This document shows positions 1 through 64,000 of a stretch of 64,000 nt of DNA, piece by piece. The DNA comes from an uncultured Draconibacterium sp. (lineage in GTDB: Bacteria; Bacteroidota; Bacteroidia; Bacteroidales; Prolixibacteraceae). The number at the start of each line of letters is the position of its first letter. The stretch's first letter is position 1. Below the pieces are notes generated by a model. It ran no database searches. It saw only the letters and a list, made by a program, of their open reading frames with translations, and was not told the origin of the DNA. Made by a program: the position numbers and the translations under genes. The stretch spans positions 976,001-1,040,000 of the forward strand of contig NZ_OY781884.1 in assembly GCF_963677155.1 (NCBI RefSeq), in the 5' to 3' direction.

Positions 1-703
1 CCTGTATTAATCCCATATTCTTGATTTCAGCATTTCGCTGCCGATCTTTAATACCTATTTTCTGAGTTTCAAAGTCTTTTAGAGGATTCATAAATGGAAA
101 ATCGTTCTTCTTAAAGTAATAATAAGCACGTGTAACTGCTTCAAACTTGCCGTTTCCCAAAAACAGTTTTGTGCCGTAAAGCTGCTCTCCAAATGAACCG
201 TTTGCAACGCGGGCTTCAGCCCTAAAACCATCAGTCCAATTGTTTTGCAGACCCAAATGAATGGCCCCTCCAATACTCCCCGATCCGTTTACCGAACTGG
301 CACTACCAAACTGAACACCAATATTATCGAATAGATAAATGGGTATGTTATTTACATTAGAATGGCCCAGCGTGAGCGAATTGATGTTTATTCCGCCAAA
401 ATTAAAACTGGTATGATCGGGTGCCGATCCGCGAATACGAATAGTGGCCAAGCCACCTGCATTAGTCTTAAAAGCAATGGGCAAACTACGCGAAAGCAAT
501 TGTTCCAGATTGCCATCCTGCGCCAGCGAAAACTGTTTGGCATTAATACGTTCGATTTTTGCTCCCGACTGGTATTTCTGAAGCTTTCCATAACTCACTA
601 CCTCTTCTACCTGCACCGTATCGAACACATTAAAATATTGCTGCGCCACTACACTTTGAGCCAGTCCCCACAATATGATCCCTATAACTACAAACCTCCT
701 CAT
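1..703 (-). CDS. TonB-dependent receptor, N-terminal part (probably vitamin B12 receptor BtuB-like)
   Basis: Reading the minus strand from an ATG at 703 gives an open frame of 234 codons that runs off the window start, so the gene is truncated by the window edge. It begins with a signal peptide (MRRFVVIGIILWGLAQ, then a VVAQ-type cleavage site). A plug domain follows: residues with LEQLLSR, TIRIRGS and NGSGSIGGAIHL are the usual plug signatures of outer-membrane receptors. The beta-barrel lies mostly outside the window. Ligand assignment is inference: a cobalamin riboswitch sits about 100 bases upstream and a BtuFCD operon follows, so corrinoid import is the likely job. No TonB box can be assigned with certainty; the stretch around VEEVVSYG is a candidate. 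Confidence 0.85.
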   Translation of the reverse strand, partial: MRRFVVIGIILWGLAQSVVAQQYFNVFDTVQVEEVVSYGKLQKYQSGAKIERINAKQFSLAQDGNLEQLLSRSLPIAFKTNAGGLATIRIRGSAPDHTSFNFGGININSLTLGHSNVNNIPIYLFDNIGVQFGSASSVNGSGSIGGAIHLGLQNNWTDGFRAEARVANGSFGEQLYGTKLFLGNGKFEAVTRAYYYFKKNDFPFMNPLKDFETQKIGIKDRQRNAEIKNMGLIQ

Positions 704-797
704 TCACAACTTTTAAGGAGCTTTGGATAAATCAGTGAAAAATACGGATATATTTCTCAAGCTTTTATCCCGAAGCTTAATTTATTACTGTTGAATT

Positions 798-990
798 TAT
801 GGCAGGTCTTCTGGCTCATCCCGGTTATTGAAGCCTTCCCTCCCGATTCCATCGGGAAGTGGCGTATGGTTCAATAACACGATCCGTTTAACTACGGATA
901 GGACTTACAGCTGCGGGTACAGCTCCGGTTTCTCACCGGATTCCCTTTTCATCTTATTTCTGAAACAGAAACTTTAAGAACCTAAATTCA
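798..990 (-). promoter_or_regulatory. Cobalamin riboswitch upstream of the TonB receptor
   Basis: On the minus strand the sequence shows the conserved core order of the B12 riboswitch: AAAAGGGAATCCGGTGAGAA, then CCGGAGCTGTACCCGCAGCT with GTAAGTCC (the B12-box region, 901-945), and near the 3' end AGAAGACCTGCC (801-813). It precedes the receptor start at 703 by about 95 bases, as expected for a leader that represses the receptor when cobalamin is plentiful. The outer limits are approximate. From 991 to 1247 I see no gene or clear signal. Confidence 0.93.
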
Positions 991-1247
991 GTGGCAAAGA
1001 TAATCACATTTTTTAACAAGCATTATTTTATTGAAAAAGATAGCCCGGAAAATACAACTACCTGTTAACAGCTAGCACACACACCACTCAGGGCTCTAAT
1101 ATACTGCCCATTACACAGATACAGGAAAGTTTAATTATGCATTAAGAATGATTTTGCATACATCTGAATATTCTAAAAATGAACCGACGATTAAACGACA
1201 ATCAATGATACTTTCACTCCAAGTGGGGGCATCACTAAGTATTCGTT

Positions 1248-2048
1248 TTAACTTTTTTCGATCACCTCCTCCGATACCAAAAATACCACAGGTTTATTTG
1301 AAATAGGATTGGTACGCACCACAACAACGGTTTCGTAAACCGCCTCAATATCTTTGTAATTCAGCACCTCGGTTGGCAGACCTTTTTTACGAATATGCCC
1401 TTCCTGCATCATAATCAGCGAATCGCAATATTCGCCGGCCAGATTCAGATCGTGAATAATCATCAGAATGGTTAATCCCAGCTCGCGACTTAAACGACGA
1501 ATCAGATTCAGCGTTTGCACCTGGTGAGTAATGTCCAGATGCGAAGTTGGTTCGTCGAGCAAAAGCAGATCGGGTTCCTGTGTTAAGGCACGGGCAATTC
1601 CGGCCAGTTGCTGCTCGCCACCGCTCAAGGCATTCATATACTTACCTTTTAGCTTGTCAACCCCGGTAAGCTTCATATATTTTTCGGCTATGGCAAAATC
1701 TTCTTTGGTTTCGAAAAACTGAAACTGCTTATGATACGGAATACGCCCCATCAACACATATTCCTCCACTGTCATACTGCCGATTTCAATATTCTGAGTA
1801 ACAATGGCAATATTTTGTGCACGCTCCTTCAGTCCCATTTTCTGCGTACTTTTGCCATTTAATTCTATTGATCCATTTAACAAAGGCAGTTCTCCCGAAA
1901 TACCTCTGAATAATGTGGTTTTTCCCGAACCGTTTGGACCAATAATTCCTACAAAGTCGCCTTTATCCACATTAAAACTCACATCCTTTAGTAAAAACTT
2001 ACCAGGATAACCGCAGGAAAAATTATTGATCTGAAAAAACTGTTCCAT
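1248..2048 (-). CDS. btuD: Cobalamin ABC transporter ATP-binding protein
   Basis: This 266-residue protein is the cytoplasmic ATPase of a FecCD/BtuCD-type importer. It carries a Walker A motif at residues 37-45 (GPNGSGKTT), a Q-loop (VTQN), the signature LSGGEQQ, Walker B with the catalytic Glu (LLLLDEPTSHLD) and an H-loop His (MIIHDLNLA). It is the last gene of btuF-btuC-btuD: only one base separates it from btuC, so translation is probably coupled. Iron-siderophore and haem ATPases look alike; the cobalamin call comes from the riboswitch ahead of the operon. The length is normal. Confidence 0.88.
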   Translation of the reverse strand: MEQFFQINNFSCGYPGKFLLKDVSFNVDKGDFVGIIGPNGSGKTTLFRGISGELPLLNGSIELNGKSTQKMGLKERAQNIAIVTQNIEIGSMTVEEYVLMGRIPYHKQFQFFETKEDFAIAEKYMKLTGVDKLKGKYMNALSGGEQQLAGIARALTQEPDLLLLDEPTSHLDITHQVQTLNLIRRLSRELGLTILMIIHDLNLAGEYCDSLIMMQEGHIRKKGLPTEVLNYKDIEAVYETVVVVRTNPISNKPVVFLVSEEVIEKS

Positions 2049-2049
2049 G

Positions 2050-3060
2050 CTAGTTCAGTTTAAAATGTGATTTTGAGCGACTCAATACTATTATAAAAAC
2101 CAACCCGCCAACAAAGCCGGTTATTACCCCAATTGGCAATTCGTTAGGTGCAATTACAGTTCGCGCAATGGTATCGGAAAGAATAAGAAAAATGGCTCCT
2201 CCTAAAAAAGAGCCCGCCAAAAGCACACGGTAATCGTTACCAATAATTAATCGGATTACATGCGGAATTACCAGCCCAACAAAACCAATAACTCCAGCCA
2301 CCGAAACAGAAATGCCGGTTAACAACGAGGCCACAAAAAACAGCAATTTAATGGCAACACCAGTGTTAACTCCCAGGTGCCTGGCCTTTACCTCTCCCAG
2401 CCGTAAAGCATTTAGTGTTTGCGAGAAGAAATAAGAAATCACAAGTCCGGCCAGCGATGAATAAAAAGCGATTGCAATCAGCGAATTGTTTGATTCATCC
2501 AAAGAACCCATCACCCAGAAAACAATGTTATGCAGATTTTCTGTTGTAGAAATTGACATCAGAAACATCATGGCTGAAGAGGATACAAAACTTACCATCA
2601 CACCAATTAGCAACATGCTGTTAATACTTAATCCTCCACGTTTTAGACTTAACAAATACACAACAACAAGAGTAACCAACGCCCCCAGAAAACCAAATGC
2701 CGGAAGCGAAAAAAAGCTCAATGTGTTCAGTCCGAAAACAATGGCAATAGCTACGCCTAATGCAGCGCCGCCGGAAATACCCAGCGTATATGGCTCAACC
2801 AGCGGATTGCGGTAAATGCCTTGCAACACCACTCCCGACAGGCTTAAAGCGCCGCCAACTCCAATAGCCATCAAAATTCGGGGAATGCGGATTTTGGCTA
2901 AAACGGTATATTCGATACTGCCTTTATCCGATAAAATTTGTGGCAGTTGCGAAAGTGACACTTTTACTTCTCCGGCCGATAATGAAAATAAAACAGACAC
3001 CAGCAACAACACCAAAAGTGCGGCTAAAAAAAGTATCCATTTCAGATATTTATGATTCAT
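2050..3060 (-). CDS. btuC: Cobalamin ABC transporter permease (FecCD family)
   Basis: This 336-residue inner-membrane protein has about ten hydrophobic segments and the hallmarks of the FecCD/BtuC permease family: GVVLQGIYRNPLVEPYTLGI near residue 80, and VAGVIGFVGLVIPHVIRLI in the second half, which contains the helix that couples to the ATPase. It would form the BtuC2D2 channel that takes substrate from BtuF. It lies 41 bases after btuF and abuts btuD. As with btuD, the family alone does not separate cobalamin from siderophore or haem; the upstream riboswitch decides. Confidence 0.88.
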   Translation of the reverse strand: MNHKYLKWILFLAALLVLLLVSVLFSLSAGEVKVSLSQLPQILSDKGSIEYTVLAKIRIPRILMAIGVGGALSLSGVVLQGIYRNPLVEPYTLGISGGAALGVAIAIVFGLNTLSFFSLPAFGFLGALVTLVVVYLLSLKRGGLSINSMLLIGVMVSFVSSSAMMFLMSISTTENLHNIVFWVMGSLDESNNSLIAIAFYSSLAGLVISYFFSQTLNALRLGEVKARHLGVNTGVAIKLLFFVASLLTGISVSVAGVIGFVGLVIPHVIRLIIGNDYRVLLAGSFLGGAIFLILSDTIARTVIAPNELPIGVITGFVGGLVFIIVLSRSKSHFKLN

Positions 3061-3101
3061 CTTTATTAAAATGCGGTGTTTATCTCGATTCCTTTACGGT
3101 A

Positions 3102-3908
3102 TTATTGGCTCACAAAACGATAAACATCTTCCAAAGCCAAAACAAAATTTGCCGGTGTTGGACTACACGATGTTTCCGATGCAATCAAAAATACTTTATC
3201 ATTCTTCACCGCCGACATGCTGGTGTAACCTTTCCATACCTTTTGTTCCTGTTCTCCAAATCCCCCCATTTCTGCAATTATAATTACATCCGGATTTTTC
3301 AACAGAATACTTTCGCGCGTCATCGTTCCATGCTCCAGCCCCGAAGCAATATTTATTCCATTACAAAACAAGATAAAATCGTTCATATAGGTTTTGTCGA
3401 GTACAACAAAAACAGGATTTGCACCAATTTGAAAGAATATTTTTGAAGGTGGTAATTGTTTTGATTTTTTCTGAATTTCGGCAACCTTTGCTTTTGCGTC
3501 GGCTACTACTTTTTTTGCCAGAGCATCGGTACCAATCATCTTTGCAATTTGCTGTGTTTGCTCGCAAATTTCATCAAAAGTGCGCGGAGTTTCCAATACC
3601 TCAACCCGCAATCCCAGCTTTTTAAGCGTAGCGATATCCTGTGGCTTGGTTAACTTCATAGTTAGCACCAGATCGGGTTTCAACGCGAGAATTTTCTCCA
3701 CATTTACATCAACGGTTGAACCAATTTGTTCAATACCATCATTAATCGCTAACATACAATAACTTGTACATCCCACAAGTTTTTCTTTACCGCCAACCAG
3801 GTAAATATTTTCGGTAATCGATGGTGCAAGCGAAATAACGCGCTTCACATCCTGCGCAAACACCGAAAAGCCGGCAAGCAGCAATACTATTAGTATTTTA
3901 ATTTTCAT
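3102..3908 (-). CDS. btuF: Periplasmic cobalamin-binding protein
   Basis: A 268-residue class III substrate-binding protein with an N-terminal signal peptide (MKIKILIVLLLAGFSVFAQ) and no lipobox Cys, so a soluble periplasmic protein is expected. The start of the mature part (VKRVISLAPSITENIYLVGG) and the later KPDLVLTM and NPDVIIIAE segments are typical of the BtuF/FepB fold. It is the first gene of the transport operon and lies directly downstream of the second cobalamin riboswitch. It would collect corrinoid delivered by the TonB receptor and hand it to BtuCD. Confidence 0.86.
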   Translation of the reverse strand: MKIKILIVLLLAGFSVFAQDVKRVISLAPSITENIYLVGGKEKLVGCTSYCMLAINDGIEQIGSTVDVNVEKILALKPDLVLTMKLTKPQDIATLKKLGLRVEVLETPRTFDEICEQTQQIAKMIGTDALAKKVVADAKAKVAEIQKKSKQLPPSKIFFQIGANPVFVVLDKTYMNDFILFCNGINIASGLEHGTMTRESILLKNPDVIIIAEMGGFGEQEQKVWKGYTSMSAVKNDKVFLIASETSCSPTPANFVLALEDVYRFVSQ

Positions 3909-3989
3909 CCGTTTAAAATTAACAGGAAATCAGGTGCAGAAATCAATGGATTGATTCCCGAAACTTTGTTCCCGAAGTTCGTTCATCCT

Positions 3990-4175
3990 ATTGTTGGCAG
4001 GTCTTCTGACTTATCCCCTTTGATCATTGCCTTCCCGTCATTGGCTGAACCGACAGTGGCGTGAGTAATGATCAGTTTCAGGATTTACAGCTGCGGGTAC
4101 AGTTCCGGCTTTTCACCGGATTCCCTTTTCATCGTGTTTATAGTGCTATAAACCATCGAACCAAACTCGCCGACA
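3990..4175 (-). promoter_or_regulatory. Cobalamin riboswitch upstream of btuF
   Basis: The minus strand repeats the layout of the riboswitch at 798-990: AAAAGGGAATCCGGTGAAAA, the CCGGAACTGTACCCGCAGCT block with GTAAATCC (4081-4128), a variable hairpin region, and AGAAGACCTGCCAA at 3994-4007. It ends about 85 bases before the btuF start, so it should control the whole btuFCD operon. The region between it and the oxidase gene at 4281 shows nothing else. Confidence 0.93.
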
Positions 4176-4280
4176 AATATAAGCAGAATCTTTTCTGCCG
4201 AAAAGTTTTCGAATTTCTTTTGTGTTTTTTGAGGATAAGAATTGTGATGTTGCGGAGGTTAACATTTGTTTCTTTGGCAA

Positions 4281-5525
4281 TTAAACCCGCATCAGATCCA
4301 TATCAAAATCGGGAGTTTCGCCCGCTACCAACTGGCTGATAATTTTTCCGGTTATGGGGCCAAGGCTAACGCCCATCATAGCATGTCCGGTTGCCACAAG
4401 TAAGTTGTTGTATTTGTTTGTCCGGCCAATTATTGGAATTCCGGTTGGTGTAACCGGTCTCAAGCCTTCCCAGATATTTAATTTCCCGGCATCCAGTTTT
4501 TCCATATCTGGAAAGGCTTTTTGTGTTCGGTTAATTATTGCCTGAACCCGGTTTAACGCAACCTCACCTACCGTTCCGTTAAACTCCATTCCACTTCCCA
4601 AGCGTACTGTATTTTGAAAAGGAGTTAAAGCCACTTTAGCTTCCGTTAAAATTAGTGGTGTTTGCAACTTCAAATTGGCTTTGGGCAAATCAAAACTGTA
4701 ACCTTTCCCTGCAATTACCGAAACTTTTATTCCGACAGATGCGGCAAGTTTTGCAGAATAAGCGCCTGCAGCCAATACAAAGTCATCTGCTTTCAGTTTG
4801 CCCACAGTGGTATTTACTGCTGTAATTTCACCCTTTTCTACCTGAAAATTACTTACCGATGTATCGTAACGAAATACAACACCATTATCTTTTAAGTAGC
4901 TTTTTAGCCAGCGTAAATGAGCCTCCGGTGTAACATTCCCATCGGTTTTGTAAAGTAACGCACCGGCAACCTGCAAATCAGCCTCGGGCTCTATCACCTT
5001 CAGTTGCTGTTGATCAAGTAATTGCACCTCGCCTCCCAGATGATTGGCAATTCCGGCCAAAGCCACTTCCTCGTGCAACCCTTTTTCGGTTGTTGCCGCC
5101 ATTAACAATCCTTTATTAGAGAAACCACTTTGATTATCATTTTCCGTACTCAGCTGTTGGTACAGTTTTCGACTTTCGTCATTCAGCTTGTACAAAGTTG
5201 GAATGGCACGGGCAACCGTTTTCTTATTGGCAGCTTTCATAAATTTAAGAAACCACGGGAGCGAGGAAATATTTTTACCCGCTGGCAGATAAACGGGACT
5301 GGTTCTGTCGAGCATCATTTTAAAACCTGAACGTAACATTTCGGGCGACGCCAGTGGCACAAAATGACTGGGCACCAGCAATCCGCAATTTCCGTACGAA
5401 CAACCTTCTTCATTGTTTTCGCTGGTGGCTTCAATCACTTCCACCTCAAAACCAGCCTGATTCAGATAATAGGCGCAATGCAGACCGATTACGCCCGCTC
5501 CAATAACAATAATTTTCCTACTCAT
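4281..5525 (-). CDS. FAD-dependent D-amino acid oxidase/dehydrogenase, probably D-hydroxyproline dehydrogenase
   Basis: A 414-residue DadA/DAO-family flavoprotein. The N-terminus has the FAD-binding GAGVIG (residues 9-14), and the C-terminus has LRPVTPTGIPIIGRT and ATGHAMMGVSLGP, the second FAD-contact region of this family. By itself it could oxidise various D-amino or cyclic imino acids. Its place as last gene of an operon with a hydroxyproline epimerase, an HPC deaminase-like protein and a semialdehyde dehydrogenase makes oxidation of cis-4-hydroxy-D-proline to pyrroline-4-hydroxy-2-carboxylate the best reading (inference). It starts 6 bases after the epimerase stop. Confidence 0.8.
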   Translation of the reverse strand: MSRKIIVIGAGVIGLHCAYYLNQAGFEVEVIEATSENNEEGCSYGNCGLLVPSHFVPLASPEMLRSGFKMMLDRTSPVYLPAGKNISSLPWFLKFMKAANKKTVARAIPTLYKLNDESRKLYQQLSTENDNQSGFSNKGLLMAATTEKGLHEEVALAGIANHLGGEVQLLDQQQLKVIEPEADLQVAGALLYKTDGNVTPEAHLRWLKSYLKDNGVVFRYDTSVSNFQVEKGEITAVNTTVGKLKADDFVLAAGAYSAKLAASVGIKVSVIAGKGYSFDLPKANLKLQTPLILTEAKVALTPFQNTVRLGSGMEFNGTVGEVALNRVQAIINRTQKAFPDMEKLDAGKLNIWEGLRPVTPTGIPIIGRTNKYNNLLVATGHAMMGVSLGPITGKIISQLVAGETPDFDMDLMRV

Positions 5526-5531
5526 CTTTTG

Positions 5532-6548
5532 CTATAGTTTTCCAACTACTCTGAATCCGTGTGCATAAGGATCGTCCTCATCATCAATAATAATATGATT
5601 GTAACCGGTAACTTTTGCCCAACCTTCAATTCCCGGAACAATCGCGTCAAAATCGCCAATTCGTAGTTGCTCCTCAACTGTACCAATAAACTGGCTACCA
5701 ATAACGCTTTCGTGCAAGAAAGTAGATCCCAACTGAAGTTTTCCGTTAGAGAACCACTGCGCCATCCGTGCTGATGTTCCTGTTCCGCACGGGCAACGAT
5801 CGATCGCTTTTTCGCCGTAAAAAACAGCATTACGTGCATCGGCTTCTTTGCTTTTGGTATTTCCTGTCCAAAGCACATGGCTCAATCCACGGATCTTCTC
5901 GTTTTGAGGATGTATGAAACTGTATTTTTCATTCAGCCCTTTGCGCACCGCACCACTGAAAGTTATCAACTCATCGGCAGTAAAATTGTGCAATCCCGAA
6001 AAATTAGGCTGCTCATCAACAATAGCGTAAAAGTTTCCGCCATAAGATACATCAACAGTTAATTCTCCTAAATGCGGACTTTCAACTGTTAGGTTTCGTG
6101 CATATAAAAACGACGGAACATTAATGATTTTCACAGAAGTTACTTTGCCTTTCTCATTTTGGTTGTAATGTGCCAACACCAATCCGGCAGGCGTTTCCAA
6201 ACGTACTGTTCCGTGAGTATGCGGAACAATCAAACCTTCTTCAACAGCAATGGTAACCGTGCCAATGGTTCCGTGCCCGCACATGGGCAAACAACCACTT
6301 GTTTCGATGAAAAGAATACCCGCATCGTTGTGCGGATTTTCGGGAGGAAAAATAAAACTCCCCGACATTTGCTCGTGGCCCCGGGGTTCGAACATTAAAC
6401 CTGTGCGAATCCAATCGTATTCTTCGAGGAAATGTTCGCGTTTCTCAAAAATACTTTTCCCCTTCAAACGAGGAACTCCACCGGCCACTACCCGCACCGG
6501 ATTGCCACAGGTATGTCCATCGATACAAAAAAAAGATCTTCTTGTCAT
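5532..6548 (-). CDS. 4-hydroxyproline 2-epimerase (proline racemase family)
   Basis: A 338-residue member of the proline racemase superfamily. Both catalytic cysteines are present: Cys90 in LPMCGHGTIG and Cys254 in DRCPCGTGTSA. This separates it from trans-3-hydroxyproline dehydratases, which have Thr or Ser at the second position. The family interconverts trans-4-hydroxy-L-proline and cis-4-hydroxy-D-proline. Proline racemase itself is a less likely alternative, given that the other three genes complete the hydroxyproline route. It lies 27 bases after the aldehyde dehydrogenase and 6 bases before the oxidase. Confidence 0.88.
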   Translation of the reverse strand: MTRRSFFCIDGHTCGNPVRVVAGGVPRLKGKSIFEKREHFLEEYDWIRTGLMFEPRGHEQMSGSFIFPPENPHNDAGILFIETSGCLPMCGHGTIGTVTIAVEEGLIVPHTHGTVRLETPAGLVLAHYNQNEKGKVTSVKIINVPSFLYARNLTVESPHLGELTVDVSYGGNFYAIVDEQPNFSGLHNFTADELITFSGAVRKGLNEKYSFIHPQNEKIRGLSHVLWTGNTKSKEADARNAVFYGEKAIDRCPCGTGTSARMAQWFSNGKLQLGSTFLHESVIGSQFIGTVEEQLRIGDFDAIVPGIEGWAKVTGYNHIIIDDEDDPYAHGFRVVGKL

Positions 6549-6575
6549 TGTCAGCTATTATAAAACCATATCATA

Positions 6576-8057
6576 TTATTTTACCGCGGTGTTAGTCCAC
6601 GTGTCGTTAACTACTCTCCAAATGTTCAGGGGGTTGCTATTTTGCAGTTCGGCGGGTAATAAATTGTCAGGAAAATCCTGGTAAGCCACCGGACGCACAA
6701 AACGTTTTATAGCACTCACTCCTACCGATGTAAAGCGCGAATCGCTCGCTGCCGGAAACGGTCCACCGTGTTGCATGGCTGCGCAAACTTCAACACCTGT
6801 TGGAACTCCGTTCAACAACAATCGTCCACATTTTTCGAGTAAAGCGTCTACAACTTCCTGGTTGTCGGGCAATTCACTTTCTTTTGCATGAACAGTTGCC
6901 GTTAACTGACCTTTTAAGCCGTTCACCACATCCAGAAGTTCTTCCTTATTTTCGCAAACTACAAGCAAACTGAAAGGGCCAAAAACCTCTTCGTGTAAAT
7001 GTGTATTTTTAATAAAATCAGCTCCCGAAACTGTTGCCAAAGCAAGTGGAACATTGCCTGTTTCTTCCTCGCCTATTCCTTTTTCCAGCAGTTTCACTTC
7101 TGAATGCGAGAACATTTTATCCTTGTTCAGTTCGTAATTTCGAAGTACCGAAGTACTGAACATTTGAGAACCTTTGGTTGCAGCAACCTCTTTTGCCAAT
7201 TCTTCCACAAATGCTTCGTATCCATCTGTTTTTGTGGTGATCAACAATCCGGGATTGGTACAAAACTGACCGGCACCAAGATTTACCGAAGCAACCAATT
7301 TTGAAGCAATAGCTGCATGGTCGTTAGCCAGTGCTTCCTCCATTACCACCACAGGATTAATACTTCCCATTTCCGCAAAAACAGGAATTGGCTCTTCGCG
7401 CTCTGCAGCCAGTTTTACCAACGCCATTCCGCCGTGATATGATCCGGTAAAACCTACAGCTTTAGTTACCGGATGTTTCACCAATAACTGGCCCGATTCA
7501 TAACCTGCATCATCAATAAAGCCAAAAGTACCTGCTGGCAATTCGCATTTTTCTACGGCTTTATTTATTGCTGCAGCGACTAATGCCCCTGTTTTCGGGT
7601 GAGCCGGATGGCCTTTCACAACCACCGGATTTCCTCCGGCCAAAGCTGAAGCAGTATCGCCTCCGGCAACGGAAAATGCCAGCGGGAAATTTCCGGCTCC
7701 AAAAACCACAACCGGACCAAGCGGCACCAATTTCTTTCTGATATCAGGTTTTGACAGTGGTTCGCGCCCCGGATCGCCAACATCGATAGTAGCTTCGCAC
7801 CACGATCCTTCATCTATAAGATCGGCAAACTTATTTAGCTGTCCGACTGTACGTCCACGCTCACCGCGAACACGAGCTTCCGGCAAATTGGATTCAGCCA
7901 TAACGGTTTCTACCAATTCATCGCCAATATTCATAATCTCCTCACCGATTGTCCGCAAAAAAGCAGCACGTTTTTCGACAGAAACTTTCTTATACACGTT
8001 AAAGGCTTCAGAAGCCTCCAACATTATCTCATTAATTTGGTCTTTCAATTCTGCCAT
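6576..8057 (-). CDS. Alpha-ketoglutarate semialdehyde (2,5-dioxovalerate) dehydrogenase
   Basis: A 493-residue NAD(P)-dependent aldehyde dehydrogenase. Visible active-site residues are Cys266 in GAGQFCTNPG, Glu229 in FAEMGS and Lys148 in VVVKGHPAHP. The GQFCTNPG form around the nucleophile is that of 2,5-dioxovalerate dehydrogenases, which end the hydroxyproline and pentose routes by making 2-oxoglutarate. It follows the deaminase by 3 bases. NADP preference is typical of the family but not shown by the sequence here. Confidence 0.88.
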   Translation of the reverse strand: MAELKDQINEIMLEASEAFNVYKKVSVEKRAAFLRTIGEEIMNIGDELVETVMAESNLPEARVRGERGRTVGQLNKFADLIDEGSWCEATIDVGDPGREPLSKPDIRKKLVPLGPVVVFGAGNFPLAFSVAGGDTASALAGGNPVVVKGHPAHPKTGALVAAAINKAVEKCELPAGTFGFIDDAGYESGQLLVKHPVTKAVGFTGSYHGGMALVKLAAEREEPIPVFAEMGSINPVVVMEEALANDHAAIASKLVASVNLGAGQFCTNPGLLITTKTDGYEAFVEELAKEVAATKGSQMFSTSVLRNYELNKDKMFSHSEVKLLEKGIGEEETGNVPLALATVSGADFIKNTHLHEEVFGPFSLLVVCENKEELLDVVNGLKGQLTATVHAKESELPDNQEVVDALLEKCGRLLLNGVPTGVEVCAAMQHGGPFPAASDSRFTSVGVSAIKRFVRPVAYQDFPDNLLPAELQNSNPLNIWRVVNDTWTNTAVK

Positions 8058-8060
8058 ACT

Positions 8061-8954
8061 CTAAAACTTTGGTCGGTTTGCCAATGCGTGTTCTATGGTA
8101 GTAATGATCGATTCGCGCTCTGCTCCTGTGATCATTTTTCGAGGAGCGCGTACATATTCAGTTCCGATACCAGTGTACACTTCGCAAAGTTTAATGTACT
8201 GTACCAGTTTCGCATGAATATCCATTTCGAAAAGCGGCATAAACCAACGGTACAATTCCAATGCTTCATCAATTTTTCCTGCTTTTGCCAACTCGTACAA
8301 TACCACTGTTTCTTTAGGGAAAGCACAAACCAGACCGGCCACCAACCCGTCGCCACCCAACAACAACGACTCCAAACAAAGCGTATCAACACCTCCAAGA
8401 ATTTTAAAACGATCGCCTAAAGCGTTTTTTAAGCGTGTAATGTTTGTAAGGTCGCGCGTAGATTCCTTTACAGCTTCGATATTCTTTACATCTTTCAATT
8501 TCTCGAACATCGGCACTGTAATCTCAATTTTGTAATCAACCGGATTATTGTACAGCAAAATTGGTAACGAAGTAGCTTCGGCCACTGTTTTAAAATACTC
8601 CACTGTTTCATCAGCATCGGCTTTGTATAATAGCGGCGGAAGCAACATCAAACCATCAGCACCATTTGCTTCGGCTTGTTTGGCAGCCTCAACAGCATTT
8701 ACTGTGCTCGACTCGGCAATATTCATAATTACCGGAACCTGTTCGCGATAAGGCTGAAGTGATTTTACTAACTCAACTTTTTCTTCGTTACTCAATGTGC
8801 TCGATTCGCCCAGCGAACCACCGATAATAATTCCTGATACACCAGATTCAATCTGAAATTCTATGTTCTTTATAAAAGCAGGAATATCCAGTTCTCCGGT
8901 TTCTTTAAATTTTGTTGTTACTGCAGGATAAACCCCTGTCCATGTTGGTCTCAT
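8061..8954 (-). CDS. DHDPS/NAL-family lyase, probably pyrroline-4-hydroxy-2-carboxylate deaminase
   Basis: A 297-residue TIM-barrel protein of the dihydrodipicolinate synthase family. The Schiff-base lysine is Lys163 in EAVKEST and the catalytic Tyr is Tyr135 in LLYNNPV; GGSLGESSTLS is the substrate-carboxylate loop. In hydroxyproline operons such a protein converts pyrroline-4-hydroxy-2-carboxylate to 2-oxoglutarate semialdehyde plus ammonia. It is the first gene of the operon, and no lysine-biosynthesis gene is near, which argues against DapA. A sialic acid aldolase is another relative but does not fit the context. Confidence 0.83.
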   Translation of the reverse strand: MRPTWTGVYPAVTTKFKETGELDIPAFIKNIEFQIESGVSGIIIGGSLGESSTLSNEEKVELVKSLQPYREQVPVIMNIAESSTVNAVEAAKQAEANGADGLMLLPPLLYKADADETVEYFKTVAEATSLPILLYNNPVDYKIEITVPMFEKLKDVKNIEAVKESTRDLTNITRLKNALGDRFKILGGVDTLCLESLLLGGDGLVAGLVCAFPKETVVLYELAKAGKIDEALELYRWFMPLFEMDIHAKLVQYIKLCEVYTGIGTEYVRAPRKMITGAERESIITTIEHALANRPKF

Positions 8955-8988
8955 ATTTTCTTAATTATTTAATGACTAATTACAAAAG

Positions 8989-8996
8989 CAAATTTA
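8989..8996 (-). promoter_or_regulatory. Candidate -7 promoter element of the hydroxyproline operon
   Basis: On the minus strand TAAATTTG matches the Bacteroidota -7 consensus TAnnTTTG, 35 bases before the deaminase ATG. I do not see a convincing -33 TTTG at the usual distance, so this is tentative. The 178-base gap is shared with the divergent AraC gene and should hold its operators. Confidence 0.3.
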
Positions 8997-9132
8997 AAAG
9001 AGTTAAACACCTTTTTGTTTTCTTATTTTATCCATTTTTTGAACTATTTTACCCTTTTAAGGTTTTATGAGGTATTATCATGGTAATTGAGAACAATTTA
9101 ATAGATAGACACATTATACTAATCGACAAAAA

Positions 9133-10008
9133 ATGAAGGCGGTACGTTTTGTCATTCCAAAAACAGGAGGAAACTCCTTCCGGCTCCAAATTGATGAAGG
9201 TGCACGATTTTATGATACCATACATTATCATCCCGAGCACCAGATTACTTACATCGTAAAAGGAGAAGGGACTAGTTTTATCGGAAATCATGTGGAACGA
9301 TTTCAGCCGGGCGACGTTTTTTTTATTGGTAAAAATGTGCCTCATGTAACCAAATGTGACGAAACTTATTATCACCCCAACAGCAACCTTGAGGTATTAA
9401 GTATTTCTCTGTTTTTTAAAGACGAGACTTTTGGGAACCAGTTTTTTGAAATACAGGAAATGCTGCATATAAAACACCTGTTGGATAAAGCTTCGAGGGG
9501 AATAAAAATCGACGGACCGGATAAAAACGAGTTAATTAAATGCATAAAACAATGTCCCGATGCTGACGGTTTTAAACGTTTTCAACTGCTGATGAGCATT
9601 TTGAACACCTTTGCACTGTCAGAAGACATCCGCACACTTTCTTCGGTAAGTTACCACTCGCCAACCCGAGAATCGGACAACGAACGCATAAATGTAATCT
9701 TTAATTTTTTGTCAAAAAACTTCCGTAACGAAGTGAATCTGGGGCAACTTGCCAATGTGGCCAACATGACTCCGAACTCGTTTTGCCGCTATTTTAAACA
9801 ACGAACTGGCAAAGCTTATTCTGAATTTCTGAACGACCTCCGGATTGAATATGCCGGGAAATTGATAGCCGGGAGCAACGAGAGTTTTGGAAATATTGCC
9901 ATGGAATGCGGCTATAACAGCATCTCGTATTTTAATCGTCAGTTTAAAAGAATTAACGGTGTATCGCCATTACAATACCGCAAAAAATTCAAAGGGAGCC
10001 CTGTGTAA
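9133..10008 (+). CDS. AraC-family transcriptional regulator
   Basis: A 291-residue regulator with an N-terminal cupin-like sensor domain (residues about 10-90; [15 protein letters not shown] and [15 protein letters not shown]) and two C-terminal helix-turn-helix units (about 190-285; [20 protein letters not shown] and the second with [20 protein letters not shown]). It is transcribed divergently from the hydroxyproline operon with a 178-base shared gap, the usual position of a local activator that senses the substrate or an intermediate. The effector is inference. Its 3' end overlaps the 3' end of truA by 20 bases. Confidence 0.88.
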
Positions 10009-10750
10009 TATTTTTGGGATACTCAATATCCACCAAAAACAATCCTTGTGCCGGCGCCGATGCTCCTGCCACGCCTCGATCTTGCTTTTCAATAATTTCA
10101 CAAAATTGCGAAATACTGAGTTTTCCCTGCCCTACTTCCAGTAAGGTACCCACAATGGCGCGCACCATATTACGTAAAAAACGGTCGGCTTTAATTGTAA
10201 ACTGTAATTGCTCGCCATTTCTCATCCACTCGGCCTGCATTATTTTGCAGTTATTGGTTTTAACATCAGTGTGCAGACGACTAAAACTTGTAAAATCAGT
10301 ATAATTAAATAGCGTTTGTGCAGCCTTGTTCATTTTCTCCACATCAAGTGGTTTCAGGTATTTATAGCTTGTTTCTGTAACAAACGGATTTTTTTCAGTA
10401 GAGATAAAATAATGATAAGTGCGAGAAGTTGCACTAAACCTTGCATGTGCCTCATCATCAACCGGCCAAACTTTTTGCACGGCAATGTCGGATGGCAAAA
10501 AACTGTTGAGTTTATAAATGATATCCAGATCTTCAGGAATACCACTCTCAATATCAAAATGCAGAATAAAAAACAAAGCATGCACACCGGTATCGGTTCG
10601 TCCGGCACCAATCACTGCTATTTTCTCACGCAGGATTTTTGATAATGCGTCTTCTATCACTTCCTGGATCGAAACCGCATTCGGTTGAATTTGCCATCCA
10701 TGGTAATTGGTTCCTTTGTAACTAAGTTGTAAAAAATAACGTTGTGGCAT
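9989..10750 (-). CDS. truA: tRNA pseudouridine(38-40) synthase
   Basis: A 253-residue TruA. The catalytic Asp53 lies in [11 protein letters not shown], and the N-terminus ([19 protein letters not shown]) and C-terminal [19 protein letters not shown] segment are family signatures. It modifies uridines 38-40 of the anticodon arm. It is a single gene on the minus strand, convergent with the AraC gene and overlapping it by 20 bases. Its upstream region holds a strong hairpin (see 10819-10851). Confidence 0.95.
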
Positions 10751-10818
10751 TGTTCTCGTTTATCTGAGCGCAAAATTACAGAAAAAGTTGAAAGCACAGA
10801 TCAATCAATGTTATTGAA

Positions 10819-10851
10819 AAAATAGCCGCCTCTCTTATTCAGAGAGGCGGC
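10819..10851 (-). terminator. Intrinsic-terminator-like hairpin in the truA leader region
   Basis: A perfect 10-bp stem (GCCGCCTCTC at 10825-10834 pairing with 10842-10851) with a 7-base loop. Read on the minus strand, it is followed directly by TATTTTTTC, the T-run of an intrinsic terminator. On the plus strand there is no T-run. No protein-coding gene on the minus strand ends here, so it would end a leader or small RNA starting upstream, or attenuate truA. Confidence 0.6.
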
Positions 10852-10935
10852 CCCAGTTACCCCCAAACACACGGCTTCAGAACGAAGCCCAAAAGTTTTT
10901 GAAAATATTCATTAACTTTTTCAATCCTATCCCTT
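10852..10935 (-). ncRNA. Candidate small RNA or leader ending at the hairpin at 10819-10851
   Basis: Minus-strand sequence just before the terminator-like hairpin contains a second perfect stem, GGCTTC/GAAGCC (10873-10878 with 10884-10889), separated by a G-rich run. Two adjacent stable hairpins ending in a T-run, with no ORF, is the layout of a small RNA. No family is recognised and no promoter is evident. The rest of the gap up to the hsp20 start at 11346 shows no gene. Confidence 0.22.
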
Positions 10936-11345
10936 AGTTTCCGATGCAATTTGTATAGTTTTTTGAGTCAGGTTATAATTATCCTAAAAACTAACTTTAT
11001 AGTTCAGATTTAATGGAGTTAAAACTTTTCATTGTTAATTTTTATTTGGCGGCCCATAAATTGGGTCAGTTAGCTTTTATTTAGTTATCAAAATTAAGGC
11101 TTTAATTCGTTAAAAACAAGAGGCATAAAGATGTTGCTTAACAATAAAGTCTAAAAACTGAAATTTTGACATTCCAAAAAGCATTGGCATTCAACAACAA
11201 AAAAGAAAGTACTCTAAACCGAGTGACAACCAGACAGCTAACGCTGAAATATTTTCAGGAATTTCGGGACGGTATACCTTTTGAGTTTTTCTTTTTGAAA
11301 AGTTCAATAAATTGTTTAACCAAAAAGTTAAAGGAGGATAAAGTC

Positions 11346-11786
11346 ATGAAATTAGCAAGAAGAAACGAACCGTATTTTCCATCAATCTTTGACAGGTTTT
11401 TCAACAATGAATTGATGGATTGGAACCACTCGAATTTTTCGAGCACTAACACTTCGTTACCGGCAATTAACGTAAAAGAAACCGACGACGATTTTGTTAT
11501 CGAAGTTGCAGCTCCGGGAATGAGCAAAAACGATTTCTCCGTGAACTTTAAAAATAACGTACTCACCATTTCTTCGGAAAAGAAAAACGAAAAAGAAGAA
11601 AAGAATGAGAATTATACACGAAAAGAGTTCAGCTACCAATCGTTTCAACGTTCGTTCACCGTTGCTGAAAATGCCGTAGTTGGCGAAAAGATTTCGGCCA
11701 AATACGATAATGGAATTTTACACATCGTACTACCAAAACGCGATGAAGTAAAACCACAGCCCGAAAGACAGATTAAAATTTCTTAA
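11346..11786 (+). CDS. Hsp20/alpha-crystallin small heat-shock protein
   Basis: A 146-residue small heat-shock protein. The alpha-crystallin domain spans about residues 38-140, with AAPGMSKNDFSV near its start, the SYQSFQRSFTVAE core and the final NGILHIVLPK. It binds unfolding proteins without ATP. I chose the ATG at 11346 because AAAGGAGGATAAAGTC stands directly before it, an unusually clear ribosome-binding site for this phylum, and the protein then begins as homologues do (MKLARRNEPYFPSIFDRFFN). An upstream in-frame extension starting at a TTG at 11166 is not supported. Confidence 0.93.
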   Translation: MKLARRNEPYFPSIFDRFFNNELMDWNHSNFSSTNTSLPAINVKETDDDFVIEVAAPGMSKNDFSVNFKNNVLTISSEKKNEKEEKNENYTRKEFSYQSFQRSFTVAENAVVGEKISAKYDNGILHIVLPKRDEVKPQPERQIKIS

Positions 11787-11798
11787 TGATTAACCAAC

Positions 11799-11830
11799 AC
11801 GTCGCTCACCAATTTGGGCGACGTTTTTTT
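11799..11830 (+). terminator. Intrinsic terminator after hsp20
   Basis: ACGTCGC and GCGACGT arms enclose a short loop and are followed by a run of seven T, 12 bases after the hsp20 stop codon. Confidence 0.85.
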
Positions 11831-11860
11831 GTAGTTATTCGAGCCTCTAAAGTTTTACAC

Positions 11861-12253
11861 TTATTTTGAAACCCATTGAATTGCAGCCTCCATTGTACTA
11901 AAAGGCCGCGATTCATAGCCCTGATCCAAAAAACCAATTAACATGGGGTATACAATATCATCAGGATTTTCGGTAATTATGGCTATTCTTTTATTTCCAA
12001 AAATATCAAGGTGCTGCCGGAGAAACGTAGCTATTTCAATATAGTTGCCCATCTCAATATCAAAATGAGCAGCCCGATAATCAAGTACAAAGCCAATAGT
12101 ATCCGCCGGGAATATGTCTTTCTCAATAGCATCCAGCCATGATTCTTTCACATCGTTAACGCTTATTAAGCCGAAATAGGTTTTAAATACGATACAATTT
12201 TTGTATTCATATTCAAATTTCTCCACATCCATAGAAACAAAAAGTTGATTCAA
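11861..12253 (-). CDS. Uncharacterised protein with a possible STAS/SpoIIAA-like fold
   Basis: A 130-residue soluble protein without signal peptide or membrane segment. The pattern of alternating strands and helices (KNCIVFKTYFGLISVNDVKE, then IGFVLDYRAAHFDI, KRIAIITENP and a last helix FSTMEAAIQWV) resembles small STAS/SpoIIAA-like proteins of Bacteroidota that have no assigned role; this is a weak resemblance, not a recognised motif. It stands alone on the minus strand, convergent with hsp20. Confidence 0.65.
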   Translation of the reverse strand: MNQLFVSMDVEKFEYEYKNCIVFKTYFGLISVNDVKESWLDAIEKDIFPADTIGFVLDYRAAHFDIEMGNYIEIATFLRQHLDIFGNKRIAIITENPDDIVYPMLIGFLDQGYESRPFSTMEAAIQWVSK

Positions 12254-12429
12254 GTCGGCACAAAGCTATACAATAAGACACCACAAACTAAAATTGCGGT
12301 TTACTTTTACAAACAATCAATAGTTAGTTAACATGGAACCTCCCAGATCAGATAAGTTCTACGTTCTGGTTAAATACGGAACTCAATTTGAACCATCTTA
12401 AAACTTATGCCCCTGCCCAACTCTATTTC

Positions 12430-13386
12430 TTAATAGTTCCCTTTTTGCTTTTCGAAGCAAACCTTGAAGTAAATCCGGTACAAATCATCATCATCATAAT
12501 AATCAACCCAATCAATATTTCCTTTACCAAACTGTTTGGTAAGTTCATAACCAAAAGTAACCCTCCCCCACGAAATTTCTGTTCCCAGGCGAGTGTCTGT
12601 TTTTAATCCAGATCGATGCAACCGAAAATCTCCTGCTCCTGTCAAATCAAACGAAAACAATCTTTTTGAAAGCGGAAACCTAAAAAGGTGTAAGGTCAAG
12701 TCATTTTCAAAGAATATCCAGTTAGCGGCATACTCATCACATAAATTAACGCCCAACTCACTAACCAGGGTATGCGGTGTATAACCAGATTTTGGAAAAA
12801 GATTCAGGTAATAACTAACTGCAGGGTTAAAGTACAGGAAATGAGTTAACACATCTCGTCCTTCAATAATTTGTCCATGTTGTTTTCCAAACCTATCAAT
12901 GATTTTGTGAATTCCACCGGCACCATCTTTCCCTCCCTGAATCCACAAAGCCAATCCGGTAATTGGTTTTTTCTTGTTTAAAATACCAGGACCTCCCGAC
13001 AACTGAATAGCCAGGTTATTTGTCAAAAACTTTACCCAGGAGAATTCGGCAGCACTAATTTCGGTAAATGATTCGCCTCTGTAGTACCGGCCATTTTCAT
13101 CAAAACGCTGACTATATTCCCGGTGTGTATAAAGATCGGTTCTGATCCCGAATGAAAATAAACGCTGTTTCTCTGTTTTTTGATTGAAAAAAGCTTTCAC
13201 CAGAAATGATGAAGTAAAAGCCACATCGTCTGAATTACCAGAAAAAAGCAAATTGATATCATTTATATGTTGAATCAGGATGTGATTCTTTTCGAAGTAA
13301 GATTCGTTACCATTTAAACTGCTTTGCGAAAAACAGGTGTTGGCGAACAGGAGAATAACGATTATAAAAACGATTGATTTCAACAC
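12430..13386 (-). CDS. Secreted or outer-membrane protein of unknown function
   Basis: A 318-residue protein with a clear signal peptide (MLKSIVFIIVILLFANTCFS, then QSS). The rest has alternating hydrophobic and aromatic residues, short polar turns and an aromatic-rich C-terminal strand (DDLYRIYFKVCFEK), which suggests an outer-membrane beta-barrel. I do not recognise the family. It is a single gene on the minus strand, divergent from the moxR operon across a 405-base gap. Confidence 0.7.
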   Translation of the reverse strand: MLKSIVFIIVILLFANTCFSQSSLNGNESYFEKNHILIQHINDINLLFSGNSDDVAFTSSFLVKAFFNQKTEKQRLFSFGIRTDLYTHREYSQRFDENGRYYRGESFTEISAAEFSWVKFLTNNLAIQLSGGPGILNKKKPITGLALWIQGGKDGAGGIHKIIDRFGKQHGQIIEGRDVLTHFLYFNPAVSYYLNLFPKSGYTPHTLVSELGVNLCDEYAANWIFFENDLTLHLFRFPLSKRLFSFDLTGAGDFRLHRSGLKTDTRLGTEISWGRVTFGYELTKQFGKGNIDWVDYYDDDDLYRIYFKVCFEKQKGNY

Positions 13387-13661
13387 AATTTTTTCAATTC
13401 ATGAATTAACATTCAGACATATTACCGCTAATAAAATCAGCCGATCAATATATGAACACAATTTTTAATATCTACACCAGAACACATTATCCTGTAACTT
13501 GTTTATTTTTTTTTAACACTAATCTCTAAATCAGGAAATCGCCTCACATTGTACATCATCGAGAAAAGTGATACATGGATTAAATATAAAATGAAACACC
13601 ACCATATCATAAAAAGTACTTTAAATTGGTCGTAATTTCTTAATGAATTCCTAATAAGCTG

Positions 13662-13681
13662 TTATTCTTTGTTAAGAATAA
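13662..13681. promoter_or_regulatory. Perfect inverted repeat upstream of moxR
   Basis: TTATTCTT-TGTT-AAGAATAA is an 8-bp perfect inverted repeat 110 bases before the moxR ATG. It could be an operator for the aerotolerance operon. A weak -7-like TAAATTCG lies at 13745-13752. The remainder of the 13387-13791 gap is AT-rich and shows nothing else. Confidence 0.3.
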
Positions 13682-13791
13682 TTCGTTTCGCCCTTACTTA
13701 AATTTTTTTAACAAATGAATAGGGAAATAAACGTCATAATGCTTTAAATTCGTGCCTTCGAAAAAAATTAGCAAATAAATTTATAAAAGAT

Positions 13792-14787
13792 ATGAATCAA
13801 GCAGTTGATATCAAAGAATTGAACGAGAGAATCCAGAAAGAGAGTTCGTTTGTGGATATGATTTCCATGGAAATGAATAAGGTGATTGTAGGACAAAAAC
13901 ACCTGGTTGAAAGTTTGCTGATTGGCTTACTTTCAAACGGCCATATTTTATTGGAAGGTGTACCAGGATTGGCAAAAACGCTTGCCATTAAATCCTTGTC
14001 GCAAACAATCAGTGCTAAATTTTCACGTATTCAGTTTACTCCCGACCTTCTGCCTGCCGATGTTTTGGGAACAATGATCTACAGCCAAAAGAAAGAAGAG
14101 TTCAGCATTAAAAAAGGACCGATCTTTGCCAATTTTGTTTTGGCTGATGAGATTAACCGTGCGCCGGCCAAAGTACAATCGGCACTGCTCGAAGCCATGC
14201 AGGAACGCCAGATTACCATTGGCGACAAAACCTTTAAACTGGAGGAACCGTTCCTGGTTATGGCAACACAAAACCCGATTGAACAAGAAGGTACGTACCC
14301 ACTGCCCGAAGCGCAGGTCGACCGTTTTATGCTGAAAGTAGTAATCAACTACCCGAAAAAAGAGGAAGAGCGTCAGATCATCAATCAAAACCTGCTGGCT
14401 CAGTTTCCTGAAACAACAACCATTCTGAAACCGGAAGACATTATTAAAGCCCGCAATGTGGTAAAAGATGTGTACATGGACGAAAAAATTCAGAAATACA
14501 TTGTTGACATTGTATTTGCCACACGCGAACCCAACGAATATAAACTGGAGAAATATGCCGATATGATCGCTTACGGAGCATCACCAAGGGCAGGAATTAG
14601 TCTAGCACAGGCAGCAAAAGCTTTTGCTTTTATCAAGCGCCGCGGTTATGTTATTCCTGAAGATGTACGCGCCGTTTGCCCTGATGTATTGCGCCACCGT
14701 ATCGGGTTGAGTTACGAAGCAGAGGCCAATAACATTACGCAGGAAGAAATTATTACCGATATTTTGAACCAGGTAGAAGTACCATAA
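13792..14787 (+). CDS. moxR: MoxR-family AAA+ ATPase
   Basis: A 331-residue AAA+ ATPase of the MoxR group: Walker A GVPGLAKT at residues 56-63, Walker B FVLADEINRAPAKVQSALLE, sensor 1 at MATQNPIEQEGTYPLPEAQ and the arginine region RFMLK. MoxR proteins act as chaperones that help VWA-domain partners mature. Here it is the first gene of the DUF58/Bat operon, the standard arrangement in Bacteroidota, where the cluster is linked to aerotolerance and stress. Confidence 0.95.
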   Translation: MNQAVDIKELNERIQKESSFVDMISMEMNKVIVGQKHLVESLLIGLLSNGHILLEGVPGLAKTLAIKSLSQTISAKFSRIQFTPDLLPADVLGTMIYSQKKEEFSIKKGPIFANFVLADEINRAPAKVQSALLEAMQERQITIGDKTFKLEEPFLVMATQNPIEQEGTYPLPEAQVDRFMLKVVINYPKKEEERQIINQNLLAQFPETTTILKPEDIIKARNVVKDVYMDEKIQKYIVDIVFATREPNEYKLEKYADMIAYGASPRAGISLAQAAKAFAFIKRRGYVIPEDVRAVCPDVLRHRIGLSYEAEANNITQEEIITDILNQVEVP

Positions 14788-14789
14788 AC

Positions 14790-14866
14790 GAGTTGCAGTT
14801 TACAGTCGCAGTTTACCGCTGTTCAAGCATTATTTTGAACGCTGAAGTTTAAACTTTGAACTCTAG
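14790..14866. repeat. Self-similar spacer between moxR and the DUF58 gene
   Basis: The 81-base spacer is built from short related words: GCAGTTTACAGTC, GCAGTTTACCGC, GTTCAAGC...TTTTGAACGC, and AAGTTTAAACTTTGAACT, partly self-complementary. Similar spacers occur elsewhere in the window (18894, 44180, 55120, 62998). Confidence 0.55.
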
Positions 14867-14868
14867 TT

Positions 14869-15747
14869 ATGGAGACAACTGATTTATTAAAAAAAGTACG
14901 GAAGATTGAAATTAAAACACGTGGTTTGTCGCGCAATATTTTTGCAGGCGAATACCACAGTGCTTTTAAAGGGCGCGGTATGGCATTCTCGGAGGTACGC
15001 GAATACCAGTTTGGCGACGATATTCGTAACATCGACTGGAACGTTACCGCCCGCTACAGCCATCCTTACGTGAAAATATTTGAAGAGGAACGCGAACTCA
15101 CCGTGATGCTACTGATTGATGTGAGCGGCTCGCGCGAATTTGGTTCGTTTGAAAAGCTGAAGAAAAATGTGATTACAGAACTGTCTGCAGTGCTTTCGTT
15201 TTCGGCTATTCAAAACAACGATAAAATCGGAGTAATCTTCTTTTCGGATAAGATAGAAAAATTCATTCCACCCAAAAAAGGGAAAAGTCACATTTTGCGC
15301 ATTATCCGCGAATTGATCGAATTTCATCCGGAAAGTAACGGCACCGACATTACAGAAGCTGTTCGCTACATGACCAACGCCATTAAGAAACGCTGCACTG
15401 CTTTTATAATTTCCGATTTTATGGACGATAACAAAGACCTGGAAATGGCACTTTCTATCGCCAACAACAAGCACGACATGGTAGCGCTGAACATATACGA
15501 CAAGCGCGAAACAGAACTGCCTTCTATCGGGATGATAAAGCTTAAAGATGCTGAAAAAGGTAATTACGTTTGGGTAGACAGCAGTTCGCGTAAAACACGA
15601 AAGCTTTATGCCGACTGGTGGATAAAACACATGGGCCGGTTGGATGTGATGTTCAAAAAAAGTGGTGTAGATTATGTATCGATAAATACCAACGAAGACT
15701 ATGTAAAATCGTTAATGACCCTGTTTAAAAGACGGGCATTAAAATAA
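14869..15747 (+). CDS. DUF58 domain protein of the Bat operon
   Basis: A 292-residue cytoplasmic protein of the DUF58 family, a VWA-like fold. The conserved core is FAGEYHSAFKGRGMAFSEVR followed by EYQFGDDIRNIDWNVTARY, and a MIDAS-like DVSGSREFGS follows at about residues 84-93. DUF58 proteins are regular partners of MoxR ATPases. It is the second gene of the operon, 81 bases after moxR. The biochemical role is not known. Confidence 0.9.
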   Translation: METTDLLKKVRKIEIKTRGLSRNIFAGEYHSAFKGRGMAFSEVREYQFGDDIRNIDWNVTARYSHPYVKIFEEERELTVMLLIDVSGSREFGSFEKLKKNVITELSAVLSFSAIQNNDKIGVIFFSDKIEKFIPPKKGKSHILRIIRELIEFHPESNGTDITEAVRYMTNAIKKRCTAFIISDFMDDNKDLEMALSIANNKHDMVALNIYDKRETELPSIGMIKLKDAEKGNYVWVDSSSRKTRKLYADWWIKHMGRLDVMFKKSGVDYVSINTNEDYVKSLMTLFKRRALK

Positions 15748-15793
15748 AGAAGCATGCAATTGAGAAAAAATATATTAATGGATAATAATGCAC

Positions 15794-15840
15794 AGTTCGA
15801 CTCCGCTCACTGTAACCGCCATCCTGAGCGAAGTCGACGG
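15794..15840. repeat. REP-like palindrome inside the annotated 5' end of a bat gene
   Basis: Two arms, TTCGACTCCGCTCA and TGAGCGAAGTCGA, form an inverted repeat around a short centre. Its translation contains HPERSRRV, the well-known product when such palindromes are read as protein. It lies in an open frame that begins at 15754 but precedes the credible signal peptide. Confidence 0.75.
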
Positions 15841-15858
15841 GTGATTAACCCCGAGGTT

Positions 15859-16848
15859 ATGCTGTTGTTTATTACCCTGTTTTTGTTTGCGGGTTCGGTT
15901 AAGGCACAGCGCATAAAAGCCACTGCCAGCCTCGATTCTGCAAATATTCTGATTGGCGACCAGGTAAAACTTTTCCTGGAAGTAGATCACCCGAAAGATG
16001 TAAATGTACAGTTTCCGTCGGTTCCGGATACGATTAACAGCCTGATTGAAGTGATTAGCCGTTCGGGGATCGACACTTTTGATCTGGACGATGAGAAGCT
16101 GATGAAACAAATTCAGTCGTACACCATTACCAGTTTCGACAGTGGAAGCTATCGGATTCCGCCCTACTGGTTTAAAATTGATGTGGACGGAACCATCGAC
16201 TCCATTCCGAGCAACGGTGTAACACTGAATGTGTACACCATGGAAATTGACACCACAAAAGGGCCAACCGACATAAAAATGCCTTACGATGCTCCGTTGA
16301 CATTAAAAGAAGTTACTCCTTACATTTTGGGCGTGATTCTTATCGGAGCGATTATTTTCTTCCTGCTATATTCTATTAAACGGAAGAAAAATAACAAACC
16401 GATATTTGCGCGTCCGGCAAAACCAAAAGAGCCGGCACACATTATTGCGCTGCGCGAGTTGGATCGTATAAAATCGGAAAAAGTATGGCAGCAAGGCAAG
16501 ACTAAACAATACTACAGCGAGCTTACCGATACACTTCGGGAATACATCGATGACCGTTTTGGAATCCGGGCGCTGGAACAAACCACCGACGAAACAATTG
16601 AAAGTTTCAGACAACAGAAAGGTTTGATTAACAAAAAACATTTCTCGAACCTGACACAGCTGTTACAATTAGCCGACCTGGTAAAATTTGCCAAGTTCCA
16701 ACCATTGCCCGACGAAGACAACCTGTCACTGGTAAATGCATATTTCTTTGTAAACGATACGAAAAAAGAGGAAGCAAAGAAAGCTGAAGACAAAGGTGCT
16801 GCCAAAGGAGATGATAATGAAAATGTTGAAGAAGTTGAGATAAAATAA
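15859..16848 (+). CDS. Bat-operon membrane protein with BatD-like N-terminal and membrane-anchored C-terminal domains
   Basis: A secreted or membrane protein of 329 residues from the ATG at 15859. I chose this start because MLLFITLFLFAGSVKAQ is a good signal peptide; the longer frame from 15754 adds 35 residues made largely of a REP-like palindrome (15794-15840). After the signal comes a BatD-like beta-sandwich region, then one membrane helix (YILGVILIGAIIFFLLYSI) and a charged cytoplasmic part (ALRELDRIKSEKVWQQGKTK) resembling the C-termini of BatD proteins, ending in a Lys/Glu-rich tail. It sits between the DUF58 gene and batA and probably belongs to the same envelope complex. Confidence 0.82.
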   Translation: MLLFITLFLFAGSVKAQRIKATASLDSANILIGDQVKLFLEVDHPKDVNVQFPSVPDTINSLIEVISRSGIDTFDLDDEKLMKQIQSYTITSFDSGSYRIPPYWFKIDVDGTIDSIPSNGVTLNVYTMEIDTTKGPTDIKMPYDAPLTLKEVTPYILGVILIGAIIFFLLYSIKRKKNNKPIFARPAKPKEPAHIIALRELDRIKSEKVWQQGKTKQYYSELTDTLREYIDDRFGIRALEQTTDETIESFRQQKGLINKKHFSNLTQLLQLADLVKFAKFQPLPDEDNLSLVNAYFFVNDTKKEEAKKAEDKGAAKGDDNENVEEVEIK

Positions 16849-16854
16849 AAAGAG

Positions 16855-17850
16855 ATGTTTGAAGGATTAACATTTAAAAACCCTGAGCTGTTCCACATTC
16901 TATGGGTACTTATTCCCATGATAGCGTGGTATGTGTTCAGGCAGAAAAAAAATACCGCAAGCATCCAGGTTTCATCCACCGCTTCGGTATCAAAAGCCCC
17001 AAAAACCATCAGGCATTATTTGCGTCACCTGGTTTTTGTGTGCCTGTTAATTGCCATCAGTTTTTTTGTGGTTGTTCTGGCGCGTCCGCAATCTTCCAGA
17101 AACTGGGAAAAAAGCGAAACGGAAGGTATCGACATTGTTATTGCACTTGATATTTCAAGTTCAATGCTGGCACAAGACTTTCAGCCCGACCGTCTGGAAG
17201 CTGCAAAAAATGTGGCAATGGAATTTATTTCGGGAAGAGAATACGACCGCATGGGATTAGTGGTATTTGCGGGCGAAGCATTTACTCAATGTCCGCTAAC
17301 AACCGACCGCGCGGTATTGCTGAACCTTTTTAAAGATATTGAAAGTGGCATGATAGAAGATGGAACTGCTATCGGAAACGGACTGGCAACATCGGTTGCC
17401 CGCCTGAAAGACAGCGAAGCCATCAGCCGCGTAGTTATTCTGCTTACCGATGGAGAAAATAACCGTGGAGAAGTTGCTCCGGTTACAGCTGCCGAAATTG
17501 CCAAAACTTTTGGGATTCGTGTTTACACCGTTGGAGTAGGAAGCATTGGAACAGCCCCCTACCCTGTGCAAACGCAGTTTGGCGTTCAGTTACAAGATAT
17601 GCCGGTAAAGATTGACGAAGAAACCCTGCAGAAAATATCGTCGCTAACCGACGGAAAATATTTCAGAGCAACCAGCAACACCAAGCTGGAAGAGATTTAT
17701 AAAGAAATTGATGCATTGGAGAAATCAAAAATTGAAGTGCGCGAATTCAGCCGAAAATCGGAAGAATTTATGCCATTTGCCTTACTCGGGGCACTGTTTT
17801 TGATTGCAAGTCTGTTTATGCGTTTAACTATATTTAGAAGTATCCCATAA
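16855..17850 (+). CDS. batA: VWA-domain membrane protein BatA
   Basis: A 331-residue protein with two N-terminal membrane helices, a von Willebrand factor A domain (about residues 90-290) and a C-terminal helix. The metal-binding MIDAS motif is complete: DISSSM with Asp99, Ser101 and Ser103. It starts 6 bases after the previous stop and is followed by the paralogue batB 5 bases later. The family is tied to aerotolerance in Bacteroides; it probably forms an inner-membrane, periplasm-facing complex. Confidence 0.92.
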   Translation: MFEGLTFKNPELFHILWVLIPMIAWYVFRQKKNTASIQVSSTASVSKAPKTIRHYLRHLVFVCLLIAISFFVVVLARPQSSRNWEKSETEGIDIVIALDISSSMLAQDFQPDRLEAAKNVAMEFISGREYDRMGLVVFAGEAFTQCPLTTDRAVLLNLFKDIESGMIEDGTAIGNGLATSVARLKDSEAISRVVILLTDGENNRGEVAPVTAAEIAKTFGIRVYTVGVGSIGTAPYPVQTQFGVQLQDMPVKIDEETLQKISSLTDGKYFRATSNTKLEEIYKEIDALEKSKIEVREFSRKSEEFMPFALLGALFLIASLFMRLTIFRSIP

Positions 17851-17855
17851 GTTAA

Positions 17856-18893
17856 TTGAGTATGGAAATGTTTAGATTTGGAAATATCGAATATTTATGG
17901 GGATTGCTAATAATTCCGCTGCTGGCAATGTTTTTTGTCTGGTCGCGCATTTCGCGCCGTCGTGCATTAAAAAAGTTTGGCCAGCAGGAAATTCTGGGCC
18001 AACTGATGCCTTACAGCTCAGGCAACCGCCCCGTTGTTAAGTTTATCATTTTAATGCTGGCACTGGCATTCTTTATTGTTGGAATTGCGCGCCCGCAGTT
18101 CGGATCGAAATTAAAAACCGAAAAACGTGAAGGTGTTGAGTTGATGATTGCGCTTGATGTGTCGAACAGTATGATGGCCGAAGATATTCAGCCCAACCGA
18201 TTGGAACGGGCAAAACGTGCCATTTCGCGTTTGATAGATCGTTTAAAAGACGACAAAATCGGGTTAATTGTTTTTGCCGGCGATGCTTACACACAGCTGC
18301 CAATTACCTCCGATTACAATTCAGCAAAACTATTTTTGAATTCGGTAAATACGCAAATTGTTCCGAAACAGGGAACAGCCATTGGCGCAGCCATTGATTT
18401 AGCACGAAAATCGTTTACGCCAAACGGAGAAGCCAACAAGGCAATTGTAATTATCACCGATGGAGAAAACCATGAAGACGACGCACTGGCATCAGCAAAA
18501 GCAGCTTTGGATGAAGGTGCAATTGTGCATACCATTGGAATGGGGCTACCATCAGGATCGCCAATACCGGTATTGCGCAACGGACAAACCGATTACCTGA
18601 AAGACCGCGACGGGAATGTAGTGGTAACAAAACTGAATGAACAAATGCTGGAGCAAATTGCTGCTGCTGGTGGAGGAATTTATGTGCGTGCCAATAATGC
18701 ACAGGTAGGGTTAAATGCCCTGTTCGACGAAATAAACGCAATGGAAAAACAGGAAATGGAAACGCGAACTTATTCGGAGTACGACGACCAGTTCCAGTAC
18801 TTCTTTGCAGTGGGATTGTTTTTGTTGCTACTGGAATTTGTGATTCTTGAACGCAAAAACAAATATTTGAAGCGAATTAAGTTATTTGGATAA
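17856..18893 (+). CDS. batB: VWA-domain membrane protein BatB
   Basis: A 345-residue paralogue of BatA with the same plan: two N-terminal membrane helices, a VWA domain with MIDAS DVSNSM (Asp101, Ser103, Ser105), and a C-terminal helix (FFAVGLFLLLLEFVIL). It comes directly after batA. Two VWA proteins side by side is the normal Bat arrangement. Confidence 0.92.
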   Translation: MSMEMFRFGNIEYLWGLLIIPLLAMFFVWSRISRRRALKKFGQQEILGQLMPYSSGNRPVVKFIILMLALAFFIVGIARPQFGSKLKTEKREGVELMIALDVSNSMMAEDIQPNRLERAKRAISRLIDRLKDDKIGLIVFAGDAYTQLPITSDYNSAKLFLNSVNTQIVPKQGTAIGAAIDLARKSFTPNGEANKAIVIITDGENHEDDALASAKAALDEGAIVHTIGMGLPSGSPIPVLRNGQTDYLKDRDGNVVVTKLNEQMLEQIAAAGGGIYVRANNAQVGLNALFDEINAMEKQEMETRTYSEYDDQFQYFFAVGLFLLLLEFVILERKNKYLKRIKLFG

Positions 18894-18967
18894 CACGTTA
18901 CAGGTTACTAGATGCAGGTTAAAAGTTTGAGAAGAACCTGCAACGTGTAACTTGCAACCTGAAACGA
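18894..18967. repeat. Imperfect inverted repeat between batB and batC
   Basis: CACGTTACAGGTT and GATGCAGGTT on the left are matched by AACCTGCAACGTGTAA and TTGCAACCTG on the right, so the 81-base spacer can fold on itself. The word pattern is the same as in the other intercistronic spacers of this window. Confidence 0.6.
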
Positions 18968-18974
18968 TTTTAAG

Positions 18975-19811
18975 ATGAGACAAATATATTTCATATTATT
19001 TCTATTAACGGTTTCCGGGATTGCTTTCGGGCAAAATGAGCGAAAATTTGTACGCAACGGAAACAAGCTTTTTATGGAAGCCGTGCGCGACACTACCAAA
19101 ATCGATAGCGTAAAATTCAGCAATGCCGAAACAGAATACCGCAAGGCACTGGAAAAACGCCCCGAAGATTTGAAATGGAACTATAACCTGGCCGATGCCT
19201 TGTATAAACAGCAAAAGTTTGAAGATGCCGAAGGTAAATTTTCTGAACTGGCGGAGAAAATGGAAAATCCGAATGAGCGTGCCCGTGTTAACCACAACCT
19301 GGGAAATGCACAGCTGATGCAGGAAAAGCTGGATGAAAGTATTGAGTCGTATAAAAAAGCACTGCGCGAAAATCCCAATGATCCGGAAACAAAATACAAC
19401 CTGGCCTATGCGCAAATGCTAAAAAAGAAAAAAGAACAGCAACAGCAGCAAAATAAAGATCAAAACAAGGATCAGAATAAAGACAATAAGGACAAGAACA
19501 AAGACAAAAACGATCAGAATAAGGACAATCAGGATAAAAACAAAGACCAGAACAAGGACAAAAACGGTCAGAATAAGGACAACCAGGATAAAAACAAAGA
19601 CCAGAACAAGGATCAACAAGATCAGAATAAAGACAATAAGGACAAGAACAAAGACCAGCAGCAACAACAACCTCAGCAAAACAAGATTTCGAAACAGGAT
19701 GCTGAGCAACTGTTACAGGCCTTGCAAAACGATGAACGCGACATTCAGGATAAAGTAAAAAAGGCAAAAGCTGCCAAAGCCAAACGCACGCGATCGGAGA
19801 AAGAATGGTAG
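18975..19811 (+). CDS. batC: TPR protein BatC with a long Asn/Lys/Asp/Gln linker
   Basis: A 278-residue secreted protein: signal peptide (MRQIYFILFLLTVSGIAFG, then QNE), two or three TPR units (about residues 45-150; LKWNYNLADALYKQQKFEDA and ARVNHNLGNAQLMQEKLDES), then a strongly biased stretch of NKDQNKDKN-like repeats (about 155-232) and a basic C-terminus. The linker is coded by repeated DNA at 19440-19680 and so probably varies in length between strains. In the Bat cluster BatC is thought to act with BatB and BatE in the periplasm. Confidence 0.9.
   Translation: MRQIYFILFLLTVSGIAFGQNERKFVRNGNKLFMEAVRDTTKIDSVKFSNAETEYRKALEKRPEDLKWNYNLADALYKQQKFEDAEGKFSELAEKMENPNERARVNHNLGNAQLMQEKLDESIESYKKALRENPNDPETKYNLAYAQMLKKKKEQQQQQNKDQNKDQNKDNKDKNKDKNDQNKDNQDKNKDQNKDKNGQNKDNQDKNKDQNKDQQDQNKDNKDKNKDQQQQQPQQNKISKQDAEQLLQALQNDERDIQDKVKKAKAAKAKRTRSEKEW
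19440..19680 (+). repeat. Coding tandem repeat in batC
   Basis: Units such as AATAAAGATCAAAACAAGGA, GACAAGAACAAAGAC and AATCAGGATAAAAACAAAGA recur in frame and code for Asn-Lys-Asp-Gln/Lys runs. It is coding, AAA/AAC/GAT-rich and prone to slippage. Confidence 0.8.
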
Positions 19812-19915
19812 AGGAAACGATGAAGGATTAAGGATAAAAGATTAATTCTTAAGGATTAATCGGATACAAAAAGAAGCAATTGAACAAAAACAATAATTTT
19901 GTAGGCTTTAATACA

Positions 19916-21742
19916 ATGATGAAGAAACTAGTAATATATATTTTTCTTATTTGCGCGGCAATTGCAGCCCGGGCCGAACAAACCCGTTTTACCATGTCGG
20001 CACCAAGTGCCGTTGAGATGGGACAACAATTCAGGCTGAGCTTCCAACTAAATGCCAGAGGAACAAACTTACAGCTTCCTCCTGGATTAAACGACAATTT
20101 CCAGATTTTAATGGGACCAAGCACCAGTCAATCAATAAGTTCATCAACCATTAACGGGAAAACAACTTCGGAGGTAACTTTTTCCTACACATACATTCTT
20201 CGGCCCAAATCTGAAGGAACTTTCGAAATCCGCCCGGCATCAATCGAGGTAAGCGGGAAAGTTTTCGAATCCAATTCCGTGTCTATTCAGGTGGTAAAAG
20301 CACAATCGCAGCCCAGCCAATCACAGGCCGGAGCAGCCCAGCCACAACAGGGTACTGCGCAAAATGTAGAGCTCGACAAAGACAACCTTTTTGTGCGTGT
20401 TGATTTAAGCAAACGAAACGTTTATCGTGGCGAGCAAATTATTGCCACTGTAAAATTGTATGTAAATCCTAATATTCCGGTTCATGGTTTTGATGAAGTA
20501 AACTTACCGACTTACGAAGGTTTTTACACTCAGGACATTGACATTCCGCAGCAGATAAATTTCACCCGCGAGGTGTACAACGATAAAATTTACCAGGTTG
20601 GAACACTGAAAAAGACCATCCTTTTCCCACAACAAAACGGACGATTGACAATCAAGCCGTTTAGCATGGCGCTGTTAATTCGTCAGCGTGCGAAAGCACG
20701 TAGTTTTTTCGATGACTTTTTTGATAATTACCGAACTGTTAAAGCACGCGTTACCAGTGATGCGGTTGCAGTGAATGTAAAAGACCTGCCAACCGAACCA
20801 GCCAACTTTATGGGCGGTGTGGGTAATTTTAATGTATCATCTGAAATTAGTAGTACCAATGTAACTACCAACGATGCAGTTACCCTTACCATGAAAATCA
20901 CCGGTAACGGAAATATTCGGTTAATACGTTCTCCAGAACTGGAATTGCCAAGTGATTTTGAAGTGTACGACCCTCGCGCAACCGATAATGTACAAACCAA
21001 CGACAACGGTGTTTCGGGAACAAAAACCATCGAGTACCTCTTCCAGCCGCGTTTTGAGGGCGACTATGAAATCCCGCCGATCAAGTTTGCGTACTTTAAT
21101 CCTTCAACAGGAAAGTATGTTACCAAATCAACCGATGCTTACACGCTGCATGTTGAAAAAGGAACTGAAGAACAATCAACAACGGTGATCAGCTCGCGCC
21201 GCAAAGAAGACCTGCAGCTGATCGGACAGGATATTCGCTTCATCAAGCAGGGAAAACCAATGTTGCAGGTGAAAGGATATACGTTCTACGGAAGTACGAT
21301 CTTCTATTTGATTTACCTGATTAGTGCGGTGTTATTTGTAGTACTGTATTTTGTGTACCGCAAAAAGGCCCGCGAAAATGCCAACATAGCACTGGTACGA
21401 AATAAAAAAGCCAACCGCGTAGCAATAAAACGTTTGAAAGCTGCCGCCGGCTATATGAAACAAAACAACAACGAAGCATTCCACGAAGCAATTTTAAAAG
21501 CTTTCTGGGGCTATTTAAGCGATAAACTGGGTATTCCGGTGGCCGACCTGAACCGCGAAACTGCAGTGGCAAAACTGCAGGACAGAAATGTTGCCGAAGA
21601 GGTAATTAAAGACTTTGAAGATGTGGTTGACCAGTGCGAATTTGCTCGTTATGCTCCTTCCGGAGGCTCAGAAGCACGCCATGATTTGTATAAGAAGGCT
21701 GAGACGACAATGAGCCGTTTTGAAAAACAAATTAAACGCTAG
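19916..21742 (+). CDS. batD: BatD protein
   Basis: A 608-residue membrane-anchored protein. I chose the ATG at 19916 because MMKKLVIYIFLICAAIAARA is a proper signal peptide; the open frame extends 12 codons upstream to a TTG that is not needed. Several beta-sandwich repeats follow (GTFEIRPASIEVSGK, then GDYEIPPIKFAYFNPSTGKY), with an Ala/Gln-rich linker near residue 140, a late membrane helix (IFYLIYLISAVLFVVLYFVY) and a cytoplasmic domain with FHEAILKAFWGYLSDKLGIP. The order and fold match BatD of the aerotolerance operon. Confidence 0.9.
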   Translation: MMKKLVIYIFLICAAIAARAEQTRFTMSAPSAVEMGQQFRLSFQLNARGTNLQLPPGLNDNFQILMGPSTSQSISSSTINGKTTSEVTFSYTYILRPKSEGTFEIRPASIEVSGKVFESNSVSIQVVKAQSQPSQSQAGAAQPQQGTAQNVELDKDNLFVRVDLSKRNVYRGEQIIATVKLYVNPNIPVHGFDEVNLPTYEGFYTQDIDIPQQINFTREVYNDKIYQVGTLKKTILFPQQNGRLTIKPFSMALLIRQRAKARSFFDDFFDNYRTVKARVTSDAVAVNVKDLPTEPANFMGGVGNFNVSSEISSTNVTTNDAVTLTMKITGNGNIRLIRSPELELPSDFEVYDPRATDNVQTNDNGVSGTKTIEYLFQPRFEGDYEIPPIKFAYFNPSTGKYVTKSTDAYTLHVEKGTEEQSTTVISSRRKEDLQLIGQDIRFIKQGKPMLQVKGYTFYGSTIFYLIYLISAVLFVVLYFVYRKKARENANIALVRNKKANRVAIKRLKAAAGYMKQNNNEAFHEAILKAFWGYLSDKLGIPVADLNRETAVAKLQDRNVAEEVIKDFEDVVDQCEFARYAPSGGSEARHDLYKKAETTMSRFEKQIKR

Positions 21743-21746
21743 AACA

Positions 21747-22502
21747 ATGAAAAGAATTTTAATATTCATACTACTTATAGCTCCTATTTTTGTTTTCGCA
21801 CAGGAAACAAACGAGCAACTTTGGGAGAAAGCCAATGCTTTTTATACCACCGAAGAATACCAGCAAGCCGTATCCACTTACGAGCAAATTTTAGCTACCG
21901 GAGAAGAATCGGCGAAAGTATATTTCAACCTGGGAAATGCCTATTTTAAAACCGGCGACATTAACAACGCCATTTTAAATTACGAACGCGCCAAAGTACT
22001 GGCACCAAACGACGAAGACATTGCTTTCAACCTTCAGGTTGCCAACCAGTATGTGGTTACACAAATCGAAGAATTACCAAAACCGTTTTACCTCCGTTGG
22101 AAAAACTCGGTGATTAACAAATACCCAACCGACACCTGGGCCTACATCAGTATTAGCACTTTTGTGCTGTTTTTATTGCTACTGGGTGCATTCTTATTCA
22201 GTAAAACAGTTGCAGTAAAACGCATTTCATTCTGGATCGGCATCTTCTCGGTTCTTTTCTCGGCATTTGCATTTTCACATGCAGCACAACAAAAAGCCAG
22301 AATCAATAACCGGAACACAGCCATTGTATTTTGCCCACGTGTAACAGTAAAAAGTTCGCCTAGCGAAACCGGCACCGATCTCTTTCTGATCTACGAAGGT
22401 TTAAAACTGGAAATTACCGATCAGCTGGACAGCTGGACAGAAATAAAACTGGCCGACGGAAACCAGGGATGGCTGCCCGATTCGTGTATCGAGAGGATTT
22501 AA
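21747..22502 (+). CDS. batE: BatE: TPR and SH3-like membrane protein
   Basis: A 251-residue protein starting at 21747 with a signal peptide (MKRILIFILLIAPIFVFAQ), then TPR units (EEYQQAVSTYEQILATG; AKVYFNLGNAYFKTGDINNA), two membrane helices in the middle (TWAYISISTFVLFLLLLGAF and a second) and a C-terminal bacterial SH3 domain (VTVKSSPSETGTDLFLIYEG, ending NQGWLPDSCIERI). The SH3 part suggests contact with peptidoglycan or a partner. It is the last Bat gene. The following 260 bases, up to the carotenoid operon, show no gene. Confidence 0.9.
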   Translation: MKRILIFILLIAPIFVFAQETNEQLWEKANAFYTTEEYQQAVSTYEQILATGEESAKVYFNLGNAYFKTGDINNAILNYERAKVLAPNDEDIAFNLQVANQYVVTQIEELPKPFYLRWKNSVINKYPTDTWAYISISTFVLFLLLLGAFLFSKTVAVKRISFWIGIFSVLFSAFAFSHAAQQKARINNRNTAIVFCPRVTVKSSPSETGTDLFLIYEGLKLEITDQLDSWTEIKLADGNQGWLPDSCIERI

Positions 22503-22762
22503 CCATTCGCCTTTCTTCCTATCCCCCACTTCTTTAACGTATCAGGAATTAAACAAAACAGTATTATTCTGCGTTGTTTAATTACGAGTAATACGCATAT
22601 ACTTTATTTTGTAAAAGTCCCTAACTAATCAAACTATTGAGATTTTAGTGCATTGATTTTTTATTAGCCGTCTGAGTTCCGCATTAAAACAACTCTGATT
22701 TTTAGCTAATTTCAAATCAAACTTATATTAATAGCAACAGTGGGAATAAACATGAAACCAGA

Positions 22763-23605
22763 ATGTATATGAAATTGTATAACGCCTGTTCAATAAAGGT
22801 CTCGAAAGTTGTAACATCCAGTTACAGCACCTCTTTTTCGTATGCAACCAGTTTGTTGCAGAAACAGCATCGCGATGCTATTTACAGCATTTACGGCTTT
22901 GTTCGTTTGGCCGATGAGATTGTGGACACTTTTCATGATAACGACAAAGCCTATCTGCTCAATAAATTCGAAGAAGATTTTAAAGATGCCATGAAACGTG
23001 GAATTAGTCTAAATCCGGTTTTGCAGGCATTTCAGTACACTGTTAAGAAATATAATATCTCACTGAATCATGTTGATGCATTTCTTACTAGCATGAGATA
23101 CGATCTTGAAAAAAAAGAATACAAAACAAAACTTGAGGCCGACCAATATATTTATGGCTCAGCTGATGTAGTTGGATTAATGTGTTTGAAAGTATTTTGC
23201 GACGGTGATCAGGAAAAATTCGACGAGTTAGTAACACCTGCAATGAAACTGGGATCAGCTTTTCAGAAAGTCAATTTTTTGCGCGACCTGCGTGAAGACA
23301 CCGAAACTTTGGGCCGGAATTATTTCTCGGAATTGAACAACAAAGATTTTTGCGATAAAGAAAAGAAACGCATAATAAAAGATATTGAAGCCGATTTTGA
23401 AGCTGCCTACAAAGGCATAAAGAAGCTGCCCGGGAAATCGAAACTCGCTGTTTTGCTGGCTTATTATTATTACCGAGTACTACTTAACAAGTTAAAAGAA
23501 ACTCCTGCCTCGGTAATTATGCAAAATCGTGTGCGAATTCCAAACTATAAAAAAATGCTGATCATGGTAAAAGCAAAAACACTCTATAATCTAGGACTCG
23601 TATGA
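22763..23605 (+). CDS. crtB: Phytoene synthase
   Basis: A 280-residue squalene/phytoene synthase. Both Asp-rich Mg-diphosphate motifs are present: DEIVD at residues 51-55 and DLRED at 175-179 (NFLRDLREDTETLGRNYFSE). It condenses two geranylgeranyl diphosphates to phytoene, the first step specific to carotenoids. It opens the operon; its stop overlaps idi by 4 bases (ATGA). A start two codons later (Met3) is equally possible. Confidence 0.94.
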   Translation: MYMKLYNACSIKVSKVVTSSYSTSFSYATSLLQKQHRDAIYSIYGFVRLADEIVDTFHDNDKAYLLNKFEEDFKDAMKRGISLNPVLQAFQYTVKKYNISLNHVDAFLTSMRYDLEKKEYKTKLEADQYIYGSADVVGLMCLKVFCDGDQEKFDELVTPAMKLGSAFQKVNFLRDLREDTETLGRNYFSELNNKDFCDKEKKRIIKDIEADFEAAYKGIKKLPGKSKLAVLLAYYYYRVLLNKLKETPASVIMQNRVRIPNYKKMLIMVKAKTLYNLGLV

Positions 23606-24138
23606 CGGACAACAAAAAAATAGATAAAGTTATCCTGGTCGACAAAAACGACAAGGTTCTTGGAGAAATGGAAAAGATGGAGGCGCACGTAAAAGGGCTG
23701 CTCCACCGTGCCATTTCTGTTTTTATAGTCAATTCGAAAGGTGAATGGCTGATTCACCAGCGGGCATTTAATAAATACCATTCCAACGGGCTTTGGACCA
23801 ACACTTGTTGTAGTCACCCCTACCCTGAAGAAACCAGCGTTGATGCAGCCAACCGCAGATTAATGGAAGAGATGGGTATGAAAGCTCCCTTGCAGGAAAT
23901 ATTCGCGTTTACCTACAAAGAAGAATTGGACAACCAGCTTACTGAACACGAACTAGACCGTGTTTTTATTGGATTTAGCGATGAAAAGCCACAACCCAAT
24001 GCCGATGAAGTTTCAAATTGGAAATACATCGACTTCGGGGAATTGAAAAAAGATATAAAGAACAATCCGCAGAATTATACCGTATGGTTTAAAAAGATAT
24101 ATAAACGAGTGGAAGAACATTTAAACGTAAAAACGTGA
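23602..24138 (+). CDS. idi: Isopentenyl-diphosphate delta-isomerase, type 1
   Basis: A 178-residue Nudix-fold isomerase. The type 1 signatures are TNTCCSHP with the active-site Cys and metal His, and the Nudix-like RRLMEEMGM helix. It interconverts IPP and DMAPP and supplies the allylic starter for the C40 backbone. It overlaps crtB by 4 bases and crtZ by 4 bases, so the three genes are probably translationally coupled. Confidence 0.95.
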   Translation: MTDNKKIDKVILVDKNDKVLGEMEKMEAHVKGLLHRAISVFIVNSKGEWLIHQRAFNKYHSNGLWTNTCCSHPYPEETSVDAANRRLMEEMGMKAPLQEIFAFTYKEELDNQLTEHELDRVFIGFSDEKPQPNADEVSNWKYIDFGELKKDIKNNPQNYTVWFKKIYKRVEEHLNVKT

Positions 24139-24608
24139 ATATACTAATTGCCATAGCAGCCTTTTGTTTTATGGAATTTGTGGCCTGGTCGAACCATAAA
24201 TTTGTTATGCATGGCTTTTTATGGAAATGGCACCGCGATCATCATGTGAACGACCACAAAAAAAATGCACCCCAAACTGAATTCTACAAACCCGGTTTTG
24301 AAAAGAACGATTATTTTTTTCTGGTGTATGCCATACCGGCAATCGTTGTTCTAATCATTGGTTTCTTTTTCAATATTTCAGCATTAATTGCACTGGGTAT
24401 TGGCATTAGTTTGTACGGACTCACCTATTTTGCCATTCACGACGTAATGATACACCAACGACTCAACATTCCGTTTTTAACCAACACAAAAAATAAATAC
24501 CTCAAGGCAGTGCGCGAGGCACACCTGGCACACCATCGGGGAAAAAACATCCGCGATTTCGACAACTATGGATTACTAATCTTTCAATCTCGCTTTTTAA
24601 AGAAATAA
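24135..24608 (+). CDS. crtZ: Beta-carotene 3-hydroxylase
   Basis: A 157-residue di-iron membrane hydroxylase of the CrtZ/fatty acid hydroxylase superfamily. The histidine clusters are visible: HKFVMHGFLWKWHRDHH near the N-terminus, then HDVMIHQRL and HLAHHRG. It adds 3-hydroxyl groups to beta-ionone rings. The start is a GTG at 24135, overlapping the idi stop (GTGA), which fits coupled translation. Confidence 0.93.
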   Translation: MNILIAIAAFCFMEFVAWSNHKFVMHGFLWKWHRDHHVNDHKKNAPQTEFYKPGFEKNDYFFLVYAIPAIVVLIIGFFFNISALIALGIGISLYGLTYFAIHDVMIHQRLNIPFLTNTKNKYLKAVREAHLAHHRGKNIRDFDNYGLLIFQSRFLKK

Positions 24609-25295
24609 ATGTCATTATACTTTATACTACTTACGGTCTCAGGCGCAGTGCCCTTGCTACTCAGTTTCGATAAACGACTGCAGTTTTACAAACAATGGAA
24701 ATATGTTTTTCCGTCCATTTTGTTGGTGGCTTTGGTGTATATAATTTTCGATGTGAATTTCACAAACCAAGGCATTTGGGGCTTCAACCCGAAATATCTT
24801 TCCGGCATTTATTTATTTACGCTTCCATTGGAGGAAATTCTGTTCTTTATTGTTATTCCTTATGCCAGCATTTTCCTGCACGAATCTATCCGCGAATATT
24901 TTCCAAAGCTGGAAATACCAAAATCGTTGAATAAAGGATTGCTCATTGCTCTTATTCTAGTAAGCTTGTTGATCGCAGTTTTTAACGCCGATAAAAGTTA
25001 CACGTTTTACATTTCGCAGAAGCTGGCAATTGCCTTGCTACTTGTTTTACTTTTAAGAAGCAGAATAACGCGTTCGTTTTTTATCACTTTCGGAATAATT
25101 CTTATTCCCTTTTTAATCGTGAATGGAATTTTAACCGGATCATTTATCGAAGGAGAAGTGGTTTGGTACAAAAACACCGAAAACCTGGAAGTAAGGATTT
25201 TTACTATTCCCATTGAAGATTTTGCTTATGCTTTTAGCATGATTCTCTATAATCTTTTGCTGATTGAACAACTAAAAAAAATCGTGGCAAAATGA
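24609..25295 (+). CDS. crtYcd: Lycopene cyclase, CrtYcd-type fused domains
   Basis: A 228-residue integral membrane protein with about six or seven helices and two similar halves. The first has the diagnostic LPLEEILFF and the second PIEDFAYAF, the paired signature of the CrtYc/CrtYd (CarR-like) lycopene cyclases, here fused in one chain. It forms beta-ionone ends from lycopene without FAD, unlike CrtY/CrtL. It follows the crtZ stop directly and overlaps the next gene by 4 bases. Confidence 0.9.
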   Translation: MSLYFILLTVSGAVPLLLSFDKRLQFYKQWKYVFPSILLVALVYIIFDVNFTNQGIWGFNPKYLSGIYLFTLPLEEILFFIVIPYASIFLHESIREYFPKLEIPKSLNKGLLIALILVSLLIAVFNADKSYTFYISQKLAIALLLVLLLRSRITRSFFITFGIILIPFLIVNGILTGSFIEGEVVWYKNTENLEVRIFTIPIEDFAYAFSMILYNLLLIEQLKKIVAK

Positions 25296-25954
25296 GCAGC
25301 ATAAAACATATCGCAATTTCAATGCAGACAAACTACCGGTATGTGGTACTTTTTCTGATCATTTTTTATGCGGTAGGCTTGGCAGGACTTTACATACCGG
25401 CTACCCGCCCGTTTTTTGTGCATCTAACACCATTTGCATTGCTACTGAGCAGCCTGATTGTGGCCTTGTTTCACAACAATTTTTCAGCGAAAACAATACT
25501 GATCTTTATATTTATTTACGCGGCAAGTTTTGTTGTTGAGCTAATTGGTGTAAATACCGGAAGTATTTTTGGGAACTACACCTATGGACACGGATTAGGT
25601 CCAAAACTATTTAACACACCACTTATAATCGGACTAAACTGGCTGTTGCTGGTTTATGTCTCCAACTCGGTAATGCAACGAACCGATTGGAACCCGATAG
25701 TAAAAGTTTTTGGGGCGTCCTTTCTACTGCTCGCCTACGATGTGCTTCTTGAACAAGTAGCGCCTCTATTAGCGATGTGGACTTTTAGTGAATCCACAGT
25801 ACCGATACAAAATTATGTAGCCTGGTTTCTTTTGGCTTTGCTTTTTTCGTTGGTTATCAACCTTCTGGAAATAAATACAAAAAACAGGATAGCACCAATC
25901 GTTTTTGGAATTCAGGCTTTATTTTTTGCATCGTTAATCTTAACTTTAAACTAA
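25292..25954 (+). CDS. cruF: Carotenoid biosynthesis membrane protein, CruF-like (carotenoid 1,2-hydratase)
   Basis: A 220-residue membrane protein of the Caroten_synth (DUF422) family with about seven helices; the conserved core is FVVELIGVNTGSIFGNYTYG followed by LLAYDVLLEQVAP. CruF hydrates the psi end of gamma-carotene-type pigments, giving a 1'-hydroxyl. Its presence with a cyclase suggests a monocyclic product. Substrate assignment is inference; some family members are unassigned. Overlaps its neighbour by 4 bases. Confidence 0.82.
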   Translation: MSSIKHIAISMQTNYRYVVLFLIIFYAVGLAGLYIPATRPFFVHLTPFALLLSSLIVALFHNNFSAKTILIFIFIYAASFVVELIGVNTGSIFGNYTYGHGLGPKLFNTPLIIGLNWLLLVYVSNSVMQRTDWNPIVKVFGASFLLLAYDVLLEQVAPLLAMWTFSESTVPIQNYVAWFLLALLFSLVINLLEINTKNRIAPIVFGIQALFFASLILTLN

Positions 25955-25958
25955 AACA

Positions 25959-26579
25959 TTGATTATAAAAGCTAAACATCACTTTTTTCTCGATCCGTTT
26001 TTCAGACACTATGTAATCTGGAAAATGAAACGACACTTTCAGTCGTTTTCCATTAATGGCGAAATACTAGACAGTGGATTGCCAATTCTTTTAATCTGTA
26101 ATCACGTAAGTTGGTGGGATGGCATCTGGACGTTATATACAAATCAGCAACTGTTTAAACGCAAATACCATTTTATGATGTTGGAAGAAGAGCTCCGAAA
26201 AAACTGGTTTTTCGAATATACCGGTGGCTTTTCTATCAAAAAAGAATCTAAATCGATAATAGAAACACTTGATTACACGGCAGAACTACTTTCCGATAAA
26301 AACAACCTCATATTGATGTTTCCACAGGGAAATATCAAAAGCATCTACCAGAACAAATTTGTTTTCGAGAAGGGAATTGAAAAGATTTTGCAGCGAACAA
26401 AAAATGATATTCAGATCATTTTCCAGGCCAACCTCATCGACTATTTTGCCGATGCGAAACCCAATGCTTTTTTTAACCTGCACCACTACACCGGTGCATG
26501 GAATGGTACTGAAATTGAAAATGCATACAACACTTTCTACAATAAGTGCCTGAAACAACAAGCTAAAAAAGAAATTTAA
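25959..26579 (+). CDS. PlsC-type acyltransferase of the carotenoid operon
   Basis: A 206-residue acyltransferase of the PlsC superfamily. The catalytic H-x4-D is NHVSWWDG (around residue 48), and the glycerophosphate-like block MFPQGNIKS follows. In carotenoid operons such an enzyme (CruD-type) acylates the sugar of a carotenoid glycoside; that role fits the adjoining glycosyltransferase but is inference. The start appears to be a TTG at 25959, since no ATG lies near. Confidence 0.75.
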   Translation: MIIKAKHHFFLDPFFRHYVIWKMKRHFQSFSINGEILDSGLPILLICNHVSWWDGIWTLYTNQQLFKRKYHFMMLEEELRKNWFFEYTGGFSIKKESKSIIETLDYTAELLSDKNNLILMFPQGNIKSIYQNKFVFEKGIEKILQRTKNDIQIIFQANLIDYFADAKPNAFFNLHHYTGAWNGTEIENAYNTFYNKCLKQQAKKEI

Positions 26580-26581
26580 CG

Positions 26582-27673
26582 ATGATAATTGCAGCGTGGA
26601 TTATATTCATTTTTACGGTAATTCGACTTTGGGTTGTATTGCTGAATGCAATTTTCAGGCAGCCACTTCCCCATTGCCCTAACGATTTTAACCCACTGGT
26701 TTCCATTCTTATTCCAGCACGTAACGAAGAACAAAACATTGGCCACCTGCTCCAGGATATTCAACAACAGAAGTGGCAAAACTTTGAGGTGTTGGTTTAT
26801 AACGACCAGTCAACAGATAAAACTGAGCAAGTTGTAGAAGCTATCGCAAAAGAAGACAAACGGTTTCGCCTAATCAATTCAGAAGGGCTTCCCAATGGCT
26901 GGCTGGGAAAAAACTTTGGATGTTATTCATTGGGCCAAGAGGCAAAAGGGACTTATTTCCTTTTCCTGGATGCAGATGTTCACATTTCCGATTCGATAGT
27001 TGCTGGAACAATTGCCAAAATCAAAAAGCACAACTTAGGATTGTTATCCATTTTCCCGAAACAAAACATGTATACCCTGGGAGAATATTTAACTGTACCA
27101 ATTATGAATTTCATCCTGCTAAGTTTGTTGCCGTTGTTTTTTGTGCGGATTCTGCCCTTTTCGTCGATGGCAGCGGCCAACGGGCAATTTATGTTGTTTG
27201 ATGCAAAAACATACCGTAATAATCAACCACACCAGACTTTCCGGGATAATAAAGTGGAAGACATTTCAATAGCGCAGTCCTTCAAAAAGAATGGAATTCG
27301 AATTGCATGTCTGTCGGGAAACGCTTCAATTTCCTGCAGGATGTACAGCTCGTTTAACGATGCCCTTAATGGTTTCTCAAAAAATGTAATTATGTTCTTC
27401 GGAAACTCAGAAATACTGGCTGTCCTCTTTTGGCTGGTCACAACTTTGGGATTTATTCCGGTTCTTGTTGCCTTGTCTTTTAAATTGGTTATTGCTTATG
27501 TAGTTATGCTGGTAGCAATTCGTTTGTTCACCAGTTTGGTTAGCCATCAAAATCCAATAAAAAACCTAGCACTTGCCATTCCGCAACAAATAGTATTGGG
27601 AGTTTTCATCATAACAGCATTGCTCAATAAATCAAAAAAAGCCTATCAATGGAAAGGAAGAACTATTTCATAA
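26582..27673 (+). CDS. Family 2 glycosyltransferase, CruC-like
   Basis: A 363-residue GT2 enzyme: N-terminal helix, then SILIPARNEEQNIGHLLQDI, the DXD-type FLDADVH for metal and sugar nucleotide, an acidic KVEDISIAQ, and three or more C-terminal helices. It probably transfers a sugar to the carotenoid hydroxyl (CruC-type role, inferred from context). It starts 2 bases after the acyltransferase stop and overlaps the following TPR gene by 25 bases. Confidence 0.82.
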   Translation: MIIAAWIIFIFTVIRLWVVLLNAIFRQPLPHCPNDFNPLVSILIPARNEEQNIGHLLQDIQQQKWQNFEVLVYNDQSTDKTEQVVEAIAKEDKRFRLINSEGLPNGWLGKNFGCYSLGQEAKGTYFLFLDADVHISDSIVAGTIAKIKKHNLGLLSIFPKQNMYTLGEYLTVPIMNFILLSLLPLFFVRILPFSSMAAANGQFMLFDAKTYRNNQPHQTFRDNKVEDISIAQSFKKNGIRIACLSGNASISCRMYSSFNDALNGFSKNVIMFFGNSEILAVLFWLVTTLGFIPVLVALSFKLVIAYVVMLVAIRLFTSLVSHQNPIKNLALAIPQQIVLGVFIITALLNKSKKAYQWKGRTIS

Positions 27674-28392
27674 TTGTGGTGCTGTTGGTCGTTTTTCTTT
27701 CGGGAGGTGCTTTTGCCTCGAACAAGGAAAAAATTTACCAGGCCTACATCAGCAACCGGATGGACGATTGGAAAGTTATAATTGACAGTTTGGAGCAAAA
27801 CAAAACAGAAAGTGTCGACTACCTCAGTGAACTGGTAAACTATCAATACGGTTACATAGGCTATTGTCTGGGAGAAGACGATGACAAAAACGCTGAAACC
27901 TACCTCGACCTGGCTGAAAACAATCTGGAAATTCTGGAAAATAAAAACGTTGATCCGGCACTTGTGAATGCGTATAAAGCAGCTTTCTGGGGTTTTAAAA
28001 TTGGTTTGTCCCCAATAAAAGCACCAATCTTTGGGCGCAGATGTCTTAAAAATGCTGATCGGGCACTGGAATTAGACGACAAACTCCCTTTTGCCCATGT
28101 GCAATATGGCAATGCTTATTTTTATATGCCGGCAGTTTTTGGCGGATCGAAAGAAGTGGCCATTGAACATTTTTTACAGGCCATTGAACAAATGGAAGCT
28201 TCACCCGCAGAACTGGAGAACGATTGGAATTATTTGAGTTTACTGAGTTTAACAGGGCAATCGTACGAAAAAGTGGACGAATACGATAAGGCGAAAAACA
28301 TATACGAGAAAGCGTTACAATTCGAGCCCAACTTTAAATGGATAAAGGATGAACTCTACCCTGATTTAAAAACAAAACTGGAAGAAAAATGA
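27649..28392 (+). CDS. Secreted TPR-repeat protein within the carotenoid operon
   Basis: A 247-residue protein with a signal peptide (YFIIVVLLVVFLSGGAFA, then SNKE) and TPR-like helices (DLAENNLEILENKN; PFAHVQYGNAYFYM; YDKAKNIYEKALQFEPNFKW). No enzyme motif is visible. It overlaps the glycosyltransferase by 25 bases and crtI by 4, so it is firmly built into the operon. It may be a periplasmic scaffold for pigment assembly or transfer; this is a guess from context, and I know of no assigned role. Confidence 0.8.
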   Translation: MERKNYFIIVVLLVVFLSGGAFASNKEKIYQAYISNRMDDWKVIIDSLEQNKTESVDYLSELVNYQYGYIGYCLGEDDDKNAETYLDLAENNLEILENKNVDPALVNAYKAAFWGFKIGLSPIKAPIFGRRCLKNADRALELDDKLPFAHVQYGNAYFYMPAVFGGSKEVAIEHFLQAIEQMEASPAELENDWNYLSLLSLTGQSYEKVDEYDKAKNIYEKALQFEPNFKWIKDELYPDLKTKLEEK

Positions 28393-29864
28393 AGAAAAAG
28401 GTTTTAATAGTAGGTGCCGGTATCGGTGGACTGGCCACTGCAATCCGATTAGTAAAAAACGGCTACGATGTTGAGATTCTTGAAAAAAACGAACAGGCAG
28501 GAGGACGTCTAAACCAGATTAAGAAAGATGGTTTTACTTTTGATACCGGCCCAAGTTTTTTCAGTATGTCTTACGAGTTTGAAGAATTTGCCAAAGAATG
28601 TGGCATTCAGTTGCCGTTTGAATATGTGGAATTGGATCCGCTGTACACGGTAAATTTCAGAGGCGACGACAAAACCTATTTTTTGTATAAAAACATTGAT
28701 AAACTGGCCGAACAATTTACTGATATAGAACCTGATTTTAAAGAAAAGTTTGAACGCTACATGGACAAAGCCGGGGCACTTTTTCACGACACCGTCGACA
28801 TTGTGATCAAACAAAACTTCGATTCGCTGGCAGGATACGTTTGGGCCTTAATGCGCGTAAACCCGGTGCATATTCCGGTATTGTTTAAAAGCTTTTGGAA
28901 CCATGTTACCAAGTACTTCTCGTCATCGCAGGCCCAACAAATTATATCGCTGGTAGCCTTTTTCCTTGGGCGAACTCCTTTCGACACCATGGGAATTTAC
29001 AGCTTGCTTTCGTACACCGAGTTTAAGCACGATGGCTACTACAACGTGAAAGGTGGAATGTACAAAATCGTTGAAGGTTTTGTGGATGTGCTAAAAAAGG
29101 AAAACGTAAAAATCCATTATAACACCGAGATAAAAGGATATTCGGAAGACAAGGGATCACTGAAAGCGCTAACCGATCAAAATGGAAAATCGTGGTCGGC
29201 CGACACTTATCTGATCAATTCGGATGCCGCATGGTTCAGAGGTAATATTTTTAAACGCCCGGCCTATACGCCTGCCAAACTCGACAAAATGAGCTGGACA
29301 ATGGGCTACCTGACTTTCTATATTGGGTTGAAATGCAAATTGCCTCAGGTTAATCATCATAATTATTACCTCGGAACAAATTATAAAGACTACGCCGAGA
29401 ATGTGATGAAAAATCCGGGAACATTGCAGAAACCATATTATTATGTAAATGTTTTGTCGAAACACAATAACGATTGTGCGCCCGAAGGTTGCGAGAGCCT
29501 GTTTTTTGTATGCCCGGTGCCCAACCTCTATTTCAAACACGACTGGTCGGATAAAGAACAGATTGTAGACAGCATTATTAAAGATTTCTCAGAAAGAATT
29601 GGAAAGGACATAAAAGACGAAATAGTATCGAAAACCATTTATACACCACAGGAGTGGCAAAACCGCTTTAATTTACACCGTGGTGCCGGACTCGGACTTT
29701 CGCACAACATGAATCAAATTGGCATTATGCGACCACGTAATATCGACGAGAAATATAAAAACGTTTTTTATGTAGGTGCTTCAACCGTTCCCGGAGCCGG
29801 GATACCAATGGCCATAATCAGCTCAAAGCTAGCTTACAAGCGCATTCAGCAATATGTTTCATAA
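28389..29864 (+). CDS. crtI: Phytoene desaturase
   Basis: A 491-residue FAD-dependent CrtI-type desaturase. The N-terminal dinucleotide fold is GAGIGGLATAIRL, the substrate-side motif is DTGPSFFSM, and the C-terminal FAD signature is FYVGASTVPGAGIPMAIISS. It converts phytoene to lycopene in several steps. It is the only desaturase in the operon, so a 3',4'-desaturation (CrtD role), if present, is encoded elsewhere or done by this enzyme. The 309-base gap that follows shows no gene. Confidence 0.93.
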   Translation: MKKKVLIVGAGIGGLATAIRLVKNGYDVEILEKNEQAGGRLNQIKKDGFTFDTGPSFFSMSYEFEEFAKECGIQLPFEYVELDPLYTVNFRGDDKTYFLYKNIDKLAEQFTDIEPDFKEKFERYMDKAGALFHDTVDIVIKQNFDSLAGYVWALMRVNPVHIPVLFKSFWNHVTKYFSSSQAQQIISLVAFFLGRTPFDTMGIYSLLSYTEFKHDGYYNVKGGMYKIVEGFVDVLKKENVKIHYNTEIKGYSEDKGSLKALTDQNGKSWSADTYLINSDAAWFRGNIFKRPAYTPAKLDKMSWTMGYLTFYIGLKCKLPQVNHHNYYLGTNYKDYAENVMKNPGTLQKPYYYVNVLSKHNNDCAPEGCESLFFVCPVPNLYFKHDWSDKEQIVDSIIKDFSERIGKDIKDEIVSKTIYTPQEWQNRFNLHRGAGLGLSHNMNQIGIMRPRNIDEKYKNVFYVGASTVPGAGIPMAIISSKLAYKRIQQYVS

Positions 29865-30173
29865 CATAACACGATTCGGGTTGTCAACGTAACACAAAGC
29901 CATTAACTAAAGCTATCACTATCAAGCTTTAACAATTCCTTTATTCTATTAGCCCAAAATACTGATATATATCAAATCTCCCCAGCCCCGTTGTGTGATT
30001 AATATTACAAATAGAAAACTTATATTATGGTTTATTTATATACGGCATATATTGATATCAGTGAACTGCAATAGTAAATTTCTATAGGATTTAACTCAAC
30101 TTTTCACGATATTTATTGTTAGTAAAATCGACAAATAATACGCCGACAATATTCAAAAAAAACTAAATTTCTT

Positions 30174-32435
30174 ATGTTTGATTTAGACCTTGTAAAAAAA
30201 GTGTATTCAGAACTCCCTCAGAGGGTGAAAAAAGCCAAAAATGTTCTGAATAAGCCAATGACGTACGCAGAAAAAATTCTTTATTCTCACCTGTTTGCAG
30301 CGCAGGAATTAGCTGCCTTTAAACGAGGAGCAGATTATGTTGATTTCGCTCCCGACAGAGTAGCCATGCAGGACGCCACTGCACAGATGGCATTACTACA
30401 ATTTATTAACTCAGGAAAAAAGCGAACAGCTGTTCCCTCAACCGTACATTGCGACCACTTAATTCAGGCGCAGGTAGAAGGAAAAACCGACCTTTCAGTT
30501 TCAAAAACTGCAAATAAGGAAGTTTTTGATTTTCTGGAGTCTGTTTCGAATAAATACGGAATAGGTTTCTGGAAACCGGGAGCCGGTATTATTCACCAGG
30601 TGGTTTTGGAAAATTATGCGTTCCCCGGTGGAATGATGATTGGAACCGACTCGCACACCGTTAACGCAGGTGGACTGGGAATGGTTGCCATTGGTGTTGG
30701 TGGTGCCGATGCTGTTGATGTGATGGCAGGAATGGCCTGGGAGCTGAAAATGCCCAAAATGATCGGTGTAAAACTCACCGGAAAATTGAGTGGCTGGGCG
30801 GCTCCAAAAGATGTAATCCTTAAAGTGGCCGGAATCCTGACCGTAAAAGGCGGAACCGGAGCCATTATCGAATATTTTGGCGAAGGTGCAAAATCGCTTT
30901 CAGCAACTGGTAAAGGAACCATTTGTAACATGGGTGCCGAGGTTGGTGCTACCACAAGTATTTTTGCTTACGACAAAAGTATGGAGCGTTACTTACACGC
31001 TACAGGTCGTGCAGAAGTTGCCGATTTGGCCAACGGAGTAAAAGAACATCTTGATGCCGATGCCGAAGTTTATGCCAATCCTGAGAAATATTACGATGAG
31101 CTAATTGAGATTAATCTTTCGGAACTGGAACCACACGTAAACGGACCATTTACTCCCGACCGTGCAACTCCAATTTCACAAATGAAAGAGGAAGCCGAAG
31201 CCAACGGATGGCCGATGAATATTTCTGTAGGATTGATCGGTAGCTGTACCAACTCATCGTACGAAGATATTTCACGCGCCGCATCGATTGCCAAACAAGC
31301 CGAAGAAAAAGGACTTGTGGCAAAATCGGAGTTTACCATTACACCCGGATCGGAGCAGGTACGTTACACCATCGAACGCGATGGATTTATCGATACTTTC
31401 GAGAAAATTGGAGGTAAAGTTTTTGCCAATGCCTGTGGACCTTGTATTGGTCAATGGGCACGTCCGGGAGCAGAAAAAGAAGAGAAAAATACGATTGTAC
31501 ACTCATTCAACCGAAATTTCTCGAAACGTGCCGACGGAAATCCGAATACCCACGCTTTTGTAACGTCGCCCGAAATGGTAACGGCACTGGCAATTGCCGG
31601 TCGTTTGGATTTTAATCCGGCCACCGATACCTTAACCAACAAAGACGGTGTGGAAGTAAAACTTGATCTTCCAACAGGCGAAGAATTACCAAGTAAGGGA
31701 TTTGATGTAAAAGATCCTGGATTCCAGGCACCGGCTAAAGACGGATCAGGTGTTGAAATAAATGTTTCACCAGAATCGAAGCGTCTGCAATTGTTGTATC
31801 CATTCGAAGCCTGGGATGGCAAAAATATATCAGGAGCCAAACTGCTGATAAAAGCTGAAGGAAAATGTACTACCGACCACATTTCAATGGCCGGACCGTG
31901 GTTACGTTTCCGTGGTCATCTTGATAACATTTCGAATAATATGCTGATTGGTGCCGTTAACGCGTTTAATGGCGAAACCAACAAAGTGAAAAACCAGCTT
32001 ACCGGCGAATACGATGCAGTTCCTGCCGTTCAGCGCCAGTACAAAGCCGAAGGAATTCCAACTATTGTGGTTGGCGATCATAACTACGGTGAAGGATCGT
32101 CGCGCGAGCATGCCGCCATGGAACCTCGTCATTTAGGTGTCAAAGCGGTAATCGTTAAATCGTTTGCGCGGATCCACGAAACCAACCTGAAAAAACAGGG
32201 AATGTTAGGATTGACCTTCGATAACGAGAACGATTACGACTTGGTTCAGGAGGACGATACATTCAACTTTGTTGATCTGGTAGATTTTGCACCTGACAAA
32301 CCACTGACTGTTGAGCTTATTCATGCCGATGGTTCAAAAGATACAATTAAAGTGAACCATACTTACAATGAGCAACAGATTGATTGGTTCAAAGCAGGAT
32401 CAGCATTAAGTCTGATTAGACAACAAAACGCGTGA
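30174..32435 (+). CDS. acn: Aconitate hydratase, mitochondrial-type
   Basis: A 753-residue aconitase. The three [4Fe-4S] cysteines are Cys358 in GSCTNSS and Cys421 and Cys424 in [21 protein letters not shown] and [14 protein letters not shown] are substrate-site segments, and [20 protein letters not shown] lies in the swivelling domain. Length and sequence style match the mitochondrial-type enzyme rather than AcnB. It isomerises citrate to isocitrate and leads a block with two isocitrate dehydrogenases and citrate synthase. Confidence 0.95.
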
Positions 32436-32534
32436 TAAGCATAAAAATGAAAACTTCGGCGTTGTTTTGCAAATCAAATCTATGCCGACGTTGAATTTTC
32501 CTGTCATAATGATCATCGCAAGAAAAATAAATAA

Positions 32535-32554
32535 CCCCGGGCTTCAGCCCGGGG
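32535..32554. repeat. GC-rich palindrome between aconitase and isocitrate dehydrogenase genes
   Basis: CCCCGGGCTTCAGCCCGGGG is a perfect hairpin of 7-9 bp. There is no T-run on the plus strand, but on the minus strand TTATTTATTTTTC follows. It may be a dispersed intergenic palindrome rather than a terminator of acn. Confidence 0.55.
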
Positions 32555-32690
32555 ATTACAATAAAACATTACAAAAGGCGAATCAAGTGCAGTTCAACAG
32601 AACAAAAAGCCAACTATTCGCCGCACACTGTTAAAATCAGAAATGATAAAAACATAATCAATATAACCAGTAAATTAATTTTATACGACC

Positions 32691-33917
32691 ATGCAAAAGA
32701 TAAAAGTACAAAATCCGGTAGTTGAGCTCGACGGTGATGAAATGACCCGTGTAATTTGGGATTTCATCAAACAAAAACTCATTCTTCCTTATCTTGATAT
32801 TGATTTGAAATATTACGATTTGGGAATGGAAAGCCGCGATGCCACCGACGACCAAATTACTATAGACGCAGCCCACGCTATCCAAAAATATGGTGTTGGT
32901 GTAAAATGTGCCACCATCACACCCGATGAAGCCCGTGTGGAAGAATTCGGCCTGAAAAAAATGTGGAAATCGCCAAACGGTACTATCCGTAACATTTTAG
33001 GCGGAACTGTTTTCCGCGAGCCCATTATGATTTCGAATATTCCGCGTTTGGTACCGGGTTGGAAAAAGCCAATTTGCATCGGTCGTCACGCTTTTGGCGA
33101 TCAGTACCGCGCTACCGATTTCCTTACCAAAGGAAAAGGAAAACTAACGATTACGTTTACACCCGAAGACGGAAGCGATCCTGTTTCACACGAGGTTTTC
33201 GATTTTGAAGGAAACGGACTGGCGATGGCGATGTACAACACCGACGAATCGATTATAGGGTTTGCCCATTCCTGTATGAATCAAGCGCTTGACAAAGGGT
33301 GGCCGTTGTATATGTCCACTAAAAATACGATCCTAAAAGCCTACGACGGTCGATTTAAAGACCTGTTCCAAATGGTGTATGAAAACGAATACCGCGAGAA
33401 ATTTGAAGCTAAAGGAATTTGGTACGAACACCGTTTGATTGACGATATGGTAGCCGCAGCCCTGAAGTGGGAAGGCGGATTTGTTTGGGCTTGTAAAAAC
33501 TACGATGGAGACGTACAAAGCGATACCGTAGCACAAGGTTTTGGTTCGCTGGGTTTGATGACTTCAACACTTGTTACTCCTGATGGGAAAACCATGGAAG
33601 CCGAAGCAGCTCACGGAACGGTAACACGCCACTTCCGTCAGCACCAGCAGGGAAAACCAACATCAACGAATCCGATTGCATCAATTTTTGCATGGACACG
33701 TGGTTTAGCTTTCCGCGGCAAACTGGATGAAAATCAGGATTTAATTGATTTTGCACATGCACTGGAACAAGTTTGTATTGAAACCGTAGAATCGGGCAAA
33801 ATGACCAAAGACCTTGCATTAATTATTCACGGAAAAGAACTACAGGAAGCGCATTATTTAACTACTGAGCAGTTTCTGGAAGCGTTGGACGAAAATTTAC
33901 AGGCAAAGTTGAATTAA
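32691..33917 (+). CDS. NADP-dependent isocitrate dehydrogenase, type II (eukaryote-like)
   Basis: A 408-residue homodimer-type isocitrate dehydrogenase similar to cytosolic and mitochondrial NADP enzymes. [12 protein letters not shown] starts the chain; [13 protein letters not shown] carries the substrate Arg equivalent to human IDH1 Arg132; [12 protein letters not shown] keeps the Arg-His pair that contacts the NADP 2'-phosphate. It oxidises isocitrate to 2-oxoglutarate with NADPH formation. It is followed 99 bases later by a second, unrelated-type isocitrate dehydrogenase. Confidence 0.94.
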
Positions 33918-33920
33918 CTT

Positions 33921-34002
33921 TCATTTCGAACGCAGAGAGAAATCTGTAGCTTCAAAAGCTATAATGAAACAGATTTCTCAGTCGTGCCTCCTTCGAAATG
34001 AC
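33921..34002. repeat. REP-like inverted repeat between the two isocitrate dehydrogenase genes
   Basis: Left arm TCATTTCGAACGCAGAGAG with AAATCTGT, right arm ACAGATTTCTCAGTCGTG with CTTCGAAATGAC; the arms are imperfect reverse complements around a short centre. The right arm is nearly repeated at 44223-44257. Confidence 0.8.
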
Positions 34003-34016
34003 AAGAATAGAAAGAT

Positions 34017-35282
34017 ATGACAGAAAAAACCAAAATAGTTAACGGGAAGTTGGTAGTGCCGGATTATCCGACCATTCCTTTTATTGAGGGAGATGGAATC
34101 GGAAAGGACATCACCGGCCCTTCGAAAAGAGTAATTGATGCTGCTGTGGCTAAGGCCTACGGCGATACCAAAAGGATTACATGGAAAGAAGTGCTGGCCG
34201 GAGAAAAAGCCTACCACGAAACCGGAAGTTACCTGCCCGACGAAACAATTGAAGCGTTTAAAGAGTACCTCATCGGTATAAAAGGCCCGCTACAAACACC
34301 CGTTGGTGGCGGAATACGCTCACTGAACGTAGCCTTGCGCCAAACGCTCGATCTGTACGTTTGTGTGCGCCCGGTGCGATGGTTTAAAGGAGTCCCCTCG
34401 CCTATTCGTTACCCATCGATGGTGGATATGCATATTTTCCGCGAAAATACCGAAGACATTTACGCCGGTATCGAATATATGATGGGCGAAAAAGAAACGG
34501 AAAAATTCCGCGATTTTCTGATCAACGAAATGGGTGTCGATAAGATTCGTTTTCCCGAGTCGTCGTCGTTTGGTGTAAAACCTATTTCAAAAGACGGATC
34601 GGAGCGCTTAACAAAAGCGGCTATTGAATATGCCATCGAGCGCCAGTTGCCATCGGTTACCATCGTTCATAAAGGAAACATTATGAAATTTACCGAGGGA
34701 GCCTTTAAAAACTGGAGCTACGACCTGGCAGAAACTGAATTTGCCGAACAAACTTTTACCTGGCGACAATACGAAGCCCTGAAAAAGGACAAAGGCGAAC
34801 TGGATGCCAACAAAGCTTTGGACGAAGCTAAAAAAGCCGGAAAAGTGATTGTTAAAGACTGTATCACCGATGCCTTTTTACAGGAGTCGTTGTTGCACCC
34901 GTGGGATCACTCGGTAATTGCAACCATGAACCTGAATGGCGATTACGTATCGGATCAGTTGGCAGCAATGGTAGGAGGAATTGGTATTTCGCCGGGAGCA
35001 AATATTAACTACCAAAGTGGTTATGCCATTTTTGAGGCAACTCACGGAACAGCGCCAAATATTGCAGGAACTGGTAAAGCTAACCCTGGATCGTTGATCC
35101 TTTCGGCGGTTATGATGTTGGAATATATGGGATGGAATGATGCAGCAGAGCACGTTTACGATGCAATGGAACACGTATTTGCAAAACGTAAAGTAACAAG
35201 CGATCTGCACGCGCAAATGGAAGGAGCGACACTACTGTCGACTTCTGAATTTGCCGATGCCATAATCCGAAATATGCATTAA
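34017..35282 (+). CDS. icd: Isocitrate dehydrogenase, prokaryotic type I, with NAD-type cofactor residues
   Basis: A 421-residue enzyme of the E. coli Icd type: [12 protein letters not shown] (with the Ser equivalent to Ser113), the [13 protein letters not shown] segment, and HGTAP in the cofactor site. At positions that read 2'-phosphate in E. coli Icd (Lys344, Tyr345, Val351, Tyr391, Arg395) this protein has Asn348, Ile349, Ala355, Ser and Ala. Loss of all the phosphate-binding side chains, with Ile and Ala at 345 and 351, points to NAD specificity (inference from known cofactor-switch residues). It would feed NADH to respiration beside the NADP enzyme. Confidence 0.92.
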
Positions 35283-35307
35283 TTAAATAAATCAATAACA
35301 ATAACAG

Positions 35308-36627
35308 ATGGAATACATTAAGTACAGATTTTACCAGAAAGCGAATAAGTGCGCTAAGGAGTTTCAAAGACTCAAAAAAGATCATGCCGACGTGGTGCTG
35401 GGAGAAGTTAAACTAGGGCAAGTATTAACAGGAATGAAAGGTATACCGCTTTTGGTTACCGACACTTCAAAACTCGACCCGGAAGAGGGAATCCGTTTTA
35501 AAGGCTATTCAATTCCTGAATTGCGCGAGAAGCTACCAAAGATAAATCCAGATGGCGAACCTATTCCCGAAGGACTGCTTTACCTGATGTTAATCGGAGA
35601 AATCCCATCGCAGGAAGATGCGCTGAACCTGTCGAGAGACCTGGCAACACGTGCACACGTTCCGCAGCATACTTTCGATGTAATTGACGCGATGCCAAAA
35701 ACATCGAAGCCAATGACTCAGTTTAGTGCAGCTATTCTTTCCATGGCAACCGAATCGACTTTCCAGAAAGCATACCGTGCCGGTGTAAACAAAAAATATT
35801 TCTGGGATGCTACTTACGAAGACGTAATGAATCTGATTGCACGTTTACCACGTGTGGCGGCGTACATTTACCGTCGTCAGTTCCACAACGGCGATCATAT
35901 TGAGCCAAACCCACGTTTAGACTGGGCCGGTAACCTGGCACACATGATGGGGCACGACTCGGAAGAAATCCGTCGCTTGTTCCGTCTGTACATGATTATT
36001 CATGCCGACCACGAAGGAGGAAACGTATCGGCACACACCGCACACCTGGTAGGATCGGCTTTAAGTAATCCATACTATGCTTATTCGGCAGCAATGAACG
36101 GACTGGCCGGACCATTGCACGGACTGGCAAATCAGGATGTTATTTTCTGGATTTTTGAAATGATTGAAGAGCTGGATACCGACACACCTACCGACGAGCA
36201 GGTGGCCGAGTATTGTAGACATACGCTGGAAAGCGGCCGTGTAATTCCGGGTTACGGACACGCTGTATTGCGTAAAACCGACCCACGTTTTACCGCACAA
36301 CAGGAATTTGCCGACAAGTACATTAAAGAAGACAAAATGATTAACCTGGCTAACCAGTTGTACCGCGTTGTTCCTCCAATTCTGGGTTCAGTAGGAAAAA
36401 TTAAAAATCCATGGCCAAACGTTGATGCATACAGTGGTTCGTTGCTGTATCACTACGGAATTAAGGAATACACGTTCTACACCGTAATGTTTGGAGTATC
36501 GCGTGCATTGGGAGTATTGGCATCGTTGGTTAACGACCGTATTTACGGTATGCCAATCGAGCGCCCAACTTCGCACCCGTTGAGCTGGTTTAAAGATCAA
36601 GCTGAAGGAAAAGGATCAGATTGCTAA
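35308..36627 (+). CDS. gltA: Citrate synthase, eukaryote-like type I
   Basis: A 439-residue citrate synthase. Active-site segments are MNGLAGPLHGLANQDV, GYGHAVLRKTDPRF and, near the end, SRALGVLASLVNDR. The N-terminus (EVKLGQVLTGMKGIPLLVTD) is that of the dimeric, mitochondria-like group rather than the NADH-regulated hexameric enzyme. It condenses oxaloacetate and acetyl-CoA. It lies 25 bases after icd and before a strong terminator, so it ends the TCA block. Confidence 0.94.
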   Translation: MEYIKYRFYQKANKCAKEFQRLKKDHADVVLGEVKLGQVLTGMKGIPLLVTDTSKLDPEEGIRFKGYSIPELREKLPKINPDGEPIPEGLLYLMLIGEIPSQEDALNLSRDLATRAHVPQHTFDVIDAMPKTSKPMTQFSAAILSMATESTFQKAYRAGVNKKYFWDATYEDVMNLIARLPRVAAYIYRRQFHNGDHIEPNPRLDWAGNLAHMMGHDSEEIRRLFRLYMIIHADHEGGNVSAHTAHLVGSALSNPYYAYSAAMNGLAGPLHGLANQDVIFWIFEMIEELDTDTPTDEQVAEYCRHTLESGRVIPGYGHAVLRKTDPRFTAQQEFADKYIKEDKMINLANQLYRVVPPILGSVGKIKNPWPNVDAYSGSLLYHYGIKEYTFYTVMFGVSRALGVLASLVNDRIYGMPIERPTSHPLSWFKDQAEGKGSDC

Positions 36628-36650
36628 AATTTGCAACTATATAATTGAAA

Positions 36651-36676
36651 AAGCCGGTTTTGCCGGCTTTTTTGTT
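36651..36676 (+). terminator. Intrinsic terminator of the TCA gene block
   Basis: AAGCCGG-TTTT-GCCGGCTT forms a compact hairpin, and the T-rich tail TTTTTTGTTTT follows at once, 24 bases after the citrate synthase stop. Confidence 0.92.
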
Positions 36677-36733
36677 TTATGAGATCAAAGTACTTCTACC
36701 ATTATTTAGTTCTCGTACATTCGGGAATTTACT

Positions 36734-37264
36734 TTATTCTGTTATTAGTTCCGATTTTCCACTAAATAGATGGTCGAAAATTGGTCGAAAATCTTTCCAT
36801 TGAATAATAATCAGAAATACTCCAATATTTACCAGTACATCTGCAACGTTAAAAACCGGAAAATTATATTCATAAAAATAGTGAACATGCAAGAAGTCTG
36901 TTACAAATCCATTAAACATCCTATCCAGGATATTTCCATAGGCACCACCAATCAAAATAAAAAACGGAAGTAATAATCTGAATTTTCGATCTTTAATTTT
37001 CCAAATCATTACGAAAGCAAACAGGGTTGCAGAAATAGTAAGTAGAAAAATTAACGGAAGTCTGATACTACGTTTAATTGAACTTAAAAAGCCAAAAGCA
37101 ATTGAGTGATTCTCCACATATCGAAGGTCAAAAGCATTTTCAATTAATACGATTGAATTTTCTTTCAAATTTGTTTTGGCAAGTTCTTTTGTTTTTAAAT
37201 CGGCTGAACACCCCGAAATCATAAATGATATTAAAATCAAATACTTAATTATTGTCCTTTTCAT
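36734..37264 (-). CDS. lspA: Signal peptidase II (lipoprotein signal peptidase) family protein
   Basis: A 176-residue membrane protein with four hydrophobic segments. The catalytic Asp pair is visible in GGAYGNILDR and VFNVADVLVN, and YVENHSIAFGF matches the usual N-x-x-x-AFG region. It is divergent from the common LspA and sits in an AT-rich accessory stretch, so it may be an extra copy rather than the housekeeping gene. SGCSADLKTK in helix 1 resembles a lipobox, but it aligns with the normal end of LspA helix 1. Confidence 0.82.
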   Translation of the reverse strand: MKRTIIKYLILISFMISGCSADLKTKELAKTNLKENSIVLIENAFDLRYVENHSIAFGFLSSIKRSIRLPLIFLLTISATLFAFVMIWKIKDRKFRLLLPFFILIGGAYGNILDRMFNGFVTDFLHVHYFYEYNFPVFNVADVLVNIGVFLIIIQWKDFRPIFDHLFSGKSELITE

Positions 37265-37399
37265 TTTTTAATAGTTTTATATTCAGGGTTTCTCCCTGCT
37301 GGTACGGATTCACAATCAGTCTCTCAGCCAACGATTCCTTTTGAGCTACACCGCTAACATCCCAAAGTTTCGGGAGGCGGGACCAAAAGTTCCAATAAA

Positions 37400-37540
37400 T
37401 TATCGTGGATTATTCCATCCGGCTAAAACTCCTCCAAGGGCAAAATCAAGAAAAACGAGGATCACCACTATTGCTGCAATAATTCCGATAATTATAAACA
37501 GTTTTTTTGTTTTTATTTCCGTTTGTTGTCTATTCTCCAT
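37400..37540 (-). CDS. Small single-helix membrane protein, unknown function
   Basis: A 46-residue protein from the ATG at 37540: a polar start (MENRQQTEIKTKK), one membrane helix (LFIIIGIIAAIVVILVFLDF) and a short GGVLAGWNNPR tail. An open frame extends 16 codons upstream, but that part looks non-coding. No family is recognised. It lies among small accessory genes on the minus strand. Confidence 0.5.
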   Translation of the reverse strand: MENRQQTEIKTKKLFIIIGIIAAIVVILVFLDFALGGVLAGWNNPR

Positions 37541-37661
37541 GATATACTTTTTTATTAAACTGAACGCCGAACCACAGTCATCAGCCATTTTCTATTACCG
37601 CGTATTGTCCTTTCTAATAATTCATATTTCCATATACCTATTTTCTATATTGAAAAGCAGA

Positions 37662-37976
37662 TTATTTGATTGGTGAAAAACTGGTTGCATTCATTATTTT
37701 TGACTCTTGTTTTTCCAGCATTGGTAAAGCTGCAGGAATAAATTTTTCTAACCATTCTGAATCATTATATAGAGCTTTTCTTTTTTCTATTCTTTCGTTA
37801 AAACTTTCATACTCCCATATGTGAATAATTTGATTCAACTCTCCTGTTTCTGCGTACCAATAACCTTTTAATTTTGAATATTTAGAGATAATGGGAAGTC
37901 CAATTTCCTCAAAATGTTTTATATATTGATTCATTTTCCCAATTTTCACTGTATAAGTTCTCATTTCATATATCAT
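37662..37976 (-). CDS. NIPSNAP-family protein
   Basis: A 104-residue single-domain protein of the NIPSNAP dimeric alpha-beta barrel type: MIYEMRTYTVKIGKMNQYIK at the start and the conserved GYWYAETGELNQIIHIWEYE in the middle. The biochemical role of these small bacterial proteins is not settled. It is part of the AT-rich accessory stretch and stands alone. Confidence 0.85.
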   Translation of the reverse strand: MIYEMRTYTVKIGKMNQYIKHFEEIGLPIISKYSKLKGYWYAETGELNQIIHIWEYESFNERIEKRKALYNDSEWLEKFIPAALPMLEKQESKIMNATSFSPIK

Positions 37977-37998
37977 AATTTATCTTTTTAAATGTATT

Positions 37999-38163
37999 TT
38001 AACATTTTTCCTTTATATCAATCCGTCCTTTTTTAATAGTGTGGAAATTGATTATTGAAGAATCTATGTTTTTAATTTTCAAATATCTTTTTTGGTAAAA
38101 AAACATATCTCCCGTATTAATTTTGTAAACACATAATTTATTTGTCGGGTTCTTTTTTGCATA
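37999..38163 (-). pseudogene. Possible C-terminal remnant of a small gene
   Basis: The minus-strand frame ending at 37999 codes for a plausible AT-rich peptide (NKLCVYKINTGDMFFYQKRY and on to GRIDIKEKC), but no start codon precedes it except inside the folded repeat at 38171-38298. I read it as the tail of a gene whose front was lost or replaced by the repeat. Confidence 0.25.
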
Positions 38164-38170
38164 AAGCACA

Positions 38171-38298
38171 GCGGTTGGTACATGTTCTCGAGGCGGATTT
38201 CGGAGCGCGTCAGTGTCCGAAAGGACATGACGGTCAAGAAAGGAGCAGAGACAACGAACACCACTGACCCCGCAATGCAATTTACAATTGTTAGGCAC
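38171..38298 (-). repeat. Folded attC-like repeat, copy 1
   Basis: On the minus strand it starts with GCCTAACAATTG (fits the attC end RYYYAAC) and ends with CATGTACCAACCGC. It shares GGTTGGTACATGTT, GGCGGATTTCGG and TGTCCGAAAGGACA with the copy at 38884-39003, in the same orientation. The centre folds as a GC-rich hairpin (GTCC/GGAC). It lies directly after the stop of the lipoprotein gene. Confidence 0.55.
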
Positions 38299-38306
38299 AG
38301 GTGTTT

Positions 38307-38852
38307 TTATTTCATCAAGGCATATTCATCAATAATCAATGACCCGAACCTGTCATTTTCTACTTTAACCCATCCATATCTATTCTCTATTTTTATGCCT
38401 AAATATTTAATCTCATTAAATACAAAATTTCCAATGATTCTACTTTCATTGCGGTTCAGGTAACTTTGTAGAATTAAAGTTTCTTCTATGTTGCCAGACC
38501 AGTTTCTCTCGTGATTTAATTTGTCCAAGTAGGATAAGCTGTCTGAGTAATTATTTATTGTTGATAGAACTATTTGTATTCCATCTTTTTTGGTAATTTT
38601 TGTTTCTAATCCAAAACCTGTAGTCAATGGAATTGGTGTTTTTTCAAATATTAAATCATAGATTGAATCTCCATTTAAATCGATTGAATCCGATTGTTGA
38701 TCAGTAACTGATATTGATGGATTTAATGTGTTGACAGTAACGTTTTTATTGTTTTCTCCAATATTAATTTCTGTGTCAAAATTATGGTCATTATCTTTAC
38801 AAGAAAAAAATACAATATTAACAAGTATTAATAAATAATTTAGATTTTTCAT
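38307..38852 (-). CDS. Lipoprotein of unknown function
   Basis: A 181-residue protein with a lipoprotein signal (MKNLNYLLILVNIVFFSC, Cys18) followed by a polar, Asn/Asp-rich region. Later segments (DLNGDSIYDLIF; NRYGWVKVENDRFGSLIIDE) resemble beta-strands. No family is recognised. It is flanked on both sides by direct copies of the folded repeat, the layout of a mobile gene cassette. Confidence 0.75.
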   Translation of the reverse strand: MKNLNYLLILVNIVFFSCKDNDHNFDTEINIGENNKNVTVNTLNPSISVTDQQSDSIDLNGDSIYDLIFEKTPIPLTTGFGLETKITKKDGIQIVLSTINNYSDSLSYLDKLNHERNWSGNIEETLILQSYLNRNESRIIGNFVFNEIKYLGIKIENRYGWVKVENDRFGSLIIDEYALMK

Positions 38853-38883
38853 ATTGATATGTTTTTATTTTCATTTATATCTA

Positions 38884-39003
38884 ACGGTTGGTACATGTTG
38901 TCGGGGCGGATTTCGGGGAGCGTTCCTGTCCGAAGGACACGGAACTGCGATGCGAGAATCCGCAGTTGGCGTACCACCGAACCCCGCCCTGCAATATGTA
39001 CTG
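38884..39003 (-). repeat. Folded attC-like repeat, copy 2, cut by the IS element
   Basis: The arms GTACATGTTGTCGGGGCGG (38891-38909) and ACCCCGCCCTGCAATATGTA (38981-39000) are near-perfect reverse complements, with inner stems GCGGATT/AATCCGC and GTTCC/GGAAC. The minus-strand end ACCGTTAGAT (38881 side) fits the attC end GTTRRRY. The other end is interrupted by the IS at about 39007; a matching TTTTGTTAGCA remnant follows the IS at 40743. Confidence 0.6.
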
Positions 39004-39006
39004 TGT

Positions 39007-40739
39007 GCCTGTTGCCCAACTCACCATTGTTTGTTAACAAATCTAACAATATATTCTTGAGTAATCAATTACCATTCATTAACTTGTATATAAAAATGCA
39101 AGGGAAGAAAGTTTATTCTGAGAAACTATTTTCAAACTTCCAGTTATCACAACGCGTTCCCCGAAACAATTTTTACCGCCGATTAAAAGAAGTGCTTAAC
39201 CTTTCGTTTTTATACAAAACCACAGGCGTATATTATGGCAATTGTGGTCAAAAGAGCATCGATCCGGTTGTGTTCTTTAAGTTGTGCATGGTTGGTTATC
39301 TCGAAAATATTATCAGCGACAGGAAAATCATAGAGCATTGTTCTATGCGCCTGGACATCCTGTTCTTTTTAGGTTTCGACATTGATGAAGACTTACCGTG
39401 GCACAGCACACTAAGTCGCACACGCCAATTATTCCCCGAAAGTCTATTTGAATGCGTATTTGAAAAGGTGTTGGCAATGTGCATCGAAAAAGGGATGGTT
39501 GCCGGACATACGCAGGCTATTGATTCGGCACCTGTAAAAGCCAATGCCAGCATGGACAGCGTTGAGTTAAAAGTGCCGGAAGAGAAGCTGGAAGACTATA
39601 TCCGTAAGGCACGTTATCTAAGCAGCCCCGAGCGCAAGGCCAAACAGAATCGGGCAAGCGATAAACAGCAAACAGTAACGGCAAGCAACAGAGAACTAAA
39701 AGCACTGCAAAGCCGTACGAAAAACTGGCAAAAGACACAAGACCAGCGACCGGGAGCAGGCAACAAAGGCGCTAAGTACACCAGCAACAAAACGCATTAC
39801 AGTCCAACCGATCCTGATGCACGGATAAGTGTAAAACCGGGCAAAGCCAGGAAATTAAATTATCTGAGTCAGTTGGGGGTTGATTCGGCCAACCATGTTA
39901 TTACCCATATCCAGGCCGATTTTGCCGATAAAAAAGATAGCCAGTGCCTGCAACCTATAACAAGACAATTAAAACGCAAGTTGTGGAAACAGGGTTTGCA
40001 CTGGCAAAACCTACTGGCTGACACAGGGTACAGCAGCGGCGAAAACTATGCATTTCTTGAACAGCCTGGCATTACGGCTTATATTCCGCCACATGGAACG
40101 TACAAAGGAGGACCGGAGAATTTTACCTACATAAAGGATGGCGATTACTGGCTATGCCGGAATAACAAAAAGATTACTTTCAGAAAAATAACTGTAGAAA
40201 CGAGCAAGAACAATAACAAAAAGAGGCTGTACTTAACCCGTGCAAGTGACTGTAAAAACTGCCCATATAAAGTTGAATGTGCAGGCAAAGCTCCCGAAAA
40301 GAGAATCGCTGTAACCATTTATAAAGAAGAATACGAACGAGTAATTGCCCGAATAAAAAGCAAACCGGGCAGGTGCATGAAAAGCAAACGGCAATCGACT
40401 GTAGAGCCGGTTTTTGGTACTTTAACCCAATTTCTTGGAATGCGAAAGGTAAATACCCGTGGTATTGCCGCAGCCAATAAGTGCATGCTTATGTCGGCAG
40501 TAGCGTACAACCTTAAAAAGTACCTCAGGTTTGAGCAAAAACATATAAAAAGTGGGGCAAAAACGCCCATTTCTTTTATTCGTCAGCCAAAACATGAAAG
40601 CAAAGCCAAAATCAACCTTTTACAGCCTTGTTATTATTTGAATTAGAAACAGAAACCTATAAGAAACAAAGCCTTAAAAAGCTCTATTTAGAGGCTCAAT
40701 TATTAGAAATCAAAGAAAAAATGGGGTTGTGCATCAGCT
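39007..40739 (+). mobile_element. IS1182-type insertion sequence
   Basis: One transposase gene is framed by imperfect terminal repeats: left GCCTGTTGCCCAACTCACCA (39007-39026) compared with the reverse complement of the right end, AGCTGATGCACAACCCCATT (40720-40739). The element sits in an attC-like repeat. The ends are estimated by eye and could be off by several bases; no target duplication was identified. Confidence 0.7.
39096..40646 (+). CDS. IS1182-family transposase
   Basis: A 516-residue DDE transposase. DIDEDLPWHSTLSRTRQLFP, then HTQAIDSAPVKANASMDS (first catalytic Asp), LADTGYSSGENY (second Asp), a Cys cluster DCKNCPYKVEC and STVEPVFGTLTQFLGMRK (catalytic Glu) follow the IS1182 order. 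I chose the ATG at 39096; the open frame runs further upstream to 38859, but that part is the folded repeat read as protein. It appears complete and possibly active. Confidence 0.93.
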   Translation: MQGKKVYSEKLFSNFQLSQRVPRNNFYRRLKEVLNLSFLYKTTGVYYGNCGQKSIDPVVFFKLCMVGYLENIISDRKIIEHCSMRLDILFFLGFDIDEDLPWHSTLSRTRQLFPESLFECVFEKVLAMCIEKGMVAGHTQAIDSAPVKANASMDSVELKVPEEKLEDYIRKARYLSSPERKAKQNRASDKQQTVTASNRELKALQSRTKNWQKTQDQRPGAGNKGAKYTSNKTHYSPTDPDARISVKPGKARKLNYLSQLGVDSANHVITHIQADFADKKDSQCLQPITRQLKRKLWKQGLHWQNLLADTGYSSGENYAFLEQPGITAYIPPHGTYKGGPENFTYIKDGDYWLCRNNKKITFRKITVETSKNNNKKRLYLTRASDCKNCPYKVECAGKAPEKRIAVTIYKEEYERVIARIKSKPGRCMKSKRQSTVEPVFGTLTQFLGMRKVNTRGIAAANKCMLMSAVAYNLKKYLRFEQKHIKSGAKTPISFIRQPKHESKAKINLLQPCYYLN

Positions 40740-40760
40740 ACTTTTGTTAGCAGTAGTTTT

Positions 40761-41417
40761 TTATAAATTTGCAGTAACAAAGATTTCGTCAATTAGTCTA
40801 CCTTCAATAGTGTGAGCTTTTTTGTCTTTTATTTTTGAATTACCAATCTTAAAAACAACCGGTAACGTAAATGTTTCTGTGGTATCCACTGTTTGCCAGT
40901 TGTTTGGAACCATTTTCAATAATCGAATCACTTCATCTCCACATCCATCTCCAATATCATCAAGTGATTTTATATTTTTCATATCACCATTTTTGTCGAT
41001 ATCAAACGAAACGTAAACGATTCCTGTTGTCCTATTGGACAGTGCTTGGAATGGGTAGTAGATATTTAACGCTATAAATTTTCGAAACTCTTCCCAGCCA
41101 CCAAGATATTCTGTCTCTGTTCTTTTTTGCAATATAATTTTAAAGACAGAACTGTTAGGAACTTCAACTATACTGGTTTCATAAAATGGTTTTTTCAGAA
41201 TTATTATATCAGAAGAATCAGCTGCTAGTGAGAAATATCCTAAACTATTACTTGTTGTATGAATATCTTTCTCATGTATAAGAACAGCGACACTATTAAC
41301 AGGTTTGTTAGTTTGAGAATCAACAACCTGACAGACTATCTTATTTTGTGCATAACTGTTTAATGAAAATAATCCGAGAATAGTCAATAGAAAGATTTGT
41401 TTTTGCTTTTTTTTCAT
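40761..41417 (-). CDS. Secreted protein with carboxypeptidase-regulatory-like and TonB C-terminal-like domains
   Basis: A 218-residue protein: signal peptide (KQIFLLTILGLFSLNSYA, then QNK), an Ig-like CarboxypepD_reg domain (VVDSQTNKPVNSVAVLIHEK; NSLGYFSLAA) and a TonB-C-like domain (EEFRKFIALNIYYPFQALSN; GIVYVSFDIDKNGDMKNI). The combination is common in Bacteroidota envelope proteins. Its stop is followed within 20 bases by the attC-like remnant next to the IS, so it too may be a cassette gene. Confidence 0.8.
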   Translation of the reverse strand: MKKKQKQIFLLTILGLFSLNSYAQNKIVCQVVDSQTNKPVNSVAVLIHEKDIHTTSNSLGYFSLAADSSDIIILKKPFYETSIVEVPNSSVFKIILQKRTETEYLGGWEEFRKFIALNIYYPFQALSNRTTGIVYVSFDIDKNGDMKNIKSLDDIGDGCGDEVIRLLKMVPNNWQTVDTTETFTLPVVFKIGNSKIKDKKAHTIEGRLIDEIFVTANL

Positions 41418-41728
41418 GATTCGTTTTTATGTGCCTCAATTATAGAGCGGTTATTTCAATTATTGCTAACCAGTTAGCATCACCATTATTGTTATAGCGC
41501 TTATAGCGCCTGAAAAAAGTATTGTTATACACCAAAAATGGAGACATAACAACACATATTATAGTTACTATTTTTTATTGTTATTCCAGGGCGTGCATTC
41601 ACGGTATTCAATTTTAGTGCCTTAAAACTAAACATATTTTTTATGTTTTTGGCAGTTAAGTTTTAAACTACAACAACATAAGCTTTCGACGTGGTGTGGC
41701 GCGAAGGAAAATAACAGTTCAGATACTT

Positions 41729-42000
41729 GTTTTGCGAACGAAACATAAAAAAATATTTTCAAAACAGATGTTCTACAAACAAAACAAACATCTGAATTTT
41801 TAAAATGGGTGTTTTACGCGCAAAAAAAAAGCTCAACCGTCAGGATTCATGTTTTGCGCACAAAACATGAAAAAAATATTTTCAAACAGATGTTTTACAA
41901 ATAAAACAAGCATCTGAATTTTCAAAATGGGCATTTTACGCGCAGAATATAAAGCTCAACCGTCAGGATTGTTGTTCTGTCCGCAAAACAAAAAAGTCAA
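41729..42000. repeat. Array of seven 41-bp units with a palindromic motif and a 123-bp higher-order period
   Basis: Units start at 41729, 41770, 41811, 41851, 41892, 41933 and 41974. Each begins with a version of GTTTTGCGCACAAAAC, a near-perfect palindrome (others: GTTTTGCGAACGAAAC, GTTCTACAAACAAAAC, GTTTTACGCGCAAAAA, GTTTTACAAATAAAAC, ATTTTACGCGCAGAAT, GTTCTGTCCGCAAAAC). The roughly 25-base intervals repeat every third unit (units 1 and 4, 2 and 5, 3 and 6), and CAGATG...CATCTG pairs across unit borders in both copies. There is no ORF. The rest of the 41418-42169 gap is AT-rich, with a small palindrome GCTAACCAGTTAGC at 41464. Confidence 0.9.
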
Positions 42001-42116
42001 CCACTCATTTTTAACAAATACCCCAAACAATTGTCTCCTCTGTCCAACTATATTAATTTTAAACTAACACCACAATAACTTGTTGATCACTTAACACACG
42101 GTATAAATTATTTGTA

Positions 42117-42124
42117 TACGTTTG
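42117..42124 (+). promoter_or_regulatory. Candidate -7 promoter element of the ABC-F gene
   Basis: TACGTTTG followed by CACC matches the Bacteroidota -7 consensus TAnnTTTG, 46 bases before the ATG at 42170. A -33 TTTG at the standard distance is not obvious. Confidence 0.4.
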
Positions 42125-42154
42125 CACCGCCTTTGAAAAAAGGGAAAAAATTGA

Positions 42155-43786
<1,632 letters not shown>

Positions 43787-43858
43787 AGCTACTTGCAGCA
43801 GAAACTACCGATAAAACGCACCTGACTTGTGCAATAATATTAATCAAAAAATTAGCAC

Positions 43859-44059
43859 ATGAACAACCAGCAACGTAAAAATATTAAAGTTGGCTTAAAC
43901 GTAGCCGTTGTAAAAAAAGAACACCAACGATCGGGTGAATTAACCTGTGGTATTGTTAAGAAAATATTGACAAAATCGACCATCCACCCACACGGAATAA
44001 AAGTAATGCTTGAAAGCGGAGAAGTTGGGCGTGTACAGAAAATTTTGCATGAAGATTAG
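43859..44059 (+). CDS. YwbE-family protein
   Basis: A 66-residue protein matching the small conserved YwbE family: VGLNVAVVKKEHQRSGELTC followed by GIVKKILTKS and HPHGIKVML. The function is unknown; the family is a small KOW-like beta protein. It follows the ABC-F gene by 72 bases on the same strand. Confidence 0.88.
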   Translation: MNNQQRKNIKVGLNVAVVKKEHQRSGELTCGIVKKILTKSTIHPHGIKVMLESGEVGRVQKILHED

Positions 44060-44222
44060 AGACAGGATTAAAGGATTGAGGAATTGAATGCTTTAATACG
44101 TAAATGATTCAATGCTTTAATTCTTCTTGGTACTTTGGCGTTCTTCGTGCAACCTTGTATTTTGCACTTTACAAACTGCCAAATTGAGAAACTGTTAACT
44201 GTAAACTGGGACTGTAAACTGA

Positions 44223-44257
44223 CACAGATTTCTCCTCGCACACTCGTCGAAATGACA
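44223..44257. repeat. Half of a REP-like element
   Basis: ACAGATTTCTCCTCGCACAC followed by TCGTCGAAATGAC matches the right arm of the element at 33921-34002; no left arm is present. The preceding bases (44180-44220) hold AACTGTTAACTGTAAACTGG-type words also seen in other spacers. Confidence 0.65.
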
Positions 44258-44294
44258 GTCACTTTTGCCTTTTTACTTTTACCTTTCGCCTTGG

Positions 44295-46088
44295 CTACGA
44301 CTCTACCTCCCGGCTGCCATAAAAACGGTCGAGAATAGAGCCGTCGTTGGCTTCTTTTGATAAGGATTCGATGGTATTTTTCGGCACATTATAAACGTCG
44401 AGTACAATCAGGCCATCCAGGCAGTTATTAAATTTAGGATCGACATTAAATCCAATTATCTCAGCATTTAGTTTAATGTATTTTTTTAGCAGTACCGGTA
44501 GCCCTGAATTCTGCTCATCTAAATCGCCAATGGTTTTGTCGAGCCGGTTAATATCGTGCTCCATATTTTCCATCAGCAGATTCAAATCCACATTATCGCT
44601 TTTAAATTTGTAGCTTTTTCGCGGTTTTATATGCCGAGCCATTCGCCAGTTCAAATGGTTCTTCATAATAAACTTAATAATCAGGTCTTTCGACACCTTC
44701 GAATAATTATTACTTATGCTCACCGGCCCTATCAGGTAACGGTATTCCGGGTTTTTCAGCAGGAAATACAAAATACCTTTCCACAGCAAAAATAATGGCA
44801 TAGGTTTACGCTGGTATTCTTTAATTACAAACGAGCGCCCCAGCTCAATGCTTTCCTTTAAAACAGGTTTAAAACTTTCCGATATACGAAACAGCGAATG
44901 CAGGTAAAAGCCTCGCCGTCCCAGCTGTTCCATAATATCTTTGCCTTTCCCCAGTCGATAAGCTCCTACTATTCGTTGTTCATCTTCGTCCCAGATAAAC
45001 ATCTGGTTATAATACAAATCATATTCGTCGATATCAATGCTTCGGTTAGTACCCTCGCCCACTTCGCGGAAAGTGATCTCGCGTAAACGACCAATTTCAT
45101 TCAGAATATTCGGGATCATTGCTGATGGTGCACAATAGACCGTATAATTTTTCAGAGTGAACAGTGTGTGCTTCGATTTTATCAGCTGAATTTCTTTCTG
45201 AATTTTCTCCAACGAAACAGGATCGATAATGGCATCGGGTTTTACATTGGGCTTCAGCGCATAATTAAAAAAGCGCCGCACCTCAATGTCCGATTCCATA
45301 CTGTAGGTTTTTGCACGCAAAAACCGCCCCAGCTGATACACATCTTTGTACGTATCCTGCTCCGCAACTTTTATGGGACTGCCAATTCGCAGTTTTATTT
45401 TCTTATGCTTTTTCCGCAAGATCTCCGACGGCAGACGTGCACTTTTTAACGAGGGATTGATTTTTGCCACCAGGTGCAACAAGCGGCTATTAGTTCCCTG
45501 AAAAAGTACCGGGACAACAGGCACGCGAGCCATTTTAATAAAATTCACCACCGGAAATTGCCACACCTTGTCGGTTACACCACCAAAAAGATCTTTTGTG
45601 TGTACATCGATGGCCGGAAAAAGGCATAGCACTCCCCCGCTATTCAAATGTGTAACGGCTTCCTTTAATCCGTAATAATTTCCATGCTCCGAATCAGCAA
45701 ATGGATTGTCTTCCAAAAAATACTCCGAAACAGCATCTATCTTTTTCAGCAAATGATTGGCTAACACTTTAACATCGTTACGCACCTGCGATAGATATTT
45801 TATCAGTAACAAACCATCAAAACCTCCAAGCGGATGGTTGGCAACAATAATTAGCGGCCCTTCCGTTGGTATTTTTTTTAGCTGCTCGTCGTCAAATTCA
45901 ATGTCGAACTCCAGCATTTTAATTAGCTCGTCGATAAAGACTACCCCTTGCTTATCTATAATCTGCCCGTAAATTTTATCCAGCTTTTTAAAACGAAGAA
46001 TAAACATCAGGAACTTGGCAAAATAATCGCCGTTAGTGGGTGCTGGGTGTTGGTCTTTGAACAAATCCTTTGGCTCTGGTAATTCCAT
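44295..46088 (-). CDS. Bifunctional acyltransferase, OlsF-like aminolipid (ornithine-type lipid) synthase
   Basis: A 597-residue fusion. The N-terminal half is a PlsC-type O-acyltransferase (VANHPLGGFDG at about residue 84, then GGVLCLFPAIDVHTKDLFGG). The C-terminal half is an OlsB/GNAT-type N-acyltransferase (DLYYNQMFIWDEDEQRIVGA; YRLGKGKDIMEQLGRRGFYL; RYLIGPVSISNNYSK). This order matches OlsF, which makes ornithine lipids with one enzyme; in Bacteroidota the head group may instead be glycine or another amino acid. Membrane-associated. It is a single gene on the minus strand. Confidence 0.85.
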   Translation of the reverse strand: MELPEPKDLFKDQHPAPTNGDYFAKFLMFILRFKKLDKIYGQIIDKQGVVFIDELIKMLEFDIEFDDEQLKKIPTEGPLIIVANHPLGGFDGLLLIKYLSQVRNDVKVLANHLLKKIDAVSEYFLEDNPFADSEHGNYYGLKEAVTHLNSGGVLCLFPAIDVHTKDLFGGVTDKVWQFPVVNFIKMARVPVVPVLFQGTNSRLLHLVAKINPSLKSARLPSEILRKKHKKIKLRIGSPIKVAEQDTYKDVYQLGRFLRAKTYSMESDIEVRRFFNYALKPNVKPDAIIDPVSLEKIQKEIQLIKSKHTLFTLKNYTVYCAPSAMIPNILNEIGRLREITFREVGEGTNRSIDIDEYDLYYNQMFIWDEDEQRIVGAYRLGKGKDIMEQLGRRGFYLHSLFRISESFKPVLKESIELGRSFVIKEYQRKPMPLFLLWKGILYFLLKNPEYRYLIGPVSISNNYSKVSKDLIIKFIMKNHLNWRMARHIKPRKSYKFKSDNVDLNLLMENMEHDINRLDKTIGDLDEQNSGLPVLLKKYIKLNAEIIGFNVDPKFNNCLDGLIVLDVYNVPKNTIESLSKEANDGSILDRFYGSREVES

Positions 46089-46313
46089 TTATTGCTTTTA
46101 AGTTCAAATACACTGTTTTCCTGAGTTGTTTTAAAGAAGAACTCAGCTCTTCACAAAAATAAAAGGTTTTTTGAATTAACATCGTTACCTTAATAATACT
46201 ATGTAATTAATTTAAAGTTGTCCTTTTTCTCCCCAAATCAGCAATTCGACAACCATGAAATATTTTTTAATCATATTTGAACTTTCTTTGTTATAAGGGT
46301 ATAATTTTATTTA

Positions 46314-48173
46314 ATGATAGAAAACAAACTACATATTACAGACTGGCTCCCCACATCGAAGAAGGAAGTAAAACAATTGGGCTGGGAGGAGCTGGATGTA
46401 ATTTTATTTACCGGCGACGCTTATATTGACCATCCATCGTTTGGAGCAGCCGTTATTGTCCGGGTATTAGAAGCCGAAGGATTGCGCGTAGGAATTGTGC
46501 CGCAACCGAACTGGACCGACGATTTACGCGACTTTAAGAAGCTGGGGAAACCCAGGCTGTTTTTTGCTGTTACGGCAGGAAACATGGACTCGATGGTAAA
46601 CCACTACACCGCCGGAAAACGCAAACGCTCGAACGACGCATACACGCCGGGCGGGCAAATTGGCAAACGCCCGGATTACGCCACTATAACTTACTCGAAA
46701 ATATTAAAAGAACTGTATCCCGAAGTGCCGCTGGTACTCGGAGGAATTGAAGCCTCGTTGCGTCGCCTAACGCATTACGACTATTGGTCGGATCGTTTAA
46801 TGCCTTCGATTTTGGCTGATACACAAGCTGATCTTTTGTTTTATGGTATGGGCGAAAAATCGATTGTTGATTTTGCGCGGCTGGTAAAACGCGGTATTCC
46901 GGTTGAAACTTTGACCACCATTCCGCAAACTGTTTTTATGACCAATGCCGACGAAGCTTATGCCACCAAGAAAAACTGGGATGAGTTGGAACTGGCCTCG
47001 CACGATACCTGTTTGCAGGAAAAGAAAGAGTTTGCGCGCAATTTTATGCACATCGAGGAGGAATCGAACAAGATAGAAGCTAAAAAGCTGGTGCAGCGAA
47101 TTGGCGATAGAAAAGTGGTGGTAAATCCGCCGTGGCCAACTTTTAAGGAAAAAGAGATCGACCGTATTTACGATCTGCCTTACACACGTTTGCCACATCC
47201 GCGCTACAATAATAAAGGAGTTATTCCTGCATATGAAATGATCCGGCACTCCATTAATATCCACCGTGGATGTTTTGGCGGTTGTACCTTTTGTACCATT
47301 TCGGCACACCAGGGAAAATTTATCGCCAGCCGTTCCGAGAAATCGGTTTTAAAAGAGGTAGAGAAAGTAACCGAAATGCCCGATTTTAAAGGGTACATTT
47401 CCGATTTGGGAGGTCCGTCGGCCAACATGTACAAGATGAAAGGTATTCACGAGGAGATTTGCAGAAAATGTAAACGCCCGTCGTGTATCTTCCCATCGGT
47501 TTGTAAAAACCTTGATATCAACCACAAGCCAATGCTCGATCTTTACAGGAAAGTACGGCACAACCCAAAAGTGAAAAAAGCCTTTATCGGGAGTGGCATT
47601 CGCTACGATATGATTCTGGAGAAAACCAACAACGAAGAGGTTAACGAAAACAACAAGAAATACCTGCGCGAGGTAATCAAACACCACGTTTCGGGAAGGC
47701 TAAAAGTAGCTCCGGAACACTCGTCGGACGAAGTACTGAAATTTATGCGAAAACCATCGTTTAAATTGTTTGAGGAGCTAAATCAGGAGTTTGTAAAAAT
47801 AAATAAGGAGGAAAAGCTTAACCAGCAGCTGATTCCGTATTTTATTTCCAGCCATCCGGGCAGTAAATCGGAAGACATGGCTAATCTGGCAATCCAGACT
47901 AAAGATATGAATTTCAGGTTGGAGCAGGTGCAGGATTTTACACCTACACCGATGACCCTTGCTACTGTAGTTTATTATTCGGGCTATCATCCGTACACGA
48001 TGGAACAAATTTACACGGCCCGAAACAAAAACGCCAAAGAACAACAACGCCAATTCTTTTTCTGGTATAAAAAAGAATTTCGGAATAAAATTATTCGCGA
48101 TTTGAAAGCAAAAGGCCGCGAAGATCTTGTAAAACAGCTTTTCAGTAAAAAACAAAATAACGACACTAAATGA
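46314..48173 (+). CDS. YgiQ-family radical SAM protein
   Basis: A 619-residue protein with a cobalamin-binding-like N-terminal region (residues about 25-130, ending in KRKRSNDAYTPGGQIGKRPD) and a radical SAM core with Cys320, Cys324 and Cys327 (RGCFGGCTFC). A C-terminal domain carries FISSHPGSKSEDM and DFTPTPMTLATVVYYSGYHP, hallmarks of YgiQ. The substrate is unknown. Its stop overlaps the next start by 4 bases. The 225 bases before it show no gene. Confidence 0.93.
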   Translation: MIENKLHITDWLPTSKKEVKQLGWEELDVILFTGDAYIDHPSFGAAVIVRVLEAEGLRVGIVPQPNWTDDLRDFKKLGKPRLFFAVTAGNMDSMVNHYTAGKRKRSNDAYTPGGQIGKRPDYATITYSKILKELYPEVPLVLGGIEASLRRLTHYDYWSDRLMPSILADTQADLLFYGMGEKSIVDFARLVKRGIPVETLTTIPQTVFMTNADEAYATKKNWDELELASHDTCLQEKKEFARNFMHIEEESNKIEAKKLVQRIGDRKVVVNPPWPTFKEKEIDRIYDLPYTRLPHPRYNNKGVIPAYEMIRHSINIHRGCFGGCTFCTISAHQGKFIASRSEKSVLKEVEKVTEMPDFKGYISDLGGPSANMYKMKGIHEEICRKCKRPSCIFPSVCKNLDINHKPMLDLYRKVRHNPKVKKAFIGSGIRYDMILEKTNNEEVNENNKKYLREVIKHHVSGRLKVAPEHSSDEVLKFMRKPSFKLFEELNQEFVKINKEEKLNQQLIPYFISSHPGSKSEDMANLAIQTKDMNFRLEQVQDFTPTPMTLATVVYYSGYHPYTMEQIYTARNKNAKEQQRQFFFWYKKEFRNKIIRDLKAKGREDLVKQLFSKKQNNDTK

Positions 48174-48925
48174 AAATCATTCGATCCACAACATTGGCCT
48201 TAGCTATTCTGTTAACTGGCTGTGCCGAAGTAATGCAAATTGCCCAGCAAACGCTTGAAGGCAATGCACCACTGACCCAAAACGAAATTATTGCAGGATT
48301 AAAAGAGGCACTTGTTACCGGCACCAACAACTCGGTGAGTATTTTAGGTGCGCAAAACGGTTATTACAAAGACGAGTTGGTAAAGATTTTGCTTCCACCC
48401 GAAGCAGATATAATTGTGGATAATATTGGCAAAGTACCCGGTGGACAAAAATTACTTGATGATGTGTTATTGCATATCAACCGTGCAGCGGAAGACGCTG
48501 CAAAAGAAGCCGCCCCTATTTTTGTAAGCAGTATAAGAAGCATGACTTTTAACGATGCTGTTGGAATTTTGAAAGGCAATGACAACGCCGCAACGGCCTA
48601 TTTGCATAAAACTACTTACGACCAGCTTTTTAAGCTTTACCGGCCAAAAATTAAGGCTTCGGTAGAAAAAGAATTAATTGGCGGAGTATCGACCAAAGAA
48701 AGCTGGGACACCTTGGTGGGAAAATGGAACCAGGTTGCCGGTTCTTTCCTGGGGCAAACAGCAGGCTTGAAAAAAGTTGACACACAACTTGAAGACTACC
48801 TGACTGCCAAAGCGCTCGACGGTGTATTTTTGAAAATTGCCGGTGAAGAGAAACTAATAAGGGAAGATCCTGCAGCGCGTGTAACCAGTTTGCTAAAAAG
48901 AGTATTTGGCTCGGTTGATAGCTAA
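48170..48925 (+). CDS. DUF4197 lipoprotein
   Basis: A 251-residue lipoprotein (signal MKIIRSTTLALAILLTGC, lipobox LTGC) belonging to DUF4197: LTQNEIIAGLKEALVTGTNN, GYYKDELVKILLPPEA and GNDNAATAYLHKTTYDQLF are typical. The function is unknown; a helical periplasm-facing protein is expected. It overlaps the YgiQ gene by 4 bases and is followed by a terminator. Confidence 0.9.
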   Translation: MKIIRSTTLALAILLTGCAEVMQIAQQTLEGNAPLTQNEIIAGLKEALVTGTNNSVSILGAQNGYYKDELVKILLPPEADIIVDNIGKVPGGQKLLDDVLLHINRAAEDAAKEAAPIFVSSIRSMTFNDAVGILKGNDNAATAYLHKTTYDQLFKLYRPKIKASVEKELIGGVSTKESWDTLVGKWNQVAGSFLGQTAGLKKVDTQLEDYLTAKALDGVFLKIAGEEKLIREDPAARVTSLLKRVFGSVDS

Positions 48926-48980
48926 ACAACCAATTTAACTATTGCATACAAAAAAGAATATTCTAAAATCAGAATATCAC

Positions 48981-49016
48981 TGCCCCGGAATTAATATTTC
49001 GGGGCATTTATTTTTC
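48981..49016 (+). terminator. Intrinsic terminator after the DUF4197 gene
   Basis: TGCCCCG and CGGGGCA arms (48981-48987 with 49000-49006) enclose a 12-base AT loop and are followed by TTTATTTTTC. The T-run overlaps the last codons of the convergent radical SAM gene. Confidence 0.8.
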
Positions 49017-49961
49017 AACCAACCGTCCCTGCCACGTGTCACGCTCTTTTAAACGTTTTTCGACTTTGGCTACAAACTCAAAATTCTTTAGCCCCCATTT
49101 AGGGGCGATCAGCATTTCGGGTGGTGCCTGACTGATAAAACGTTCAACAATAATTGCCGGATTCAAAAGTTCAAGGTAATCAATTACCAAGTCGATGTAC
49201 TCGTCGGCAGTGTACAGCTTAAAACTTTCAGGATGCTCCTGAAACTCTTTTTCCAGCAGCGTTTTTTTGTGAATTTGTAACTGGTGTAACTTTAGATTTT
49301 TTACTGGCAGTTTCGATATCGTTTTTGCCTGATCGAGCAGTTCTTCACGAGTTTCGCCCGGCAATCCAAGAATCATATGCGCACAATTGTTAATGCCTCG
49401 TTTCGCGGTTTCCTCAATTGCCCATGCCGCTTCGGCAAAACTGTGTCCCCGGTTAATGCTGTCCAGGGTTCTGTCGAGGTGCGACTCCACGCCTAACTCA
49501 ACCATTACATACACTTTCTTGCTGAGTTCGGCCAGATAATCCAACAAATCGGGATAGATACAATCGGGGCGTGTTGAAATTACTAGTCCAACCACCTTCG
49601 GATGTTCCAGCGCTTCTTCATATAAACGCCTTAAATCATCAATTGGAGCGTAAGTATTTGTATAAGCCTGAAAGTAGGCCAAAAACCGCATTGCCTTGTA
49701 TTTCTTTGCAAAAAAAGCAATGCCCTTTTCGACCTGACTGGTTACGGTATTCTCCAGATTACAATAAGTGGGTTTAAATGTTTTGTTGTTACAATAAGCG
49801 CATCCGCCAGTACCTTTTGTTCCGTCGCGGTTTGGGCAGGTAAAGCCGGCATCAACCGACACCTTTTGCACCCGCTCAGAAAAAAGCGTTCTGAAATAAG
49901 TTGGAAAATCATTGTATCGCCTGTCGTGTCCCCAGCTATATGTTCCGTTTTGCATCCCCAT
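49008..49961 (-). CDS. TIGR01212-family radical SAM protein (YhcC)
   Basis: A 317-residue radical SAM protein. The cluster cysteines are Cys42, Cys54 and Cys57 (CPNRDG...GGCAYC), the spacing of the YhcC/TIGR01212 group rather than the plain CxxxCxxC. LGVESHLDRTLDSINRGHSF and HMILGLPGETREELL are further family marks. The substrate is not established. It is a single gene, convergent with the DUF4197 gene. Confidence 0.92.
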   Translation of the reverse strand: MGMQNGTYSWGHDRRYNDFPTYFRTLFSERVQKVSVDAGFTCPNRDGTKGTGGCAYCNNKTFKPTYCNLENTVTSQVEKGIAFFAKKYKAMRFLAYFQAYTNTYAPIDDLRRLYEEALEHPKVVGLVISTRPDCIYPDLLDYLAELSKKVYVMVELGVESHLDRTLDSINRGHSFAEAAWAIEETAKRGINNCAHMILGLPGETREELLDQAKTISKLPVKNLKLHQLQIHKKTLLEKEFQEHPESFKLYTADEYIDLVIDYLELLNPAIIVERFISQAPPEMLIAPKWGLKNFEFVAKVEKRLKERDTWQGRLVEK

Positions 49962-50113
49962 TTATTTGAAATTGCAAAAGTACGTAAAATTGTGAATCCG
50001 AATTTCCTTGATAAAACTTATCAACAGCTCTTGAAAACTTTCCGCTAATATCAACGCTTTTGCTTTTCAAATACAGCTTCAAATCTTTACTTTTAAGGAA
50101 AAATCAGACAGAT

Positions 50114-51640
50114 ATGTTCCCAGAAAAAGATAAGCAGCAAATTCAAGAGCGCGGCAGTAAACTGGAAACCGTGCAAAATCAAATCGAAAATTTCAAAAAA
50201 GGCTTCCCCTACTTACCCATTGAAGATGCCGCGTCAGTAGGAAAGGGCATTATTCGTTTAAGCCCCGAAGATTTAAAAAAACGTGGCGACCGTTATGATG
50301 CGAACATTGCGGATGGGACAAAAGCCTTAAAATTTGTGCCGGCTTCGGGAGCTGCAAGCCGCATGTTTAAGTCTCTGTTCCAGGCATTGGAAGACTTCCA
50401 GAATAAGCCTCACGAAGATGTACTTGCTGCCAACAGAGACGCAGCACAATACGTTACCGAGCTCAACAAATTTGCTTTTGCTGAAGAATTAGAAAAAGCT
50501 ATTGCTCACGATAGAGTACAACCTTCAGCCACAAATAAACTCGACTATCTGTTAAACGAAAAAGGATTGAATTACGGCGCCAAACCAAAAGGGCTGCTTA
50601 AATTTCATTCGTATGAAGATGGAGCAAGAACTCCTTTTGAAGAGCATCTGGTTGAAGGTGCAAAATATGCAGCCGACAACGGCAATAAAGCCAGTTTACA
50701 TTTTACTGTTTCACCCGAACATCAACCGGGATTTGAAGCTTTGCTCGCAGAAATAAAAGACAAGTACGAAGAGCAACTGGGGATTGAGTTTGACGTTACA
50801 TTCAGTCAGCAAAAACCATCAACCGACACCATTGCTGTTGATTTAAAAAACGAACCTTTCCGAAATGCTGATGGAAATTTGTTGTTCCGTCCGGGTGGGC
50901 ACGGTGCGTTAATCGAAAACCTGAATGATCTGGATGCAGATATCATCTTCATCAAAAACATCGATAATGTGGTTCCCGATCGGCTGAAACAACCAACCAT
51001 CGATTTCAAAAAAGGATTAGCAGGAGTACTTTTAAAACATCAGGAAAAAGTATTCTACTATCAGCACGAATTAAACGAAAAACATTATACAGCCCTTAGT
51101 AGTAATTTTTTGGCCGAAGCTGCCAACTTTTTGGAGAATACCTTAAATACCAAGCCGGCCAAAAATCATTATTATACCGAGCGTGAAGAACTTTATCAAT
51201 ACCTGAAAGAGAAATATAACCGACCACTGCGTGTTTGCGGAATGGTGAAAAATGAAGGCGAGCCAGGTGGCGGTCCATTTTGGGCAATGAATGCCGATGG
51301 AACCATTTCGTTACAGGTAGTTGAAAGTTCGCAAATCGATCCAGACAGTGTTCAACAACAGGATATTGTTCAGCACGCCACACACTTTAACCCGGTTGAT
51401 CTGGTTTGTGCAGTAAAAAATTACAAAGGAGACAAATACGATCTCACCCAATTTACCGATCCGGCAACCGGCTTTATTTCAAAAAAATCGAAAGACGGGA
51501 AAGAGCTGAAAGCACAGGAGTTACCGGGCTTATGGAACGGAGCAATGAGCAATTGGAACACCCTTTTCGTTGAGGTACCGATCGAAACATTCAACCCGGT
51601 AAAAACGGTGAACGACCTGTTGCGCGATCAACACTTGTAA
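50114..51640 (+). CDS. DUF4301 protein
   Basis: A 508-residue protein of DUF4301, a family almost confined to Bacteroidota. I use the ATG at 50114 (MFPEKDKQQIQERGS); the 18 codons before it look non-coding. Visible segments are KFVPASGAASRMFKSLFQ, LLFRPGGHGALIENLNDLDA (a nucleotidyltransferase-like look) and GMVKNEGEPGGGPFWAMNAD. The LFRPGGHGAL region and following Asp residues suggest a sugar nucleotide or phosphate enzyme, but no activity is known to me. Confidence 0.88.
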   Translation: MFPEKDKQQIQERGSKLETVQNQIENFKKGFPYLPIEDAASVGKGIIRLSPEDLKKRGDRYDANIADGTKALKFVPASGAASRMFKSLFQALEDFQNKPHEDVLAANRDAAQYVTELNKFAFAEELEKAIAHDRVQPSATNKLDYLLNEKGLNYGAKPKGLLKFHSYEDGARTPFEEHLVEGAKYAADNGNKASLHFTVSPEHQPGFEALLAEIKDKYEEQLGIEFDVTFSQQKPSTDTIAVDLKNEPFRNADGNLLFRPGGHGALIENLNDLDADIIFIKNIDNVVPDRLKQPTIDFKKGLAGVLLKHQEKVFYYQHELNEKHYTALSSNFLAEAANFLENTLNTKPAKNHYYTEREELYQYLKEKYNRPLRVCGMVKNEGEPGGGPFWAMNADGTISLQVVESSQIDPDSVQQQDIVQHATHFNPVDLVCAVKNYKGDKYDLTQFTDPATGFISKKSKDGKELKAQELPGLWNGAMSNWNTLFVEVPIETFNPVKTVNDLLRDQHL

Positions 51641-51692
51641 GATTGTTTTTGAGAATCGATCCGAATTATTAATTTCGCGAACTTAATTTACG

Positions 51693-53105
51693 ATGAACGA
51701 GGAAAGAGATAATTTCAGGGAAGAAGATATTAGTGAGGCACTTAATCGTTTTAAGAGCTCTTTGGTCTCAGGCCGCGCAAAATATTTCGATGTTTCAGAA
51801 TTTGAAGGAATTGTAGAGCAATTAATGGAAGAAGGCGATTTACAGTCTTCTGAAATTGCCGCCAAACAAGGTATACAAATCCATCCAAATGCGGTTCCTC
51901 TTCATTTAAAATATGCACAAATTCTGCTGAGCAAAGGTAAATATGACCAGGCTCAGAAATACCTTGATTTTGCTGAAAGAGTTGAAAATACCAATCCCGA
52001 TGTGCACCTGTTAAGAGGTTCGGCATCGTTGATTATGGGTAACGAAGATCTGGCAAAAGCATCATTCAGAAAAGCAATCAAAGCCGGAAATGGAGAAACC
52101 GACGACATTTTATACCACGTTGGATCAGCATTTGTGCAAATTGGCGAAATAAGCGAGGCGATCTCCTATTTCAAAAAGGCCTTAAAACTGAATCCGAAAC
52201 ACGAACTGGCACTTTACGATCTTGCATTTTTTACCGACCAGATTGGCGATTACAAAAACAGCATTAAGTATTACAACCGTTTTATTGATAACGATGTATA
52301 CAATTACTCTGCCTGGTTTAATCTGGGTATTGTATACAACAAAGCCGACATGCACGATAAAGCAATTGAGGCTTATGAATACACGCTGGCCATTAACGAA
52401 AATTTCAATATGGCTCTGTTTAATATCGGAAACGCGCTGGCCAATTCAGGACGTTTTAAAGAAGCCATTGATAAATACAGGGAATTTTTGGAGTTTGACC
52501 CGGATAATGACGATGCCTATTGCTACATTGGCGAGTGTTACCTGAACCTGGACGATCAGTTACTATCGGAACACAATTATCAGAAAGCAATTTCGATCAA
52601 TCCTGAGAATGACACCGCTCACTTTGGCGTGGGACTAATTATGTGGATTGCGAAAAAGTACGACAGAAGTATCGACTACATTAACCAGGCCATAAAGATC
52701 GACAAGCAAAATTCGGAATATTGGCTGACCCTGGGAAAAGTTAGTAGCGATGCGGAATACCTGGACGATGCGATAAAAGCATTTAAAAAAGGTGCTCGTA
52801 TTGACACTGAAAATACCGAAATATGGCTCACCTGGGCGGAGACCCTACAGAAGCACGGAGATACAAACGGTGCCATCCGAATTCTGAAAAAGGCGATCGA
52901 CAATAACGACGATTCGATGTTAAAATACCGCTTGGTTGCAATTTTGCTTGGAGCCCGGAAACGCAAAGAAGCTTACGAATGGTTGCGATCGGCAATGCTG
53001 CAAGACTTTGAAAACATCAATTACTTGTTCGATATTTATCCGAGAGCCTTAAAAAGTAAGCAGCTTAAGAAAGTTGTTGACGATTTCCGCCGCGGCGATA
53101 AATAA
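51693..53105 (+). CDS. TPR-repeat protein
   Basis: A 470-residue cytoplasmic protein without a signal peptide, made almost entirely of about ten TPR units from residue 65 on (YDQAKKYLDFAERV-like units; ISEAISYFKKALKLNPKHEL; YDRSIDYINQAIKIDKQN). The N-terminus is acidic (MNEERDNFREEDISEALNRF). It is probably a scaffold; the partner is unknown. It lies 52 bases after the DUF4301 gene. The 281 bases after it contain no gene. Confidence 0.88.
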   Translation: MNEERDNFREEDISEALNRFKSSLVSGRAKYFDVSEFEGIVEQLMEEGDLQSSEIAAKQGIQIHPNAVPLHLKYAQILLSKGKYDQAQKYLDFAERVENTNPDVHLLRGSASLIMGNEDLAKASFRKAIKAGNGETDDILYHVGSAFVQIGEISEAISYFKKALKLNPKHELALYDLAFFTDQIGDYKNSIKYYNRFIDNDVYNYSAWFNLGIVYNKADMHDKAIEAYEYTLAINENFNMALFNIGNALANSGRFKEAIDKYREFLEFDPDNDDAYCYIGECYLNLDDQLLSEHNYQKAISINPENDTAHFGVGLIMWIAKKYDRSIDYINQAIKIDKQNSEYWLTLGKVSSDAEYLDDAIKAFKKGARIDTENTEIWLTWAETLQKHGDTNGAIRILKKAIDNNDDSMLKYRLVAILLGARKRKEAYEWLRSAMLQDFENINYLFDIYPRALKSKQLKKVVDDFRRGDK

Positions 53106-53386
53106 CAATTACGGATACTTCTTTTTCCAATTTATTAAATCCCTGATCAAAATTAGTATCAAGAAGTCAACCTTCTTTGCCGAATCCCTGTTTTATACCG
53201 ACAATTAAAAACTTTTAGCTACTGGTTCGCAAACTCCCAATAGCTTAGTTTTTATATATTGGCATTTACCCAATTTGAAAAGAATTACAGAAAAGCCTAA
53301 TTCTTTTCATAATTGGTATAACAATTTGTTTTTGTATTTTGGCATCCCAAAATAAAAATTTACACCGTTACAAATTCTGACCATAG

Positions 53387-54322
53387 ATGAACAGGACAAC
53401 AAAAGATTATTTTACACTGATATTAAAAGGAATGGGCATGGGTGCTGCCGATGTGGTGCCAGGCGTTTCTGGCGGAACAATTGCCTTTATAACCGGTATT
53501 TACGAGGAATTGATTAACTCGATAAAGTCGATCAATTTAACCGCGATAAAACTGTTACTTGGTTTTAAACTGGCCGAATTCTGGAAAGCCATTAACGGAA
53601 CTTTCCTGATCAGTGTTTTTATCGGAGTTGGCATCAGTGTATTTTCGCTGGCAAAAGGATTGGAATATTTGCTTCATCACTATCCTATTTTAGTGTGGTC
53701 GTTCTTTTTCGGATTGATCGTTGCATCGGCCATTTATGTAGCGCGCTCTATTAAACGATGGAAAGCTGACACCATAATTGGCGGTTTGGCCGGAATTGTA
53801 ATTGCATACCTTATTACGGTTATAACGCCTGCCGAAGCTAACACCAGTTACTGGTTTATTTTCCTATCGGGGGCCATTGCCATTTGTGCCATGATCTTGC
53901 CCGGTATTTCCGGTAGTTTTATTTTGGTGCTTCTGGGAATGTACAAATTTATCCTTTCGGCAGTTGGCGATATGAACATTGCGATTATCCTCACTTTCCT
54001 TGTTGGAGCTGCAGTTGGCATCATTGCTTTTTCAAATGTGTTATCGTGGCTATTGAAAAAATATCACAACACCACCATTGCTGTCTTGGCCGGTTTTATG
54101 GTAGGATCGCTAAACAAAGTATGGCCATGGAAAGAAGTTACTCAAACAATCATTGACCGCCATGGCGAATTAAAACCAATTGCCGAGCGAAATATTTTAC
54201 CATCGACTTACGAGCAAATAACAGGACACGAAGCCTGGTTATTGGGTGCAATTGCGTTGACAGTTGCCGGATTTGCACTTATTTTTGTTGTTGAAGGAAT
54301 TGGAAAGAAATTGAAAAAATAA
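53387..54322 (+). CDS. DUF368 membrane protein (PopT-type undecaprenyl phosphate transporter family)
   Basis: A 311-residue inner-membrane protein with about eight helices. The start KGMGMGAADVVPGVSGGTIA and the second, similar ICAMILPGISGSFILVLLGM are the paired PGxSG motifs of DUF368. Members of this family have been shown to return undecaprenyl phosphate across the membrane for envelope polymer synthesis. It precedes aroE by 38 bases. Confidence 0.9.
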   Translation: MNRTTKDYFTLILKGMGMGAADVVPGVSGGTIAFITGIYEELINSIKSINLTAIKLLLGFKLAEFWKAINGTFLISVFIGVGISVFSLAKGLEYLLHHYPILVWSFFFGLIVASAIYVARSIKRWKADTIIGGLAGIVIAYLITVITPAEANTSYWFIFLSGAIAICAMILPGISGSFILVLLGMYKFILSAVGDMNIAIILTFLVGAAVGIIAFSNVLSWLLKKYHNTTIAVLAGFMVGSLNKVWPWKEVTQTIIDRHGELKPIAERNILPSTYEQITGHEAWLLGAIALTVAGFALIFVVEGIGKKLKK

Positions 54323-54360
54323 GCAGTCTCAGTTTACGGTATTCAGTAAAAAATCAAAAC

Positions 54361-55110
54361 ATGAAAAGATACGGATTATTAGGCTACCCACTCACCCACT
54401 CATTCTCGAAGCGCTATTTTACCGAACGTTTTGAAACGGAAAAAATAGATTCAACTTATGACAATTTTGAAATCGATTCGATAACTAAATTCCCGGAGGT
54501 GGTAAAAGACAATCCGGAAGTAATCGGATTTAACGTTACCATTCCGTACAAAGAACAGGTGATTCCTTATTTAGATGAACTGAATGATTCGGCAAAAGAG
54601 ATTGGCGCTGTTAATACCATCCGCGTTACACGCACCGATAACGGTGTGCATTTAAAAGGATTTAATACCGATACTTTTGGTTTCGAGTCGTCGTTGAAAC
54701 CGCTATTAAAAGAGTATCATAAAAAAGCACTGATTCTTGGAACAGGTGGTGCTTCAAAAGCATTAAAATATATCCTAAAAAAAATAGGTATCGAATATAT
54801 TTCAGCATCGATTGAAGAATTGAAGGAAAACGAAATCCGTTACGAAGACATTGATGAGCAGGTAATAAGCGAGCGTCTGCTGATTATTAATGCAACACCA
54901 CTGGGAACTTATCCAAAAGTTGAAACTTTTCCGAATATTCCTTACGAATTTATAACTGACGAACATCTGCTTTTTGATTTGGTTTATAATCCTGAAGTAA
55001 CGCAGTTTATGGCCAAAGGACAAGCCAAAGGAGCCACAGTTAAAAATGGCTACGAAATGTTGCTGAATCAGGCTAAAAAGGCTTATGAGATTTGGAACTC
55101 GGAAAAGTAA
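54361..55110 (+). CDS. aroE: Shikimate 5-dehydrogenase
   Basis: A 249-residue AroE. GYPLTHSFSKRYF binds shikimate, GFNVTIPYKEQV carries the catalytic Lys, NTDTFGF the partner Asp, and ILGTGGASKAL is the NADP-binding glycine loop. The C-terminal NGYEMLLNQAKKAYEIW is normal. It catalyses the fourth step of the shikimate pathway. No other aro gene is near. Confidence 0.95.
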   Translation: MKRYGLLGYPLTHSFSKRYFTERFETEKIDSTYDNFEIDSITKFPEVVKDNPEVIGFNVTIPYKEQVIPYLDELNDSAKEIGAVNTIRVTRTDNGVHLKGFNTDTFGFESSLKPLLKEYHKKALILGTGGASKALKYILKKIGIEYISASIEELKENEIRYEDIDEQVISERLLIINATPLGTYPKVETFPNIPYEFITDEHLLFDLVYNPEVTQFMAKGQAKGATVKNGYEMLLNQAKKAYEIWNSEK

Positions 55111-55203
55111 ATTTTTCAGCAAACAGTCACAGTATTCAGTTTACAGATATTTAGTATTACTAAAACTCGAAACTAGTGTCAAGTCAACCGTGTAACTACG
55201 TTA

Positions 55204-55269
55204 CGTCATGCTGAATTTATTTCAGCATCTTATGACAATAGGAGATTCCGAAACAAGTTCGGAATGACG
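55204..55269. repeat. REP-like palindrome pair upstream of the phosphatase gene
   Basis: CGTCATGCTGAATTTATTTC with AGCATCT, then GATTCCGAAACAAGTTCGGA with ATGACG: two small hairpins inside outer CGTCAT/ATGACG arms. The pattern is shared with 55828-55898. The preceding 55111-55200 holds CAGTATTCAGTTTACAG-type spacer words. Confidence 0.75.
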
Positions 55270-55320
55270 TACCCGAAATTTAAGACTTGGCACAACTCTG
55301 GTAGCTCGCAACTAAAAATT

Positions 55321-55800
55321 ATGGATAAAACAAAAGTACTTTTTGTATGTCTCGGAAACATTTGCCGCTCGCCAAGTGCAGAGGCAGTCTTTAATGGCGT
55401 TGTAAAAAAAGCAGGATTAAGCAAACAGTTTGAGGTAGATTCTGCCGGAACTTCGGGCTGGCATGCAGGCGAACCTGCCGACAGGCGGATGCAATCGCAC
55501 GCCATACGTCGCGATTACAACCTGACAAGTCTTTCCCGACAGTTTGATCCGCATACCGATTTCGATTATTTCGATTACATTATCGGGATGGACGACAGTA
55601 ATATGCAGAACTTAAAAAGCATGGCCCGCAATGCTAACGACTTGCAAAAGTTACACAAAATGACAGATTTTAGTAGCGATGGTCGATACGATGAAGTACC
55701 TGATCCGTATTACGGAGGTGCCGATGGTTTTGAGTTGGTACTTGATCTGCTGGAAGATGCGTGCGAAGGGTTTTTGAATGAAATTGATAAAAATAAATAA
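55321..55800 (+). CDS. Low-molecular-weight protein tyrosine phosphatase
   Basis: A 159-residue phosphatase. The P-loop is CLGNICR (Cys10 to Arg16) followed by SPSAE, and the general-acid Asp is in VPDPYYGG. I use the ATG at 55321; the open frame begins 19 codons earlier but runs through the REP-like repeat. Such enzymes remove phosphate from Tyr, often in capsule regulation, but no kinase gene is adjacent. Confidence 0.93.
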   Translation: MDKTKVLFVCLGNICRSPSAEAVFNGVVKKAGLSKQFEVDSAGTSGWHAGEPADRRMQSHAIRRDYNLTSLSRQFDPHTDFDYFDYIIGMDDSNMQNLKSMARNANDLQKLHKMTDFSSDGRYDEVPDPYYGGADGFELVLDLLEDACEGFLNEIDKNK

Positions 55801-55827
55801 GGCTGTGCTAAAAGTGCCATTTTGTTC

Positions 55828-55898
55828 GTCATTCTGAACTTGTTTCAGAATCTTAATGATCAAACAAAAAAAGACCCTGAAACAAGTTCAGGGTGACG
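55828..55898. repeat. REP-like palindrome between convergent genes
   Basis: GTCATTCTGAACTTGTTTCA with GAATCTT on the left, and AGACCCTGAAACAAGTTCAG with GGTGACG on the right: two hairpins with outer arms GTCAT/GTGAC. It lies between the phosphatase and MaoC genes, where it could also serve as a two-way terminator. Confidence 0.78.
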
Positions 55899-55934
55899 CC
55901 TAAGATAACTTTTAGAACAACCTCATATTCTTTT

Positions 55935-56399
55935 CTATTCGAAATGGTAAAGGAAATTTACCAAACAATCGTAGGCAGGTTTCCGCTCTCCTTCGATATC
56001 AACTACAATTTTCACCTGAATTTTAGCAATTCCACGTAGGTTTTTAATATCATTTAACGATACCGTTGCCCTTATTTTATCGTTTACTTTTACCGGCTGC
56101 TGGAAACGCAAACTCTCAATACCGTAATTCACGATCATCTTTACATTTCTCACATCAACAACATTGTACCACAGATAAGTTAGCATAGAAAGCGACAAAT
56201 AACCGTGTGCGATGGTTGTTTTAAACGGCGACTCCTTGGCTGCACGCTCCGAATCGGTATGTATCCACTGGTAATCAAGCGTGGCATCTGCAAATTTATC
56301 TATCTGATCCTGAGTGATCTGAACATAATCCGAAACTCCAATAACCTGCCCCAAAAGGGCTTCAAACTCTTCGTAGTTGTTGATAATTCGTTTTTCCAT
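55935..56399 (-). CDS. MaoC-family hydratase
   Basis: A 154-residue hot-dog fold protein. The hydratase site segments are ATLDYQWIHTDSERAAKESP (Asp and His of the R-hydratase motif) and IAHGYLSLSMLTYLWY. Members hydrate trans-2-enoyl-CoA to R-3-hydroxyacyl-CoA or act in related CoA chemistry. Nothing in the neighbourhood fixes the substrate. Confidence 0.88.
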   Translation of the reverse strand: MEKRIINNYEEFEALLGQVIGVSDYVQITQDQIDKFADATLDYQWIHTDSERAAKESPFKTTIAHGYLSLSMLTYLWYNVVDVRNVKMIVNYGIESLRFQQPVKVNDKIRATVSLNDIKNLRGIAKIQVKIVVDIEGERKPAYDCLVNFLYHFE

Positions 56400-56628
56400 T
56401 GAAAAAATAATTCTGGTAAATGATGCGCCAAGTTAATCCTTTTTCCGCAAGTATAGTAGTTTTCAGTATTGCGAATCTTTAGTTTTTATAAAGCTTTCAC
56501 AAAGAAAAACTGAATTTTTATACATTATGTTCCATTTTTAAAACGACTTTGAAGTTATCGTGAAGAATTAAGACCTACACGTCCGGTTTTTATCAGAAAA
56601 TGGTCACCTTTGCATTTCAATTTATCGT

Positions 56629-57558
56629 ATGAGAAATCTTTTCCGAACAACAACATTCCTGGCAATTGTTGCCTGCCTTTTATGGTCGACCGCCTTTGCG
56701 GGAGTAAAAATCGGGCTGGAGTATCACAGTCCATTCCAGTTTGCAGGTATCCGCTTTACCATTTCCGGTCTTCTTATGTTTTTGTATTTCGGAAAACCAA
56801 AACGTTATTTTTCAGAGTTAAAACACAACCTGAAATTTATTTTATTGCTCTCAGTAGTACAGATATTTGCACAATATGCGCTGTTTTACAGTGGTATAAA
56901 TTTACTTCCCGGTTCCTTATCGGCTATGATCGTGGGATCGCAACCGCTTTTTATAGCATTGGTAGCTCACTTCTCGTTTAACAACGACAAAATGACTCCA
57001 CTAAAAACATTCAGCATATTAATTGGGGTTGCCGGTATTGCAATCATTACACTTGGCCGCTCGAAAGTTGAGATGAGTGGCTACCTGGAATATATTGGCA
57101 TTGCCATATTACTGGTTAATAATATTGTATCGGGGTATTCCAATGTGCTCGTGGTGAAACACTCAGGTAAAATTTCGCCGGTTGTTTTAAGTTCTACTTC
57201 ACTTATTATTGGTGGCTTAATGCTATCCATTGTTTCTATTCCTGTTGAAGGTATTCACCTAGGGCCATTTCCACCAAAATACTGGTATGCATTGGCCTGG
57301 CTAAGCTTTTTATCGGCAGCCGCTATTACCATTTGGTATTCGTTGCTGAAACGACCTGGCATAAAAGTTTCGTTATTAAATGTATGGAAATTTCTGATTC
57401 CCGTTTCAGGTGCAGCACTCAGCTGGGTTTTATTGAGTAACGAAAAACCGGATCTTCCATCAATTATTGGAATGATGGTTATTGCCGTATCGCTGCTTAG
57501 CCTGAATTATGCCAACCGCAGAGAACAAAAACTGGCCATAAAAAAAGAACAGCAATAG
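56629..57558 (+). CDS. EamA/DMT-superfamily transporter
   Basis: A 309-residue inner-membrane protein with ten hydrophobic segments in two similar halves. The opening TTFLAIVACLLWSTAFAGVK and LPGSLSAMIVGSQPLFIALV are typical EamA repeats. Probably a metabolite exporter; the substrate is unknown. Its stop codon directly abuts the stop codon of the convergent DUF1080 gene. A -7-like CACCTTTGC lies at about 56606. Confidence 0.9.
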   Translation: MRNLFRTTTFLAIVACLLWSTAFAGVKIGLEYHSPFQFAGIRFTISGLLMFLYFGKPKRYFSELKHNLKFILLLSVVQIFAQYALFYSGINLLPGSLSAMIVGSQPLFIALVAHFSFNNDKMTPLKTFSILIGVAGIAIITLGRSKVEMSGYLEYIGIAILLVNNIVSGYSNVLVVKHSGKISPVVLSSTSLIIGGLMLSIVSIPVEGIHLGPFPPKYWYALAWLSFLSAAAITIWYSLLKRPGIKVSLLNVWKFLIPVSGAALSWVLLSNEKPDLPSIIGMMVIAVSLLSLNYANRREQKLAIKKEQQ

Positions 57559-58377
57559 TTACTCATCTAAAACCAACAATTCTATTTTCCTGAAATCAGT
57601 ACCATGACTTTCAGCCTGAATGGATATCGTTCCTTCGGTAATTAGTTTATTGCCATCGGGCGGCAATAACTTGTCGAAATTCGGGTCACGCGGATCCAGT
57701 TGTGGTTGTTCGTAGCTCAGCACTTCTTCTCCATCAACAAAATGCCGGATAACCTTTCCGCCATGTACTTCCACCTCTACATTTACCCACGCATCATCAA
57801 ATTGTGTTTTCGATTTTGAATCAGTACAATGTTCCTCCCATAATTCACCGTTAATAACCACATTGGTCCCGGGTGTACAAAGGTTCATGGTAGGTCGTTC
57901 GCCTTGTCCGGTAACACCACCCAACAACTGTACTTCAATTGATGTCGGAAAATCCTGATCTAATTCCATGGACTCCGCACTTTGCCCGTGAATCATTAAA
58001 CCATTATTTCGAAATGCCCAGCTAGGTCCGTTTTTTGCCTGTTCTCCAATAAACCGGTACTCAACCCGCAAAAGATAATGCGAAAATTCATCCTTGTAAA
58101 ACAAATGCCCGAATTTACCATTCCACTCTTCCCTGTTATCAAACGACACCCGCAGCAAACCATCCTCTACTCTAAACGTGTTCTTATAATTTTCGCCAAG
58201 CACCTCTCCTTTAAATTTTACCTGCCAGTCGTTCAAATCTTTTCCGTTGAAAAGTTGAATCCACTCCTCACCCGATTTTTCAGCTGATTGCTGAGTTTTA
58301 GGTTTAGAGTTACATGCCGACAGAACTACTGTACAGGCCACTAAAGCCGCCAGAATAAATTTATAAGTAGTTTTCAT
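57559..58377 (-). CDS. DUF1080 lipoprotein (3-keto-disaccharide hydrolase family)
   Basis: A 272-residue lipoprotein from the ATG at 58377, with a lipobox (VVLSAC) at about residue 22. The concanavalin-like DUF1080 domain follows: WIQLFNGKDLNDWQVKFKGE, NDWQ and a final HGTDFRKIELLVLDE. An open frame reaches 24 codons further up but adds a second hydrophobic stretch that does not look real. Some family members cleave 3-keto-glycosides; the substrate here is unknown. It is divergent from tetR across the operator-like repeats. Confidence 0.88.
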   Translation of the reverse strand: MKTTYKFILAALVACTVVLSACNSKPKTQQSAEKSGEEWIQLFNGKDLNDWQVKFKGEVLGENYKNTFRVEDGLLRVSFDNREEWNGKFGHLFYKDEFSHYLLRVEYRFIGEQAKNGPSWAFRNNGLMIHGQSAESMELDQDFPTSIEVQLLGGVTGQGERPTMNLCTPGTNVVINGELWEEHCTDSKSKTQFDDAWVNVEVEVHGGKVIRHFVDGEEVLSYEQPQLDPRDPNFDKLLPPDGNKLITEGTISIQAESHGTDFRKIELLVLDE

Positions 58378-58444
58378 TATCAATGTTTTAATTGGTTTAG
58401 TAATAATTAGTAAAGATAAAATATTAAGAAAGAAACAAAAATTA

Positions 58445-58469
58445 ACCATTTGGTTAAACTATTTGGTTA
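58445..58469. promoter_or_regulatory. Operator-like repeat 1 upstream of tetR
   Basis: ACCATTTGGTTAAACTATTTGGTTA contains the palindrome TAACCATTTGGTTA. A near copy starts 61 bases later at 58506. Palindromes in the gap before a TetR gene are the usual self-repression sites. Confidence 0.6.
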
Positions 58470-58505
58470 TTTTTTTGGATAATTGAATTCAACCTCCTAC
58501 TTTTG

Positions 58506-58530
58506 ACCAAATGGTTAAACTATTTAGTTA
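58506..58530. promoter_or_regulatory. Operator-like repeat 2 upstream of tetR
   Basis: It has the same layout as repeat 1 (ACCAAATGGTTAAACTATTT with AGTTA), differing at four positions. It ends 10 bases before the tetR ATG, so a bound dimer would cover the start region. Confidence 0.6.
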
Positions 58531-58540
58531 ATACAGATTC

Positions 58541-59155
58541 ATGACAAACTTAAAAAAAGACAATACCGAGGAAAAGATACTAAGTGCCGCACAGAATGTT
58601 TTTATTCGGAAAGGAATGGATGGAGCCCGCATGCAGGAAATTGCCGACGAAGCCGGTATTAACAAAGCCTTGCTTCACTATTATTTCAGATCGAAACAGA
58701 AACTTTTCGAAGCCATTTTCAAAAGTGTTTTCGGGAAAATTATGCCCAACATTATGCTCATGGTTAATTCCGATAGACCTGTTGAAGAAAAGCTTGGCGC
58801 CTTTATCGAAAACTACATCGATATTTTAATGAAAAATCCCTTCCTACCAGCATTCATTTTAAAAGAAATACATCGCGATCCTGAATTTTTGGCAGGGATG
58901 ATAAAAGAAAGCGGAATAAACCCCCAACAAATCATCGCTATGTTTAAGAAGGAAATGGACAACGGAAAAATCAGAAGAATGGATCCGCGCGATCTCATCA
59001 TTAATATTATAAGCCTAAGTGTTTTCCCAGTTGCAGGGAAACCTCTTCTCTCGGAAATGTTTTTTGAACAAGACAAGACGAGCTATAACGAATTTATTGA
59101 GAGAAGAAAAATAACCGTAAAGGAGTTTGTCCTTAACTCAATCCTAATAAAATGA
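58541..59155 (+). CDS. TetR/AcrR-family repressor of the efflux operon
   Basis: A 204-residue TetR regulator. The N-terminal helix-turn-helix covers about residues 8-55: ILSAAQNVFIRKGMDGARMQ, then EIADEAGINKALLHYYFRSK with the recognition helix. The C-terminal ligand domain is not specific. Its stop overlaps the tolC start by 4 bases, so it is part of the operon it probably represses, through the repeats at 58445-58530. Confidence 0.92.
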   Translation: MTNLKKDNTEEKILSAAQNVFIRKGMDGARMQEIADEAGINKALLHYYFRSKQKLFEAIFKSVFGKIMPNIMLMVNSDRPVEEKLGAFIENYIDILMKNPFLPAFILKEIHRDPEFLAGMIKESGINPQQIIAMFKKEMDNGKIRRMDPRDLIINIISLSVFPVAGKPLLSEMFFEQDKTSYNEFIERRKITVKEFVLNSILIK

Positions 59156-60429
59156 GAAAGATCCTGATTCTATTGCTATTTCCGGTTCAGTTGGCAGTTG
59201 CTCAAAATAACATTCAATTAGATAGTTGTTATGTATGGGCACGACAAAACTATCCCAATCTGAAGCAGTCGGAACTATGGAAAGAGATCAATTCACTTTC
59301 CATACGAAACCACGAAACCAATTACCTGCCGCAGGTTACACTGAATGGCCAGATAAGTTATCAATCGGCAGTAACTGAAGTTCCCATTTCTTTACCGGGT
59401 GTCAGTATTCCCAAAATGGCGAAAGAAAAATACAATACTTACGCCGAGCTGCAACAAACTATTTGGGACGGTGGGCTTACCAAAACAAATAAAACCCTTG
59501 AAACAGCTATTTTGAAAAGTAATCTCAGCCAGCTTGAAGTTGAACTCTACAAACTGAATGAGCAAGTTGCACAGGCCTTCTTCACCACTTTAGTGGTCGA
59601 TAAGCAAAAAGAAGTGATTCTCGCACAGGTAAAAACCCTTGAAGAACAGCTGAGTCGCGTAGAATCGGGTATTCGCAACGGAGTAACCGAACCTTCGGCA
59701 GCAATGGTTCTAAAAGCTGAACGCATAAACCTTGAGCAAAATATTGTAGAGCTTGATGCAGCAAAAAGTGCATCGCGCCAAATGCTTGAATTACTTACCG
59801 GCAAGCAGTTAGATGAAAATGGCACATTCACTTATCAAACCAGCTTTTCATTCCATTCAGAGTTGCTACGTCCGGAATTACAATTGCTGGGCAATCAGCG
59901 CAAGCGACTAGCTGTTCAAAGCGATCTGCTTACGAAAACGAGAAACCCTAAACTTTTCGGTTTTGGCCAGTTGGGTTATGGCAAACCGGGATTGAACATG
60001 TTGCTCAACGAATTTAAAGGTTATTACCTTTTTGGGGTGGGCGTTTCGTGGAATGCCTTCGATTGGAAACAAACTTCGAGAAAACAACAGATATTACATC
60101 TTCAGCAAGAAATGCTTCAAAGCCAGGAAGCCACATTTATACAAAATATCAACCTTTTACTTATTCAACAAAAAGAGCAGATCGGGAAACTGGAACACTT
60201 AATTACTAACGATAAAAATCTGGTAGAACTGCGTGCCGAAATTACCAAAGCGACCGCCTCAAAATTGGAGAACGAAACAATTACTACGTCCGACTATGTT
60301 CAGGAATTACAAGCTGAAACCGTAGCAAAACTAAAACAGGAACTGCACAAAATTCAACTCAACGAAGCCAGAGAGAAATATGTCCTCATCAAAGGGAAAA
60401 CCCTACCGGGAATAACAACACAGAACTAA
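59152..60429 (+). CDS. TolC-family outer-membrane efflux protein
   Basis: A 425-residue outer-membrane factor with a signal peptide (MRKILILLLFPVQLAVAQ) and long amphipathic helices. Two OEP repeats are seen, each with helical segments such as LYKLNEQVAQAFFTTLVVDK and LEQNIVELDAAKSASRQMLE, separated by strands in LNGQISYQ and LFGFGQLGYGKPGL. It forms the outer-membrane channel of the exporter coded by the next genes. Confidence 0.9.
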   Translation: MRKILILLLFPVQLAVAQNNIQLDSCYVWARQNYPNLKQSELWKEINSLSIRNHETNYLPQVTLNGQISYQSAVTEVPISLPGVSIPKMAKEKYNTYAELQQTIWDGGLTKTNKTLETAILKSNLSQLEVELYKLNEQVAQAFFTTLVVDKQKEVILAQVKTLEEQLSRVESGIRNGVTEPSAAMVLKAERINLEQNIVELDAAKSASRQMLELLTGKQLDENGTFTYQTSFSFHSELLRPELQLLGNQRKRLAVQSDLLTKTRNPKLFGFGQLGYGKPGLNMLLNEFKGYYLFGVGVSWNAFDWKQTSRKQQILHLQQEMLQSQEATFIQNINLLLIQQKEQIGKLEHLITNDKNLVELRAEITKATASKLENETITTSDYVQELQAETVAKLKQELHKIQLNEAREKYVLIKGKTLPGITTQN

Positions 60430-60454
60430 AAAAAACAGCAAAAACATTGATACC

Positions 60455-61336
60455 ATGAAAAAGATACTTTACATCATCTCTTTACCATTTCTTTTAATGG
60501 CCTGCCAGACGAATAACGACACGGCTGATGCTTATGGCAATTTTGAGGCAGAAGCGGTTATTGTTTCGGCAGAAACTCCGGGAAAGATCCTTGAATTAAA
60601 TATTGACAAAGGAGATAAAATTGAAGCCGGTTATTCAACTGCACTTATAGACACGGTGCAACTGCACCTGCAACTTTTGCAATTGGATGCCCAACAAACT
60701 GCCGTTGCGGCCAAACGCCAATCCATTCAGTCGCAAATCGCCGTGTTCCAAGAGCAAAAAACAAACCTTAAGATCAACGAAGAACGCATCCAAAAAATGT
60801 TAAAAGACGGAGCTGCTACACAAAAACAGCTCGACGACATTCAGGGACAGATTAGTGTAATTGACAAACAGATTGACAATACAAAAACGCAGTTTACACT
60901 TATTAATAAAGAACAGGAAGTATTGGAAACACAAAAAGCTTCGGTAAGTGATAAGTTAAACCGTTGCAACATAAAATCGCCGGTTTCGGGAACCATACTG
61001 GAAACCTACGCCGAACAAGGAGAATTAACAACTGCCGGAAAAGCGCTTTTTAAAATTGCCGACATCAGCGAACTGGAACTAAAAGTTTATGTAAGTGGCG
61101 CCCAGCTTCCACATGTTAAACTGGGTCAGCAACTTGACGTTTTGGTCGATAAGAATTCCACTGAAAACCAACATTTTTCAGGAACTATTACCTGGATTTC
61201 GTCGGAAGCAGAATTTACGCCAAAAATTATCCAAACCAAAGAGGAACGTGTAAAACTGGTTTATGCTGTAAAAGTAACAGTTAAGAATGACGGAACGTTG
61301 AAAATTGGGATGCCCGGTGAAGTTCGCTGGAACTAA
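60455..61336 (+). CDS. HlyD/RND-type membrane fusion lipoprotein
   Basis: A 293-residue periplasmic adaptor. The lipobox LLMAC (Cys17) anchors it to the inner membrane; a biotinyl-lipoyl half (VSAETPGKILELNIDKGDKI), a coiled-coil hairpin (about residues 70-160, KRQSIQSQIAVFQEQKTNLK) and a second lipoyl half (CNIKSPVSGTILETYAEQGE) follow. It bridges the ABC permease and the TolC-type channel. Confidence 0.92.
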   Translation: MKKILYIISLPFLLMACQTNNDTADAYGNFEAEAVIVSAETPGKILELNIDKGDKIEAGYSTALIDTVQLHLQLLQLDAQQTAVAAKRQSIQSQIAVFQEQKTNLKINEERIQKMLKDGAATQKQLDDIQGQISVIDKQIDNTKTQFTLINKEQEVLETQKASVSDKLNRCNIKSPVSGTILETYAEQGELTTAGKALFKIADISELELKVYVSGAQLPHVKLGQQLDVLVDKNSTENQHFSGTITWISSEAEFTPKIIQTKEERVKLVYAVKVTVKNDGTLKIGMPGEVRWN

Positions 61337-61353
61337 TCAATGCCAACTATTTC

Positions 61354-62265
61354 ATGATTAGAATTAACAACATAACAAAGTCGTACAAAGAAACCATGGC
61401 GCTGTCGGGTATAAACCTGCACGTTGATGAAGGCGAACTTTTTGGATTGATCGGTCCTGATGGAGCAGGAAAAACTACCTTGATACGAATTTTGATGACA
61501 CTGCTTTTACCGGATTCAGGGGAGGCAGAATTAGACGGTCTTGATGTAGTAAAAAATTACAAGAAAATCCGCAAAATGGTTGGTTATATGCCGGGGCGTT
61601 TTTCGCTGTATCAAGACCTCAGTGTAGAAGAAAACCTAAACTTTTTTGCAACCGTTTTTGGCACAACAGTAAAAGAAAATTACGACCTGATTCGCGACAT
61701 TTATTTCCAGATTGAACCATTCAAAACACGCCGTGCCGGAAAACTATCGGGCGGAATGAAACAAAAACTGGCGCTTTCGTGTGCTTTAATTCATAAACCC
61801 AAAATACTGGTGCTCGACGAACCAACAACGGGCGTGGATGCTGTTTCGAGAAAGGAGTTTTGGGAAATGCTCAAAAACCTGCAGAAAAAGGGAATCACAA
61901 TTTTTGTTTCAACACCTTACATGGACGAAGCAGATCTTTGCGACCGGGTGGCACTAATCCAAAACGGACAGATTCTCGACATTGATTCGCCACAACGAAT
62001 AACTGAAAAATTTCCACGAAAGATTATTCAGATAGGTGCCCAAAACATGTACAAACTTATCAGCGATTTACGGGCTTACGAAAAAGCTGAAGCCGTTTAT
62101 GCTTTTGGTCAGTATGCCCATTTTACAGGAATAAATGATGAAGTAGAAACCAACGAACTCGATAATTATCTGCAAAATCTTGGTCATGAGAATATATTGG
62201 CAGAAGAAATTCCGGCCGGGATTGAAGATGTATTTATGAGTTTAATGGAAAACATCTCGAAGTAA
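61354..62265 (+). CDS. ABC exporter ATPase 1
   Basis: A 303-residue ATPase with Walker A GPDGAGKTT, signature LSGGMKQ, Walker B LVLDEPTTGVD and H-loop replaced by Thr-Pro (VSTPYMDEA), a substitution common in YbhF-type ATPases. The domain is extended by about 80 residues at the C-terminus. With the next gene it corresponds to the two halves of E. coli YbhF, here as separate proteins. Confidence 0.92.
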   Translation: MIRINNITKSYKETMALSGINLHVDEGELFGLIGPDGAGKTTLIRILMTLLLPDSGEAELDGLDVVKNYKKIRKMVGYMPGRFSLYQDLSVEENLNFFATVFGTTVKENYDLIRDIYFQIEPFKTRRAGKLSGGMKQKLALSCALIHKPKILVLDEPTTGVDAVSRKEFWEMLKNLQKKGITIFVSTPYMDEADLCDRVALIQNGQILDIDSPQRITEKFPRKIIQIGAQNMYKLISDLRAYEKAEAVYAFGQYAHFTGINDEVETNELDNYLQNLGHENILAEEIPAGIEDVFMSLMENISK

Positions 62266-62272
62266 AAAAGAC

Positions 62273-62992
62273 ATGGAAAACATCATAACAGCTAAAAATC
62301 TCACCAAGAAATTCGGTCATTTTACCGCGAACGACAACCTTTCATTTGAAGTGAAAAAAGGTGAGATTTTTGGATTTCTGGGAGCCAACGGAGCCGGAAA
62401 AACAACGGCAATTCGGATACTTTGTGGCCTCTCGTCACCAACATCGGGAGATGTAAAAGTCGCAGGTTTTGACATTTACCATGAAACCGAAAAAATAAAA
62501 AAGAACATCGGTTATATGAGTCAGAAATTCTCGTTATATGAAGATCTTACCATTTCGGAGAACATTAAATTATATGCCGGTATTTACGGAATTAGCCGCA
62601 AACAGCGCAAAATAAAAGAAGCTGAGCTGTTACAGAAACTTGAGTTGGAGAATGTAAAAAACAAACTTATCGGCGATTTACCTTTAGGATGGAAACAAAA
62701 GCTGGCTTTTTCGGTGGCTATTTTTCACGATCCTAAAATTGTATTTCTCGATGAACCAACCGGAGGCGTTGACCCGGTTACCCGACGCAAATTCTGGGAC
62801 TTGATTTACGAAGCCGCTCATAATGGCATTACTGTTTTTGCAACCACACATTACATGGATGAAGCCGAATATTGCGATCGCGTTTCGATTATGAATGCCG
62901 GAAAAATTGAAGCTCTAGACACGCCGACAAAACTGAAAGAAAAATATAATGCAACAAACATGGACGAAGTATTTTTGAAAATAGCGAGATGA
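62273..62992 (+). CDS. ABC exporter ATPase 2
   Basis: A 239-residue ATPase: Walker A GANGAGKTT, a divergent signature LPLGWKQ instead of LSGGQ (normal for the second YbhF-like half), Walker B FLDEPTGGVDP and an intact H-loop (ATTHYMDEAEYCD). It starts 7 bases after ATPase 1. Together they probably form the heterodimer that drives the downstream permeases. Confidence 0.92.
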   Translation: MENIITAKNLTKKFGHFTANDNLSFEVKKGEIFGFLGANGAGKTTAIRILCGLSSPTSGDVKVAGFDIYHETEKIKKNIGYMSQKFSLYEDLTISENIKLYAGIYGISRKQRKIKEAELLQKLELENVKNKLIGDLPLGWKQKLAFSVAIFHDPKIVFLDEPTGGVDPVTRRKFWDLIYEAAHNGITVFATTHYMDEAEYCDRVSIMNAGKIEALDTPTKLKEKYNATNMDEVFLKIAR

Positions 62993-62997
62993 AAGCC

Positions 62998-63062
62998 GCA
63001 AGTTTCAAACTGCAAGCTGCAAGTACCATCAACTTGGAACTTGCAGCTTGAAACTTGAAACT
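62998..63062. repeat. Self-complementary spacer between ATPase and permease genes
   Basis: GCAAGTTTCAAACTGCAAGC with TGCAAGT on the left and ACTTGCAGCTTGAAACTTGA with AAC on the right: an inverted repeat filling the 81-base spacer. The same word style occurs at 14790, 18894 and 55120. Confidence 0.65.
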
Positions 63063-63073
63063 AATTAAGTAAT

Positions 63074-64000
63074 ATGAAACAACTAAGATCATTCATAAAA
63101 AAAGAATTCTTCCACATTTTTCGCGATCCGCGAACAGTGCTGATCCTTTTTGGAATTCCGGTTATACAACTCCTGGTCTTTGGCACAGCAATAAAAAGTG
63201 AAATTAAAGATGTTCACATTGCCATTTACGACCAATCGAAAGATGAAACGACACAGGAGATCACCAACAAACTGCTTTCTTCGGGTTATTTTTTATTAGA
63301 TGAAAACCTTGATAACCTTGACGAAATTGATGCTATTTTCCGAAAAGGAAAAGTGCGCGAGGTGATTGTTTTTGAAAATAACTTTGGGCAAACTCTGGGG
63401 AAAGAAGGCACTGCCAAAATGCAGCTGATTGCCGATGCTTCCGACCCAAATATTGCAAAACTGGCGATATCATATACAACTGCCATTGTAAACGACTACA
63501 TCCGCAAACTATATCCCGAGATGCAGCTCCCCATGCAAATTACACCCGAAGTACGCATGTATTTTAACGAAGAAATGCAAAGTGCCTACATGTTTGTTCC
63601 GGGAGTGATGGCGCTGATTTTAATGCTCATTTCGGCCATGATGACTTCCATTTCAATTACTCGCGAAAAGGAGCTGGGAACTATGGAAATCCTGCTCGTA
63701 TCTCCACTACGCCCCGTTCAGATCATTGTTGGGAAAGTACTCCCCTACCTTTTACTATCGATCGCCAATGCATTCATTATTGTACTGATTGGGCATTTTG
63801 TTTTTGACGTACCGGTAAATGGCAGCTTTATTTTACTCATGCTCGAAACCATCCTTTTTATCCTGATGGCATTGTGTCTGGGAATCTTAATTTCAACGGC
63901 AGCAAAGAACCAAATGGCAGCCATGTTTATTTCGATGATTGGGTTGATGCTACCTACCATTCTTTTATCAGGATTTATTTTTCCTATCGAAAATATGCCG
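63074..64000 (+). CDS. ABC-2 type exporter permease (truncated by window end)
   Basis: An open frame of 309 codons running off the window. It begins MKQLRSFIKKEFFHIFRDPR, has a first membrane helix (TVLILFGIPVIQLLVFGTAI), a large periplasmic region with KDVHIAIYDQSKDETTQEI, then helices (AYMFVPGVMALILMLISAMM) and the ITREKELGTMEILLVSPLRP loop typical of YbhR/YbhS permeases. A second permease gene probably follows outside the window. Confidence 0.93.
   Translation, partial: MKQLRSFIKKEFFHIFRDPRTVLILFGIPVIQLLVFGTAIKSEIKDVHIAIYDQSKDETTQEITNKLLSSGYFLLDENLDNLDEIDAIFRKGKVREVIVFENNFGQTLGKEGTAKMQLIADASDPNIAKLAISYTTAIVNDYIRKLYPEMQLPMQITPEVRMYFNEEMQSAYMFVPGVMALILMLISAMMTSISITREKELGTMEILLVSPLRPVQIIVGKVLPYLLLSIANAFIIVLIGHFVFDVPVNGSFILLMLETILFILMALCLGILISTAAKNQMAAMFISMIGLMLPTILLSGFIFPIENMP

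Follow-up and report, generated by a model that had tools for sequence, protein, structure and literature searches.

The gap upstream of an ABC-F gene in an uncultured Draconibacterium sp. holds an array of seven 41-bp units, each headed by a palindromic core. The array is an optional, intergenic, low-copy repeat element of Draconibacterium, and comparison of its sequences suggests an optional phased row of putative DNA-binding or DNA-bending sites between genes, carried within a MITE- or minisatellite-like element. We put the chances of this reading at about even.

Structure of the array in the window

In the window (the whole stretch of 64,000 nucleotides that was analysed), the gap at 41418-42169 contains the array at 41729-41989 (no strand assigned), with 16-bp cores that follow RTTTTN6AAAAY with few changes. 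The units start at 41729, 41770, 41811, 41851, 41892, 41933 and 41974; re-reading these starts gave steps of 41, 41, 40, 41, 41 and 41 bp, identical to those of the original prediction, which had described seven palindrome-headed units. The best chain of seven units paired 39 of 56 positions, whereas 150 shuffles that kept the dinucleotides averaged 27.4 (sd 1.5) and did not exceed 31, and the palindrome consensus proposed earlier matched the window 20 times with up to two mismatches (6.8 expected). Among the lags tested 123 bp scored highest (0.62, followed by 0.50 at 41 bp and 0.43 at 82 bp), which bears out the three-unit period of about 123 bp previously noticed in the intervals. Three unit types recur in order, units 4-6 resembling units 1-3, and TRF described the array as a 122-bp unit repeated twice. 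No ORF of at least 60 aa was listed as spanning the array, and 41 is no multiple of three. A normal CRISPR had already been dismissed, rightly, as the repeats are variable and the intervals recur with the 123-bp period; the Rfam match to CRISPR-DR61 reached E 0.18 and 24.1 bits, compared with a gathering threshold of 38.

The array is preceded by a leader that extends from the head-site core to the first unit (41660-41728, + strand). The leader is kept beside both other copies in the same genome, and more weakly beside the arrays of four relatives (G036, G034, G027 and G007). To its left lies a conserved core around TTTTAGTGCCTTAAAACTAAACATATTTTTTATG (41590-41660, no strand assigned), which recurs behind other cassette genes in relatives. 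On the right, the ABC-F upstream region (41990-42169, + strand), which occurs without the array in other species, leads to the gene of an ABC-F family ATPase of 538 aa (42170-43786, + strand), a neighbour outside the element. Cassette-like repeats on one side and an ABC-F gene on the other are the surroundings that had been predicted.

Conservation of core, spacing and unit order

The unit was defined from 15 arrays with 103 units, which gave 97 distinct 42-nt windows; array L081, a near copy of L082, was omitted from these counts, and the arrays of G003 and G009, which were used at the amidotransferase locus described below, stand outside the 97. The core consensus of the 15 arrays is RTTTTN6AAAAY. 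T3, T5 and A14 never vary among the distinct units, and T2 is found in 96 of 97; the units were located by a motif that itself contains the T4/A4 positions, and within the 15 arrays no unit is missing. Steps of exactly 41 bp account for 84 of 92 (36-46 allowed), and the other eight are 39 (three times), 42 (twice), 40, 36 and 45, of which the 36 and three values of L096 fall at array ends. One or two places past the array ends the slots look unrelated in most arrays. Three arrays (L087, L096 and L088) show an interval-like stretch outside the first core (0.84, 0.72 and 0.68) that lacks a good core of its own, so that decayed end units may be under-counted. A second palindrome at half the period was considered as a general rule and rejected, since it reached p<0.05 in just three of 13 other arrays (L222, L117, L224).

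The 123-bp lag outscored every other lag tested in all 12 arrays analysed, though by just 0.03-0.04 in L096 and L091. The three-unit order therefore characterises the genus and did not arise by recent duplication within the genome of origin, which was the alternative raised earlier.

Copies in the genome and in the genus

The genome of origin (G000; one contig, 5,268,975 bases) contains four further matches at three places. Two are arrays 90-93% identical to that of the window, one with eight units and a decayed end (C1:1430410-1430884) and one with four units (C1:3706740-3707142), and the third place, at 1196726, holds a degenerate fragment. Behind the array at C1:3706740 follows a stretch that matches 42013-42114 of the ABC-F upstream region, which suggests that one array arose by copying of the other along with its flank. 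In G034 a 1.23-kb segment comprising leader, array and a DUF6261 gene occurs twice with 98% identity, and the identity starts at the conserved core.

A 531-bp query found a match somewhere in 15 of 37 Draconibacterium genomes. We compiled 18 arrays in 10 of the 37, a count that is our reading of several searches and may miss very diverged arrays: three each in G000 and G034, two each in G005, G007, G027 and G035, and one each in G001, G003, G009 and G036. The search of relatives for the palindrome at 41-bp spacing, which had been recommended at the outset, thus recovered phased copies. It had also been stated that unrelated sequence in this gap in relatives, together with a lack of other phased copies, would speak against a functional array; the gap is indeed unrelated in some relatives, yet other phased copies exist. 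As the searches gave no array in most genomes of the genus, it is dispensable. A genome scan with a strict three-unit pattern returned 16 stretches, of which five belong to Draconibacterium; the 11 from other organisms include some tandem arrays with other intervals (e.g. L196, L198, L199 and L204) and some chance-like matches. The same pattern had no matches in viral contigs, and a virus origin was rejected. A two-unit pattern was noisy: it matched 28 of 37 genus genomes, and in many of them a control gave similar numbers.

In arrays of the iteron or parS type, short binding sites for a protein recur in helical phase, a feature that the Draconibacterium arrays share. The latter, however, occur in a minority of the genus. 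This distribution, with arrays in 10 of 37 genomes (diverged ones may be missed) and 17 of 24 orthologous gaps empty, is too patchy for a partition site, which would be present throughout the lineage, and makes the partition or iteron option of the original prediction unlikely.

Presence and absence at orthologous gaps

Upstream of the ABC-F gene the array was present in two of six fetched loci, the window itself and G036, where four units are separated from the ABC-F gene by a DDE transposase gene. G031 and G032 have a different sequence in this gap, and in G034 and G027 the ABC-F upstream region is present and gave no array match. The suggested comparison beside the ABC-F gene therefore confirmed the array at a minority of these loci and did not find it at the others.

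A larger comparison was possible behind the gene of a 187-aa glutamine amidotransferase, which has a close ortholog in 24 of the 37 genus genomes and is adjoined convergently by asnB in 21 of these 24 (asnB was not found in L177, L179 and L180). Seven of the 24 genomes have a chain of at least three units in this gap, beginning about 5-45 bp past the stop codon; in the other 17, including the genome of origin, the longest chain comprises two units. On the amidotransferase tree the array presence needs at least four changes. All seven carriers fall inside one group of 13 (support 94/89), and a single origin is compatible with the well-supported branches. This gap, occupied in some species and empty in others, lends itself to a direct test, and the core positions change far less than fourfold codon sites do. 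By eye, other repeats accumulate in the same gap in L162, L164 and L168-L170, one of them framed by TTTCGTCCGGG and its inverse and one with CGCAAAGAAAAGAAGAAGCGC.

Apparent constraint on the DNA sequence

Divergence was compared in the 21 pairs formed by the seven carriers at the amidotransferase locus, which together have 44 units. Between carriers, differences amount to 0-4% at the eight T4/A4 positions, 20-56% at the six middle bases and 8-39% in the intervals. Fourfold codon sites differ by 9-52% in the 21 pairs, or by 28-52% without the close pair G009/G005. In the 20 pairs that have any T4/A4 difference, fourfold sites diverge 7- to about 50-fold more than the T4/A4 positions. Because matching each unit to its nearest counterpart lowers the values for intervals and middle bases, the contrast with T4/A4 is conservative.

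The original prediction had left room for a repeated RNA structure. Such a transcribed RNA of repeated hairpins, which might act as a 3' UTR stabiliser, a sponge or a small RNA, would fit the position of several arrays after gene 3' ends and the predicted folding of the window array (z = -3.7 for one strand and -3.2 for the other). Hairpins also form at the palindromes, which is compatible with a single-strand role. Across 15 arrays, however, folding shows no strand preference, the window strand being lower in seven and the opposite strand in eight. In the palindromes 90.7% of cells are paired, compared with 88.2% in shuffles, and double changes were found in 33 cells (16.6 in shuffles), all at the outermost and innermost pairs; the four T-A pairs had no double change in 387 cells. 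The number of pair types and the number of double-change pairs did not rise above shuffles, which equalled or exceeded them, and with three flanking pairs added the paired share falls to 78.7%, a value reached by 40 of 500 shuffles. These pair counts did not support a conserved RNA fold. The stems CAGATGTT/AACATCTG and CAGATGTT/AGCATCTG are present in the window as described earlier, but the A-T to wobble change between them is no evidence of RNA covariation, because the wobble form AAGCATCTG is the commoner form in other arrays. One array (L089) is flanked on both sides by terminator-like hairpins that belong to convergent genes, another (L080) lies behind one such hairpin, and Rfam found nothing above threshold in the window and, over the array at E 1, just below-threshold matches. 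We consider a transcribed RNA improbable. Conservation of T4/A4 and of the 41-bp step, the lack of strand preference and the absence of double T-A changes point to a double-stranded DNA signal, and what seems to be constrained is the sequence and spacing of the DNA rather than an RNA fold.

In all 12 arrays tested, the curvature predicted with a wedge model exceeded the average of a control that keeps the period, with p between 0.007 and 0.235; the window array, at p 0.165, was not significant. The curvature of the arrays thus appears raised and weakly significant against this control.

Putative phased binding sites or a minisatellite

Taken as a phased array, the element has a conserved core, a constant helical phase and free intervals. 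The cores would be recognition sites in double-stranded DNA, placed about four helical turns apart and, as 41 bp is close to four turns, on one face of the DNA, where a putative DNA-binding or DNA-bending protein might occupy them cooperatively. The array would grow and shrink mainly in 123-bp steps by recombination or slippage, and would spread as a passenger through segment duplication and possibly through the adjoining cassette system. Homogenisation within arrays can also maintain spacing and sequence without selection. In its general form, the cooperative protein-binding array first proposed agrees with the phased conserved palindromes, the copies in relatives and the constraint on T4/A4 and spacing; its iteron and partition variants are unlikely, and its nucleoid-binding variant may apply. 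If a protein reads the cores, Bacteroidota would have a regulatory or DNA-organising factor that acts through optional, copy-variable arrays.

Bacterial intergenic minisatellites are usually regarded as neutral or selfish, and a neutral or selfish minisatellite in a MITE-like element, of the kind of 464/PgRS or BrickBuilt, is the main rival. Slippage would amplify the units and template switching at hairpins would keep the palindromes, with no binding involved. This reading, possible but on the unlikely side, would account for a leader and tandem array in gaps, the low copy number, the restriction to a single genus and the patchy presence, as well as for the 98% identical duplication of the array-bearing segment in G034. 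Template switching, however, preserves pairing and not sequence, whereas not one of the four T-A pairs shows a change of both partners, and fourfold sites diverge far more than T4/A4 (7- to about 50-fold in the 20 pairs). In addition, no inverted ends frame leader and array among six inverted pairs and ends compared by eye.

Comparison with known repeat elements

Porphyromonas gingivalis belongs to the same class as Draconibacterium, and its 464/PgRS element with 41-nt tandem repeats is, compared by description, the closest known system. It is a dispersed element with 41-nt tandem direct repeats (PMC4596501, PMC5771137) that is reported to have IS5-like terminal inverted repeats, about 10-20 copies, repetitive flanks and no matches outside P. 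gingivalis (PMC4596501). On these descriptions the likeness lies in 41-nt tandem direct repeats within a dispersed, low-copy, non-coding intergenic element; the differences are the IS5-like terminal inverted repeats, the repetitive flanks and the single-species spread of 464/PgRS (PMC4596501). Among six inverted pairs and ends compared by eye, no terminal inverted repeats frame the Draconibacterium element, inspection by eye showed no target-site duplication, and the ends of its copies are not sharp. BrickBuilt of P. gingivalis consists of a leader, 23-nt repeats and a tail, is always intergenic with a variable unit number and has 19 copies (PMC4596501). It resembles the Draconibacterium array in its leader with tandem units, its intergenic position and its variable unit number, and differs in the 23-nt units, the tail segment, the 19 copies and the terminal inverted repeats of some copies; the word palindrome is absent from the text searched (PMC4596501).

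REPs of the GTAG/CGTC type are tagged extragenic palindromes that mostly form head-to-head dimers at high copy number (PMC3733652). Clustered extragenic palindromes, often at gene 3' ends, are a likeness to such elements and to BIMEs, and together with five Y1_Tnp matches in the own genome they would be expected if a REP-associated tyrosine transposase had spread the array in the manner of REPs or BIMEs. In contrast to REPs as described there, the Draconibacterium array lacks the tag, the head-to-head dimers and the high copy number: its copies are few and head-to-tail, and an unpaired end tag is not apparent among the 97 distinct units, with GTAG or CTAC in six and CGTC in 21. None of the five Y1_Tnp loci is flanked by the array, the best array-like match in their 1.5-kb flanks being no better than E 0.2. 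We regard this origin as very improbable. The literature matches listed, a partial view, included none on such arrays in Draconibacterium.

Recurrence of the core in Bacteroidia

The same core recurs in arrays with unrelated intervals. In the own genome a second family with 42-bp steps and the T4N6A4 core was found at C1:340192-340331 (L221), with related arrays in G003, G005, G007 and G009, and genomes of families f9 and f26 contain further, non-homologous 42-bp arrays with this core. In 295 genomes of the class, a three-core pattern with gaps of 26-28 had 64 forward matches in nine genomes, and with gaps of 12-42 it had 131 matches in 48 genomes; for the latter the periods were taken among the matches listed. 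Nine of 961 gap combinations (0.9%) hold 49% of the three-core matches, many of which come from few tandem arrays. A reversed control pattern had 52 of its 170 matches at 40-42 bp spacing, whereas the real pattern had 64 of 131, and the excess may therefore reflect in part a general preference of tandem repeats for periods of this length.

The flanking bases were analysed with a search pattern that fixed T4N6A4 and left the adjoining bases free. In 11 arrays R stands beside the core in 80 of 85 units and Y in 77 of 85, these arrays not being independent, as five form one Draconibacterium family and three of those from f9 look alike; among 21 lone T4N6A4 matches in the window the numbers are five and six. 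RTTTTN6AAAAY arrays at about four turns might accordingly represent a general, undescribed cis-acting system of Bacteroidia that is read by a conserved DNA-architectural protein, a suggestion that we consider doubtful and put forward only tentatively.

The adjoining integron-like cassette system

Next to the conserved core lies a type II head-site repeat of the cassette array (41463-41590, - strand), with further copies in the genome. Two attC-like cassette sites of type I, both with approximate ends, are located at 38166-38296 (- strand), beginning with GCCTAAC, and at 38877-39040 (- strand), ending with CCGTTAGAT; of the attC-like sites in the window, one begins GCCTAAC and one ends GTTAGAT. 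The own genome contains at least 40 matches to one of these sites (the best 40 of 88 candidates), many of them clustered, and clusters lie in G000 near 74-100, 154, 1150-1166, 4305-4331 and 5128-5139 kb. Such clusters are predicted cassette arrays.

At about 1150 kb (G000:C1), a gene for a 378-aa tyrosine recombinase (L207:1186-2322) has a head-site repeat directly downstream. The protein scored 222.2 bits with the NCBIfam XerA/integron-integrase model (cut-off 220) and 211.1 bits of the 265 of the integron model. Behind each of the other head-site copies lies a gene, and such a recombinase is absent within the approximately 1.5 kb read. To judge by these features, the cassette system looks integron-like, with separate head sites, and the cassette array next to the window array would add an integron-like system whose head sites lie away from any integrase.

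Both in the window and at 1430 kb, a head-site repeat has the array on its outer side, as if the array were an accessory recombinase-binding region of the adjoining head site. Such a role is highly unlikely: the arrays at the amidotransferase locus and at L089/L090 have no head-site repeat in the flanks read, and no array lies within about 1.5 kb of the remaining head-site copies. Since arrays at other loci occur without a head site in these flanks, the link to cassettes is one of neighbourhood and not a rule.

The cassette region of the window also contains an IS, with a DDE transposase ORF at 38859-40646 whose first codons overlap an attC-like stretch. At the left of the cassette stretch lies a signal peptidase II gene (36734-37264, - strand), which adjoins a citrate synthase gene (35308-36627). 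Elsewhere in the window, 19458-19658 holds probably coding tandem repeats whose periods are 54, 33, 21 and 15 bp and in which GAC, AAC and AAA triplets abound, and two cobalamin riboswitches are present at 784-999 and 3979-4181 (- strand).
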